A DNA stretch of 64,000 bases, from contig NW_006767440.1 in NCBI RefSeq assembly GCF_000264995.1, positions 1,159,863-1,223,862 on the forward strand, written 5' to 3'. Every line of letters starts with the position of its first letter. Position 1 is the stretch's first letter. The stretch comes from Punctularia strigosozonata HHB-11173 SS5 (Eukaryota; Basidiomycota; Agaricomycetes; Corticiales; Punctulariaceae). Of the stretch, positions 1-64,000 are shown piece after piece. The translations under genes were made by a program, and so were the position numbers. The notes under the pieces are model-generated. The model was given only the letters and a program-made list of their open reading frames with translations, did not search any database and was not told where the DNA came from.

Positions 1-618
1 GCAGAGGAATTCTAGCGTGCTCAGGAGGAACTCCGCGCAGACGCTGGGGTTGGCGTAGTCCGCCGGGCGGGGGGGATATAGGATAGCCGCCGTGTTCATG
101 TCCTGTTCGTTCCAGGCTTCCTTCTGCGCGGGCATGGTGTTTTCGAAGATGCCTAACCAGGTGCAGGTTTGCGGTAGCGGGAAGGGTTTCTCGTCCGGTT
201 TTGCGTACTCCCCTTCGAAGGTGAGGAGGACAGGGGGGGGTGCGGCATCCGGGGGGGGATCCTGCATGTGTTGGTCGGCTTGCTCGTTCTCCCCGTTTGG
301 GCCCTGCGTTCCGACCGGGTTTGTGGCGGAGGGGTTCGCGGTAGGGAGGGTCGCTACGCCGGTGGCAGGCGCGCCGGCAGTAGGGGGTGCTGCGGTAGAC
401 GGGGTGCCCCTAGTGTGGGGCGTGCTGGCAGGGGGAGCGCCGGAGGGGGGCGCGCTCGTGCGGGGTATGGCGGCGGCGGGCACGCCTGCGTGTTGCGGTG
501 CGTCCTGCATCTCAAGTTCCGGGGCGGGCGAGGGGCCTCGCTCACGTCTTGGTTCCTCGTGTTGGGGGGAGGGGCTATTGTTTGCAGTGCTGGGCGTCTG
601 GGTGCCGTTGCCTAGCAT
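1..618 (-). CDS. N-terminal part of a proline-rich retroelement protein (LINE ORF1 or gag-like), cut by window edge
   Basis: Reading leftward from an ATG at 618, one frame stays open to the window edge (206 codons seen). The first ~125 residues are a Pro/Ala/Thr/Ser-rich, low-complexity head. They are followed by a more ordered segment that contains FEGEYAKPDEKPFPLPQ and then TWLGIFENTMPAQKEAW. The pattern (disordered head, then an FP...TWLxxFEN...W segment) recalls proteins I know next to retrotransposon reverse transcriptases in mushroom genomes; that link is recalled from family resemblance, not searched. The very GC-rich, gene-poor DNA upstream (619 to about 1270) fits an element leader. 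No reverse transcriptase is visible because the body of the element would lie left of the window. The family (LINE or LTR) cannot be decided. As far as it is visible it is open, so it could be young. Confidence 0.45.
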   Translation of the reverse strand, partial: MLGNGTQTPSTANNSPSPQHEEPRRERGPSPAPELEMQDAPQHAGVPAAAIPRTSAPPSGAPPASTPHTRGTPSTAAPPTAGAPATGVATLPTANPSATNPVGTQGPNGENEQADQHMQDPPPDAAPPPVLLTFEGEYAKPDEKPFPLPQTCTWLGIFENTMPAQKEAWNEQDMNTAAILYPPRPADYANPSVCAEFLLSTLEFLC

Positions 619-1775
619 GCTCCTTTGGGAGTAGGGGGTGATGTGCTCGGTCTGAACCTCGCTCCCTCCGGGTGATGGAGAGGGGGATGTGTCCTTCCTC
701 GGTCGTTGGTGGTTCCGGTTCGATCGAGGAGGGGTACCTGGGTGTTTTTCGCCCGCGTTGGCTAGTATCTGTCCGCGCGGGCGGAGGCTTTCTGGGCGTG
801 TCGCTCCGTACAGGGTGGGCGCTGTGCGTAGTACTTTAGTGGTGGTGGGTGTGGGTCGGGGGGGTACGCCGTTACCCGGCTATTCCTCAGCGGTTTTGTT
901 CAGTTTTCCCTCGCTGCGTCGCTTAGGGCATTCGTTTTTTGCTCTGCTTATTTTCGTTCACGCGTTCACGTGGTCGGCAACTGCGGTTGGCTTTGCTCGC
1001 GCGGGCGGCGACGGGTTACATCCCGGGCCTCCACCGTTTGGTGTCATGCAGGGGGGGTTGGGCACTCAGTCGGCCCAGCGTGCTGTTTGCTTTTTCGTGG
1101 TGTGTGGGCGCCGCTGGTGACGGGTTGGTGTGGCGCTCTTAGGGAGCGCCTGCGCGTGGGGTTGCGCGGCCCTTGCGGGCGGTTTGCACTACTGTACAGT
1201 AGTTGGAGGGGGGGCTCCGGTAGAATAGTCTCGCAGCGAGATATCCTCCTTTTGGTAGAAAGGAGTTAACCCCTCCGTCCGTACTGTTAGGTACTGAGTG
1301 GACAGAGGGTTAGCACGGGTAGGTACCGTGCCCAACATTTCGACGGTAGAGTCAAAAGCCAAGGAGCCCCCCATGCGATTTGTTCTTCAAGGCAGATACT
1401 TCGGGTTCTGTAGCTCATCAGAAATGGCCTGGTATGGGGTTAGGATTCAATTCGAAGAGAGAAGGAGAGTTCATCGGCAAGATGCCGGATAAGGACTCCG
1501 ATGACTCCGCCACAAAACGACTGATCTTCCGGAGATGAGGCTGTCCGCGTCCTGCTCCGTGCCTCGAGGCAGCTGCTTCATGCGGGAAACATGCGGCGTA
1601 CGACCTTGTTCTTCATCTCGTCCTCACCTCGCCTTCCTTCCCATCGGTGGCCCGAGGACAGGCCATTATCTTTCTCTCCACCTGTAATCTGGCACCTTCG
1701 CTAGTCCGACGTATCTCCTCTCGAGCTCGAGAGGCGCTCGCACTTGACTTCGTCAGGACCTCATCGGAAGGCGCA
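619..1775. other. GC-rich leader and intergenic stretch without a recognised gene
   Basis: From 619 to about 1270 the DNA is strongly G-rich on the plus strand (C-rich on the minus strand) and probably is the upstream leader of the retroelement protein at 1-618. A short palindrome, ACTACTGTACAGTAGT, lies near 1188-1203. From about 1300 to 1775 base composition returns to normal. I see only short chance frames there and take it as the promoter region of the DUF6699 gene. Confidence 0.4.
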
Positions 1776-2565
1776 ATGTCTGACGCCGTCGGGAAGTGGG
1801 CAGCGGGGACACATTGTGTGTATGGACTCCCATGGTAGATTGATCTTTTGTCTGATGAAATCTCTATATAGATGGCCCTGTGCTCACCCAAACCGATTTG
1901 TACCTCCTCAACACCGATCTCCAACTCAACCCGATCCTCACAAACAGCAACTCCGATTTCCACCTCGTCTTCAACGTCTCCACAGGGCAGACCGGCGGAT
2001 TCAACCCCGACGCGAGGGACAGAGATTTGCCGTTCACGGCGAAAGACGAACCCGCGACGTTACCCCGCGTGACGGAGCTCATCCTGATTAGCAACCTCAC
2101 GCCATGGTGCACCATCGTCAAGAATGAGCGAGGTGTTACTTTGAGCGACGTATGCACCACTATATGGAAGGAGTGAGCAAAGCATGCTTGCGCGGCTCTT
2201 TGGCGCGTCCGAGGCTAACGGCAGTGTGTTTTGTGGCGCAGTTACACGGAAAACTTCGTTACCGACGGCGAATACGCGGCATTGCCACCACGCTTGCAAG
2301 AGCATGTAAGACGCACGGCTGCGCACAATCAAGGTGGATGGAGCGGATTCTACACGCCGGCACCACAGGTGAATCGCTTCAAGCGAGTCGGTACGTGTTC
2401 GATCCCGACATGCTCGCATTCCATAGGCTGATCGTCCCATTCCTGTGCATAGACTGGCTTCGGGAGCGCGTGTACTTCGAGGGCCTCGATCGCAACGACA
2501 ACTACGCCGTCCAACGGCTTGGCTTCAAGGCGCCGAACATCTTCGTCATGCAGTTCGTCTCTTGA
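1776..2565 (+). CDS. DUF6699 domain protein
   Basis: Four exons, 1776-1815, 1872-2172, 2242-2390 and 2453-2565, give a 200-residue protein. All introns are 56-69 nt with GT/AG ends, and the exon phases join without a break. The protein carries the layout of the fungal DUF6699 family: an N-terminal GPVL...LNPIL block, a middle EPATLPRVTELIL strand followed by PW and GVTLSDV, then a C-terminal RFKRVDWLRERVYFEGL block ending in VMQFVS. The family is widespread in Agaricomycetes and has no known function; no signal peptide or membrane helix is seen. The first exon (13 codons and one base) is the weakest part. It was chosen because no in-frame ATG exists after the acceptor at 1871 and because it makes the family-like junction THYGPVL. 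Confidence 0.85.
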
Positions 2566-3386
2566 GCGCCACGTCCTATTTTGTATTTCTTCTTCCTGCT
2601 ATCCTTTGTCTGTATGCGCATATGATTGTTGATACCTTGCAATCTCTGCTATCTTGTATTTCCAGGTTGCGGTGTCTTCGCTTTTGTGACCTATGCGGTT
2701 CTATCCCGACTGATTACCTTGGCCGTGGTCCGAAAGGCGTCGCACTGCGGCCACGTTCCTGCGATCCGACATTGCCTCTGAATAGCAATGGATACATGAT
2801 ATCCCGTACTGTCGGGGACTGCTCTGCTGGACCTTGGCATTCCGGCCATAGCCTTCGTACCGCCTGTACGGGCTTCGCAGCCGGAGCGCCAGGTAAGATC
2901 GACTGCGCAAACATAGCACGATCTTCGGCGTAGCACATTCGACGAGATTCTCTCAGGCGGGCCGAGCATCTCGCCGGGAGACGTGTGGCCTTGGAGGTCG
3001 TATGTGCCCGCTCTTGGAGATGAGCCTTTGAGTTGACAATCATGGTATCTTCACCTCTAAAGCATGGTGCTTCCATATTCGCGCTAGCTTTGCCTTGCTC
3101 CTTGTTCCCTCTGGCGAAGAACAATAGCCATATGTGTATGAGAGAGGGATTGCGCTGGACCAATATTCAGTATTCCATAGCCTATAGGCCATTTGTCGGG
3201 CCACGCACAGCTTGCATAGCCAGCGCGAAGTCAGTTTCAAACTCAGCAATGTCGGGGCACTCGGGCCACCAAACTGCGTTTCCATAAATTCTCTTACGCA
3301 CCGTCACCATGCCCCACCTCACTTCGCAGCTTGCGACCCGGCACTCCTGCCGGCCTCTTCAGATCAACGTCGCCCGCTAACTCGTC
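2566..3386. other. Intergenic stretch, no gene recognised
   Basis: Pyrimidine-rich sequence right after the DUF6699 stop (2575-2680) looks like a 3' untranslated region. The remainder has only short overlapping frames on both strands, without introns or motifs that would join them. It should hold the calcipressin promoter; no clear TATA box was found. Confidence 0.4.
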
Positions 3387-4184
3387 ATGCCTGGCGTACT
3401 CGCACAGCAATTACAGGACAGATTCCCCTCGATTACCCAACGCCTCGGTTCGGAGTCGCCCCAACAGCCTCGGCGGACGAACACCGTTATCGTGACCCAG
3501 ATACCGCAGGAATTCTTCCAGTCCGAGATCATACATGTTTTACGGACACACTTTGAGTCGTACGGGCCGTTGCACGCGTTTGCGCCACTCAGAAGCTTCG
3601 CGCGAGCGATACTGGTTTACTATTCTGAAGACGACGCCGAGATGGTGAAGCAGCTCTGCGACGGTGTCACCATCGAGCAAACAAGTACCAGGTGAGCTAT
3701 TTCGATTGATCTGCCTAGGCAGCACAAGTCTCAACGACGCCATCGTCTCAGCCCTGCAGTCACCCTTCGCGTCTTTCGCGCAGATCCGACACCCATCCTG
3801 GCTGGATCATCAGAAGGCCCGTCAGACAACCACCTCCGACCTCCACCACTCGAGAAGAACTTCCTCATATCACCTCCGGGCTCGCCGCCCGTCGGATGGG
3901 AACCGATCCAAGAAGAACCACCGAACGCCACGCCTCTGGCTGACGACCTCATCCACGCACTTCAGAAATTGCAGCTCCTGGAGCGACGGAAGACCGGGCC
4001 CGAGGTCCTGCTCCACGCTGAAGACAACGCCGGCATTGCGGTGTACGTCGAGGATTGTACGGATGGCGAGGAGGAGGGTAGGGAAGCGATGGATGAGGAC
4101 TGGGTCTACGGAGAGACGAGGGGCGATCGGACGAACTGGAAGCCAGCGCCGACCTCCAGGCCTCCAGCATCTATCGTTGCTTAG
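3387..4184 (+). CDS. RCN1: Calcipressin (regulator of calcineurin)
   Basis: Two exons, 3387-3691 and 3752-4184, separated by a 60-nt intron (GTGAGC...TCAG), encode 245 residues. Residues ~30-100 form the RRM-like domain of the family (NTVIVTQIPQEFF ... LRSFARAILVYYSEDDAE). The second exon starts with the conserved strand VTLRVFRADPTPI. It then carries the hallmark calcineurin-docking segment FLISPPGSPPVGWEP and the downstream block NAGIAVYVEDC. In fungi and animals this family binds and modulates the Ca2+/calmodulin phosphatase calcineurin, so the protein should act in cytoplasmic Ca2+ stress signalling. The splice choice is fixed by frame: other acceptors nearby break the conserved TLRVF strand. 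The stop TAG is followed at once by a GTGAGT, so a further 3' intron in the untranslated region is possible. Confidence 0.93.
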
Positions 4185-4948
4185 GTGAGTTCAGAGTTCC
4201 CAGCTGCCTGACTTCCAGGATGTAACAATCTCAGACCTGTACCGATGCTCGTTGACCGGACATTTGAGGATATCTTCATATTGCCTTTTTTATCTGATCC
4301 CTCGTTTGCTCTCGATATGGAATCCTGGTTTGCTGACGTACCCCTCCATAGTCGGCGCGGTGTGCACCCGACGCTGTCTCGTAGCGTGTGTCCGACCTTC
4401 GCATGACGCCGTTGATCACTCATATAACTGGCTGTGGATTTGTGTTTCCAGTTTCGGGACTTTATTAGTGTTACCCTATGCATAGAACACATCGTGTACT
4501 TCCTACCATCGTTGATATTCCGGTGTACTCTTACGTTCTTGAATCCCTCGCGGGGAACTTCAGTTGTGTCCATCGCGTTCCACGCTCCCAGTCGTGTGCA
4601 AATGTTGTCTACTGAGAATCAGGTGGAATATATAGGCTGCCGTGGACTTAGCCTCATATGGGCGAGCCTTCGCAGCTTCTCTACAAATTCGCCTCCATGA
4701 GGAGTAACTCGTACACGAATGCCCACGACGCCGGGAGCCTCACGTCCGTTATCGCCTTCCTCCCTCTGATTGGTACCTGATGTACTCGCTAGTCCTGAAC
4801 GCGTGTCGTCCGCTTACGCGGACGCGAAAGTCGAATCATATCCATCTTCATCGCCGTTCCTGCAGTCATATAAAATAATCTGAGACCAGGAACACAGGCT
4901 ACCTGCAGCTAAACCCTCGAAACTCCGTTTTGACCCTCGCCCATCATC
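4185..4948. other. Intergenic stretch with F-box gene promoter
   Basis: Contains the 3' end of the calcipressin transcript and the promoter of the F-box gene at 4949, including a TATA box at 4867-4876. No reading frame here resembles a known family. Confidence 0.4.
4867..4876 (+). promoter_or_regulatory. TATA box of the F-box gene at 4949
   Basis: CATATAAAAT lies 73-82 bp before the ATG at 4949, a usual distance in basidiomycete genes with short leaders. Confidence 0.55.
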
Positions 4949-6301
4949 ATGTCTATCCTGGCCGGTTTGCCAGACGACATCATCCTCGAAATCATTGACC
5001 ATGTTCACTCGAGAACGCTATGCGACTCTATACTCCTGAACAACTGGCCGGTCGTCGCGTCCCGCGTATGCAGGCGGTGGAGGGCACTCCTGCTGGGGCA
5101 CACTCGATACTGGTCCGACGTTCGCATACGTCTGTGGATACCCATAGACCTCAACAAGGCGCAGGTCTATCTCGCCCGTTCCGGCGAATGCCCTTTAGAC
5201 GTTAGGTTGTATAGCGGCACCACAGGCGCAGTCGACGTGCGGCAGGTGCATCATGCGATGTATCTGCTCATCCCGCAACTCTTCCGGTGGCGCAGATTCG
5301 TCGCCGTCGTCGACGGTGCGGAATTGGCGGAACGCATCATCACGGTTCTACGGGAGAGGAGGGCGGAGTGGTTGGAAACGTTCGAAATACACAACTCGGG
5401 CATAGACGATGGGCCTTCCCTCTGTTCCGATAGGCTGGTCTTGGCGCTCTCCGGAGGAGTGCCGGCCCTCAAATGCCATCGCCTCGGAAGCCTGGGCTTG
5501 ACCTGGACGTCGGCGTCAGGGCCTATCCCACTCTTACAAGGCCTTACAACTCTGGAGTTGTACTCTGATGGGTGCGATGAAATGCCGACACAGACGTTCA
5601 AGGACCTCCTCGCAGCGTCACCTCGTCTGGAACACCTTGTTCTACACGGTTACATGATTGTGCGCGCCCCTGGCGAGCCTGAACGAGTTGAGGCATGCCA
5701 TCTATCGGAAATGAGACGTCTGGTCATCGGATGGCTCCCAGATCACGACGAGATAGATTCCTACCGACGCCCTTGGTTGTTGATAAAGTGGACGAAGTTA
5801 CAGGAATTGAAGGTTGTGGGCGACATTCTCGATTTCCTGGGCAATCTGTCAGAAGAAATTGTCGACTATTCTCCTATTACGACCTTGATCCTCCAGGAGA
5901 CCGTCGCATGGCATCACCTCCCACGATATCCGTCTCTCCTCACGGTTCTTGCAACATTTCGCGGCCTGCGACATATGTGCGCGGTGACGAGCAGCAAACG
6001 GTCCCGGAGATTCCTCAGGCATTTCCTTGCTCCCGAAGTCGACCCATCACGGAATCGACGCATGGCAGTTCAGAGCCTCACGATCCCCGTATCTGAGGCA
6101 CATCTTCTCAGAAAGCTCTTCGGTTTTCTCGCGATAGAGCATCTTCGCCTGCTGGCCGATCCTCGTTACGATTTTTCGGCAGACGCAGCGACGCTCGATT
6201 ATCTTGCGGCCCATGTCTGCCGTGTGGAGCGAAAGATGGTCGGTGACTCGGAGGGTAGCGGGGTGCCGGATGAAGAGGGAGTTCAATATCTGCCGTCATG
6301 A
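4949..6301 (+). CDS. F-box-like / leucine-rich domain protein
   Basis: A single uninterrupted exon encodes 450 residues. The N-terminus LAGLPDDIILEIIDHV, followed about 20 residues later by ASRVCRRWRALLLGHTRYW, fits an F-box-like helix set (LPxEIL...VCRxWRxL..xxxLW). The rest has repeated leucine-rich strands such as LTTLELYSDGC and LEHLVLHGYMI, which suggest an LRR-like solenoid for substrate binding. Proteins of this type are expected to link substrates to Skp1-Cullin-F-box ubiquitin ligases, but they form a huge, fast-evolving family in mushrooms and no substrate can be inferred. Lack of introns is typical for this family and contrasts with most neighbours. Confidence 0.8.
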   Translation: MSILAGLPDDIILEIIDHVHSRTLCDSILLNNWPVVASRVCRRWRALLLGHTRYWSDVRIRLWIPIDLNKAQVYLARSGECPLDVRLYSGTTGAVDVRQVHHAMYLLIPQLFRWRRFVAVVDGAELAERIITVLRERRAEWLETFEIHNSGIDDGPSLCSDRLVLALSGGVPALKCHRLGSLGLTWTSASGPIPLLQGLTTLELYSDGCDEMPTQTFKDLLAASPRLEHLVLHGYMIVRAPGEPERVEACHLSEMRRLVIGWLPDHDEIDSYRRPWLLIKWTKLQELKVVGDILDFLGNLSEEIVDYSPITTLILQETVAWHHLPRYPSLLTVLATFRGLRHMCAVTSSKRSRRFLRHFLAPEVDPSRNRRMAVQSLTIPVSEAHLLRKLFGFLAIEHLRLLADPRYDFSADAATLDYLAAHVCRVERKMVGDSEGSGVPDEEGVQYLPS

Positions 6302-6795
6302 TATACTGCTCGCGTAGGCGAGTAAGGCTTTCTGTGCTGCTATTCGCCCTTTGACCATGCGCGCACTATTAGTTGAAGCTGCACCGCCGCCTCATAAAGT
6401 TACCCCGCATATACTGCCTTAAGCCTGAGCCGGGGTGAGATGGTTTTTGTCATCTTGGAATTGTCGGTGTGCATTAATGTCAATAGAGTACGGCTGGGCA
6501 AGACGTTGGTACTTTGCCTGCAGGGTCGGTCAACTTTCCGTTATTTTTGGACGGAGTCGCCGAGCTTCATGTATGCATAGAACAAACTGCTAGTGTGATT
6601 AGACTCGCCGCTGGTCGTGCAGTGTTGAGCTCACCGTAATCTGATATAATTCCAAGGCAACGGCTTTGTCATTCCAAATCGCAGTAAGCCGAGCACAACA
6701 TGCCTTTTGTAGGCCTACCCTATGGTGGGATACTTGGCCTGACAACGACCTCACACTGAGACGCCGGTGACGCTTTCATACATAACATCTACAAG
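6302..6795. other. Intergenic stretch, no gene recognised
   Basis: Separates two F-box-like genes in the same orientation. Only short frames; no TATA-like element close to 6796 stands out. Confidence 0.35.
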
Positions 6796-8144
6796 ATGAA
6801 CTCCCCTCCTATGGCCAGCACTTTACCGCCCGAAATCGACCACGTTCAATGTCCGCGTTCGGCCTTGCTGGAAATGCCTTCTGAGATACTCTTGAACATT
6901 TTTGAGTTGTATCTCGCCGAACATCGTCGCATACTCCACAATCGCATGCCGAAGAATGACCATCTACGCTTGCTGACCCTTTGCCGTCGCATTCATCAAG
7001 AGATCGGACCGTTATTGACTCAGTATCTCTCTCTATATGACGATGACATCTCGAGAAGATATTCTACGGTACTAGACTTCGAAGATAGAATTCGAGGGCT
7101 GCGCATGCTCGATGTGCTTGCGGTGAGTTATAACAGTTACTCGCCCGCCCTGACCCATGCTCATGCTGGCGATCTTAGGCGAGGTTCTCCGTCCACTTTC
7201 ATACGCATATCACACAGAAGTCTAAGCATCTGCGACAATTGCGCATATTCAACAGGTTCGAGATCACTTCGATGCGGCTCATCGCGGAAAGTACGCATAC
7301 AACCTGTCTTCTGTTTTTGTACGAGTCCCGAACTGACGCTGCCATGGCAGGTCCGCATGCGTCTTATCTTCCTCTGGAGCCCATGGTCATCAACATCGAT
7401 GCCGACCTCAGGGATCTGGAGGTGTACGAAGTTTTCGTCGATCCGTATACAAGGTACATGGTATGCATTCACGTCATGCCTGACAATCTGCGCCGCCTAC
7501 GACTCTCCGGGAAATGTGGATTCCCTTTCTCCCAGCTTCTGAGGCGGCCCGCCAGAAACCTCCGCCATGTCGTGCTGCACGCCGTCGACTGCACGGAATT
7601 CGATCAAATACCTCTGGGCGACATCTTCATGGATGCTCCGCTGGAGTCGTTTGCCTTCTCCATGGCCGGTCGAGTGGACGGGCCGTTGTCGGGACAACAT
7701 CTCCTGTCATTGGTGAACGGACCTGGGCGAAATCTGCGCAAGCTCGTGCTGCTCGGAGCGAACGTGGCTACACCTGCTTTATCCGAATGCCTCGACATGC
7801 TCTCTTCGAGCCTCGAGTATCTCGCGTTAGCGATCATTGTTACGGACGATGCTCCGCGAATCAACCTCATGCGGCATCTCCCCTCGCAGTTAATGACGCT
7901 GAAGATTCAGGTCAGGCATGTCGAAGGGCGCCCTAGCGATATCGGTTTGGAGACAGATAGGCAATGGTGCCACGCGCTCGAACGATACCTGAGGGACCGG
8001 AATAGCCCCATGCAAGTCGTCCACGCTTTCTTCGGACCGCAACTGGCTGTCGAGGATGGCCTGTTGGAACGTTGGAAGACACTCGCCGAAGAGAAACGCT
8101 TCCGGTTAGACTGGGGCCTTTGGGACCGAGCAGAAGCATTGTGA
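6796..8144 (+). CDS. F-box-like protein
   Basis: Exon 1 is 6796-7122 and exon 2 starts at 7179 after a 56-nt intron (GTGAGT...TTAG). The frame then runs to the stop at 8144. Residues ~25-50 (LLEMPSEILLNIFELYL, then LLTLCRRIHQEIGPLL) look like a diverged F-box; the C-terminal part has leucine-rich strands (LRRLRLSGKCGF, LRKLVLLGANV). The second exon holds a 60-nt segment, 7291-7350, with a good donor, a CTGAC branch point and a GCAG acceptor. It could be removed without changing frame, giving 410 instead of 430 residues. It is not closely similar to the F-box gene just upstream, so this pair is not an obvious recent tandem duplication. Substrate unknown. Confidence 0.7.
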
Positions 8145-8651
8145 TCGTACGCTTCATGCTGTCGGCGGAGACGAAGTGGAACCGGATGGGATGCAAAGCG
8201 CTAACGTCGAAGCAAGTTGGGAGGTCTGTTCCGCCGCGCGTGGTCTGTTCGGGCACGTGATCGTCTTCCGGGCATCAGGCTGGTTCAGAGTCAGACTGTT
8301 TCCGGCGCGCGACATCTCAAACGGCTAGGGAAGACTGCAGGCTGTGGTTGGATGGAACCCAACCTTACGATTCTTGAGAATGCATTGCGGTGGCCTAGTA
8401 TTGACAAACTCAAGAACAAGAGGCGCGCGTCGAGGCATTACGTAACCATCACCGCCATTGTACTACTGTTCCCACGCCTCAAAGGAGAACAATAGCCCTC
8501 CATTCTCCTCGGTCGCAGCTACGCGACGCTATTGACGGACGAGCACAAAAGCAATGTCGGCGGCCCTCGTTCCACACGCCTTTTTGGGCACCCCAGACCC
8601 GCGAGTTCGTTCATATCTCTCTTTCTCTTTCCACCAGCGCTGCTGGCCACG
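8145..8651. other. Intergenic stretch, no gene recognised
   Basis: No frame with family features. The last ~60 bases before 8652 are C/T-rich, as in many fungal promoters near the start site. Confidence 0.35.
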
Positions 8652-11600
8652 ATGCCCAACTTCCTTGCTTTACTCGCCCCGATAATATTCGGCGCTGCTG
8701 TCGGTGGGTGCTGCAACGCTAGTCGGTGCTACTCAATACTGATCAATAGCTTACAGCAGCCGCACAATCTGCTTCATCATCAACTGTCGTATGCGTTGCT
8801 GGGCAATGCCTCCAAGGGTTCACGAACACGACCAGTACGCTCCGGCCACCTCACCTTATGACCTAACCACTGACGACGCGTTGCAGTTGGCGCGACATTG
8901 TCGGCGAAAGACGCGTCCACTAGCGTTCTTCTGCTTCCGGGAACGTACACCTCGACAACCAATCCTGCCCTGCTCCATTCCCTCCTCACAGCATCCTCCG
9001 CGTCGCTCTCCCCCGCGACGGGCTTCAACGTTTCGAACTCTGTCTCACTTCCTCTCAACGTCGCTCTATCATCGGGCCTCGCCGTCTATCCATCGGCCAA
9101 CTACTCTGGCTCTGCCTCTTTCAGCGGACTTCCCAGTGCGCCAGCAGGCAACTCGTCCTCCTCCACCCCACTATCTGCCGGTTCACTAGCACTAGCCTCC
9201 AACATTTGGGTGGCTGTCTCCACATCTTCATCGTCAAGCGATCGCGTCATCCTCTGGGATTCCATTCCGGACGTCGCGCAGCTCCCTGCTGGTTCGGGCT
9301 CGTCCCTTTCCTTGCTCGACCTCCAATCCTCGTCTTGCTCACCGCCCTGCTCTGGGAACGGCGTTTGCTCCGCCTCCGGAACGTGCACATGCCCCACAGG
9401 ATTCACCGGCTCGTCCTGCGAGTCGTGCGCGGACGGGTTCTTCGGGTCTGAATGTCAGGCGTGCCCGGCCGGTTGCACGGACTGCGACGATGGGATGTCG
9501 GGTACGGGACGTTGTCTGAGCGTCACGGTATCGAACCCGCCGAGCAGCTGCAACTGCCTCAATGGCGAATGTCAGAGTGATGGAAGCTGTACCTGTATCG
9601 CTGGATGGACGACGGCCACGAACGGTACCGCATGTGGCAAGTGCGCATCTGGCTTCTTCCTGACCGATGCCGGCGACTGCGAAGGTAAGCCTTCTATAAT
9701 ATGTATAGGTATGGACGTGTCTGACGTCACGTTCCAGTTTGTGCACTGGGGTGCACGGATTGCGCCGATTCCAGTGGTACATGCATCACCTGCTCTAGTG
9801 GTTTCACGCAGAACGCCAATGATCGTACTCAGTGTGTGGCGACGGCCGCCTCGACGTCTACCGGTACTGTCTGTCCCGACGGCAGCTTCAGCAACGGGAC
9901 TGCTTGCCAGCCGTGCGCAGCCACCTGCCAGACGTGTAACGGACCTACTTCGAACGACTGTATCATCTGTGGCACGGGCAACTACAAGCTGAACGGTTCA
10001 TGTGTTTCCACGGACAGCAATGGCGTTTGCGAGGGCACGACCGGGATGGTTGCGGACAACAACAAGCACGAGTGCAACAGTAAGTCATGCACTCTTTTAT
10101 GTGGATCGAAACTTACCTACCTGCAGCGTGTCCCGCTAAATGCACCGGATGCAAGATCCCCAACTTCACTGTTGCATCGACGATTGATCAAGCCCAATGC
10201 ACTGGCTGCCTGCCTGGCTTCGTCCTCTCAAATGGCAAGTGCGTTGAGAGCTGCCCGTCAGCAACCTTCCTTTCACCCACGGACAACCTCACCTGCACTG
10301 GTACGCACATTTCCACCTGTTAGCACCCATCGCCTGACCGAGACATCCAGCTTGCGACTCGTCCTGCAGCACGTGCGCTGGCTCGTCGACGTTCTGCTTG
10401 ACTTGCGCGAACAATCAACTGGCGTCTGAGGGATCATGCGTCGCGTCCTGTCCCTCAAATACGTTCAGTTCTTCTGGCAAATGCATCCCCTGTCATCCGG
10501 ACTGCGCGACCTGCTCGGGCGCAGGGTTCAACCAATGCTCATCTTGCCCATCAAATCGGCCGGTTCTTACCAACGGCCGATGCTTGCCCACGTGCAGCAA
10601 GAACCAGTTTTTCGACAAGACCTCGAGCACCTGCCAAAGCTGTGATAGCAGCTGCAGCAGTTGTTCCGGATCGGGCCCGAGCAACTGCTTGGCGTGCTCA
10701 AGTTCGAGCCAGGTTCTGAGAGGGGGCACTTGCGCTTCCGCAAGCTGCTCTGGCAACTCTACCGTGGTCCCCGGACTTGGCATATGCCTTTCCGATCTTG
10801 TAATGGTCCCTGTCGTCACGGCGTCTGGCACAACATCCGCCGTACCGCTCCCTACTATCACCGGCATCAACACGCCGATCACGACGAAGAGCTCATTACG
10901 CCCTTTGGCTTGGTGGGAGATACTCCTTATGGCCTTGGGCTGCGCCTTCATCTTCGTGGTAATCCTCATGCTCTGGCGCCGACGCGCACGCCAGAAGCGC
11001 GCCCAGCAAACGGCCCAGTTCGCGACCGCTCGCGGGATCAAGCCCCCCAGCTGGAGACGCCGAATGCTCTGGCGCCTCTTCGGGCGCGGTCAGCAGCCCA
11101 TTCAACTCACCGTGACGGCCCCGGACGATGCGGAGGCGATCAAGCTGATGAAGATCAGGAACGCGGAGGAGGCGCGGCACCACCACGAAATGGAGAAGTT
11201 GCAGCTCTACGGCGCTTACGAGTACTCGACGCGTTCCAGCCCCTCGAGGGCGCCTTCCGCCTTGCCTTCACTGCATGACGACAGGCATTTCGATCATCGC
11301 AGAGATTCCAGCTGGAGCGGCTCCGGCCAGGGGCTGAACCGCCTTTCCAGCTCAGACGGGAGCATCTACTCGCAGATCACTGGCATGCCGCGCAAAGGGC
11401 CGGAGCCACGTCAGCCCGTCAAAGACCGCGACGGCGCGGGCAGGCTCATGCCCCCGACCTCCCGGTTTTCCATGTCCACCAAGAGCTCGAACGGCCGTCC
11501 ACCGTCCGAGACTCAGGACACCGTCGCGGTCGCTCCTCTCATCGATCTTGACCAGGAGGATAGGAGATCGTCGGCGGAACGGTACGCGACGGACATGAGG

Positions 11601-11678
11601 GCGCAGAAGCACCTCGTTTCCGCGAACACTGGCGGTTCGTCATCGTCACTAGGGTCGCGCAACCCGTTCCGACGATGA
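8652..11678 (+). CDS. Type I membrane protein with furin/EGF-like cysteine-rich repeats
   Basis: Six exons (8652-8703, 8757-8834, 8887-9684, 9738-10079, 10127-10300, 10351-11678) give 923 residues; all junctions keep frame. Order: signal peptide (MPNFLALLAPIIFGAAV), a Ser/Thr-rich N-terminal domain to ~residue 185, an EGF-like module (CSGNGVCSASGTCTC), then a long array of furin/TNFR-like repeats with spaced CxxC pairs to ~residue 630. A single membrane helix follows at ~669-690 (WEILLMALGCAFIFVVIL) with a basic stop-transfer RRRARQKR. A ~230-residue cytoplasmic tail, rich in Ser, Arg and His, ends the protein. The topology is that of a receptor or surface sensor, but there is no kinase or other catalytic domain. 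I know similar 'TNFR/furin repeat' proteins as conserved orphans in basidiomycetes. Ligand and function are unknown. Confidence 0.88.
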
Positions 11679-12404
11679 ATGGGGGAAGGCTTGGTTGAAG
11701 ACCCGGACTCATTCTCTCCGTTTCACTGCACGACTCCGCGTACGGACCACGACACCAACATCTGTATTAGACCCGTTTCGCACTCACTTTACCAGATGCA
11801 TACATAGTTTAGACTCTTCGTATTCATCACAATGTATCTACCCCAATATATAATCGCTACTGTAGCATAACCTCCGCGATTCGCGCGGCTCGCGTCCTGT
11901 ATACCCTCGACGGCGCGTCACTTGATCATGAAGTCGCACCCTCTCCCGACGGCTTCCCGCGGGAATGCCCGTACATCAGAGAAAACGTTGAGTCGGATTT
12001 GGCTGAAGCTGCCCGTTTCAACTCAAATATTTCATCAGGGCATCAAGGCTCTGAAAACCTGGCAACACCACCGGCCTCGAGGCGGACCGGAGGCCACGTG
12101 CCCCAGAGCTCGCGACCAAACGAGAGGGATCCGTAAACGTCCCGCCACGAATGGAAGGAGGAACTTGCCTGCAGGCGTCTCGAGGGGGGCTTATTACCAT
12201 CAATATCGCGTTGCCATTGGCTTATGTGGCACCCCCGCGCCCAAGTCAAGCCTTATCGCCATGACCCGGCGACCCGGTGCACGCGCCAGTTTCGGGACGG
12301 ATCCGGGCGTCGCGGACAGGGTGTGTATCTAGCGCGATACTATATAAAGTGCGACGGGCAGGCCCGAGGAGACGACACATGGACGCCGCCGCCCTTTCAC
12401 TGTA
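11679..12404. other. 3' region and promoter, no gene recognised
   Basis: The first ~200 bases look like the 3' untranslated region of the cysteine-rich membrane protein. The last part is the promoter of the phosphatase gene with a TATA box at 12341-12349. Nothing coding recognised between. Confidence 0.4.
12341..12349 (+). promoter_or_regulatory. TATA box of the PP2C gene
   Basis: TATATAAAG lies 56-64 bp upstream of the ATG at 12405. Confidence 0.6.
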
Positions 12405-13935
12405 ATGCTCGTTGATTCACAACGGACGCGATCGGTCCGCGACGGTTTGCTCTCCGTGACATCGCTGGAGAGCGCCGTTCCCTCCGCACGTGCTTATGCG
12501 CGTGCAGAAGAGATGCCGGGGACGAGGTGTGACCCCGAAGACGACATCTGGCCATGTCCGTTCGAGCTCTTGACGGAGAGGGGCATTCAGGAGAGGATAG
12601 AGGAGTTGGCGAATCCCCAGAGTCAAGTTCTAGACGCGAAGAGAGGATGGAAAGCCGATTTCTTGAGCTTCCAGCCGTGTTTTGGTTCCGCGAATCAGGA
12701 TCGGCTCGTGGTGAAGCAATTGAATGTTGGGGGAAAGCAATGGACTCTTACCGGCGTCTTCGACGGTAAGCGGTCCACATGGGCGCGAGTCGGACATCTG
12801 TATATTTCCTTGGAATAATACAACCTTTGCCGACAGGTCACCTTGGGGACGCGACAGTTAAGCATAGCGCGTATCACATACCGATCATGGTCGAAGAGCA
12901 TTTGAACAAGGCGCTGAAGTCCACTCCATTGTCGAAGGAGGTGCTCGGACCCAGGACAGTAGCCGATATATTGTGTCGATGCTTCGCATCTTTCGATGAA
13001 GCCATTGCAGCTGACGTCCTGAGCCTCTTTCCGGGCGGAGTGAAAACCTTGCCATATCTGTCCGACCGCGTCATAAGAGACGTGATGAACGACCCGAAAG
13101 GCGACGTTCTGCAGAAGGCGAGACTTTGCATGCATGGGACGACAGCGCTGGTAGCTCTTGTGGACCCTGATCACGAACACCTCTGGGTGGCGAATTTAGG
13201 AGACAGTCAAGCATGTAAGTCGTTTGCTCGTGTTAGGCAAAGAAGCAGCTAAATCTTATCATTGCTTCGCAAGTCCTGATGTCGCCTACGCATACGAATT
13301 CGTCCATCACGCGACGGAGGACCAGCCTCCTCACCTCGAAGCACAACGGGGCCAACGACGCGGAGGTCGAGAGAGTATTAAATGAACACCCGGAAGAACC
13401 GGCAGCTGTAGCAGATGGCCGGGTACTGGGGGTGATTGCACCATTTCGCAGTGAGTGCAGGAGATCTGTATATCCCATTTCAGCTAACAATGACGAAAAC
13501 GCAGGTATTGGAGACGTACCATTCAAGTTGCCTCCGGAGTTCACGCGCAGGATCCTCTACAACCTTGGTCCCGGAATCCCCGAAGACGCGACGCATCCTT
13601 GGGAAGAGTTCCTGCAGCACAATCAGACGCCGCCGTACATATCAACCGAGGCCGAAGTCACGTACCGAAAACTGGATAGAAGCAGGACTGAGAGCTACTT
13701 TCTGGTACTCTGTTCGGACGGCCTAACGGATCTCCATTTTCCGAAAACCGACGGGGAGACGGTGTGTGCCATCGCGAGGTGTTTATCGTCGCCTATAGGA
13801 GACTCGAACCTAGCGACAAGACTTCTACGAGATGCGATAGGGGGCGGGGACAGGAGGAAGGTGTCCGCGGTGTTGACTCTTGATACAGATGTATCGTGGA
13901 TCGATGACACTACCATCGTCGTCCAGTCGCTTTAG
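12405..13935 (+). CDS. PP2C-type (PPM) serine/threonine phosphatase
   Basis: Four exons (12405-12765, 12837-13214, 13274-13450, 13505-13935) encode 448 residues. Metal-binding and catalytic PPM motifs are present in order: ANQDR at ~97, VFDGHLGDA across the first splice, GTTALVALV, NLGDSQA, CSDGLTDL and a final WIDDTTIVV. The lysine/histidine block LLTSKHNGANDAEVERV and VLGVIAPFR...IGDVPFKLP match the fungal mitochondrial-type PP2C-like group (relatives of Ptc-type and pyruvate dehydrogenase phosphatases). Location is therefore uncertain; no clear targeting peptide is seen. The last intron (54 nt) is a multiple of three without stops, so retention would add 18 residues. Every splice restores a conserved motif, so the gene looks intact. 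Confidence 0.88.
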
Positions 13936-16900
13936 TAGTTCAGCAAAGTATACCCAAGACCATACCTGATACTGCCCAATCCTAGCCGACTCTGTAACGC
14001 ACTGAGTTCGGCATGCGTAGGATCCAGAAGATATCGACCATCAAGCGCCTCTCTCCTTTATCAGCATGTCCCCTCGGTCACGGATCACTGGAGTCGGGAG
14101 TGGAATGAACGGCTCGTAGACTAAGCATGGTACCAATATACAATCTCTTCGCGGGTCATTGAATACCGATTCGGATCATTCCTGCAGGCAGCCTGCAGTG
14201 CACATTGAGCTCGTCAAAGTCACGACCGATCGCGAGTGACGGACCATCCAGGGACGCGTCAGGTGAACGGATGCGACAGCGATTCCGCATGGGAAGTATG
14301 AAATTCTGAGAGCCCGGCATCCGTGATGAACTGGTGCGTTGATTCAACCGTAGCAGCAGTGGTCGATGTATAGCGCAAAGGCCAGCAAGAGTGAGGCTAA
14401 AAATAGGACGACTAAGTTCCATCCACAAGTCCCGACCGCGAGTAGCGTCTATCGTCTGTGAATATTTGAATAAGAACGAACGCCCAAATCCCCATTAATC
14501 AAGGATTAGATTGGCGCAAACGAAAACCCAGTGGCTGTCTGGACGCCGTAATACCGTAGAATATATGTTACGCGCCGGGTACCAGCATTTGTGCCGCGGT
14601 GCGCGCCAGTCAAGGGCTAGACAGTGTATCGATAAATCATAGGGTTCGCTCTTTTCAACGTCGTGTAGCCTCCCCAGAGTGGTCGCCAACAGGTAGTAGT
14701 CGCGTGTCCCCATGTGATCCATCGCATCATGGCACAGCAGCTGTATCGCAACGTAACCCCGAAGCCACAGGCTGAGTTGTCGTCTCCTCTCGTCTCCTTC
14801 GTCGTCGTCACAAAGGAGTGTAAGGAGGCACGTTCGCTTTGGGGCTGGAGACATCGCTTGCGGCCCCCGATATCCAACTTCATCCACTCTGACAGACTTC
14901 GTTAAGGATGATACTCGCAAGAAGCTCCAAAATCACAGACGAACGAGCATCATCATTATTATCGACTGCATCCGAGGTGAGATCTCAATCGACCGTGGAG
15001 CGTTCAAAGCTCTTTTCGAGTACGTATCACCTCATTGCAGAACGCGATGACATCACGATGCAGCCCCAGCTCCTCGACGATAACGCTGGTATGTCTCAGG
15101 CGTGCACGGTGCAGGGATAGGGAAACATACACACGAGAATTTGACAAATACCCGGGAGGAATACTCTGAGAAAGAGCGAATATTGATACTATGTAGCTGT
15201 ATGGCAGTATGTCCGCGCGACTCCTAGTTCAACCCTCCATTTGCACGCGAATCCGAATCAGTACCAGTATCAGGAGGTCATGAATTCAAGTCGTCGGATG
15301 CCACCTCGAACGTCATCAAAGACTCGATTCCGCGTATCGTGGATGCACGGCCTGTCGCGGCAGGCTTCCGTCAGTCTCGGATGCGTTTCCACCACGTCAC
15401 TGAAATATCCACGGAAATGGGAAATGCTGAGTCTCGGTTTGAAAGAGCGCTTTGTCGCTGGATCTGACTGGAACCTCCGGCGAGCACAGTCCAAGATGCC
15501 GACCACGAGGCGGAAACGAACGCCTACTTCGTGACTGCGCGCCTAATTATACGTTCTGCGAGGTTGAATGTATTGATGAAAAGGCGCGGCGCGCCTGACC
15601 CACCGAGCTAAATGAAGCGTGAACGAAGCCGGAACTTCCGGGGCTAAAACCAGCTGAAAGCAAAGAATAAGACTGCATGATTATTGGCACGCGACTCCAG
15701 CCCGAGATGCCTCCGGAGTTCGCTCGCCGCCGGGGTTTTCTGGATCACCAAAAAAGCGAGCGAGGTGCGCCTATCTCTGTCCCGCGTTCTATACGTAGCT
15801 CATTCGTCTCTGCAAGTCGCAGTGCGCGACGGAGCTCGAGCGCCCTGAGGATGACGAGCCGAAGGTTGTACCGTGACGGCATCCCAGAATGACACATGCG
15901 GTGTATGCGCAGGATAGCACGTGAAACTGGTCGTCCACCACGAAGCGGGCAAGAGCTCTGAACGTTCGGTTGCTATCATAGTCTTGACCAGTAGTGCCAG
16001 AACATGACCGATAACGACGACAGATAACGGTTCTGTAAGTTGCCCACTACTTATGGCCGCGGGATCCACCCAAGAGGCAAGGCATTCTCACTGTATGACG
16101 TCCCCGCAGCAGCGTTAGCGACTTGATGATGTCTTTACGCGCTATTTTTTGAGCGTCCGTGTGTCTCGTCGAGGGTTAAATGAGCCCGCATGAGAGAGCG
16201 TACGGTCCGAAAGCCAAGAGCCAACGATGTACATCGTATTTGTAGCAAGCAGAGCTTGCTAGACTGCGGAGAACGGTGAATACTGCATGTCTGGGAGGAT
16301 CGTTGCCGTAGAGGGATATCGAGAGCGGAAGAAAGGGACGTGCGTGGCAGTCACGTTATGTATCTACGTCGCAGAGCTTGGCATTGCCAGTGGTGAGGGC
16401 GACTGTGCCGCGGATAAGTCCCGGGAGGGCGCGAGTCGAGTGCTCTACGGATGCCGGGTTATGTCGATGTCAAGATATGCTAGCTGGTAAACTTGATAAA
16501 CTTTTCGAGTTCGCCGGAAACGATTCCAGGCTGTCCATGAGTTTTGTATGATAAGAAGCATCGTGCGCAAGTCGCGCAAAATTCCAGCTCCGGGCGAACT
16601 TCCAGAGAATGAACATTCAGTTCGAAGGTTCGACGTTCATGAGCGGGTCCAGCGCGCACCGGATCGTGGACGTCGGTGCATCAGGGGCATTGTACAGCTT
16701 GCGCTCGGACCTCCCGACTTCGCGAGCTTCACCGACGCTTCTCCGGGGTGTTGCGTCTCGAACACCGGATGGAGGTGAAGCCCTGCCACGCTTCTGTATT
16801 AATATTCCACAGGCGGTGCTTTCACGTCCCGAACAAGGTTATAGCCTTGAACATACCCTATGAGCAAGTTATTAAGAAGTGGTTCGGAAGACGGAGAGCG

Positions 16901-19356
16901 CCGTGGCGGGAAGACACGGTGCAATTCATGGAACGTGCTATGCAGTAGCTACGGGGACTCGAGATGCTCGATGGAGGATGATCTACCTCTGTTCAATATA
17001 CACGGAATGTTGGCAGAGCGATGAGAATGAGATCATCAGATTGCGAGAAGACGATGCATGGGAGGGCTTGCGCCATGCATAGTGCCATTGCTAGCGTTTG
17101 AGAGATCCTGCCGCTATACACTGACGCTGTCTCCGTTTGTGCGAATGAGCACAAGCATTGCACCCGGTCTTGAGCCTTCTGAAGGCCGCGAACAATGAAT
17201 CCCGAATTCTGACATAGGCGCGAAGATAGGGCATGTACCAAGCGAGCCCCGACACTGCATAGTGCTAGCTAGCTCGGGCGTATGCAGCCGTATCAATACC
17301 GAAGAGCTCAGGCCCTATGCAGCCGTACCAGGCCGACACCATGGAGATTCGGTCAAGAGGAAGAAGCCGGCGAACTATATCAGACACCGCAACCCGCGAG
17401 CGATGGCGTCAAGTTGGTGTCGATACGCGAACCTGAAGATATCCAAAAACGGGTATCCCCGTCCTGCAACGATATCAACTGAGCCAGAAGCCAAGGGTTT
17501 CTCCCGCACAATTAGATGGGACGATCCGACCAGTGACGGGGGTGTTGGGTGCTGTGATGCGAATCAGATTAGCGCTCGGCACGCGACATCAAAGAGTAAT
17601 AGTAGCGAAGAATGTGTTAATAACGGTATGTACTCACTCTAGCGAGGGCGCGGGATCTTGGATCAGATTCTGGTGCGGAAACGAGTCCTTACACCGCTCT
17701 ACGACCCCTCCCTTCTGGGGAAAACGAGAAAGCCTCGAAACCCGGTCCACGAAAGGCTATAACGCCACGCTGCGGAGGGTCGATCAGGGCGTAGTTTCGT
17801 CGTCCCGCAGCTTTTGCTTCCGCTCAGCCGCGCTTCGGCGCCTTCTGCGGTACATCGCATCTGATGGAGATGTGCAGGAGAGAAGAGAGAGAACAGAACA
17901 GAGACATCTTGTTCGTTCGAATCAAGAAGAGAGAGACCCTGGCGTCCCTGACGATAAAGCATGATGGAGAGACAGAGAACCCGCGTTGACATTGCCAGCG
18001 ACGCGCCGGTGGAGTTGCCCAAATAGGCGATCACCGGCCTGGACCGGCCGGCCGGGAGGGCTCCCCCGTCCGTGTGATTTCCCGGCGTCCCAATGTTCCG
18101 GCTGCACCAAAGAGCCAAGGTGAACAAAACGCCCGTTCAGATGGCGCATCAAATGGAATCGACAAGTAGTGTGAGTGATGCCAGATGATGGCGTGTGCGT
18201 TCTGGAGAGCCCATATGGAGGTCCACATGGCCGATAGAGGAGTGATGGGTTGATGGTACCTCCCAAGCCCTGTCGAGTCTGGGAGCGGCGGGCGGCGAGG
18301 CGAGGAGGAGAAGGAGGTGGAAGGGGGAGGTAAGTTCAACAGGCGCGTTCGATAGATGGGCCAGAACGTCAGATAGAGTATGACAGGCTGCAGAAAGGCG
18401 TGTTATCGGCGACTCTGTCGAACCGGTGACTCGAGGTCCTGCGATGGCTCGTCGGGCTAATGGGACGAGCTTCGACGAGATTCTGCCTGCAAGTCTCGAC
18501 TGACTCGAGGTGTAGGAGGGTATCGTCGGGATACTGCTCTTTTTCCGGATCGGACGGACTCGCTCGCGGACTCGGGATCGGCGATCATTCGCATCTCATT
18601 TAGGGGATTCAGCAGATTGAGTTCACCGTTTTTTTTTCATCGTTTCGCCATCTCCCGGAACACCCATGTGGACGCAGCTCACTCCGTCGCCGTAACGCGT
18701 GACAGTGCGACAAGGTTCAGACGGCGGGGCGACGACGACGGAGGTTCGACGAGCGCTGTGTCATGGGCGGGGTTCTTTCACCTTTGAGGGCTATTTTTCT
18801 TGGTAAATGGAAAGAAACGGTACGCGGTGTACACTGTACTGCATGGTCCCTCCGTCGCTTTGTGGATGGAGGCGGAGGCCGGAACCCTGAGCACACGATC
18901 GAAAACTCGTCCGGGGGTCCGAGAGGGGCCGAAGGACACCCAGGCTCTGACAATGGGCTGGACAACGAGCTCGGGCTCCACCGACAGATGGCGGTGTCGC
19001 AGCGCTGCTGATGGTGATGGAGACCCCCGTTTTCTATTCCTGGGCGCGCGGGAAAGGGGAAAAGGCTCGTAAAGTGGGAGAGGATGACGCGTAAAAACGG
19101 AACGGGGACTACGGGGAGACCGTGGGCGCGCACCGGCCGGAAAGGCGATGGCACTGTGTGCGAGAGGCTCTGCGGGATCTCGATGGGACAGGCCAAGCCA
19201 ATTCAGGAACGGCTGGAAGCGCCGCCGATTGAGAGACGGTCGCATGGAACGATGGAGCACATGCTCCAATCAACTCCCGGGTCTTATCGCCTTTCCCAAG
19301 CACTTAAAGTCGGGGACGCGCACGAATCCCGCCTTTCCTCAATTCTCCTGCCAGCC
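13936..19356. other. 5.4 kb region without a recognisable gene
   Basis: Both strands carry only short frames (none above ~165 codons) that neither resemble a known family nor chain across plausible introns. Candidates inspected include minus-strand frames at 14156-14428 and 14495-14920 and plus-strand frames at 15241-15534 and 17262-17642. No terminal repeats, reverse transcriptase or transposase motif was found. The stretch before 19357 should contain the OPT transporter promoter and leader. The region may hold decayed genes, a long non-coding RNA or nothing. Confidence 0.4.
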
Positions 19357-21983
19357 ATGTCGACCGCCTACCAAGAGGGCGCCGTGCATCCGAGCACTCC
19401 CTCTGTGGATGAGAAGTACGACGCAGAGAAGGCGCGTCACGGTCAGTCAATCAACGTTTAGGATGTGTGTCCTACTGCCTAAATCTCATCACCGCCCCCC
19501 GCAGTCCCCGACATTCACGAGGTGACCGGCGCCGAGTTCGACGATCCTAATGTCGATATCAACGCCATTGGCCCCGGGCTCGAGGACGACTCGCCTTACC
19601 CCGAGGTGCGGTCCGCCGTCGCGAACACGGATGACCCGGACATGCCCGTCTCCACCCTCCGGGCATGGGTAATTGGTGAGTAATGACTCGAATACATCCC
19701 CCGTACGAGTACTGAAGTCTACCCCCCTTCCCGTCCAGGTCTCATCTGGGCCATCATCATCCCCGGCCTCAACCAATTCTTCTTCTTCCGTTATCCGTCC
19801 GTCACCATCTCGGGTCTCGTCGCCCAGCTGCTCTCTTTCCCCGTCGGCCGTGCGTGGGCCAAGTTCCTTCCCAACGTCAAGATCTTTGGCGTTGCCATTA
19901 ACCCCGGTAAGCTTTTCTTCCCGTTGCGGGCGCGCGTGATGTGCATCCGTGGCTAAATTTGGAAACAAGGTCCGTTCACGGTCAAGGAGCACGTGCTTGT
20001 GACGATTATGGCGTCCGTCGGCGCCGGTTCGGCATACGCCACCGACATTGTCGCCGTGCAGCGTGTCTATTACGGCCAAATTTACAACTTCGGCTACCAA
20101 TGGATGGTCGTTATGTCCACCCAGCTCATCGGTTTCTCCATTGGTGGTATCGGGAGGCGTTTCCTCGTCTCGCCCCCGTCGATGAGTGAGTTCATCAATC
20201 ACGCTGTTCATTCCGCTGGAAATTGATCGCTTCCCTTCGTTTCCTAGTTTGGCCCGCGAACTTGGTGCTCTGCGCCTTGTTCAACACCCTCCACTCGCAG
20301 GAGTACGCCGGTATCGGTAACCGCGGAGGTATCAGCCGTGAACGCTTCTTCCTGTACGCGTTCCTCGGCTCCTTCTGCTGGTACTTCTTCCCCGGCTACA
20401 TCTTCACCGCCCTCTCCTACTTCTCCTGGGTCTGCTGGATTGCCCCGAACAACGTCAAGGTCAACCAGCTATTCGGCTACATCAGCGGGCTTGGCATGGG
20501 CCTCATCACCTTCGACTGGTCCCAAATTGCTTACATTGGCTCCCCGCTCGCCACTCCCTGGTGGGCTGAGGCCAACGTCGCTGGTGGTTTCCTTTTCTTC
20601 TTCTGGTTCATCACCCCCATCCTATACTACACCAACACTTGGTACTCCGAGTACATGCCAATGTCTTCCCGTGGCTCGTTCGACAACACTGGTGGATCGT
20701 ACAACGTCTCCCGCATCCTCAACCCGGATTCGACCATCAACCTCGAGGCGTACCACAACTACTCCCCGCTCTTCCTCTCCACCACCTTTGCGCTGTCCTA
20801 CGGTCTCTCGTTCGCTTCCATCACCGCGACGATCATGCACGCCATCCTTTACTTCCGCAAGCAGATTTGGGTCCAGTCCCGTCGCTCGCTCTCCGAGCAG
20901 CCCGACATCCACGCCCGTCTCATGTCCCGCTACCCTCAGGTGCCGGAGTGGTGGTACGCGTGCATCTTCCTGACCATGTTCGTCTTCGGTATCGTCTCGA
21001 TCGAGGTTTGGCCGACGCAGTTCCCCGTCTGGGGCTTCGTGCTCGCGCTCATCATCGCCTTCGTCTACATCATCCCCATCGGCATGATCCAGGCTATCAC
21101 CAACCAGCAGGTCGGCCTGAACGTCATCACCGAGCTCATCATCGGTTACGCCCTCCCGGGCCGCCCCGTCGCGATGATGATGTTCAAGACCTGGGGCTAC
21201 ATCACCATGGCGCAGGCGCTCACCTTCGCATCCGACTTCAAGCTCGGCCACTACATGAAGATCCCCCCGCGCCCCATGTTCTGGGCTCAGACCTGGGCGA
21301 CCGTCGTCGCCGGCACCGTCCAGCTTGGCGTACAGGCGTGGATGTTCACCAACATCAACGGCATGTGCGACTCTGACCAGCCTGACGGTTTCATCTGCCC
21401 CTCGACCGAGGTGTTCGGCACCGCGTCCATCATCTGGGGCGTCATTGGCCCGGCCCTGCAGTTCTCCAAGGGCCAGCTCTACTACGGCCTCACGTTCTTC
21501 TTCCTCATCGGTGCCATCGCCCCTTGCATCCCGTGGTTGATCACCCGCAAGTACCCGAACTCGTTCTTCAAATACGTGAACATGCCCGGTACGTCCCGTC
21601 TTCTAACCCCCGATTTCAAATCGTCTTACTGACCGCGTCCGACAGTCATCTTCACCGGCACTGGTCTCATCCCGCCCGCCACCGCTATCAACTACGTGCC
21701 CTGGACGATCGTCGGCTTCATCTTCCAGTACGTCATCCGCCGGCGTCACTTCGCCTGGTGGACCAAGTACAACTACGTCCTGTCCGCCGCGCTCGACTCG
21801 GGTGTCGCCGTCTCGATCATCATCATCTTCTTCTGCCTCCAGTTCCCGAAGAACGGCACGATCGGCGAGAACTCGATCCTCACCTGGTGGGGCAACACCG
21901 TCTACCTCAACAACGGCGACGCGAACGGCGTCACCATGAAGACTCTCGCGCCCGGCGAGACCTTCGGCCCCTCGCACTGGTAA
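19357..21983 (+). CDS. OPT-family small oligopeptide transporter
   Basis: Six exons (19357-19441, 19505-19675, 19739-19906, 19970-20185, 20248-21588, 21646-21983) give 772 residues with perfect phase continuity. After a ~90-residue hydrophilic N-terminus (with DDPDMPVSTLRAW, typical for the family) there are about 14-16 hydrophobic segments. Family signatures are visible: IIPGLNQFFFFRYP, the NPG motif in INPGPFTVKEH, TLHSQEYAGIGNRGGISRERFF and the KIPPR motif in HYMKIPPRPMFWAQ. Known members are proton-coupled importers of tetra- and pentapeptides or glutathione-like peptides at the plasma membrane. Codon use is strongly biased to C-ending codons, unlike most neighbours, suggesting high expression. 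It would complement the secreted aspartic protease at 43651-45131. Substrate cannot be told from sequence. Confidence 0.95.
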
Positions 21984-22948
21984 ATGTGTTGTCTGGGGTG
22001 TTGTAAAAGCAGTCGGTCGCGTCGCGCCTGTATCTATCGCGTTACCTCCTCCCCCTCTCCTCCCCCTCCTACATTGTTGGATATTTGTGTGGATGCTGGT
22101 CGGGTCATATTTTGGATGAAGGTGGTCATTATATCCCCCCCTGCTGTCTGTGCTGTAGCTCTGCGCCCTGAGGCGGCGGAGTATTTGCTTTAGATATGAC
22201 CTTGTACGATAATACGACAGCTTTAACGCTAGATATGATGTCTGTAATTATTAATCGAGTTCCTTCAATCTTGTCATTAGAGCAACCTGAATTACGCGCG
22301 AGCTTCGGGCGCTTAACTGAAGTGCCACGCTTTTTGCGGTGGACTCGGCACGGGCCTTTTGACTTTTGCGACTTCATCGGCTGTATGCGTTCCCGCACTG
22401 GATTCGACATCATGGCGTACGAACTGGAGGATCGATCGCTCCATTCAACGAGAAATGCAGTCGTAAACAGAAGATGGTTCAATCCTGTCCCACTGGGCTT
22501 TACTATGCTTGCTTGCGGAAGAGAAACGGCTGTCGGCCGCTTATTGGTGCTCCTCGCGGGTCGACTACTACTGCGTCGTCGAAGGGGATGTATATATCGA
22601 TTCTTGATGGAAGAAACAGCCTACATTGACCTGTCTGCTACTGGCATTGGACTGGTCCACGGATTGCTCATTACAGTCTCGATCAAATGACTGGCCTCCA
22701 GCAAACAACATCATCGACGCGCCATCCAGCTTGCTCTCACTGCAACTGGCATTGCACTGCCGTGGCAACGTTGGTCGGTTCTCCAAACTTCTTTTCGACA
22801 AGCAGCTTTGCAGCGAGCACGCCGCCTTGAGCAGCATGCGGCACGTGATCAACGACCGCGATGGTCCTGATCCCTACTGCTTACGCGACGCGCGCGACGC
22901 GTTGTTCTATAAATCGCGCTCGGATAGCTGCCTATCCAGCAAGTCGCG
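21984..22948. other. Intergenic stretch, no gene recognised
   Basis: The first ~200 bases are pyrimidine-rich and likely the OPT 3' untranslated region. The rest has short frames only. A TATA box for the next gene is at 22907-22914. Confidence 0.4.
22907..22914 (+). promoter_or_regulatory. TATA box of the methyltransferase gene
   Basis: CTATAAAT lies 35-42 bp before the ATG at 22949, implying a very short leader. Confidence 0.5.
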
Positions 22949-23853
22949 ATGGATTCCACACCGCAAGTAGAAGGTGAACTTTACATTCCAACCTGGATCA
23001 TCTACGATCGTCTTACTTGGTAACTCGTTGCTCCAGGCGATCACCACCAACATCATGCTCATTCGCATGACTTTACCGAAGCCAACCGGCAACACTTCAA
23101 CACCAGTGTAGAAGCCGCACATCACGCAGATCGGCCCGACTATCTCAAGATTGCGAAGAAGGTTGGGAAATTGATCGTGGATGCCTACCCTTTCGACGAG
23201 GAAAAGACGACGCTCATGGATTTCGCTTGCGGTACAGGTTGGCGCCAGGATCGTATTGCTCCATACGTGCAAGCATAACTGACCGCTTCCCCAGGTGGTT
23301 TATCCAGGGAACTTGCTCCTCACGTGAAATCCATCGTCGGAGTTGACATCAGTCAAAGCATGGTCGATGAGTTCAACCGCCGAGTGAGTAACCAGGGAAT
23401 ACCTCCGGAGGAGATGAAAGCCGTATGCACGGATCTCCAAGCCGCAGAAGGAGCGCTCGACGGGCAAAAATTCGACGTGGTCGTGGTCTGTATCTTTTTC
23501 GGCGTACTATGGTTCGAAAGAGGTGACCGGTTTCGTGATCCTAGTGCCTTGCTGCTTATCACCATTTTGCCTCACCTTCGGAGGTGAGCCGAACGCTGGT
23601 GTACTTTCTGAAGCCAGGAGGAGCGCTCTTCGTGATGGACGTCATGAAGAATCCGTCTGGAGAAGTCGTCATTCCGGCGACCCACAACCACGTCGTCCCT
23701 CACCCCTTCGGGTTCGACGAAGCAGATATGCGAGTTATACTGGAGGGCGCCGGTCTCGAGAACTTCAATTATCAGAAGGCGCTCTCGGCTACCATGAGAG
23801 GTAACAAGGCAGACCTATTCATTGCCAATGCCTCCAAACCCGCTGTGCATTGA
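22949..23853 (+). CDS. Class I SAM-dependent methyltransferase
   Basis: Four exons (22949-22973, 23037-23237, 23295-23485, 23545-23853) encode 241 residues. The first exon is only 25 nt. A His-rich stretch follows (GDHHQHHAHSHDF), then motif I (LMDFACGTGGLSREL), motif II (VGVDISQSMVDEFN), motif IV (FDVVVCLAAYHHF, rebuilt across the third splice) and the post-motif FLKPGGALFVMD. This is the Methyltransf_25/11 (UbiE-like) fold that binds S-adenosylmethionine; the acceptor substrate is unknown. Fungal relatives are small cytosolic enzymes of secondary or hexaprenyl-type metabolism, but nothing in the neighbourhood points to a pathway. It converges on REV1, with 199 bp between stop codons. Confidence 0.9.
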
Positions 23854-24052
23854 TGCCTCAGGCTGCAGCATGTCTCTTTTGGTGGGGTACTGGATTGATT
23901 GATTGTTATCTCGATGCATTCATTCTGAATTGGTGTTTTGATATAATAATCACGTACATCGGAATGCTATGGATACAATGCGTGGTATACATGAATTTCC
24001 GTTAGCGATACAAGACAAAGAACGATGATGACAACTACGAGAAGAAACAGAT

Positions 24053-27000
24053 CTAGCGCACTGAAACGTTACCACCAAATCGTTTCCTAGAAACGACATC
24101 CATTCGACCCTTCACCTCACGGAAGGCCTTCCACCAACTCCGTCCCACCATCTCCGAAGTGATTCTGCCCTCTGGATCCACAGGCATGTCCCCCTGAACA
24201 TGTTCCCATACACCGAAGTGTGTTCTGAGCACAATTAGCCACCACTTCAGCACGCCTATCGCCTTGTGGATCCCGCCGTCCGTCGACCGCTCGCCCTCCA
24301 TGCTCTGCACGAGGAACTTGGCGAAGAACTCGACGTCCCTGTCGTTCGGGAGTTGTTCGCGGAACCGGTCCACCCACGCTTCTATCAGGTCCTGAACATC
24401 CTCCGCAAGCGTGAAGAACAGCTTCTTCCCCTGAGATATCTGCTTCAAGAAGGGCGGTTCGGGATGATACACGTGAGGTGGCGGCGGGGGAATGTATCGC
24501 ACTGCGTTGGGGTCCTTGATGAAACCCGTCATGGGCTTCAAGGGCTTGCGTTTACCCTCGGCGAAGACAACCGTTGCCCCGCCCAGACCCCTCGCATATC
24601 GTGCACCGGCCAGTTGCTCGCGTTGGACGTCCTTAGGGAGCATAGTGAAGATGTCCGGATCGATGTCAAGCTCCCGCAATTCATCAGGGGTGACATTGGC
24701 TACTGAAGTGGTCGGGAATATAATCTTTTGCTTTTGCTTTCCCTTGTCGATCTTGGCAAAGATCGTAGTATTCTTCGGAGAGCGCACCCCCCGATTCTTC
24801 GGGGCCAAGGCCTGGGTGATGCGCTTGACATTGGATCCTTTCACCGACAACTTGAACAGCGGAGCCTTGACAGGCGACGCACGCAAACCGAGGTTTACGG
24901 GCGCCGGTGGGATCGGAGCCACAAGGGGAGAGGCTGATCGTCGTTTATATTCAACCTCCAGCTCCTTCCGTACGTCGTCTGGCAGGGCATCAAACACGGA
25001 CCGATCCACCTGAGAAAAGGAAGGCAGGTCAACCGGAGCGGCAGGAATAGATGTCTTAATGTTCTTCATGGCGACCTCCTTCAACGGAGAAACTGACCGA
25101 CGTTGGTATTCCGCCTGCAGTTCCTTCCGGACATCGTCCGGTAGGGCGTCGAATACGGACCGGTCCACCTGGGAGAACGAGGGAAGGTCGACTGGAACGG
25201 CAGGAACAGGCAGATTAGCGTCCTTCAGGGCAGCCTCAGCCTTGTCAGGCACATCAATCATAATGACTTCGTCGTTTTGAGAGGGCGGCAGGACAACGGT
25301 GGGAGGCGCGGCGGGCGGTGGTTGTCCTTGCTTCGCTTGGTTGATTGGCATCGCGGCAGCAGGTGGGAAGAACAGTTTGCCTTGCCCTTGGTCAGGCACG
25401 GATTGGGCGACTTTCTGAAGCTTCTGGATTTGTATACCGATGCCTCTTAACTCCTTCGGGTCAAACGCTAGGGACTTGAGTAGTCTCCATGCGCAGTCGC
25501 CAATAAGCTTAGGTTCACTTGTCGTGCGCAATAATGCTGCCTGCTTCGTAAATTGCTGACACCACCCATGCCCCATGAACTACACTGCGATCAGCTCGCT
25601 ATCGCGGTATGATTGTCATTTAATGCACCTTAGGAGCTTCGACAGGCGCTTCGGGGTGACGTTTGAGAATCTTGAGGGTCAAAGACTGGCCGCGCATGTG
25701 GATAGCATCAAGTCGACGAGCTACCTCTTCAGCCATTTGATAGATAAAATGTTCAGCCTGGCCATTGTCCTCAAAGCGGATACCATACTGCAAAATCGTT
25801 AGCCCTTTTCTCCAGCAGCACGTACTAGACTTACATTGATGTCGCAGCTAACGCTCTTCCTGGGTTTATCACTCTCTAGTTTCTTATCATCAATCCCTCG
25901 TATAGCCTTCCATACTGTGTCTCCCGTGCCCTTCCCTAGAGCATCGCAAAGGGTGCCTTTGCTCCTTTTCCGTAGTTCGCCAAGGATCGTCGTCCCCAGC
26001 TTCTCCTGGGCCTTCTGCGCTGAGGCATACCCGAAGCCGTGAAGATCGTCCAGCTTTAATGGCGCCAGAAAATCCTCTGCTTCATCTGGATGAATGTGCA
26101 AAGCACCGGCCGGTTTCGCGCGTCGGTTTGCGAGGCGCGCGAGCATGACGTTGTGTGCAATACCGATGCTAACTTCGCAATTCGTAGCTGCCCGTACCTG
26201 CGAACGTATACGGTTCGCAAGCTCTAAAGCAGGGTCCACAGCAGGTTCGCTCGTAGTAGAGGTGGAGTGCGCATGATCGATGATTCGACTCGTGACATCA
26301 ATCAGTGCTTCATCCACCGACACGGCTTGCAGGTCATCCGCATAACGCATCAAGATAGTGTAGAACTCCAATGAGTACTTCTTGTACCTGCCGTTGAGGG
26401 GCTGATTAGCAAGCGTAACGAGTACTCAGAGTGAAGTCACGAACGTTTCGAACTCATAGGGTATGGTAATTATGCCTGGACAAAGTTGTCTGGCCTGTTG
26501 CAAACTGGAGACAGGTGAGAATCTCCCGAAACGTCCCATATGCTTACGACGAACCTCATCCCGCCCCGTATACCAAACTCGCGCGCCTCGTAGCTAGCGC
26601 TCGCAATCTCGCTCGTACTAGCATTGCCACCTTGAGCACCCTGCGAATGGCACACAACAACGGGTTTGCCCTTCAACTGCGGGCGTGAAACCAGGCCGGC
26701 GGATACGAAGAAGCAGTCGAAATCACAATGCATAATGACACGGCGTTTGGAATCGGCAGAACGACTCGCATCTTTGACCTTCCTCACCAACGGGTTCAAA
26801 GCCAGGGCTGCTCCTCGCATACTGACCGAATCTGCGATCGCCGCAGCAGCCCGGGTATCTTTCTCGCAAATATTGTCGCCGTCCGCTTCTGCTGGTATGT
26901 CGATTGATGACTGCGATGGGTCACCCTGGCTGCTTTGCTCTGGTTCGTCCACGTCCGCTTTGTCCACGATATGCTCTGCCTTCTCTTGCGCCTGCTGGAG

Positions 27001-29091
27001 CAGCCCGCGTAGCTCAGCCTTCCACATGCTCAGATGATGGAGTCGAGAGTTCTTGTAATATCCTATCGACACGGAAAATCTAAAATTAACACGATGGACA
27101 GCGAGTCGAGGTTAACCATCGACAAACCCTCTATGAAACCTTCGCTGATACTAGTGTGAGCCTTGCGCCACTCTACGTTCTTCATTGCCTTCTGAGCGGC
27201 AAGGTTCGAGTCGTGCATAGCGTAACCCGGCACCCGCTGCGCTTGATCTGGGGAGACTGGGTCGGTAGTGTACAGCGCATGATCTGCCTTCGGGGTGGTT
27301 GGCGTGCGAGGTACGAACACAGGGAGTGCTTTGTTGGGCGTGCTTGGCGTGGACACATGAGGGGAACCCAACGCTTTTGGCTTCTTTGGAGTTTGAGGGG
27401 CGGTGGCTGGCACCTTCGGTGCGGCTTGAGCGTCAACTGCGGAGTCGCGGCTTGCTGCTGATGCTCCGGTGCTGTGCTTGACACCCGCAGTTCCCTTGAA
27501 TAGCATTGGTCTCGGTACCACCTTGCCCTGATAGTCTTCCTCGGCCCTCTCCTCCACCTTCCATATGTAAGCCTGCCAGGGCAGGAGGGCGCCCTGCGCG
27601 ATGCTATCTACAAGCCATGCAGGAGTGACGACCTTCATACGCGCAAATTCTCGTATCTTCGCAGCTGTAAGCGTAGATGTGATTATATGCGTTCTGGACG
27701 AGCGTGAACATGAGGTCGCGGTATTGTAGAACGAGAACTTACATGTACGATTTCTGGTCCATGTACGCTTGATATGTGCCTCCGTGTTGTACGATCAGTT
27801 CTCGAAGTTTGTGCTCAGGCGGGTCCGTATATCCGTTAATCTGATCAAATATGACGACTGTGAATGTTGGTGAATGCGTTCAAGGAAGTATACGCACGTA
27901 TAGTGACAACCCCTTGAAGATATCGCTCCTCTTCTCTTGTGCGCTATCAAGCACGTCCTCTATCTGGGCGTTCTGGACTTGCAACTTGACCCTCTTGCGC
28001 CGCATGAAATCGCTTATCCCACCAAACTTTGATGCCGAGTAGGTATCTTCATCCATATACGACAATCCGTCGCCGGCGAGTGGTCGCGACGTTCCGCTGG
28101 CCGAGCTGCCAACGCCATCGTCATCCACATGCGCCGCGGCCAACGCTGTTGTGGCTTTTAGCACCGGATCGTCCGCAATCGGGGTGCTCGCATGATCACG
28201 TTCCTTGGTAGCTCCTGATGTAAGAGAACTAGAGCTTCCAACGTGCCTCGGGGGCTTGACGGAGGTTGACTGACGCGTGGGTTGGGAAGCGAAAGCGTCC
28301 AACACCCTCTGAGACGTCTTCCGACCTTCGGCCTGGTCCAGTCGATTCCCCGCCACATATTTGTAGTCTGTCCAGGGAAGGAGCCTGCCGGCTTCTACGC
28401 TATCGGTAAGCCAGCTAGGCGTAGCCAATTTCATGTGCTGGAATTCCTTCATCTTCGCTGGAGTCAGGGAGCAGGTGATGACGTGCGTGCTGCGAGCGTT
28501 AAATAAGCAAGCCGCCAGGTAGTATATGAACTGGGCGTACACCAGCGACTTCCGATCTAGATAGGGATGAAACACTCCTCCGTGTTGAATTATCAGTCGT
28601 CGGAGCTCTTGGACGGAAGGGGTGGTGTAACCATTGATCTATCATCCGTGGATTGCCAGTCAGTTCTGACGATTTGAGGCAGAACAGCGACGCACGTATA
28701 TTCTGAGCCCCTCGAAGAACTTACTACTTTCGTCAGCCATCCCTCCGCCGCCATCGCCGTCACTTGGTATTTCTGCGTTCTGAATTTGCAATTTGGCGCG
28801 TTTGCGACGCATATATTCGCCCCATCCATTGAACTTCGATGCACCGTATGTGCTGGTATCGTCCATGTACGATGATCCATCTTCAGTGGTGAGTTGCTCT
28901 AGAGTAGCCGGGTGTTCTGACTTCGGCGAGGGAGAGCGATGGCGTTTTCGAAGCTGCACAGCTGGCTGTAAATCTGTAGCTTTCGCCTGAATCGGTTCAT
29001 AGGAGGCTTCGGCTTCGTCGATTGCGTTCAGAATGTCTGGGGTATACTCGTCGAAGAGGTCTGGGTAACTTGACGTCGAAGGTTCAGACAT
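24053..29091 (-). CDS. REV1: DNA repair deoxycytidyl transferase / translesion polymerase REV1, with duplicated BRCT module
   Basis: Ten exons, transcribed leftward: 29091-28696, 28638-28541, 28489-27898, 27840-27743, 27693-27128, 27062-26555, 26504-26445, 26387-25835, 25787-25629 and 25579-24053. They give 1518 residues, longer than the usual 1000-1250. Order: BRCT-1 (~122-220), BRCT-2 (~352-450), then the region around YYKNSRLHHLS (~584). The Y-family catalytic core follows, with CDFDCFFVS (~695) and SVDEALIDV (~795) supplying the metal-binding acidic residues, then the little-finger domain ending PVEAPKFMGHG. After it come two near-identical ubiquitin-binding motifs (VFDALPDDVRKEL, ~1148 and ~1199) and a third looser one (IFTMLPKDVQREQL, ~1316). 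A C-terminal domain (VEFFAKFLVQSMEG...GVLKWW) for binding other polymerases and Rev7 ends the protein. REV1 works in the nucleus in error-prone lesion bypass. The N-terminal linker plus BRCT exists twice with the same intron pattern. No broken motif is seen. Confidence 0.95.
27555..28070 (-). repeat. REV1 internal duplication, copy 2 (linker + BRCT-2)
   Basis: Encodes LSYMDEDTYSASKF, then DFMRRKRVKLQVQNAQ, then KGLSLY, a 57-nt intron, INGYTDPPEHKLRELIVQHG, a 49-nt intron and THIITSTLTAAK through LLPWQAY. Both introns interrupt at the same codon positions and phases as in copy 1, and the exon between them is 98 nt in both copies. Confidence 0.85.
28365..28880 (-). repeat. REV1 internal duplication, copy 1 (linker + BRCT-1)
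   Basis: Encodes SSYMDDTSTYGASKF, then EYMRRKRAKLQIQNAE, then EGLRIY, a 57-nt intron, INGYTTPSVQELRRLIIQHG, a 51-nt intron and THVITCSLTPAK through LLPWTDY. Limits are approximate, taken from where similarity to copy 2 begins and ends. Confidence 0.85.
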
Positions 29092-29821
29092 AGCTCGGGG
29101 GCTGCTCGTTATGTTAATCTCCAGCTTCGGAAGCTAAGCTGAGCACAAAGCAGAGTATCATTGCTTGAAGGCGTCCAACTCGCGTGAACCGTGGTCACTG
29201 TCCAGACCAAGGAAGCTGCCGCTGACGCGAGCGTCGGAGCGAAGGGCTTCTCTGCCATAATGCCGCGTCACGGGATCGATTCAGGGGCATTGCGCCCCCC
29301 AGCTCGCACGACGTCACGGTCGACGCAGCCTCGCCAATGGCATTGGCAACGCCCACTGCGCGTCCCATGCTCTACTGACCATGACCATCGTGGACGGGCA
29401 ATGCTACTTCCCGTCTCCGTGCTCATCAACATCAAGCAAACCGTCAGTCCTGCCGTCTACGCCTCCCCGAATAGTCACCTTCCGTGACCTGCTGGCCCGT
29501 CAGCGCGGTCGGCCTGGGTGGACCTACTCTCCGAACACTTTCGGCTGAGACGGAGCTTATTCGGTTCCCTCCCCGCTTTGACTGTTTGTGCGCGATGCGC
29601 GGACGAATGCACTGGCAGCTCAAGCCGCTAGCCAGGGCAGTTATTTGTGATATGCGCTCCTTGGAGATATTCCATCAGACTTCTTTCATACGCTTTCGCG
29701 ACGTGTGAGGTTCCTTCGCTTCCGGGCTATATATCCTTATAACCTCTCATGAGTTGTTTGCTACGTCCATCCGAGTTTCGCTCTCGCCCCCATCCGTGCT
29801 TTTGCCAAGGCATCGGCAAAC
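29092..29821. other. Divergent promoter region between REV1 and GH3 genes
   Basis: No coding frame recognised. The stretch must hold promoters for both divergently transcribed genes; a TATA box for the GH3 gene lies at 29727-29734. No TATA box was found for REV1. Confidence 0.45.
29727..29734 (+). promoter_or_regulatory. TATA box of the GH3 gene
   Basis: CTATATAT lies 88-95 bp upstream of the ATG at 29822. Confidence 0.5.
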
Positions 29822-32800
29822 ATGGTCCGTTCAGTCATTGTCGGAACTCTGGGCCTCCTTCCTTTCGTTGTCGCCCAGCGTACGTAATGCCTCGTAAAAT
29901 GCAGACCTCCACCCTCACATTGAGGGTTGATCGGATTTTAGTGGGCAACTCCCAGTGGGATGATGCGTACACCAAAGCGCAAGCGGCCGTTGCGAAGCTC
30001 TCCCAGAGCGACAAGGTGTCGCTCGCGACAGGGACCGGCGAATTCGGCGGCAATTGCACTGGCAACATTGGGCCGATTTCAAGCATTGGCTTTCCCGGGC
30101 TCTGTCTGGAAGGTGCGACCCACGTAAACGCGATATCCCTCGTTGACAACTGATTGTCCCATGGCCATCGTTCAGATAGTCCGCTGGGCGTTCGGGGCAC
30201 GGATCTCGTATCCGCTTTTCCTGCGTATGTCCCTCGAGTTCGTAGACTTGAGTAAATTGCTGTACTAACAATCTCTTGCGCATACATGCAGTGGGATCAA
30301 TGCGGCCGCCACGTTAGACTTCTCAGAATGCCAACAAAATAAGCCTCGCTGACGTCTTATTGACTGCTCAGATTCAGCCGAGATCTGATCCAACAACGCG
30401 GCGCGGCCATGGGCCAGGAGTTCCGCGGAAAGGGCGTGAACGTGCAGCTTGGACCCATGATGTTGGTCATGCGAATTCCAGATCTCAAATTCTCCGCGAA
30501 GCAACCGTCCTGACATTCCTTTTGCGCTTAGGAATCTCATGCGCAATCCCGATGCGGGTAGAAATTGGGAAGGTTTCGGTGGTGATCCGTACCTTTCCGG
30601 CGAAGCAGCGTTCGAAACTATCACCGGCATTCAAGCTCAGGGTGTGCAAGCCTGCATGAGTGAGCCAATCGCGATCTCTTCGACTTCAGCGAAACCCTCA
30701 TTTCGTTTCAGAGCATATCATCGCTAACGAGCAAGAGCACTTCCGCACGTTGGAGACTTCTAACGTGGATGACAGAACTATACACGAGCTCTACCTCCAT
30801 CCGGTAAGCTATATCACTCAAAGCGCCAATTCTGTTTCTCATCTTAGCTTAGTTCCTCCGCAGCGTTCAAGCCAACGTCGCGGCCGCGATGTGCAGCTAT
30901 AACAGGAGTTCGTCTTGGCTACTTCACTCAACATACAGCTGAGGTGCTCAAGGCTACCTCACACAGTCAACGGCACCTACGCCTGCGAGAATGATCACAT
31001 CCTGAATGACCTGATCAAGACCGAGCTTGGATTCCGGGGCTGTACGTCGCGCAGTTCGATTTCACATTACCCCAACGTAGTCTCATTGAATTCCCTTACT
31101 ACTAGATGTCATGTCCGACTGGTTTGCAACGACTTCTACCTCTGGCGCCGTTAACGGAGGCTTGGACGTACGTGATTATGATCAACGCGCTGCGATGTCC
31201 AGAGCTAAGCCGCTCGCAGATGGAGATGCCGGGTGGTCTCTATGAGGATTTGTTGGGTTTCTTCGGCGATCTGCTGATCCTCGCGAACGATATCGGGACC
31301 GTGTCGGATGCCAGATTGGACGAGATGGCTACGCGCATCCTTGCGGGCTGGTATCTCCTCGGCCAGGACCAGGGCTACCCAACGGTCAACTTCGATGCGA
31401 ACGACGCGAACAGCAAAGTGAATCAGCACGTTAACGTCCAAGGAAACCATAAGGAGTAAGCGCCTACAAACCCGTCTATGTACTGACAATCACGTTGATG
31501 TTTCCGTAGAATAATCAGGACAATTGGTGCTGCGTCCACTGTGCTGCTGAAGAACACGGGAGGCGTCCTTCCCTTGCATAAGCCCAGGACCATCGGGATC
31601 ATTGGTGCGCGTCACCCTCCATTATCGTAATTTTAGCTCTTTGCGACCGTGCTCCCAGGCAGCGATGCGGGCCCCAACCCGAACGGCCTTAACAGCTGTG
31701 GTGATCTCAACGCATGCGACTCCGGTATTCTTGCGATGGGCTGGGGCGTACGTGATTTCTCATATTCATCCTCTCAAACGCTGACCTCAGCCCACAGAGT
31801 GGGTAAAGATTGTTCTCTGCCATACGTGTAATGAATACCGGGCTCATCCCTTTTAACGCACGTAGCTCCGGCAGTTTCCCGTATCTGATCGCTGTGAGCC
31901 CTGTTCCCTCGACGCTTTCTTTGCACGCGGAGGCTCACGTCATTGCGGAATACAGCCTGTGGACGCGATTACGAATCGCTCCGCTCAAGATGGGACTGTG
32001 GTCACCTCAAGCCTGTCTGATACCGATGTTAAGGCTGCCGCGAGCGTAGCAGCCGGCAAGGTGCGCACCCATTTCAAGCGTCACGGAAGATCGTGCCTGA
32101 CGAACCTGCTTATTCCAAGGATTACGCATTCGTCTTCCTGAGTTCCGACTCCGGCGAGGATGGCAGCCTGGTGGAGTTAAACACTGGCGACCGCAACGAC
32201 CTGAACGCATGGCACAGCGGAGATGCTCTGTGCGCCTCATATGTTATTATCTACACATCTATACAGCTGACGAGTGTTTCCTGCACAGCGTTGAAGCTGT
32301 GGCCGCGGTGAACAATAACACGGTGGTGATAGTGAATAGCGTCGGACCGATGACCGTCGAGAAGTGGATTGATCATCCCAATGGTGCGTGACTACTCTGG
32401 AAAGGGCGAACAACATGCTTGAAGCGCTGGTTAAACAGTGACCGCGTTGGTTTGGAGCGGACTGGCTGGGCAAGAAGCCGGTAATTCGCTTGTAGATGTG
32501 TTGTATGGCGTATACAACCCAAGGTATTTTGTTGAGATCCGCTGTCTACCTAGCCATATAGCTAACTGCCTGATAGCGGCCGGCTTCCGTACACCATCGC
32601 AAAGGATCCCGACGATTACGCGTCCCACTGGCAATTAGCCCTCGACATCGACTACACAGAAGGTATCGTGCCGGTTGACGGACTCAGAATGTTTGACTGA
32701 AAAGCGTGCAGGGCTTTTCATCGATTACAGGCACTTTGATCAGGCTGGTATCACGCCTCGATATGAATTTGGGTTTGGGTTGTCTTACACAACCTTCGCC

Positions 32801-33291
32801 TATTCTGGCTTGAGCATTTCCGGATCTGTGGGCTCGTACACACCGCCCACGGGTGCGGGATCGTCGCTTGATTCATCGTGCGTTCGTTCTTTTATACCCG
32901 TGACAAAGCGCTGAACATGGGTTCAGGTTGCACGAGAAGGTCTACACTGTGACGTTCACCGTGAGGAACAACGGAACGGTGAACGGACACGAGGTGCCCC
33001 AGCTGTATATTAGCAAACCCGCCTCGGCGAACTCTCCTCCCAAGGAATTGAAAGGGTTCGTCTCCGCAGCTTAACGTGGTGTTAGGCGCCTGACGTCGTG
33101 ATTTCCGTAGCTTTGACTACATTGCCCTCGCCGCGGGAGCTTCGTCCGAGGTAACAATGCAGCTTTCCCGCTACGACCTCTCAATTTGGGACGTCGTGTC
33201 GCAACAGTGGATCATTCCTAGCGGCGCGTTCACTGTCTCTGTTGGCGCTAGCAGCCGCGACCTCCGATTGACTGGTTCTTTCAACGTATAA
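29822..33291 (+). CDS. Secreted GH3 beta-glucosidase
   Basis: Twenty-three exons: 29822-29879, 29942-30112, 30176-30224, 30292-30312, 30372-30461, 30532-30659, 30712-30803, 30853-30907, 30967-31041, 31106-31167, 31220-31455, 31510-31604, 31659-31747, 31798-31802, 31866-31893, 31956-32060, 32120-32229, 32289-32383, 32439-32523, 32577-32662, 32712-32877, 32927-33055 and 33111-33291. They sum to 736 residues in one frame. After a signal peptide ([19 protein letters not shown]) come the GH3 barrel blocks ([37 protein letters not shown]). The nucleophile Asp sits in GYVMSDWFA (~251), the likely acid/base Glu in SSDSGEDG (~466), and the fibronectin-like C-terminal domain ([11 protein letters not shown]) closes the protein. 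The enzyme should split cellobiose and other beta-glucosides outside the cell. [10 protein letters not shown] replaces the commoner KHFINNEQE. Exon 14 is only 5 nt. No break was found. It converges on the ABCC gene. Confidence 0.93.
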
Positions 33292-33744
33292 CACACGAAA
33301 CATCGAGCTTCTTCTGTAATGATATTTTCTCGTTGATCAGGGACCCTCATTCAATAACCCCTCTCGTAATACTGTCGGTCATTCGTCACCTCATCTATAG
33401 TTGCATATCACATGCAGGAGGGCTCTTCAACCCAAATCCGCTCTTTGTCCAATGATTTTTGTCGCATAGTACTGAGAATCATCATATAGTCCTTGTCGTT
33501 GGTCTTGCACATCGTGCGGAGGCCTTCAAGACGCCATTTGGAATGGTGGCAGGGGCTGCTATTACGAATCGGGAAACAACTTTGCATCGGGTAGCAGAGC
33601 CGTAACTACAAGAGCTCTCAGATCCCGACGTCTCGACAAACGATGCCAAAGGAGCTATCGACAAGTCGTGCTCGCGAGATGATGACAGAAACTGCTGCCA
33701 TGGTAGTCCAATGAATACAGTCCCCGAAACCAGGCTGCGACGAA
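33292..33744. other. Convergent 3' regions, no gene recognised
   Basis: Space between the stop codons of the GH3 (+) and ABCC (-) genes; only short frames, presumably the two 3' untranslated regions. Confidence 0.4.
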
Positions 33745-36700
33745 TCAGAGGCTCAAATTTGAAGGCTTGACCATGCCATAAAGCGCGGCCTTGTCGGATG
33801 AATTCTCAACAAGTTCAAAGAACAGCCCCTTCCGTTGCGCAAGGAGTTCGCTTGGCGTGCCAAATTGTGCCAGTCGGCCTGAATCCAAAACCATCTACGG
33901 CAATCCAATTAGTAGATTCAACGATGAGCTTCATCATTGGCACCCACGATTTTGTCCGAGTCCATGATTGTTTGCAGACGGTGCGCTATTGTAATGATAG
34001 TAATATCGTCACCTAGATTGGAACGAATAGACTCTTGAATGGCTGCGTCCGTTTCATAATCTATGATATACCACACGTAAGTGAAGCTTGTGCGATGAAC
34101 AGGTCAAACCTCACCGATGGCAGCCGTGGCTTCATCCATGATCATGAGCTTGCTCCTCCGAACATACGCTCGGGCCAACGCGATGATCTGCGACACCATC
34201 AGGAAATGGAACATTACAGCTAAATCAAAGACATGCACCTGACGTTGCCCATGGGAGAAGTTCATACCTCCTTGTTCTACTTCGCTGTCCAGTGTGATGG
34301 CCGCCGCATCTCCGCTTTTCTGTAAACGGAACAACCCGGCAGATTGCAATGCCTCGTTCAATGTTGCATCGTCGTGCTCGCCAAATGGGTCCAGGTTTTC
34401 GCGTATGTTCCCGGATAGCAGATCAGGGTGTTGCGGGATGAAGGTGATGTTCGCACGCAGAGAATTGAGATTGATCTTGTGAATATCGAGGCCATCATAG
34501 AGGACTTGCCCACTGGAGTTGAGAGCACGTAGCAATGCCAAGCTGATTGTCGACTTCCCGGCACCCGTCCTCCCGACCACACCGATACGTTCGCCCGACT
34601 TGACATCGAACGAAACATGATGAAGCACATCCGCAGAATCTGGATTGGTAAAGCTCTGCGTAGTCACCACTTCGATCGGAGGAAGAGTTTACCTAGGGCA
34701 TAACGCGCAGACAGGTTCTTCGCTCGAAGAGATCCACTTGCTGGCCAGTATGCTGGAGGGACACCTTCTTTTGTTGGCTCTGGTTCGTGTTCAATCTTCA
34801 GGAAGTCGAGGATGCGTTCCAGACTGTTCGCTAGATCACACCTGATCAGCATGAGTCTCAAACCGAAACTAGCACACTCACATTCCACCTCAGCCGTGTT
34901 GGAAAATCGTACGAGGACGAAAACCTCCGTTCCGAAGCCAAGTACTTGCAACAAGGCAAATCCAGCGTCCCCTACACTGATTAGGCCGCCATAAAGCACA
35001 CTAGCAGCGACGATCGCCGAGAACATGGCCCCAAGAGTGTTGATACGGACTACTACCCATCTATTGATGTTCTGTAAGTTCCGCGTGAGCATCGTGTAGT
35101 GATTGATGCGCGTGGTCAGCTGTCTGCCGAAATGCTCTTGAGCACCGTATGCGCGTATAGAGGCTACACCGTGATACGTCAATCCACAAGTCGTATGTAC
35201 TGGACCTGGACGTACGAAGACCAGCCAAGCCGGCACCGAACAAGCTGAGAACAGGAGCTTTGGCGACACTCTGCTCTCGCTTCACCGCTGACAGATACAT
35301 CACGGTAAGCAAGGGAAGGGATCGTCGGAGTTGCATAGTCTGACCTCGTTGCGCCGTGTTATAGAATCTTCCCATACCAAATCCAATGATCAGGACTGTA
35401 AGACCCGCCGCCAGAGCGCCCCATCCCACAACGTACACTATGGCAACGATGCGGAACAGGACGCTGACAATCAATATCTGCTGTACATTGTACATGTTCC
35501 GCACACCCCCGTCTACCGATCGGATATCCTTGTTGAGATGCTTGTCAATGATGCACATGATTACCAATATCAGATACAGACCTTGGTACAACGCGCAATA
35601 ACTCGAGAAACTGGCACCGTATCAAGCCATCTTTGTGGCAATCAGTTTGATGATACATGCTCATAGACGATCTCGTACCGGAAGGTCGCCCCGAAGACCG
35701 ACTCGACGAGTAATCGATGTATTCTAGCAGATGCCCGCATCGAGCCCGCAAGCCATAAGGTCCAGGCCAAGGCCCCAGTGACCAGCTCAAGGAGGCATAA
35801 GGCTGCGTATCCAGAGAGATATCTGGAAGGAGGTAATCAGAAGGGTACCACATTCGCGGTCAGGTATGACTAGCACGTACTTCGTGGCCGGTACATCGGC
35901 GGCATCGTGGTCCATATACTGATTCGACCAGATACCGAGGAAGTAAGGCTCGTACAATTTGAATGCCGCACTCGTAGCGACGAAAGTCAGGCGCCAAAAC
36001 CAAAACCAGGGTCCTCCAACATTGCGCAGATACAGCATGATTGCATCCATGCCGACGGTACCATGCGCGATGTCCTCCGCGACAATCAGCTTCCCTGCAT
36101 TACCGCTATCGTCCTTTTTGGCCGCCGCATCACCGGGTTCTTCGAATGGAATTGCAGCTTCGGCCTTCTGCACCAATTCCTCTTCTTTCGCAAGTTCTTG
36201 ACCGAGAGACGCATCGTGCTCGATAGCCTCGTTCAACGAACTTTCGGCCATGACGTGACCTTGTCTGTCTACGCGGATCACCTTTTTGGCCAGCGAGCGT
36301 GTCAGAGCCAGATTGTGCGTTACGAGAAGTACGGTCCGTCCCCGTAGCAAGTCTCCTTTGAGGCATCTGTCAACGACATGCTTGGCAGTGTGGACGTCCA
36401 GGGCCGCCAGAACATCATCTAGCAGGACTATGTCTGCTTTCGAGTACACCGCACGCGCTAGCGTAACACGAGCCTTCTGTCCTCCGCTATAGGTCAGTAG
36501 CCAGTAGTCTAATTCAGCAGCATGCTATCGTCGTATACCATCGACCACCTGCCTTAGAGTAATGCCCTACATAACATATATCAGCATGAACAATCATGAG
36601 ATCAAAGACCATGGACACAACACCCTGGACATACCTTCTCACCAACTTCCGTCCGATCTCCAGATGCGAGCATATCTAAGTCTTGCACTAGCGCGCATTG

Positions 36701-39700
36701 TGCAATCACTTCAAGCTCGTCAGGATGTTGTCCCGAGACCGTGATGTAGAACACGTACCTTTCTGATAACGTGCCTCATCGAAAGGCGAACCGAAGACGA
36801 TATTTTCCTACGTGGACTTTCAAAAAACAAAGCTACCCCTCTCTTATCATTGGACCTACCCGGATAGTCTCATTCAGTACCCACGACTCTTGGGCGGCGT
36901 AAGCAATGTGGCCGCCACGTGGAAGATTGTACCACGATGCCTCATTCTGCGGATAGTAATACATCTCGCCTACATGCATGATTCAGTTGGCCGGTCGATT
37001 GGTCGAAACCCAAACTCACCCAGCAAAGCGAGCAATGTACTCGTCTTCCCCGAGCCCGTCGGTCCGACGATCAAGTTAATAGCGCCCCTTTCGAACGTCA
37101 CCTCGCCCGCGATGCTCAACCGGAAATGGCGCTTCTTGGCGTTTTTGGTTCGTCCAGTCTCGATTTTGTCCCAGGTGAAGGTGGCATCAGCGAACCCGAC
37201 CCGAGAGTCATCATTATAAGAAGGCGGGATTTGAGTGGGAGCATCTTCCAAACCAGCATTGGGTCTGATCAGTTCAGTCTATGTATAGCATTGTGTCAAC
37301 AAGGCTTTGGGGCCCGATTATTATGCGACTCACATCGTTGAAGAATTCATTGATCCGATCCAAGGCTACCTTCGCTACAGCGTATCGTTAGTGACGTATG
37401 AGCGAAGTCCCAAGGGTACTGCCAATACCGTTGAGAATATCGGGAAGCATATAGGTTATCTGCGATATTTGTCCCTGCAGAATTGTGAAGACAGTGATGG
37501 AGGTGAAGATGCGTGCGCCTGTCAGTTCTTGCTTCATGACGAGGGTCTGTCGAACACAACTTCAGGAAACAGTTGATGCACGTATTTTTGGAACTGACGT
37601 ATATGCCAAATGTCGCAAGAACGTTGCACAAGGGCAAGATCTATAGAAGAAACTCCTTCAGAACGCGCGCGAAATGATCAGCTCTCTGAACCATCTCACA
37701 CTCTGAATCAGAAAATCAAGCAGACGTCAGAATCTTCGCCTTTGGTAAGGTGCGAACTCTTACATCGAGTGCATAGGTGGACAACCACAGATAACCATTG
37801 TAACGTATCCACGATATCTCTTCTTCCCTGAGTTTCGCAAGCCGCTCCATATATTTGCGTTCCCATGCAAACAGCTTGATCATCCTCAAGACGTTCATGA
37901 CCTGCGAGACGGCCTGTACGCGCCGATCAGAGGCAGCCATCTTTCCCCGCTGAGAGCTCATCATCTTGCCAGCAGCCCATGCGGGAACGGGCAGTGTGAC
38001 CACTACTATCACTATACCCACAAATGCGCTGAGCCGACAGTCAGCTTACCGACCGTTGACGACTGCGTGGGGTAACTCACCTCCATCCGAGCAGATCCCA
38101 GAGTAAATAGACGGAGATGACTGTCGACATGAAGTGTGAAACTGCAAGAGACGATGAGTACCGGGGACTCAACAGGAAAGCATAGATAGCTTACGGAGTT
38201 CAGGGAAGTCCCTCGCCTGCTGCATCTCGCTTACATCGCTCGTGACGAGATTATTGATCCTGCCAATCATCTGCCTGGTCCTCTGTTTCTCATCTTCTTC
38301 GGCCTTCTGGCCCTGCTTTGCCTTAGTATCGTCGGTCGCACCGCTGTCAGAAGGCGCGACAGTCGCAGTCGAGGCCCGACTGGTGCTGCGCTCTTCCGTC
38401 GAGGCAGGATCCGCTTCTTCACCTTGCTCCTCGTTTGGAGTTGGCGCTGGGCTAGGATCGTCCTCTTGAGCGCCGCTCTCTTCTGCAACTTCGGCGTCGC
38501 CTGCCAGCGGCTCGTCCTTCGGCTTCATCCGAATCCGCAAAGCGTGCTTGAACGCCAATTGTGTCACGATCGCCTCCGACCTCACTAGGATCTGCGAGCC
38601 AAGATACAGATACCAGTTCGACACGACAGAGTATACGATCGGCCCCAGACCGATCCACAGCACCCACACCCACGGTCGCACGCGCGCCGCGTCCGGGTCC
38701 TCGAGATACGACAGCACGTGCCGGACACCGACAAGCGAGACGAAGCCAGTAACACTCTCGCAGAGCGCCACGAGGATCATGAGCGCGTAGTCCCATTTGA
38801 AAATGTCGAGAAGGGACCAGATGACGTGCCGCGGGCGTTTCAGTGCAACAGGATCAATCTTGGGGAAGGCGTGTGCGATGAGGTAGGACGTTTCGTCATG
38901 AGGGTCGAGAGGGGGAAGCTTGGAGGGAGGGAGGTGGCCGTGGCGCGCTGCGTACCAGATGGCCGGGGTATAGTAACCCCAGGTTAGGAACGAGCCTATT
39001 GAAGCGCGCTTCACGGGGTCCTGGGTAGTAAGATGGTGAGCGATCTGGAAAGGCCTGTAGAAAGAAGGAGACTGACGGACGATTGGGGACCGGGTATGGC
39101 GAGTGGAACGAAGATGCAAAGAATGAATAGGGACAGGAGTTGTGCACTATACCAGATGTACCAGGGCGTCGTCCCCCTGCCAGGTGGATCTTGCCCAACT
39201 ATGGTCACAGCACGAAGATATATGTATGCTGATACACCGAAGTGGGCGAGCAGGAGGATGCCAAGGTGAGCGTCACACCTGCGCTGCCACCTCCTGGAAG
39301 TAGATAAAGATAATGCTCCGAGTACAAACGCGTAGCCCTGGAGAGTTATCTGCATGAGTCGGGGATGCCCGTGGTGGACATAAATCCGAGGCTCACGGTA
39401 ACGACTGCTTCAAGTACGACATCGAAGTGAAGACCAGAACCAGAACCAGAATTTGAGATTAGGTAGGCAATCGCAGATACCGCGTAAATTGCTGTCCCTA
39501 CTGCCCTCACAGCCCTCAGAAACACGCCATAGATTCCTCCCGAGTATGCGATTCTGGCACGCCATCCATGTCCTTCCGCGATCGCGTGTTCAGAGAGTGG
39601 TGTGCGCCGATCTCGAATGACCAGGTAAAACAGGTGAGCGAGTGATGATACCGCCAGGGCGAGAGACACCGCGCGCAGCACCATATAGCCGGATGCGTCC

Positions 39701-39744
39701 GTCGCGTCCGTCGCGCTCGCGAAGGCAGGAAGTCGGGCTGCCAT
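33745..39744 (-). CDS. ABCC-type (MRP) multidrug-resistance ABC transporter
   Basis: Exons leftward: 39744-39397, 39349-39110, 39044-38195, 38141-38081, 38028-37764, 37640-37599, 37546-37429, 37374-37334, 37278-37020, 36969-36860, 36807-36759, 36708-36635, 36566-36553, 36486-35881, 35822-35679, 35630-35582, 35528-35345, 35287-35216, 35163-34882, 34830-34693, 34639-34239, 34187-34115, 34060-33948 and 33894-33745. They give ~1560 residues, the normal ABCC length. Order: TMD0 helices, TMD1 with a long acidic insert before [16 protein letters not shown]1 (Walker [10 protein letters not shown], signature SGGQKARV, Walker [13 protein letters not shown]), then TMD2. NBD2 follows with Walker [10 protein letters not shown], signature NFSHGQRQ, Walker [13 protein letters not shown] and the H-loop IAHRLQ. 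Such pumps export glutathione conjugates and drugs across vacuole or plasma membrane. The intron after 36553 is GC-AG; the junction 39109/39044 is the least certain. Confidence 0.92.
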
Positions 39745-39800
39745 GGGTGATGGTGGTGTAGTCGAGTGCGTACCCCCGCTACGAACGACCTCACGAGTTA

Positions 39801-39807
39801 TTATATA
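39801..39807 (-). promoter_or_regulatory. TATA box of the ABCC gene
   Basis: TATATAA on the minus strand, 57 bp upstream of the ATG at 39744. It lies between that ATG and an in-frame upstream ATG at 39837, and so supports 39744 as the true start. Confidence 0.55.
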
Positions 39808-40011
39808 GCGAATTGCAGTCTCGGAGAGTAGCCACATTTCTCCCTGCGATACACGAAATCATGGTGAAATCACGAGGCCATCAATGGATGTGGTTGTTGT
39901 TCTCTCCGTTTTCCCACTGGGGCGGTTTCAGAGAAGATAACGCGAGAGGCCGTGGAGGCAGCAGAAGTGGGCGCTTGAGCGCGGTTAGCCCGGTCAGTGC
40001 TCCTGTGATTA

Positions 40012-40036
40012 GGGGGCCTCAAAGTTGGCGATTATG
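40012..40036 (+). repeat. Left terminal inverted repeat
   Basis: 25 bp, exact reverse complement of 41191-41215; preceded by TA (and by ATT if the A at 40011 is counted as part of the repeat). Confidence 0.85.
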
Positions 40037-40086
40037 GGACAGATTACGGAGTGGATTCGAAAGTCGATTATGGTCGCGGATTATGG

Positions 40087-40130
40087 TCGAATCGAGTGTA
40101 GCGGCTCCAGAGCCGCTACACTCGATTCGA
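40087..40130. repeat. Long perfect hairpin inside the transposon
   Basis: Two 21-nt arms (40087-40107 and 40110-40130; TCGAATCGAGTGTAGCGGCT...) are exact reverse complements with a 2-nt loop. The pairing extends further outwards with one bulge (TTATGG against CCATAA). Confidence 0.9.
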
Positions 40131-41190
40131 CCCATAATCCGATTCTGCTACGACTATCGCTACATCGGAGTTTGGAATCCTTCCCACCGGGTCTGGGATG
40201 TCCACTCGCCTCTTCGTCCTGACCAACCCCGCCGCATCGTCGTTCTTCCGTCCTCTCTCCGGTTTTTATCAACGTATAGTTCTGGCCCTGACCATCCACG
40301 TCGTATTGACGTTCTTCGTCCTCTTCATGGTTCTCATCGGCGTATAAGGAACTCCATGGATGGCAGGGAATCATTCAATGCGGGCCTGGCGGGACGGCAC
40401 GTTTTCCTGTGGGTACAACACCACCTACGTCGTTCAACAATACGATTTGGAATGCACATGGTGCTGGAGGTGGTTGCAAGTAAATCAGCACGGTATGTGT
40501 GTAGCTCAGATGTTCCTCTCTCCCCCGGCAGTATCTTTACGCTCATTTGTCACGATCAAGATCGTATCACCGTCCTGCGTCGCTCCCGGACGTGCCTTCC
40601 GCATCAACATGCCTTTGGCCAAGCTTGACCTTGTGGTTTGCGGGCTGATGGCTCGTCATCGCGCTTCAGGGAATCTGGGCGCAATATCGCAGCCGTCCAG
40701 CGGAATCCCAATGTGAGCGGCTTAGTGACGGCACATAGAGGACGTTGGGGATGGTGTTCTTAGTACTGATATGTAACACTACCTTATGTCCATGTATTCC
40801 ATGAGGTCGCGCCTCGTCGCCACTAAAGGCACCTGGTCATATAGTAACTCAGTACTGCTGTCATTGTTTCAGCCAGACAATATACAAATTTTCCTTCACC
40901 CGACAGGAATGTCAACGTCAGTATACCCAGAGGTGTCTGAATATCCTCGGGACTTAGGTGAGGTGCTCATTCTTCGACTTGGGCACAAACGCAGGCTCGG
41001 CCGTGCGGCCGAACTCGGTATTCAAGCTCAGAAGGACATGCCGGCGAGTCGGCAGGAGGAGATTCATGTTCATAATCCAGACAGAATCCGGGGATGTAGC
41101 GGGGGGTTCAAAGTTGAGAGTCGGATTATGGCGGTGTAGCGACACGAGAATCGACACAGAATCGACACATAATCCGACGCATAATCAGTG

Positions 41191-41215
41191 CATAATCGCC
41201 AACTTTGAGGCCCCC
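41191..41215 (-). repeat. Right terminal inverted repeat
   Basis: 25 bp, exact reverse complement of 40012-40036; followed by TA, then TT. Confidence 0.85.
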
Positions 41216-41648
41216 TATTGACTGCACCACCGGTACTTACTGTACTTGGCGCCACAACTCCTTGACCTCCGGAAAACCAACAGAGCCTCGGAATATCTGA
41301 ATAGCGCAGGAGCGTAGAAAGACTACCTGCATATCATTTGATGGAGCGTTTGCACCATGCGCTGTGTAACGCTAGCATGGCAATAAGAGAATACGGCGTC
41401 GAAGACCGTCTGGGAGACTGGGACCCAGTGCTCTTACTCTGACCGAGCGATGCGACAGAAAGGGACCGCCACCGACAGTCTACGACATGATGGCAGCGCG
41501 CATGCCTCGTGGATCATGCATCCTTCCCCCAAAGGTGTCACGGCATTGATCGCAGAAGACCCTATTATTGATACATGGGAAGACGCATGGGAAGACGCAT
41601 GGGAAGACGGCCAGCTCCACAAAGAGTCTCAGGGTGCAATTATCCCAT
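41216..41648. other. Intergenic stretch with a short tandem repeat
   Basis: No gene recognised between the transposon and the reductase stop codon. It contains three perfect copies of the 12-mer CATGGGAAGACG at 41574-41609. Confidence 0.45.
41574..41609. repeat. Tandem repeat, 3 x 12 bp
   Basis: CATGGGAAGACG repeated three times without mismatch, 40 bp downstream (on the minus strand) of the reductase stop codon, probably in its 3' untranslated region. Confidence 0.9.
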
Positions 41649-42887
41649 TCAGACACGGAACACAATCTTTTCCGCGCTTAGCTTACCGCTCTTCATATAC
41701 TCGAAGCCGTCACCAAACGCATCGAGCCCTCCGGGAAGGAGCTTAATCGGATTGGGCTTCACCTTCCCTTGCTTCAACTGCGTTCATCGCTCAGCAACTC
41801 AGGGTAGCAGCCAATGAAAGGACGGCATGCTCACCAGCTCTGTTATCTTCGGCATCCATTCAGCCACTTGCAGGCGATCTTCGGGAACAGCGGGTATGTC
41901 CCAGCCCCAGTAGGTCCTGAAGGCGCGACCACCTACAGTATACAGAATGATACCTGTAGAGAAGCGTTTATGTTCATCCTAGGTGAGAACTCCTAGAGAA
42001 CAATACACACCTTTAAGCTCGACGTCATTCCGTAGCGCTTGAGCGCTCTCATGCAAGAACGAGATCGTAATCAGCTTGCCGGGCGCTGGGCCGAAAGCCT
42101 TGAACGATGCTTGCTGGCCCTCCACCGTGCCGACTGTGTCCAATCCCAAGGAAAAGCTGTTACCCGTAATATCTTTGATTTTTGTAACGATATCAGGATC
42201 TCGATAGTCGATGACCGCGTTGGCGCCCATTGACTTGACCAGATCCCAGTTCTTAGGCGACGCAGTCGTCACGACGCGGTATCCGGATATGTGCGCAAGT
42301 TGGATCGCGTACAGACCAACCGACGTTGCTCCGGAGTAGATCAGAACCCATGGCGCATGCTCGGGGGGCACTTTGTCCGGATAACCCACCAAGTTCAGGT
42401 TCTTCGGGTGGAAAAGGGCCTGAACAGCTGTGAAGAACCTGTGGATGACTTACATATTAGCAAGTGCACGGAAGTTAGCCTTCGATACCACCACTCACCC
42501 CACACTCATAGTGGCGGCCTCTTCATAAGACACCTCGTCCGGAATGTGCCACGAAAGCGCATAGTCGTTCCTCAGGTACTCCGCGAACGCGCCTCTGTCC
42601 TTATACTGCGACCCGTGAATGAATCCAGAGACTCTGTCTCCAACGCGGAACCCTTCCGCGCCTTCCGCAACTTGCACGACATCCCCGGCAAAGTCGCAGC
42701 CAACGATGAGATCGGGCTCGTTGACGCCCTCGACATGCTTCCAGTCTGTCGGGTTCTGGGCGACGGCAACAACCCTGACCAGGATTTCGCCTGGGTCAGG
42801 TTTCGGTGTTGGGACTTCCTTCACGACTGCGGTGTGGCCTTCTGCGGTGACGACGGCGCGCATCATTGGCGGTATCGACGTAGACAT
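41649..42887 (-). CDS. Medium-chain (zinc-free) dehydrogenase/reductase, enoyl-reductase type
   Basis: Four exons leftward (42887-42499, 42438-42011, 41953-41835, 41777-41649) give 354 residues. The N-terminal GroES-like domain is clear (VKEVPTPKPDPGEILVRV, AQNPTDWKHVEG, GCDFAGDVVQV, VGDRVSGFIHG). The Rossmann domain follows (WVLIYSGATSVGLYAIQLAH, ASPKNWDLVKSMGANAVIDY), then the LPGGLDAFGDGFEYMKSGKLSAEKIVF tail in two parts. Cysteines for catalytic or structural zinc are absent, so this belongs to the quinone/enoyl-reductase branch that uses NADPH. Relatives called ToxD-like or trans-enoyl reductases work beside polyketide synthases. No synthase is nearby, so a general detoxifying or fatty-acyl role is as likely. 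A TATA box lies at 42937-42944. Confidence 0.9.
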
Positions 42888-43650
42888 GCTGCACAAATGG
42901 GGTGTCTGCTGTGGTTGCGCGTCGTGATGCCGATCACTTATATGTCCCGTTGCGTCATCGAAACCGCAAATGAGATGACTAACCACAGAGTTTTGGCTTA
43001 GTAAAGACAAGGATTGCGACCTTGACGCTGATGTTGAATGCAGTATGGGTATGGCGAACCGTGTGCGAAGGTTGAACGAGAACGGCGTATTTAGGGTAGC
43101 CTCGAAAGTTGATCGTGACAAAGCGCGACAGCCAGACGTGAATTTTGTGCAAGCTTTTTTTTCACATCTGAGGCAGGGAAGAACGCATACAGAGCGTATG
43201 TGGAAAAGTGTGGATGTCCCAGCCTAGGCCAGCAAAGCCCACACGCTACAGCCGAGGGTCGAGTATGTTCTATGAGGTCGCTGAGTCACCGGCGAGGAGG
43301 GAGGGGCACAAGACTGATCAAAGGGATGAGACTCGAACCAGTGTTGCGCGTCTTCAACTGCGGTCCAATGTGTATATCGGAGAGTGGTAGAGAAAGGCCA
43401 GTTGAGCAGCAGAGAATTCACGAGCGAGGACGTATGTTCACCCCTCTCTCTTGATGACAGTGACTCGCAGATGCGAGGTCAACTTTAATCGGGAAGACTG
43501 GACCATGACCGCAATCGCACCAAAAAACATATGAAGAGTGGGTGGGCCATTATACAAGCCGGGCGGATCGAGGTGAAGATGGTTGTCAGATCAAGGTGCA
43601 CAGTGGCCTGTTTCATTCGAGGCAGGACGGTGTGATTACAGGTAAACGTC
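42888..43650. other. Promoter of the reductase and 3' region of the protease
   Basis: No coding sequence recognised. It contains the TATA box at 42937-42944; a tRNA-like TCGAACC near 43330 was checked and rejected. Confidence 0.4.
42937..42944 (-). promoter_or_regulatory. TATA box of the reductase gene
   Basis: CATATAAG on the minus strand, 50-57 bp upstream of the ATG at 42887. Confidence 0.55.
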
Positions 43651-45131
43651 CTAGGCCAAATTAGCGAAGCCAACACGACTGTGACCAAGATCGAAAGCGG
43701 TGTAAACGTTGCGCATGAAGACATCGCCAACAATCCAAAAGGCTGCGGAAGATAGCCATCAGACGATGGCCATGTCAGGGGAATGTAGGGTACTCACAGG
43801 CGCCGATGTTCTGGCCGACGATGCCGCCGATGCATCTTGTCGATGTCATAGATTCGCGGCCGAGGTTGAAGGTGGAAGCGGAAAGATGGAATTGACGACC
43901 CCCGAATGTCAAGCTGACATCAGGAACATTGGCGCAAGGGAAGGCTGGGCGAACACGAATGTCAATGACATGATACAGGGGGCAAAAGGTGAAAAACTCA
44001 CAGTAAAAGCCTTGTCCAAATTCATTGGCAGGCTGGGCACCGGGGATATTGCTGTAAAGTTGCTGAACCGCATGGGGTTCACCAATGATAAGGGTGGTGC
44101 CGGAGTCGATGATGACACTGGTCCCGCCGATCACTCGACCGCCATTAACGTTTACCCCGTCCATGTTAACCTGCCAGTAGCCTTGATACGTCACCGGGAC
44201 ATACGTGAACGAACCGGTGTACAGTGCATTGTTGACGCCGCCAATAGTGAGCTCGGAGCCAGACTGTGCAAGCTTGAACGCAAATACTGAGTCGCTCGTC
44301 TGACGCTGAGAGACAAGTGTTTGGAATAGAGGCGGTGCGCTGTAGACGGAAATGGACTGGAAGCCCATGCCCAGCAAGCCGTCCGCAGGAAATCGAGGGG
44401 ACTGGAAGCCGCTGGAGTATTGAGTCGACGCGCCGAGCGTTTGCGCTGTCGCCTGCAGACCGGTGATCGACACCGAGTCTGTGTATTGTTCACCGGACAC
44501 GGACGAACCGTCGCCATAGGAAAGTTTATAGGTCTTGTGAAGGTCTCGGGCAGTGCTGCTGTGGGATGGGTCGTAGACCTTGTGACCGGACTGATGACAA
44601 GATGTCAGACATATCGTCGTGGCCTCGACAACAAGTCACTTACGCATGTCTGGCCACACGAAGGACCTGCAAGGAAGAGGTCACTGCTTCCAGTGTCGAA
44701 GTCGACTGTGTATTGAACGGCAGGAGTACCCGCAGTGATCGCGCCATACCATAGAACGTTGTTGTTGTCGGTGAGCCCATCATGACCGACAGCGCGTTGG
44801 ACGTTATGATGCTCTAGCATATCGGCAGGATGGCGTTGGCCCATGTTCTTCTCGTACGCGGACATGCCTCTGGCGATTTTCCTGAAGGAAATCGGAGCAC
44901 CCGTGAGTGGAGAAGCATCAATGGAAAGAACGTCGCGACATACCCCATTGTCATCTGCATCTGACCTTCCAGATTTTTCAAGTTGACGACACCTTGTGCG
45001 TCCTGGAGCTCCCAGCGCCTTGCCAGGGGAATCGAAGTTGGCTGCTGTAACTGTTCCACAGGGATTGCCGAACCAGCGGCGAAGAAGGGCATGATGCTGA
45101 TCAGGGCGATGAGACTGAGAGCGCTGTGCAT
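43651..45131 (-). CDS. Secreted pepsin-type aspartic protease (family A1)
   Basis: Five exons leftward (45131-44944, 44881-44644, 44590-44002, 43944-43798, 43742-43651) give 417 residues. A signal peptide (MHSALSLIALISIMPFFAAG) and a propeptide come first. The mature fold starts around NVLWYGAITAGTPAVQYTV. Both catalytic motifs are present: VDFDTGSSDLF (Asp ~125) and IIDSGTTLI (Asp ~304). The flap segment LSYGDGSSVSG and the C-terminal WIVGDVFMRNVYTAFD are in place. The enzyme should digest extracellular proteins at acid pH; with the OPT transporter it would serve nitrogen acquisition. A second codon run after the last acceptor ends at TAG 43651-43653. No GPI-anchor tail is seen. Confidence 0.95.
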
Positions 45132-46316
45132 TCTGAAATGTTGCCGATGCGAAGGTGGATGGTCGCGATTGATAGGTTTGGAAAGCGAATCGAGTAGCAG
45201 GGTTAGAGGCGTTTCAAAGCGAGGACAGCGTTTCTCGAAAACTGATTGGTTTGAAGGCTTGAGGGGTGGAGAGGATATTTGACTTGATGACCCGACCCTG
45301 TTGCAGGTGGTGGGGTTTATATGGACGAACGGCAGATGAATAGGAGAGGCAGGTATATCCGCGCGGGCTTGCGGATGTGCGATTGACTCTTGCGCAAGTG
45401 CGGAATGATCCATGGGCAGCGAATGTATCCGAACCCGCGTCCAGAATGGGTGAACCGGTGTGAAGCGGTCATGCGTGATCGGATCGAGGAGGAGGAGCAA
45501 GCCATCGGGAAAGCCCTCGCCTTTCCTTCGTTCATCCCGTCGTACCGGCCCACCGATCGTCTACCACAGGCAAGTAGATAGAGGGGTAGTTAGTATTATC
45601 CGGCGCGATCCCAATAACGGAACAGCCGGTTCCGAGGCCTCGCTTCCGCGAGCTGGGACAAGTTTCCTCCTTCCAGCTGGAACACAGTGGCCTCAACGTT
45701 TCCCATCGGCTCGTGTAGAGCTAACACACCGCCTGGGCCAAAGCGTGCATGCTGGTAGGTAGGGGCATCCCGCACGCCGAGCCGATGCTGACTGCACGAA
45801 CGCCTCGTCAGCGAGAGCGCGATCCTAGAAACTAGTAAGGATGAGAGGACGAGGAACCTCGTATTTCATGACAGAACTCGCACCTGTTCCCGTCAATCAT
45901 AGCATATGTCCTGAACGCACTCCATCTTCTTCCACCGTCGCGTTGACTCTTCGTGGTTAACTGGATGACTTCATCCTGTGAGGTGGTCCAGCATTCGTGG
46001 TCGTGACACCAAGTGGCTCTACCAGAGACACATAATGGGGCGCGTTCAATCCATGACAGTAAAGTGGATGCAAGGCAACTGCAGTTTGCTTGAGGGTTGG
46101 GAGCAGGCAAAGAGCGGATAGGCGCCTGCGCAGCCTCGTTTTGTCCATTATCGCTCGTCCGCGGACCACGTTGCGCCCAGCCCGGGACTCACTCAACCAT
46201 ATATCTTGACCCTTTCAGGCATCATTATTCGCATTGAATGTTCTGTTGACTGTATCAGCTTGATCCTTGGGAAACATACTCGACTACTTTACGTGCCGGA
46301 CACGTACACCGACCAG
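45132..46316. other. Divergent promoter region between protease and ALG2
   Basis: No gene recognised in 1.2 kb; only short overlapping frames. The protease promoter with a TATA box (45316-45324) is in the left part. Confidence 0.4.
45316..45324 (-). promoter_or_regulatory. TATA box of the aspartic protease gene
   Basis: CCATATAAA on the minus strand, 185 bp upstream of the ATG at 45131; a longer leader than in its neighbours. Confidence 0.45.
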
Positions 46317-48067
46317 ATGACTTCCCGCAAGCTCCGTGTCGCGTTCATCCACCCGGACCTAGGGATCGGTGCGCAGGCATGCATAAGATATCGAAGGGTC
46401 TTAACTGCAAAGTATAGGCGGCGCGGAACGTCTCGTGGTCGACGCTGCCCTCGGCCTCCAGCGCCTTGGCCACTCCGTAGACATTTACACGTCGCACCAC
46501 GACCCCTCTCACTGTTTCGAAGAGACACGCGACGGCACGTCTAGCTCTCATGTGTCTGCGTATCTCTGACTCACGAATGGACTCCTTAGGGACACTGCGA
46601 GTGCACCACATCAAGCCCCCCTTTCCGCGCTCCTACAAAGGCAAATTCCATATACTCCTTGCTCACGCACGCCAGCTGCACTTGACATGCTACCTTCTTT
46701 CGCGCTCCGCCCCAGTGTACGATGTCTACTTCGTTGATCAGCTGTCGACATGTGTACCCCTCCTCCGAGCGTTCGGCCATACTCGAGTATTGTTTTACTG
46801 CCACTTCCCGGATAAGTTGTTAGCGGATGGCGAGTACGTCGCAGGCAAGATCCGGAAGAAGAACAGCTTGCTTAAGAGAATATATCGGATGCCGATGGAT
46901 ATGCTGGAAGAGCTCACGACTCGTGCGTTCTCTTTCGAATCATCAGATGCACATGGCGGTCTGACCAACAAACATGAACGCAAACAGGACAAGCAGATGT
47001 GATCCTCGCCAACTCCAAATTCACCGCTTCGGTGTTCCGCGCACACTTCACGTCCATCCGCATCGATCCCAAGGTCGTATACCCCGGGATCAATATATCC
47101 GTCTATGAGACGGCATTTGATTCATCTGATCCAGATATACAATCGGTTGCTTCGTAGGTATTTGTGGTCCTTCACCACCGTGTTTTCACTGACGAAATTT
47201 CTGGGAAGATAGGGACCGACCGACTCTGCTATCCATCAACCGCTTCGAGAAAAAGAAGAACGCAGCGCTTGCAGTTGAAGCGTTTGCGCTGCTGCGGCGT
47301 AAGCCGGCATCGACGCCATCGTCGCCTTGCTCCAACCTACGACTCGTTCTCGCAGGTATATGGTTCCGTGGCATCAGCATAACACCTCAATCAATCACGC
47401 GTTGATATTCACAGGCGGTTACGATCCCCGCGTAGAGGACAATCTCCTTACGCTCGCAGGTCTCATCGACTTCGTCAAGTCGCGATCGCTTTCCTACGCC
47501 ATCACAAAACCTGTTTCCTCTCCCGTGGCACTCCCACCCTTCAATACGGCCTCCTCCAACCCCGATGTTCTGTTCCTCCTCAACTTCGCCACCTCCCAGC
47601 GCTCCGCGCTGCTTACCGCGCCTTCCACGCTCGGATTACTGTACACGCCGACAAATGAACACTTCGGCATAGGCCCCGTGGAAGCGATGGTGTGCGGCCT
47701 GCCCGTTCTCGCGTGCGACAGCGGCGGGCCGACGGAAAGCGTGGTCGATCCCTCGTACCCCGGTTCCGGTACCGTGGGCGAGCGTACGGGCTGGCTTCGC
47801 AAGCCGGACCCGACAGTTTGGGCAGAAGCGCTGGAGGAGATCGTGTCTCTGCCGCCTGCCGAACGGGCGGCAATTGCCGAGCGCGCGAAAGCGCGGGTGA
47901 AGGATATGTTCAGTATGGAGGCGATGTCGAACAGGGTCGAGCAGGCACTAGGGGAGGCAGTTGCACTCGGCCCAGTTGGCGGACGATGGATTCTTTGGAT
48001 GATGATAGCGATCCTGACGATTTTGTCGTCGTATGTTGCTGGGATCGCCGTTGGTCGAGCGCTGTAA
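46317..48067 (+). CDS. ALG2: ALG2 alpha-1,3/1,6-mannosyltransferase
   Basis: Six exons (46317-46368, 46418-46534, 46590-46922, 46988-47153, 47213-47355, 47415-48067) encode 487 residues. The start [21 protein letters not shown], split by the first intron, and the block [13 protein letters not shown] are diagnostic for ALG2. They are joined by the acceptor-side signature [12 protein letters not shown] and the GT4 donor-site E-x7-E motif in [13 protein letters not shown] hydrophobic C-terminal segment ([19 protein letters not shown]) anchors it to the ER. ALG2 adds the second and third mannose to the dolichol-linked N-glycan precursor on the cytosolic ER face. The second intron (46535-46589) uses a GC donor; no GT donor in reach keeps the frame into GTLRVHH. 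It converges on the HDAC gene, with 115 bp between stops. Confidence 0.95.
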
Positions 48068-48182
48068 TCGCGCGGCCTTGCTTTTTTCTCGCACGGTACC
48101 GCTTCTACTCCAATACTAATAATGTATATCCCGACTGTCCTCGATGATACCGCGATTCTGACGTTCAAGGGAGAAAGGAAAT

Positions 48183-50209
48183 TCAACCTGCTTGATTGAC
48201 ATCCGCCGACATAGACTCCGATGTCAGCAGAGACGTATCTGGATCTAGTGCGTCCTCCATGACCACATCCGCATCGTCCGCCGCCGTTTGGTCAGCATCA
48301 ACAGCTGCATCTGCACCTTCCTCGTCCCCTTCCGCCTCATCTTGCACACTGGCCTTGGTCCGCGTTCTACCTCTACCACGGCCTCTCCCCCTCGCTCGTC
48401 CTCGCGGTCTTCCCCTAGTCTTTGCAGCAGGCACCGGTGTGGACCCTTCTGTATCCTCTTCTCCTTCTTCACGGTTGACATAATTGGGTTTGACAGTCGA
48501 TGGCCGTCCCCTGCCACGACCTCTCCTAACCGCCCTCCCTCGTTTCACTGCGGCCACTCCGCGTCCCCGTGCTGCCAAAGCCGGCTCCGCATCCTGGTCC
48601 ACGTCGTTCTCGCCGTCGTAGTACTCATTCCTCGCCGTCGTCCGCTCGCTGCGCATGTCGGCCGGGAACGCGGTGCTCTTCAACTCTTCGTTCCGCTCCG
48701 CCTCTTCCTTCAGCCAGTTCTCCAGATCCGGCGGCAGCTCCTGCATCTGCACGCTCGGCGCGCCCTGTATATACCGCAGCTTGTTTCGTATGCTGATGAT
48801 TATCTTCTGCAGCGATTGCGGCGTGTTCATGTTGTCCACTCGACCAGTGAGCGGCGGGTGCAGCTTCCACTGCGAGTCGCGGAAGAACGAGTCGTATACC
48901 GTGCGCGGCAACTCGTCGGGAATCTCCGCGCCGACGAGGACAGAGGTCTCGTACGTCCAGCACCGGCTGACGTTTTTGATGTTGTATCCGCCGCCGCCCA
49001 GAACCAGCAATGGGACGTTGTACTTGCGCACAAAGTTGACGCACTCGCCGTGGGCAGCTATCGACAAGTTGAACGCGCCGAGACGGTCGCAGCCCAGAGA
49101 ATCTGCACCGCATTGCAGGACAATGACGCTAGGTCGAAAAGCCGTGACGGTGTCGTCGACAACCGTCTTAAATATTTCCAGATACATTTCGTCGGTAATG
49201 CCGTCAGATAGGGGCACGTTGAGCGCGAAGTATTTCCCCAGTTCAGCTCCGTTGTCGTCCAGTTTCCCGGTGGCTGGGAAGAAGTCACCGTTGTACTTGT
49301 GGAACGAGAGCGTCATGACGCGGTTCGTGTGGTAGAACGCTAGTTCAACACCGTCTCCGTGGTGAATGTCGATATCGATGTACAGAACCCTGGGGTGATA
49401 CCTGAACCTCATATCAGAGAGACAGTTTATCACTACCCCCGGATCGGCAACTTACTTCAGGATCTCCAAAATGGCAAGCACGATGTCATTAACGTAGCAA
49501 AAGCCACTCGCCTCGCCTCGTTTAGCATGGTGCAGTCCTCCTGACCAGTTTATGGCGATGTCCGTCGTGCCTGCGCAGAGTTTTCTCGCAGCGGCTAGCG
49601 AGGAACCGGCATACATACGACAGAAGTCGTACATCTCCGCAAATATCGGGCAATCCTCTGTGCAGTTGTGATTTTCTATGAGGTGCTTCATATTATTCTG
49701 GTTCTGATTCTGCGGAGTCACTCTGTCGTCTGTCAGCACGGACTCTGCACCTTCGATGCATCCGCTCCCACCTTGACAGAAAATCAATATAATCTGGATC
49801 GTGATATCCCAAGAGTTCTTCTCGGGAGGCTCGCGGGGGGTTATATATATTGTGTATCTGTTTATCTAGGCCGTAACCCAGCACGAGCTCGTTGGTCAAG
49901 GTTAACCGATGAGGTTTCATCGGATGACGGTCCTGAGTGCGGCGTCAGTATGGTGAAGAATCCCGTGTGAGTGCCGGAATCACCCCATAATGGTGTTCGC
50001 CGACACCCTTTGGGAAGTAGTACGACACTATCGGTCTCGAATGTGGCTAACCACGTTCACGTTAGTTGATCGTGCGCGAGCGTAGGTTCAACATTGAATG
50101 GAGCGCCTACGTTGATTCTTTCCGTGATTGGCTGTGCAACACCGTTGGAACCTCTGTCGTCAAAGTACGCAGAGGCCGAAAAGGTTGTGGATTGGGACGC
50201 GCGAACCAT
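48183..50209 (-). CDS. HOS2: Class I histone deacetylase, HDAC3/Hos2 type, with AT-hook-like tail
   Basis: Five exons leftward (50209-50111, 50046-49984, 49932-49772, 49722-49456, 49401-48183) give 602 residues. The catalytic domain (~35-420) holds [37 protein letters not shown] (active-site His pair), [13 protein letters not shown] (metal-binding Asp/His) and [36 protein letters not shown] completes it. The [11 protein letters not shown] and ELVLGYGL signatures point to the Hos2/HDAC3 branch rather than Rpd3. The ~180-residue C-terminal tail is rich in Arg-Gly and acidic runs and has GRP cores ([28 protein letters not shown]), suggesting DNA binding. The protein removes acetyl groups from histones in SET3/NCoR-like complexes in the nucleus. 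The first exon (33 codons) rests on splice logic: the second exon has no in-frame ATG and follows a CTAAC branch point. Confidence 0.92.
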
Positions 50210-51126
50210 AGTTAGTGCGCCGACCTCGTAAACGCGAATAATGTGGAGGTTGCGTTACTTGAAGCGGAGCCCAGAAATGTACTAAAAATGGCTAAAGCGC
50301 GGTCCTGATGATGTGGCTGTTTCAAAAGCCTATCGGATAGTATACGCTGCAGCGTATCCCGTGTGTTTAGCACTGAAGGTGACGGCAGGCTCTGTGCTTT
50401 CCAGTCAGGGGTAAGTTTGAGAAGGAACTCGAAAAGGAGTTCGCGTCAGCCACGATATGGGAACCCGACTCGTTTTCACTCTCCGACCACCAGACCACCG
50501 CCTTTCTCCTTCTGCCCTAGTGCGAACCGATACCGAGTGGACGATGGGATTGCCCTGATAGCTTAGAGGGTCAATCTGCGTCAGACTTGTTTGACGATTT
50601 GGATGCTGTGATAAGCACGTCCAATCGCACGTTAGCTCGAATTCGCCGACCCTGGATCACGCTCGCACCGAACTCGCAACCCCTACCACGAGACCTCTAC
50701 GAACAAGCTTGTCTGACAACACATGGGTTGCAGACTACGCTCTGGTATGCCCCGCTGGGGTCTCGAAGGGACCTGGATGGCTCGTAACTACCGACTACTC
50801 ACGGCCGACTGTCTGTTTCGGCGAGGATTAGACACGACCCGTTGTCTTCCCACCGGTCCAAAACTTGCCGTGTGTGGACACGATCTGGCGCGATGGCGGC
50901 CCTTCTTGCAGTCCGATCGGAGGCCGACGTCAGCACTAGTGGTAACCACTGGAGCGGGTTTGCAATCGGGCATGGCTTAGCAGTAGGTCCCGGTCTGAGA
51001 AACGTTACCACGAGGCACCTGCCGTATATATATTGCTGTGGCTCGTTTGGTGAAGGAGTTCTCGACTGCGATAACGTTCCGCTCCTGCTGCACCTGAGTT
51101 GGACTCGCGCTTGACTATCCGCTTGC
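50210..51126. other. Divergent promoter region between HDAC and DUF6593 genes
   Basis: No recognised gene; short frames only, such as one at 50363-50566, with no family features. Confidence 0.4.
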
Positions 51127-51802
51127 ATGTCCCAACACCTGGTCTTCACCACAACAAGCATCCGTAACGTTGTCATCGCTACGAAGAGCGACAGCATCTA
51201 CTACGAGGTCACTACTCCTGAATGGGAGAGGCATCTTACACGCATCCGAAGACTAGACCCGCTTACGAAACAATACTCAATCGTCGCTGAAATTCTTAAC
51301 GAGGATGATAATCCAGCTGCCGTGCACATGTACGGGCGAGAGCTGATACCCGCCGATGACTTTCTACGACGGGATGAAAAAGCGTAAGCCGTCATTGGCC
51401 GCACCTCTTCAAATGGCTTACGTCCTCCCTAGAGTCGGTGTATTCAGAGGAAAGGACGGCAGAACTTACACATGGACTGTGAAGGATGATCACCTGGAGG
51501 TACGTTCCAGTGACATTGGCTTCTTGCTTCCTCATCCGCGCTGAAATCCGACATCGAACAGCTTTTGCGAAACGATATTTCTGAATACCACCCATTGGCG
51601 GTATATCATAAGCATCGCCGGTTCATGCATGTTCTCCGGGTGTCGGAGCATCCGTATCTGGAAGTTGATCCCATCGCGCTTGATACCCTAGACAGCCTCA
51701 TTAGTACGTGTCCGATTCGCCGTTACAGTAGCTTGGCGGACGCTGACCATTCCACAAGTCACATTCCTTCTCGCCGAGAGGAAAAGACGCCTGGGAAAGT
51801 GA
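51127..51802 (+). CDS. DUF6593 family protein
   Basis: Four exons (51127-51383, 51433-51499, 51562-51703, 51759-51802) give 169 residues. Family features are visible in order: LVFTTTSIRNVVIATKS, DSIYYEVTTPEWERHLTRI, YSIVAEILNED, FRGKDGRTYTWTVKDDHLE, AVYHKHRRFMHVLRVSEHPY and LEVDPIALDTLDSLIITFLL with a short basic tail. DUF6593 is a tubby-like-looking fungal family, common in mushrooms and often present in many copies; its function is unknown. No signal peptide, no membrane helix. The gene looks complete. It converges on the GH12 gene with 395 bp between stop codons. Confidence 0.85.
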
Positions 51803-52197
51803 ATACGAGGAGAACGCACTACCATACACGGATTTTCCGAAGGACTTCTTTCTCCATAATTGACTCATAGAGCATGATCTGGACATTCACCTTACAACTT
51901 GGCGCAGCGCGTCTGCTTCTTCGATTTTAATTATATTGTAAGAATTCATGGGATTCCGTCTTCTCGGATGTATGTCAAGTATGATTGGCCATGATAGCGA
52001 ACATGGACGCTTAGGAGGGCGCATTGCTGCGCCTACGAGGTCACTCCTGAACCAATTTCCTCCTATGTTGTGCAAGGAGTGGGATTGGCTTCTCAGCTCA
52101 AGATACAAGAATTGCGCAGCAGAATGTACTCCAGTGGAAGCCTATGCAAATCTTAGGGACAGTCATGGGGCGATAATCTCCGCAGCCGGTGGAGCGA
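51803..52197. other. Convergent 3' regions, no gene recognised
   Basis: Lies between the stops of the DUF6593 (+) and GH12 (-) genes. AT-rich TTTTAATTATATTG near 51926 could serve 3'-end formation for one of them. Nothing coding seen. Confidence 0.35.
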
Positions 52198-53513
52198 TCA
52201 GTTTATGGAGATGCTGTACTTCGTGGTTGTGAGGGTTGCCGAGCCTACGAACACCCCCGATCAGATTCCATCCTACGAACACATGGCAGTACTTACCGAC
52301 GAAAGGTTCGGTGCCGGCCTGCGCCTGCACAAGGAACTGGGAAGAAGGCACTCCCTGATTCGCAGTTAGGAATGCTGGAACTGTGATTCAATGTCCACTT
52401 CTAACAGCGTCGGGGGGCGGACGCACTGAAGAATGGCTTGAGATCCGAGTTGAAGTCTGTTATTTCCGTGGGTGCGACGAAGGAGAAGACGGTCCAAGTC
52501 GACACGGTTCCCTTGAAAAGCTTCCACGTGACCCCATTCACGCTTCGATACAGATGAATGAGCGGGCCAGCTACTTTCAATCACAACTATTCACCTTGCA
52601 GTCCCAATCTGAGAACCAGCCGGACCGGCTCTGTGCAGTGATTTCATGAGCAGTTTTTTTCGAACGTAACAAAACAACCCACTCACCCTCCACGAGCGCT
52701 CAACCATACCATCACTTCGAAGGTGCTGGTGGACGAGGCTAGGTTGTTCGATGAGCAGAGTTTCAGGCGAGTCGAAGCAAAATACTACCTCCGCTCGAGT
52801 TAGCAACGTTCGAAAGCCACAGATCATAGCTAACATCGGCGACCTGCAAAAGTGATCATGACATCGTTGTTCGTCAACGTTATCGCGATGGATGATACCC
52901 ACCAAGTCAGATGAAGCTGAGGTATAGGTCCAATCCCACGTCGTCGGAATGGACGTGATCGACGACAGAGACTTGCCTATGCCAACCCTCAGATCAAGGT
53001 TGGCGTCTAAGGCGCACGTTAGCCGTCGTAAACATCGTGTCATATCATGGCACAACGTACAGCTCTTTACTTGGAATGGTCCGCCCGCCCAGGTGTACGT
53101 AGTGTGCCACGATATGGTATCCCCACTGGTTGCTGTCACCTGAGACGTCTGAGAGCCTAAAGCGCGTTCAATCGGTACAGCAACGTCATTCATGCTCCTA
53201 CAGGCTTACCGCTGGTGGCTGCAGACTCTCCCCACAAGTTATTCTCCAGAACGAACCGCCTTTGACTCTGGATTGCATCATGTCCCGCGTTCTAGACGAG
53301 TCTTGACTTACCCGCCATCCTGTCATTTGTAGAGTCAGCACCACGTCATGAGGCAGGAAAACAGGGTTCAAGACGGACCTCAGACTCCGAATCAAATTGC
53401 CCCGTCAACACGGCTCCGCGTTTCTGGAGCGAGCTGCCGTCGTAGGGTATCAGAGGTGATGCGAGGGATAGAGCAGCAAGTGCCAATGAGACAGCCACGA
53501 TGAAAGCTTTCAT
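52198..53513 (-). CDS. Secreted GH12 endoglucanase / xyloglucanase
   Basis: Eleven exons leftward (53513-53379, 53319-53312, 53265-53210, 53156-53061, 53006-52903, 52843-52789, 52738-52687, 52630-52595, 52542-52427, 52374-52297, 52244-52198) give 260 residues, the normal size. A signal peptide (MKAFIVAVSLALAALSLAS) is followed by the jelly-roll blocks ENNLWGESAATSG, DTISWHTTYTWAGGP, LSSITSIPTTWDWTY and VADVSYDLWLS. The nucleophile Glu is in TFEVMVWLSARGG (~159) and the acid/base Glu in AQAGTEPFVG (~242). The enzyme cuts beta-1,4-glucan backbones, often xyloglucan, outside the cell. Exon 2 is only 8 nt (GATGGCGG); skipping it with acceptor use two bases earlier would also keep frame, so this exon is probable, not certain. 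A TATA-like element is at 53576-53583. Confidence 0.93.
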
Positions 53514-54244
53514 GATGGTTGGTCGAAGAGTGGACGAGGTAGTCCGTCGACTAACGATCACTCCCTACGTTCCCGCATTTATGCCCGCGCGCAAGCATCA
53601 TCCGGACCGCTATAATGATGCCGTCTCCATCTTCTGGAGGTCATGTTACATGGCAAGATGAGACGAGGGACCCAGATGGTGTCGTGGACGGTGCCTTTGA
53701 CGGAGCTGCACCAATATAGAAACGGTATTTCTTCCTTCTCGCCATATAAGGCGCGTGAGCTCACCGGATTGTCCTGCGTGCTCGTCGTGCATGCGGGCGG
53801 CAGGGAACAACTGACAGGCAAGACGCAGCAATTTCACAGATGTCTAGCAAGAAGTCAGCTAAAATGGATTCGACGCGAGAAATAAGGACGCACATGACGA
53901 CCGGGGCAGAGCGTACGCACCGGAACAAAACCATGCGCAACCTTCTTTTCCCAGGCTCGGCACGCGGACACTCCCAAGGGTAACCGGCACGTCTGGCCTT
54001 AGATTCCCTGTACGGTAGAGTCGCCCTTCGTGCTCGTTGTAAAGGTCTCATGGACGAGGAAATCCGCTGCACTACCGCGTTTACCTCAATGCTGAGGCGG
54101 CCGCGGCAGGTATGGGTACGGACAAAGAGCAAGGAGTGATAGCATTCAACAGCAGCCATGTTCGTACACTTCGGGCGTTACATCGACAAGTACCTGACCG
54201 ATGGCGTGAGCGACGAAACAAGGCAAAAGCGAGAATATACAAAC
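53514..54244. other. Promoter of GH12 and 3' region of PER1
   Basis: No gene recognised; a few short frames on both strands. It holds the TATA-like element of the GH12 gene at 53576-53583. Confidence 0.4.
53576..53583 (-). promoter_or_regulatory. TATA-like element of the GH12 gene
   Basis: CATAAATG on the minus strand, 63-70 bp upstream of the ATG at 53513. Confidence 0.4.
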
Positions 54245-55325
54245 CTACTCTAGTTTTTGCGGTCTCCACCCGTCATCTCGTGCATCTTGTACGAGAAAAT
54301 TGTACCAAAACAGAGCTATAGGTGCCGTCGCGAGGTGCCATAGCGAGTGGGCATCGATGACGCGTCCCCAAGGAGGGAAGTCAAATAGCTCGAGTCCGGT
54401 GGCTGCAGTAGTGAAAATAACGAACACAGCTGCCTTGCCCGTGAAAGAAGGTCTGTACGATCTCTCGCGGTAAGGGAATCTTCTGAACGTGGAGAGTATC
54501 GCCGGCATGGAATAGAGCAGCCAAAGCAGGTTGTGGGCCATCCCGACTACTAGGTTAAAAATAATGTTGTAGGTGTAGTCGAAGCGGGGGAGAATGGAGA
54601 GGTAGGTTACGTGACCTAGGAAGGCCAGGACGCATGTCCACTTCCAGACGAGGTGCGCAATGGGGTGAGGGGATTCCGGGTTTGAAGTGAGGGTCAGGCG
54701 GTTGCGCGGTTCAGAAGGATACAGGTGGAAAACACGGATGACGATGATGTATAGTGCATACAAGATAGCGAGGGCCGCGGAGAAATAGTCGAGTTTTTCG
54801 GTGAGGGGAAGATCTAATCAATCGTCAGAGAAGGAGTTGGAGCGGGACAAGGGGCTAATACTCACCTCGCGTATGGAATACAGAAGACCAAACCCATGCA
54901 TTTATGCTCACCAGCGACCAATACAAATAATATCTTCTCATTGGATGCGATTCACGGACGTATCTCTGGATCTTCCGCGTCCCTCGAGCATGTGCCCAGA
55001 GGTTTAGCAACGAGAACGCCACCGATGCCGGCTCCTGCATACCGGCAAAGCGCCAGAAGGGCCATTTCCCGTAGTACTGCTCGACGGGGCGGTGGTTGGC
55101 AATCGCGTCGTCAGTCAGCTGGTGCATGCATGAATATTTGCATTCGTCAACGCATGTCCATCGCGTTAGCCTGAGCGGTAACGAAAGGGGTGTCGCTCCT
55201 TCTATGCATAGCTTCGATTGGCAGGCACCGTTGCAATCGTGATACTCCTTTGAGCGATCTCCAGAGGAAGCCCAAGCCAGAGATGGCAGAAGGAGCAAGA
55301 CAACGTATCCAGGGCTTGCACGCAT
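54245..55325 (-). CDS. PER1: PER1 / PGAP3-type GPI-anchor remodelling protein
   Basis: Two exons leftward, 55325-54866 and 54813-54245 (52-nt intron), give 342 residues. A signal peptide (VVLLLLPSLAWASSGDRS) precedes a luminal Cys-rich part (YHDCNGACQSKLC, WTCVDECKYSCM). The family core follows, YYGKWPFWRFAGMQEPASVAFSLLN in two parts, then SINAWVWSSVFHTRD and about six further membrane helices. WGRVIDAHSLWHLATAPIALFWY matches the conserved C-terminus of the Per1-like family, whose His and Asp/Ser residues are shared with a wider hydrolase group (CREST). In yeast and animals the protein removes the sn-2 acyl chain of GPI anchors in the ER/Golgi so that the lipid can be remodelled. It is transcribed divergently from an F-box gene with 291 bp between starts. 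Confidence 0.95.
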
Positions 55326-55616
55326 CGGAGTTTGGTGGACTAAACGCGGTGGTAGTAGGTGAAGTGATGCTAGCAAGCCGGGATGTACAAGTTCTAGAGG
55401 CCCGATGTGTAGGCCATGTAGAGGTACAAAAGTCCGTCGCCGTCAGTGTTGGCAAGGGTGAAGTCGCCGCGAACGCGTTGTGGTGGTGGTTGTCGTCACG
55501 GTCAACGCAGTCGCACGACTCCGACTTCGTTTCTTCCATCTTTAGGTGCGCCCCGCCACACCGGAGCTCTGCTGGCTTCGCATGCTCATGTACTTCGATA
55601 TGTAGGCTGCGCGAGA

Positions 55617-56852
55617 ATGGCCTTGTCTACGCTACCGACAGAGATCTGGCACCATATCCTCGCCGTCGCGACAGCCGTTCCAGGGGCCCTGGACGTTGGC
55701 CCTCGCGATCCTTTCCACGCACCGCCGCGTCTACCGTTCTTTGATGAGCAGAATGCCTTACAGGACTCGCTGAAGATAAAGGGCTCATTATCGAGGGTTT
55801 GCAAAGTTTGGAGGGCGTTGGTCGAGCCGTACCTTTACGAGGCTATCGTAATTGGCCCCCGCGGAGCGAGTACATTGCCGTCTCTAGCTGCTGCGCTACT
55901 CAAATCCAAGAAACAAGCAGAACAGCGTGCATCCTCTGAAACCTGCCCCTTGGGCAACTGGACGAGACGTCTGGATTTGCGAATGCACGAGCATCGTGCT
56001 ATCGAACTCGGCTCACTTGCCAGTGTCGTTGGATGTCTGCCCAACCTCAGTATCTTGGCAGTATACGTGACAGAACCCATCTATGCCCACGTACAAATGC
56101 CTCGCAATGTGGTAGAGGCCCTCATACAGACATGCGCGTCGTCCCTTCAGATCATCCACTGCTGCAGCGACCGTCTTCATTTCTCGCGGGCGGATTGGAA
56201 GGAGCTGCTCGCTGCGTCACCATCGCTACGGCATATACACCACGAGACATTCGCACCTCCAACCTTGCGAGAGGACGCTCAATCAATCACACTACGATCC
56301 TCGTGGGCCGAACCGCCCGCCAACTGGGTGCACATAGCGTCATCATTCAAGGACCTCCACTATTTGCGATACATTAGCGCGTACGAGGACGATCTATCCC
56401 TGCGCACGGCGCTCCTTCTATTCGGTCGCTCCTTGCGCATCCTAGAGCTTGATCGCTACTCAAACGCCACATCATCCAATCCCGTTTTCGGGCTTCAGAA
56501 CGTGTCTGATTTGTGCCCTGCTCTGGAGAAGCTGACGCTGCAATTCCTGGCTTGGGAGGAAACGGCGGAGCTTGAACGCCTTCCAAAGACCGTCACACAC
56601 CTCGGCGTTCGCTGCTACTCCTGGTCGACGACCGGGGAGCAATACGCCGACCTGTTTGAGACTCTAAGATACGTTGATGCCGAATCGTTGCGTGAAATAT
56701 GGTTCCTTGACGATGCCCGATCTTACGATCTACGGGTCCGCTATCCGGGAGCGCTTCGGGTAGGCTTGGGGGTATGCGAAGAACGCACTTGGGAGTTGAA
56801 GGATTCTGTTGGAAACCCCTTCACGTTGGGCGATATCAGAATACATCACTAA
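55617..56852 (+). CDS. F-box-like protein (tandem paralogue 1)
   Basis: A single exon of 411 residues starting at ATG 55617. The N-terminus LPTEIWHHILAVATAVPGALD, then LSRVCKVWRALVEPYLYEAIVI, is a typical mushroom F-box-like domain. The rest is a leucine-rich substrate-binding part (CLPNLSILAVYVT, LRILELDRY, LEKLTLQFL). It shares the order and wording of many blocks with the gene at 57356-58615, so the two are tandem paralogues. Presumed role: substrate adaptor of an SCF ubiquitin ligase; target unknown. An upstream in-frame extension is open but has no ATG-supported domain. Confidence 0.82.
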   Translation: MALSTLPTEIWHHILAVATAVPGALDVGPRDPFHAPPRLPFFDEQNALQDSLKIKGSLSRVCKVWRALVEPYLYEAIVIGPRGASTLPSLAAALLKSKKQAEQRASSETCPLGNWTRRLDLRMHEHRAIELGSLASVVGCLPNLSILAVYVTEPIYAHVQMPRNVVEALIQTCASSLQIIHCCSDRLHFSRADWKELLAASPSLRHIHHETFAPPTLREDAQSITLRSSWAEPPANWVHIASSFKDLHYLRYISAYEDDLSLRTALLLFGRSLRILELDRYSNATSSNPVFGLQNVSDLCPALEKLTLQFLAWEETAELERLPKTVTHLGVRCYSWSTTGEQYADLFETLRYVDAESLREIWFLDDARSYDLRVRYPGALRVGLGVCEERTWELKDSVGNPFTLGDIRIHH

Positions 56853-57355
56853 CGTCAGTTCTATCGCTCTGTCATTCAGCCGCGGCTAGCATACTTACAG
56901 GCTCCGTAGACTCAGGTCCGCGGTAGGCTTGCGTCGATTCTCCGTCTGCCGCTCCATGCACCTGCTTCGGTACCAGCGGCTCTGCCACATGTGGTGCATC
57001 ATACATCAGCTGCGGAATGGTACACATACAATGCAGTTCTTCTGCACGGCTTCTCTTATGATACTCAGTTGATTCTGAAGGACTAACATTTTTTATCAAT
57101 GCCATACTTCGCTTCGAGACCTACCTACCTTTGTTCAAGCATACGTGAAAGGAAATGAATGTGGTTTGACGCTCTCCTTGGAAGGCTGCGTAAAGGCTGC
57201 GTATTGGACATCATAATACATTGGCCTCCTGCGTGCACGTGCCAACGCAACTTGCATTCTGCCACCCCCAGGTGAGTTCTGTTAGTTGCATCACTACTGC
57301 ACACGGCCGTTGATTTGAGATATCTGTACCAAGAAACGGTTTTGTTCCATAAATC
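56853..57355. other. Intergenic stretch between two F-box paralogues
   Basis: No gene recognised. A pair of direct GGAAGGCTGCGTAAAGGCTGCGTA-like octamers (AGGCTGCGTA twice) lies near 57182-57202. Confidence 0.35.
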
Positions 57356-58615
57356 ATGACGTCCTCGGAAACCCTATCGGGGGGCTGGTGGAAACCGGCG
57401 CCGAAGCCGTTACCCCAACTTCCCCCCGAAATTTGGCAGCACATCTTCCAATGGGCCACTTGTGTCCCTGGTGCACTCGACAGCGGTCTCGTCGACCCTT
57501 TCAGATGTTCTGGCTTTGCTTCTCGGGCAGAGGAACACAAGCTGCTTCGTCATTCGTTAGTCACCAAGCGCTACCTCGTTCGGGTTTGCAAGGCCTGGCA
57601 CACCCTAGCGACTCGCTATCTGTACGAGATCGTGATCATAGGGCGTTGTAAGATCATGCCGTCGTTAGCGGAAACTCTTTCGAGGTCCAAAAGACAGAGC
57701 AATATCAGCACGGGAGGCACGCCTTTAGGTTGGTGGACGAGAAGACTCGATCTGGCAATGCGGGACCCTCGCGTTCCGGAAGAGGGTGAAGATCTCGGTA
57801 TCATCATCAGTTGCCTTCCCAATCTGGGCGTACTCGTCAGTAGACCAATCCACTCCACCTACGGCGGTACCACCATACCGAAGCCTGCCGTCAAGGCACT
57901 CGTTGATGTCTGTTCGCCCTCCATTAGGGCTCTTCGCATGTATGCGGCACAATCATTCCACGACGGTGATTGGGAATCAATCTACGACATGTGTACCTTA
58001 CTGGACGCAGTTGATTCCTACGGGTCGAAGCCTCCTAGACTTCCAGAGAATGCACGATCTGTGACCGTGCGCGTAGCGTGGCTAATTGTGGAGCCCGTCC
58101 TTGCTATTCCCAACAATCTCGAGGAGCTTCGGTACATATTCCGGAACCATGCGCCGCTAGCGGCGGAATTGAACTTGATCCTGTCAACGTCTGCGGCGAA
58201 ATCGCTGAAAAGCCTTCATCTCGAGTTTGACACAACATTCACTGGTGCCCACCCGGACGGAGCTATCAAGGAGAAGATCCTCAGCTGCCCAAACCTCACT
58301 CAACTGGTACTCAAGCTATATAACCTCGACAGTTTCACCAGTTTCCCGTTCTTGCCTTCGACAATCACCCACCTGGGCATCCAGCCCCTGAGAAAGCAGC
58401 CGTCATGCCGACAAATCCGTTCCTTCTTCGCTGCGCTCGCCGCTCATGATGTGCCTGAACTCAGAACGATCAGGTTTACCGACCGCGCAACCTGTGACAA
58501 TATACGCGCAATTTGCGCTGATGGTTTTCGTCCTCTGAGGTCCGTGTTGCGTCTCATTCAGCAGAGAGATTGGCGGGTAGAGGATCGGGAAGGTCGCCCG
58601 GTGCTGTTAGCGTGA
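57356..58615 (+). CDS. F-box-like protein (tandem paralogue 2)
   Basis: A single exon of 419 residues. LPPEIWQHIFQWATCVPGALD and LVRVCKAWHTLATRYLYEIVII mirror the first paralogue almost block by block, as do WWTRRLDL, ISCLPNLGVL and VTVRVAWL. The leucine-rich remainder (LKSLHLEFD, LTQLVLKLYNL) has diverged more. This suggests duplication followed by divergence of the substrate-binding part. Presumed SCF ubiquitin-ligase adaptor; target unknown. Confidence 0.82.
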   Translation: MTSSETLSGGWWKPAPKPLPQLPPEIWQHIFQWATCVPGALDSGLVDPFRCSGFASRAEEHKLLRHSLVTKRYLVRVCKAWHTLATRYLYEIVIIGRCKIMPSLAETLSRSKRQSNISTGGTPLGWWTRRLDLAMRDPRVPEEGEDLGIIISCLPNLGVLVSRPIHSTYGGTTIPKPAVKALVDVCSPSIRALRMYAAQSFHDGDWESIYDMCTLLDAVDSYGSKPPRLPENARSVTVRVAWLIVEPVLAIPNNLEELRYIFRNHAPLAAELNLILSTSAAKSLKSLHLEFDTTFTGAHPDGAIKEKILSCPNLTQLVLKLYNLDSFTSFPFLPSTITHLGIQPLRKQPSCRQIRSFFAALAAHDVPELRTIRFTDRATCDNIRAICADGFRPLRSVLRLIQQRDWRVEDREGRPVLLA

Positions 58616-58805
58616 CTTGCGCAATTATCGGTATAAATAAACCGTCGGAGAATAGAGCGGAAATGGAAAAATGTAGCAGTATTACGAGGTCAAGTCGTGA
58701 GAACATGATAACTCAATTGATTAATGACCTGATCGCGGTGGCCATCGACTCATCCTTTCCCCGTACCACGATCCTCACCGACTCTACGACAGAACTCAGT
58801 TGGTC

Positions 58806-59681
58806 ATGGCACCCAAGGGAGGAAATGCGAAGAAGGAGAGTGGCCGTGCGAAAAAGGCTGAGAATGAGGCAAACAAGAGGGCTGCCGCCGCAGCGGAGGC
58901 GGTCAGTGGCACCGACGACATCCAGGTAACATCTATTGACCCTGTGGTACGTTCAGGAGCGCAAAGAAGCGAATGAATGGGCAGATGGTGCAAAAGGCGT
59001 CAACAAGAAGAAAGCCGACGCAGAGGCCAAACGCCAAGCAGATTTAGCGCGCAAGGCCGAGAAGGCCAAGTTGCTCGCAGAGGAAGAAGCAAGTGCGCCT
59101 TCCAAGCCGAAGGCAGCGCCAAAGGCGGGCGCAAAGAAGGCGGCGCCAAAGCCTGCTGGTCCTGGTGCGATCGCCGCTGGCGGTGGGCTCGGTGTCGCTG
59201 AGCCCAAGGCGAAGGAAGAGCCTGAGGTCCTGGCCGCCACCGGCATCGACAATGCGATCGACCTGTTGGAGGTGGTCACGGCTAAGATGGACAAGGCTAG
59301 CGTGGGCTCTCAGGCTGCGAAGATCGAGCAACACCCCGAAAGGCGGTTCAAGGTATGTTCGATGTGCCTCGATTCACCGCACTATACCCATCCTCGTTCC
59401 AGGCTGCCTTTGAAGCATACAAGGAACGAGAACTTCCCGTCCTTAGGTCCGAGCAGCCAGGCCTGCGTCTACAGCAGTATCAAGATCTGCTTTATAAGAG
59501 ATTCCAGAAGAGCCCCGAGAATCCGTACGTTGCAAAGAATTTCCCGCCCTCTGTCGGACTGACAGCTGGATTCATTCCTAGATTCAACCAAGTTACGGTC
59601 TCTTACGATGCTTCCAAGGACGACAAGGTTGCAGCGCTGAAGAAGAAGCAAGACGAGGTTACTTCTCGCCTGCGTCTGTAA
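58806..59681 (+). CDS. CCDC124/Lso2-type ribosome-associated coiled-coil protein
   Basis: Four exons (58806-58901, 58957-59352, 59403-59524, 59582-59681) give 237 residues. The N-terminal half is a highly basic, Ala/Lys-rich coiled coil (APKGGNAKKESGRAKKAE, NKKKADAEAKRQADLARKAEK). The C-terminal domain carries the family block HPERRFKAAFEAYKERELP and LQQYQDLLYKRFQKSPENPFNQ, the counterpart of the SPDNPxNQ ending in animals. CCDC124 and yeast Lso2 bind idle ribosomes and help restart translation after stress. For the first intron I chose the donor at 58902 (55 nt). A second donor at 58926 would leave a 31-nt intron and add eight residues in frame. Confidence 0.88.
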
Positions 59682-60209
59682 GGCAGGCCAACTCTGCCTC
59701 ACATTTATCACGCTGGGCGAGTGTCCCTCCCGTCCGCGCCGGCCATGCAATATCACGACAGGTACGATTTCGCCACAGATCTATATTTGGCGAGCCGCGC
59801 AGTACTAACGCTCAATCAGGCCTTGGATCCATATTTATGGTTTCGATAGACACTGACCCCGGTCACGGAGCTGGCCGGGATCATCGGACGCCAATCAAGA
59901 GGTGGGAGGTGGGCAAGCCCCAAAGGGGACGAGCATCAAGCGCGTGGATTCGGCCTAGGTTCGAAAACGACCAGGCTTGGTGGCAGATAGAGTTCCCTTG
60001 TATGCAGACGGTTCCGCGGTGAATCCAGAATATGTACCAAATTCGCCGAGGGTGAACATATGGAAAATCTCGGGCACAATTTGAATATAGTGGCGCAGTG
60101 CAAGTCTACGTGCAACGATACGCACCGGGATACTAATCACATCCGATTATAAGGTACATATGATCAAGGAAAATTAGTACAGTTCACCGAAGGGTTCCAA
60201 GGCCGCCTA
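59682..60209. other. Convergent 3' regions, no gene recognised
   Basis: Between the stops of the CCDC124-like gene (+) and the Rossmann protein gene (-). Short frames only. Confidence 0.4.
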
Positions 60210-61122
60210 TCAGTATGCGATGCTAACGACCTTGTTATCCCACTTCTCCCAGTCTTTGATGACGTCCTCAGCTACAAAACGAGCGACGTCCTGCCTTGAT
60301 ATCGTGGTGAAGCCCTTGCCATGGTCGCCGACGGATGTACGGTACTTCCCAGTGCACGCGCCGTCTGTTAGAAGCGCGGGCCGCACGACCACGGTGCTCG
60401 CGATGGCGCCTGTTGGGGGTAGATCGTTCTTCCACGAACCATCGGATGAGAGGATATGGGAGACGGGCTCCTCGTCCGTCCAGGGCGTGCCGGTGGCTTG
60501 TGCGAGCACACGCTCCATGCCGAGCTTGTCTTCGTGCGGGGACCGGAGGAGGTAGCCGTACATGGGACGAATGGTCCACGGGAGGTTCTTGTGCGAGGTC
60601 TCGGTGACGCCGGTCGAGGAGATGATGGCACCTTTGAGCTTTGGTGGGGACTGCGAAGGAGCGGCACGAAGGATGTTGGCGAGGGATCGCGTGCAGAGGT
60701 CGGGAGGAGTGATGACGGCGCCGTTGCAGATGTTGAATGTGGTAGTTCCGCCTGTTTAGAGGATGCGGGTCAGCAAACTGCGAACTGTGCCGCAACGATG
60801 GAAGAGCTAACCGAGGGTGAAGAGGAGCAAGTCGACGTCGGTACCGCCTGCCGCCTGCCAACCCGCGCGGACCTCTTCTTGGTTCAGGGCGTCGCCTTTC
60901 ACAAGCTTTGCTTTGCCGGAGGCGACAAAGCTTTGGATTGTCTCGTCGTCGTCAAAGCAGGTGGGCGAACGTAGCAGAAATGTCACGGTGTTCCCTGCGT
61001 CTGTCGTAGGGTATGAGTGCGATGTCGGGCTGGAGGCGAGGTTGCACCTACTCAAGAGTCAAGAGACGGATAGCGGCATGGTATACAATGTTACGCGAAC
61101 CGCCGACACAGAAAACGTTCAT
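60210..61122 (-). CDS. NAD(P)-binding Rossmann-fold protein (NmrA/SDR-like)
   Basis: Three exons leftward: 61122-61068, 61000-60812 and 60751-60210, 261 residues. The start MNVFCVGGSRNIVYHAAI has the dinucleotide-binding GxxRNI variant of this family. It is followed by NTVTFLLRSPTCFDDDE, AKLVKGDALNQEEV, DVDLLLFTLGG and a C-terminal VVVRPALLTDG...VARFVAEDVIKDWEKW. Relatives are atypical short-chain dehydrogenases of the NAD(P)H-binding group in fungi, with unknown substrates. The first splice is the weak point. The strong-looking donor at 61049 shifts the frame; only the weaker GTCTCT donor at 61067 keeps it, at the cost of a shortened helix after the glycine motif. Either the model or the gene is slightly atypical there. 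Confidence 0.78.
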
Positions 61123-62844
61123 GATAGAACAGCTCGTCAATTGAGGGCTTGCAGGGGGTGTTGTGGAGGCACCGGGATCGATTAATGGAGAACGTCGGGC
61201 ATCCTCGCGCTTTTATACGCCAAGACCACTCATGCGCGATAGCCATATCGTCCGCGGTCTTCATAAGCGTCGTCGTCGATCATACACGTAGTAGGGAGGT
61301 GCTGCCGAATACCCACTGCGGGTCGCAGTGCATGATGTTACCTTACGAGACGATGTCGCCCTCACCGGAAGATTTTGGACTGCGGAAGCCTGTCCGTCTC
61401 GTTCGGACGCCTGCACCACGAGCGACCTCAGAAACGAGTATCACCTGGGGGCGGTACACGAAGCACCAGAACGTGCTGCGCCGTGCAGCGGGCGCGCGCA
61501 GTCGTGCGCCTGCCAATCCAAAACTCCAGCGTTCGACGCATTTCCTCCTCGTCTAGACGAACTTCCTCCCACCAGCGCAGCGCCCTCGAATATCGGTCTG
61601 GTCATCCAAACTTCCAGCCTCGGCTAAGCGCGCCGCAGGCAGACTCACCGACTCAGTCGGGCCTCGGAGGAAATGCCGGGCGGGGGGGTAGGTGGATTGA
61701 CGAGTGGTAGGTCTGCAGCTGGGTGGGTTTGCAGTTTGGTGACATGGATTGCTCGTAGAGGACCACAGCTTACCGCTATGCTGTCGGAATCTCCGCCTAT
61801 GACATCGAGGTTTGGTGCGAAGTCGACGGCTGCGCGTGCGCAATAAATTGGGAACATCTCAGGTTGGGGCCAGGGGAACACACGCATAAGTGTACGGGTC
61901 GTGATTGGCTCTAGAGCTATTCAGACCTATATAGAGGCATAGCATAGATACTGTGCCCAATTGCTCGGGGAAGAGGACCTTATGGATGCGCAAGATGCAG
62001 AACCAGTACCATTAGGTAGTAAAGTAAGTAAGTAATACTATGTGGCCCATCGCAAACCCGCGTACCGGGCAAACTGAACGCGTCTGGTCGCGTCGCAACC
62101 CACGTGACACAAGGTGACACCGCGTTTCTCACACCGACGTCGACAACCAGACAACCATAAATTTGGATTCTTCTGAATCCATATGCGCTAGACGTATAGT
62201 GCATCGCGTTTCACTTCTGCATATGCAAGAATATCACACTCAGGACATTTCCTCGAAAACCAGCACGACCTTGAGAAAGAGCCAACAACAATGCCACGCG
62301 TCGCGATTCCACCCCGGCCTGTCTGATGGACGAAAGGTCCGAACAGAACCAGTCCGTGCCTGTAGGTGCAAGCGCTGAAGCTCAAGTATTAGGATCCGAT
62401 TGGCATTTTGTAGCTACGACGCAACTTAATCCAGATGTGATGCAAGAATCTACAAGTGTTCTTCGTTGCTTCTCTGGTTGCAGCGTCTGATTGCCTTGGA
62501 TTGGCCATATGCCTTCGAAACCTCGGGTTATTTTCGATCACGCGGATACTCCCTTCCGCTGTGCTCTGAAGGCTGCCGGCCCGCTTTGACTCTGGTGTGC
62601 GAGCACCGTAGGACGAGAAGGTGTAGGCGGAAGGCGGACGATGCTTGTTTTCAGCGCCAAGACTATTGCTATGTCCACGGGCTCTGTCACCAGGCGTAGC
62701 GGCCTTGATGAGGCGGCGCTTCCGAGGTGTAATACTTTTCCGAATGGACTATCTCTCGGTTGCTGTCACGGAAGAATCGTTCGGTGGCAAATCCGCGTTC
62801 CGCGTACAAAGGATCGAGCAACGGTCCATTGTGCGCCGGTTTAG
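61123..62844. other. Stretch without a confirmed gene
   Basis: On the minus strand a frame beginning at ATG 61887 (MRVFPWPQPEMFPIYCARA...) stays open for about 80 codons to a possible donor near 61648. Further open frames lie beyond it to about 61440. Codon use looks gene-like but no family is recognised and phases cannot be settled. The rest (61900-62844) shows no convincing gene and should include the promoter, and possibly the first exon, of the PL4 gene. Confidence 0.35.
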
Positions 62845-64000
62845 CCACGCTGTGCGGTCTCGTTATCACGACGTGGTCCTCTCTCGTCTATGGCGTTGGT
62901 TTGTTTGGAGTCTTTGTGTCCTCCGCTTTCGGCTTCGGGGCCACTCAGTCCGGAGACTATCTGACCGTGGACACCAGTGGAGGTGAGTCCTGCGACTGGT
63001 AATCGAAGAACAAAACCATAAACACGACACTATTAGGGCTTGTGTTTACCGGTGCGCGGCACTGGATATCTGAATGTACTTATCCACGAGTCTCAAGTCA
63101 CATCTTTCAGTGCACATGACGTGAACGCATGACCAGCGCGTCATGGATCCTCTGATCTCCAGCTACTCGCTTCAGCAATGGCGACATAACATCCCTGAAG
63201 TTCAATGGAGTGGAGGTATGCTGCCTTTTCCAGAGAAAGGCGAATGCTGCTGATATCCGTCTCGCAATTCAGGCACAGGACTCAAGCAAATTCAGTCAGA
63301 TTGTACGCCAGCATTCCCTGACACCTCGCCAAATTGCTGTTGATGTCGGCCACAGAGCTCAGGACTAGGCAGCGCGTCTTGCTCCTGGGTGCGCACCGGC
63401 AACGACGACAATTACATCTTGATCACCTGTACCACAAGCACGTTAACGCAGTAAGTCGCTCGAGAGTTCGGCGCCTCCGATGATCTCATGTCTTCCTACA
63501 GATACTATGGTATGCGCACCACTATCGTCACTCAAAGATTGTGCCTCAGTCTTGACCCCTCTAGTCGCAAGGTACAAAGATCCAGCAGTTCATATGGCGA
63601 CCTAGTATGTTGGCACATCTGGCCATGTATCGCATTGCTCTAATCATACATCCAGTACCACCGCGGAGCCCAGCGTTGGGGAACTTCGTTTCATTGCTCG
63701 CCTCAACAAGGATGTTTTGTACAGCGGATACACCGTCTCAGACGTCGAGGACGGCACTGCAATCGAAGGCAGCGATGTCTTCCTGGTCGATGGACAGACT
63801 CGGTCGAAGTGTTCGTTCAAATCGATTGCATTAACATTCACCCGAAACTGATATTGTGCACCGTTCGCAGTCTATTCATCCAGACAATTCATCGACGATA
63901 GCATCCATGGTGTCACCGGAAGTAGCATTGGTGCGCAATGCCTTGTCCTCTCATGATCCAGGACGGCTCGATATCGAACCACGCATAGGTGCCTACATGA
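62845..64000 (+). CDS. Rhamnogalacturonan lyase, family PL4 (5' end unresolved, 3' end outside window)
   Basis: Exons read: ..62845-62982, 63038-63052, 63163-63215, 63273-63302, 63356-63450, 63502-63509, 63565-63604, 63656-63810, 63871-63930 and 63989-64000, about 200 codons; the family needs ~530. A secretion-signal-like end ([14 protein letters not shown]) leads into PL4 blocks: [107 protein letters not shown] and [17 protein letters not shown]. The enzyme cleaves the rhamnogalacturonan backbone of pectin by elimination. No ATG is in frame in the first visible exon, so the start must lie in an upstream exon that I could not fix. Two exons are tiny (15 and 8 nt). The 110-nt intron 63053-63162 is long for this gene. 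Confidence 0.88.

Follow-up and report, generated by a model that had tools for sequence, protein, structure and literature searches.

The sequence is best read as a tandem duplication inside one REV1 gene of the basidiomycete Punctularia strigosozonata, with two introns apparently carried along, and we consider it very probable that the encoded protein carries two BRCT-containing modules. The gene lies on the minus strand of the window (the whole 64,000-nucleotide stretch of DNA analysed), where a 10-exon model runs from the ATG at 29091, the first start codon of the open frame, to a stop at 24053. Its introns are of the GT-AG type and 47-65 nt long, and translation of the spliced model gives a REV1 of 1518 residues, the length predicted in an earlier note on this DNA. 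Across the whole protein, Pfam reported BRCT_2 and BRCT (two matches each), IMS, IMS_C, UBM (three matches) and REV1_C. The two BRCT_2 stretches reached E 2.8e-27 for the protein, and the Y-family polymerase core was represented by IMS (E 1.8e-42) and IMS_C (E 1.7e-17). The motifs DFDCFF, VDEALID and NSRLHHLS, which we take to have roles in the dCMP transferase activity of REV1, are all present. Since REV1_C gave a single match across the genome (E<=0.1), and all five module matches in the genome (5/5, E<=0.1) fell inside this gene, it is the sole REV1 found there. The gene and the parts that lie outside the duplicated region are:

24053..29091, minus strand: REV1 gene, 10 exons and 9 introns (spliced model, Pfam, single REV1_C match in the genome)
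26126..26727, minus strand: Y-family polymerase core (IMS, residues 696-860; Pfam), with DFDCFF at 697 and VDEALID at 797
24887..25204, minus strand: two tandem 53-residue UBM repeats (residues 1136-1188 and 1189-1241), a 152-nt direct repeat of 75% identity
24587..24691, minus strand: third UBM-like motif (residues 1307-1341), 17.5 bits alone
24065..24400, minus strand: REV1 C-terminal domain (residues 1404-1515; Pfam REV1_C, E 3e-22)

Rfam gave no matches over 23000-30500, and NCBIfam no families for the N-terminal 225 residues of REV1. Judged from the raw sequence, another gene may be present past the stop of REV1, at about 23000-23900.

The predicted protein shares with canonical REV1 (human, S. 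cerevisiae) a REV1-type BRCT, the Y-family core, UBMs and REV1_C, as well as, by position only, an M1-like segment before the BRCT. It differs in that the M1-BRCT module occurs twice rather than once and in that there are three UBM-like motifs, the first of them tandemly duplicated; for Rev1, two UBMs are described in a review (PMC9225081). As a set of three stretches in the whole protein, the UBMs scored 32.3 bits against a Pfam cut-off of 23.3; scanned singly, they gave 22.2, 20.3 and 17.5 bits, all below that cut-off. The two tandem repeats have 36 identical residues over 51 positions (Met and Trp excluded), and the same codon is used at 15 of these 36, against 11.7 expected. Codons thus match little above chance, which suggests that the UBM duplication is likewise not recent.

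By their matches, both N-terminal domains are BRCTs of the REV1 type. When the modules were scanned apart, Pfam placed BRCT at residues 122-195 and 352-426, consistent with the hits expected in the earlier note at about 122-220 and 352-450. Copy 1 scored best with 2ebw, human REV1 (86.6 bits), and copy 2 with 2m2i, yeast Rev1 (87.0 bits); indeed, REV1 supplied the best five PDB sequences for each domain, all at E 8e-21 or better. After REV1, the next PDB match was TOPBP1 (E 0.00076 for copy 1, 6.1e-5 for copy 2), which was also the best non-REV1 match of a two-row profile made from both copies. The scaffolds TOPBP1 and Rad4, which likewise hold several BRCTs in one DNA-damage protein and provide the next best BRCT matches, nevertheless reached E 6.2e-6 at best (TOPBP1, with the two-row profile), far from the values for REV1 sequences. 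RFC1 is a different protein with one BRCT, and no RFC1 chain occurred among the PDB matches listed for copy 1 (18), copy 2 (25) or the two-row profile (12). Outside the PDB, the two-row alignment gave 22 pattern matches in IMG/VR and 44 in GTDB genome contigs, none of them encoding a relative. When the BRCT family was searched for across the genome, six matches were returned, none at the REV1 locus, presumably because the domains there are split by introns.

The duplicated region is made up as follows:

28330..28881, minus strand: module 1 (residues 71-218; alignment), comprising conserved lead, M1-like segment, BRCT1, LLPW tail and introns 1 and 2
28777..28821, minus strand: M1-like segment 1 (residues 91-105), assigned by position, 16 residues before BRCT1; nearly the same in module 2
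28360..28728, minus strand: BRCT1 (residues 122-208; Pfam), split by introns 1 and 2; best PDB match 2ebw (REV1), E 1.6e-23
28639..28695, minus strand: intron 1, 57 nt, phase 0
28490..28540, minus strand: intron 2, 51 nt, phase 2; a multiple of 3 in length, with no in-frame stop; resembles intron 4
27898..28489, minus strand: exon 3, the fusion exon, in which the last part of BRCT1 is connected through the linker to the beginning of module 2 (spliced model, coordinates)
27528..28071, minus strand: module 2 (residues 305-450; alignment), with its parts in the order of module 1 and introns 3 and 4
27970..28014, minus strand: M1-like segment 2 (residues 324-338), assigned by position, 13 residues before BRCT2; low-confidence helix model
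27564..27930, minus strand: BRCT2 (residues 352-438; Pfam), split by introns 3 and 4; best PDB match 2m2i (REV1), E 1.1e-23
27841..27897, minus strand: intron 3, 57 nt, phase 0
27694..27742, minus strand: intron 4, 49 nt, phase 2

Local alignment of the two modules scored 398, whereas the best of 500 shuffles scored 60. The parts that align are a lead of the form YMD..TY.ASKF, a basic MRRKR.KLQ.QNA segment, the BRCT and an LLPW..Y tail, with the alignment continuing weakly past the module ends. The homologous genomic stretches extend over 28881-28330 (about 552 bp) and 28071-27528 (about 544 bp); their starts are 810 bp apart and a linker of about 86 codons lies between them. These figures replace the unit of about 510 bp given in the earlier note, which had also described the unit as a linker plus a BRCT; to these is added the site at which the M1 helix lies. 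The inter-module linker itself resembled neither the N-terminal extension (469 of 500 shuffles scored as high) nor the region after BRCT2 (338 of 500). Because the ends of the homology fall within exons, exon 3 is a fusion exon. Its 592 nt contain no stops in their own frame, compared with eight and seven in the other two, and only one of 5000 mononucleotide shuffles was open to this degree. Together, the REV1-type BRCTs, the open exon 3, the matching positions and phases of the introns and the similarity of introns 2 and 4 support the intragenic tandem duplication that had been proposed. A single protein would then contain both modules, with a flexible linker of about 115 residues separating BRCT1 from the second M1-like segment.

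The two modules are interrupted in the same way. Introns 1 and 3, the 57-nt introns noticed earlier, are in phase 0 and each sit after a Tyr codon, and the second, phase 2 intron of about 50 nt corresponds to introns 2 (51 nt) and 4 (49 nt). Between them lie exons 2 (28638-28541) and 4 (27840-27743) of 98 nt each; these had been called identical, which is true of their length but not of their sequence. Among the 36 possible pairs of the nine introns, introns 2 and 4 were the most similar in three of four scoring schemes, and none of 300 dinucleotide shuffles did as well; in the fourth scheme they ranked second, with 10 of 300 shuffles scoring as high. Introns 1 and 3 showed no sequence similarity in any of the four. 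Most likely, the introns were carried along in the duplication; sequence similarity bears this out for a single pair.

Introns 2 and 4 have remained alike although the exons flanking them have diverged strongly; gene conversion may be the cause, or constraint close to the acceptor. Retention of intron 2, for its part, would put 17 extra residues into BRCT1. Such retention is disfavoured by the likeness of this intron to intron 4, which at 49 nt is not divisible by 3, and also by the fact that the spliced product aligns with yeast without gaps.

The repeated unit is more than a BRCT: it also covers the location of the M1 helix, a putative identity suggested by position and a weak helix model, with a weak sequence match to yeast. 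The two basic M1-like segments are closely alike in the module alignment. Searched alone against the PDB, neither gave any match at E up to 10, and yeast Rev1 residues 141-157 were aligned only by means of joined queries, in which part of the yeast letters was supplied by us. In the HMMER pairing of the M1-like letters with yeast 146-153, only a Q is shared outside those supplied letters; a KLQIQ/TLQDQ register (L, Q and Q shared) looks better but is imposed by the joined queries. Both segments have low hydrophobic moments, 0.07 and 0.16. A two-row AlphaFold2 model gave the M1 piece a low-confidence helix (mean pLDDT 59.3, and 76 over residues 21-30), with the helix running on into the start of the BRCT, which is a strand in known BRCTs. 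Human REV1 presumably carries a closer motif, WG.YM..K..KL..Q, at the M1 location. According to a preprint, M1 lies 10-20 residues upstream of the BRCT, and in yeast the inhibition of Pol zeta on undamaged DNA requires M1 (PMC12871630).

The duplication is old, at a date that the data do not fix. BRCT1 and BRCT2 are identical at 47 of 88 residues. Copy 1 shares 40/88 with yeast and 41/87 with human, copy 2 shares 43/88 and 40/87, respectively, and the human and yeast domains share 39/87 with each other. Taken as a fraction of their distance to yeast, the Kimura distance between the copies is 0.81 (bootstrap 95% 0.57-1.10); as a fraction of their distance to human, it is 0.79 (0.57-1.08). Over 92 BRCT codons Ka was 0.40 and Ks 1.60, and over a longer alignment of 204 codons Ks rose to 2.41, so that Ks between the copies is near saturation. 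Identical residues use the same codon at 34 of 69 positions, a modest excess over the 24.9 expected (z 2.42). Four-point grouping of the BRCT columns alone made the copies sisters in 1116 of 2000 bootstraps, the other groupings receiving 723 and 161. This grouping is weak and the BRCTs alone therefore leave room for a very deep origin. A fungal-line ancestor common to both modules is favoured by the shared intron positions and by how well the lead and the M1-like segment are conserved.

Neither copy looks decayed. Of the 39 BRCT columns shared by human and yeast, 28 survive in copy 1 and 29 in copy 2, and an outgroup match is found in only one copy at 12 positions for one and 13 for the other. 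Decay of a single copy was considered and set aside, the conserved positions being kept equally in both. The yeast rev1-1 mutation changes G193, as stated in a review (PMC11276120). In the alignment, by yeast numbering, this residue is the second G of HGG, and the glycine is retained in both copies (HGG from 151 and HGG from 381).

As a reasonable though tentative possibility, we propose a mechanism in which two M1-BRCT modules are present in one REV1, one docked and the other free. One module would dock on Pol zeta and DNA, leaving the other, on its flexible linker, free to reach either a 5' end at the gap or PCNA (a second subunit). The outcome would be a stronger, multivalent retention at PCNA-marked gaps, and M1 would perhaps hold back Pol zeta run-on more strongly. 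The sequence itself shows the gene model, the identity of the domains, the equal conservation of the copies and their old divergence; we infer joint expression of the modules, the M1 identity of the segments, docking, avidity and the effect on Pol zeta. With regard to partners, REV3 is present in the genome (REV3_N, E 1.1e-14). REV7 was looked for in the genome and not identified; a HORMA-domain exon (L017, G000:C1:2887292-2887699, minus strand) was rejected as REV7, its best PDB match being MAD2 chain 4aez_B (E 1.6e-18).

As published basis for this mechanism, a review describes how in yeast one Rev1 touches Rev3 and the primer-template with its M1 helix and its BRCT, gives a suggested Rev1:Pol zeta ratio of 1:1, and places the Rev1 BRCT in a position to reach PCNA, with a Kd of about 79 uM (PMC11276120). 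In the preprint, the Rev1 N-terminal domain prefers DNA with a recessed 5'-phosphate and M1 adds nothing to that binding; deletion of the BRCT alters Pol zeta products only modestly, the results are held not to support a role in bypass for BRCT-DNA binding, and the PAD is favoured over the BRCT as the PCNA contact for regulation (PMC12871630). Since BRCT deletion has modest effects and the PAD is the likelier PCNA contact in that work, a second BRCT may matter little. A more elaborate arrangement, which we regard as distinctly doubtful, would have a single-stranded gap gripped at either end by the same REV1-Pol zeta complex, through its doubled M1-BRCT. One module would sit on the primer-template beside Rev3 and the other on the recessed 5'-phosphate or a second PCNA subunit, the reach of the linker setting the patch length. 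Such an arrangement could be fixed across a fungal lineage and, with the three UBM-like motifs, would make this REV1 suited to binding ubiquitinated PCNA multivalently.

The two-module mechanism has two serious rivals, redundancy and specialisation. It could be that the modules are equivalent and that the second adds little, being kept by mutual back-up or drift, a reading that we place on the unlikely side. The equal conservation of the copies (28 and 29 of 39 columns) fits such equivalence, as does the modest effect of BRCT deletion in the yeast assays cited above (PMC12871630), but we would not expect equal constraint across Ks 1.6 from pure redundancy. Alternatively, the modules may have divided their labour, for example between PCNA and DNA 5' ends or phosphopeptides. 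The 41 of 88 BRCT positions that differ would allow for this, and the best matches of copy 1 with human 2ebw and of copy 2 with yeast 2m2i point the same way; however, the conserved columns show no asymmetry between the copies, and we judge specialisation unlikely.

Other readings concern how the gene is expressed and how the domains are arranged. It seems quite improbable that the gene makes both one- and two-module forms by in-frame skipping. When seven exon skips were tested, two kept the frame to the normal end and the other five hit an early stop; the in-frame products, from skipping exons 2 and 3 or exons 3 and 4, would each be a 1288-residue hybrid with one BRCT. This is, however, an automatic consequence of the duplication, and exon skipping is generally regarded as uncommon in fungi with short introns. 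A packed tandem BRCT that reads phosphopeptides in the manner of BRCA1 is very unlikely. There are indeed two BRCTs in one chain, and the REV1 BRCT has been placed among single BRCTs that preferred phosphoserine peptides (PMC10386641), but about 143 residues and a second M1-like segment separate BRCT1 from BRCT2, which makes packing unlikely. Moreover, by our reading of the alignment, both copies have Asn-Gly where the pocket described in that source has Ser/Thr-Gly (PMC10386641), and human and yeast REV1 likewise have Asn-Gly there. Spacing alone is not decisive, as tandem BRCTs with long linkers exist, as in DNA ligase IV, according to the same source (PMC10386641). Least likely of all are two separate genes or an assembly artefact: exon 3 is open across the junction, the genome has one REV1_C match, and the copies, at about 50% protein identity, are too diverged for an assembly error.

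The abstract of the preprint speaks of "Rev1's single BRCT domain" (PMC12871630), in agreement with the expectation of one BRCT. No description of a two-BRCT REV1 was found among the literature matches listed, which comprised titles and abstract openings with sparse coverage of subscription journals, and the REV1 passages of PMC6264785, PMC11061109 and PMC4493104 make no mention of a second BRCT. A single BRCT is typical of REV1 but not defining, and we take the second one to mark a variant of the family and not as a ground for exclusion from it.

Returning to the two-module mechanism, both copies look intact and old, and the doubling is therefore probably in use and could alter the targeting or limiting of mutagenic repair. 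The roles proposed for the REV1 BRCT and M1, namely PCNA binding, DNA ends, phosphopeptides and Pol zeta braking, are still debated (PMC11276120, PMC12871630). A natural protein with two modules under equal constraint would offer a ready-made test of dose versus kind, in which either module could be deleted and its partner kept. If the duplication is shared by mushroom-forming fungi, it would represent a lineage-wide change in mutagenic bypass.
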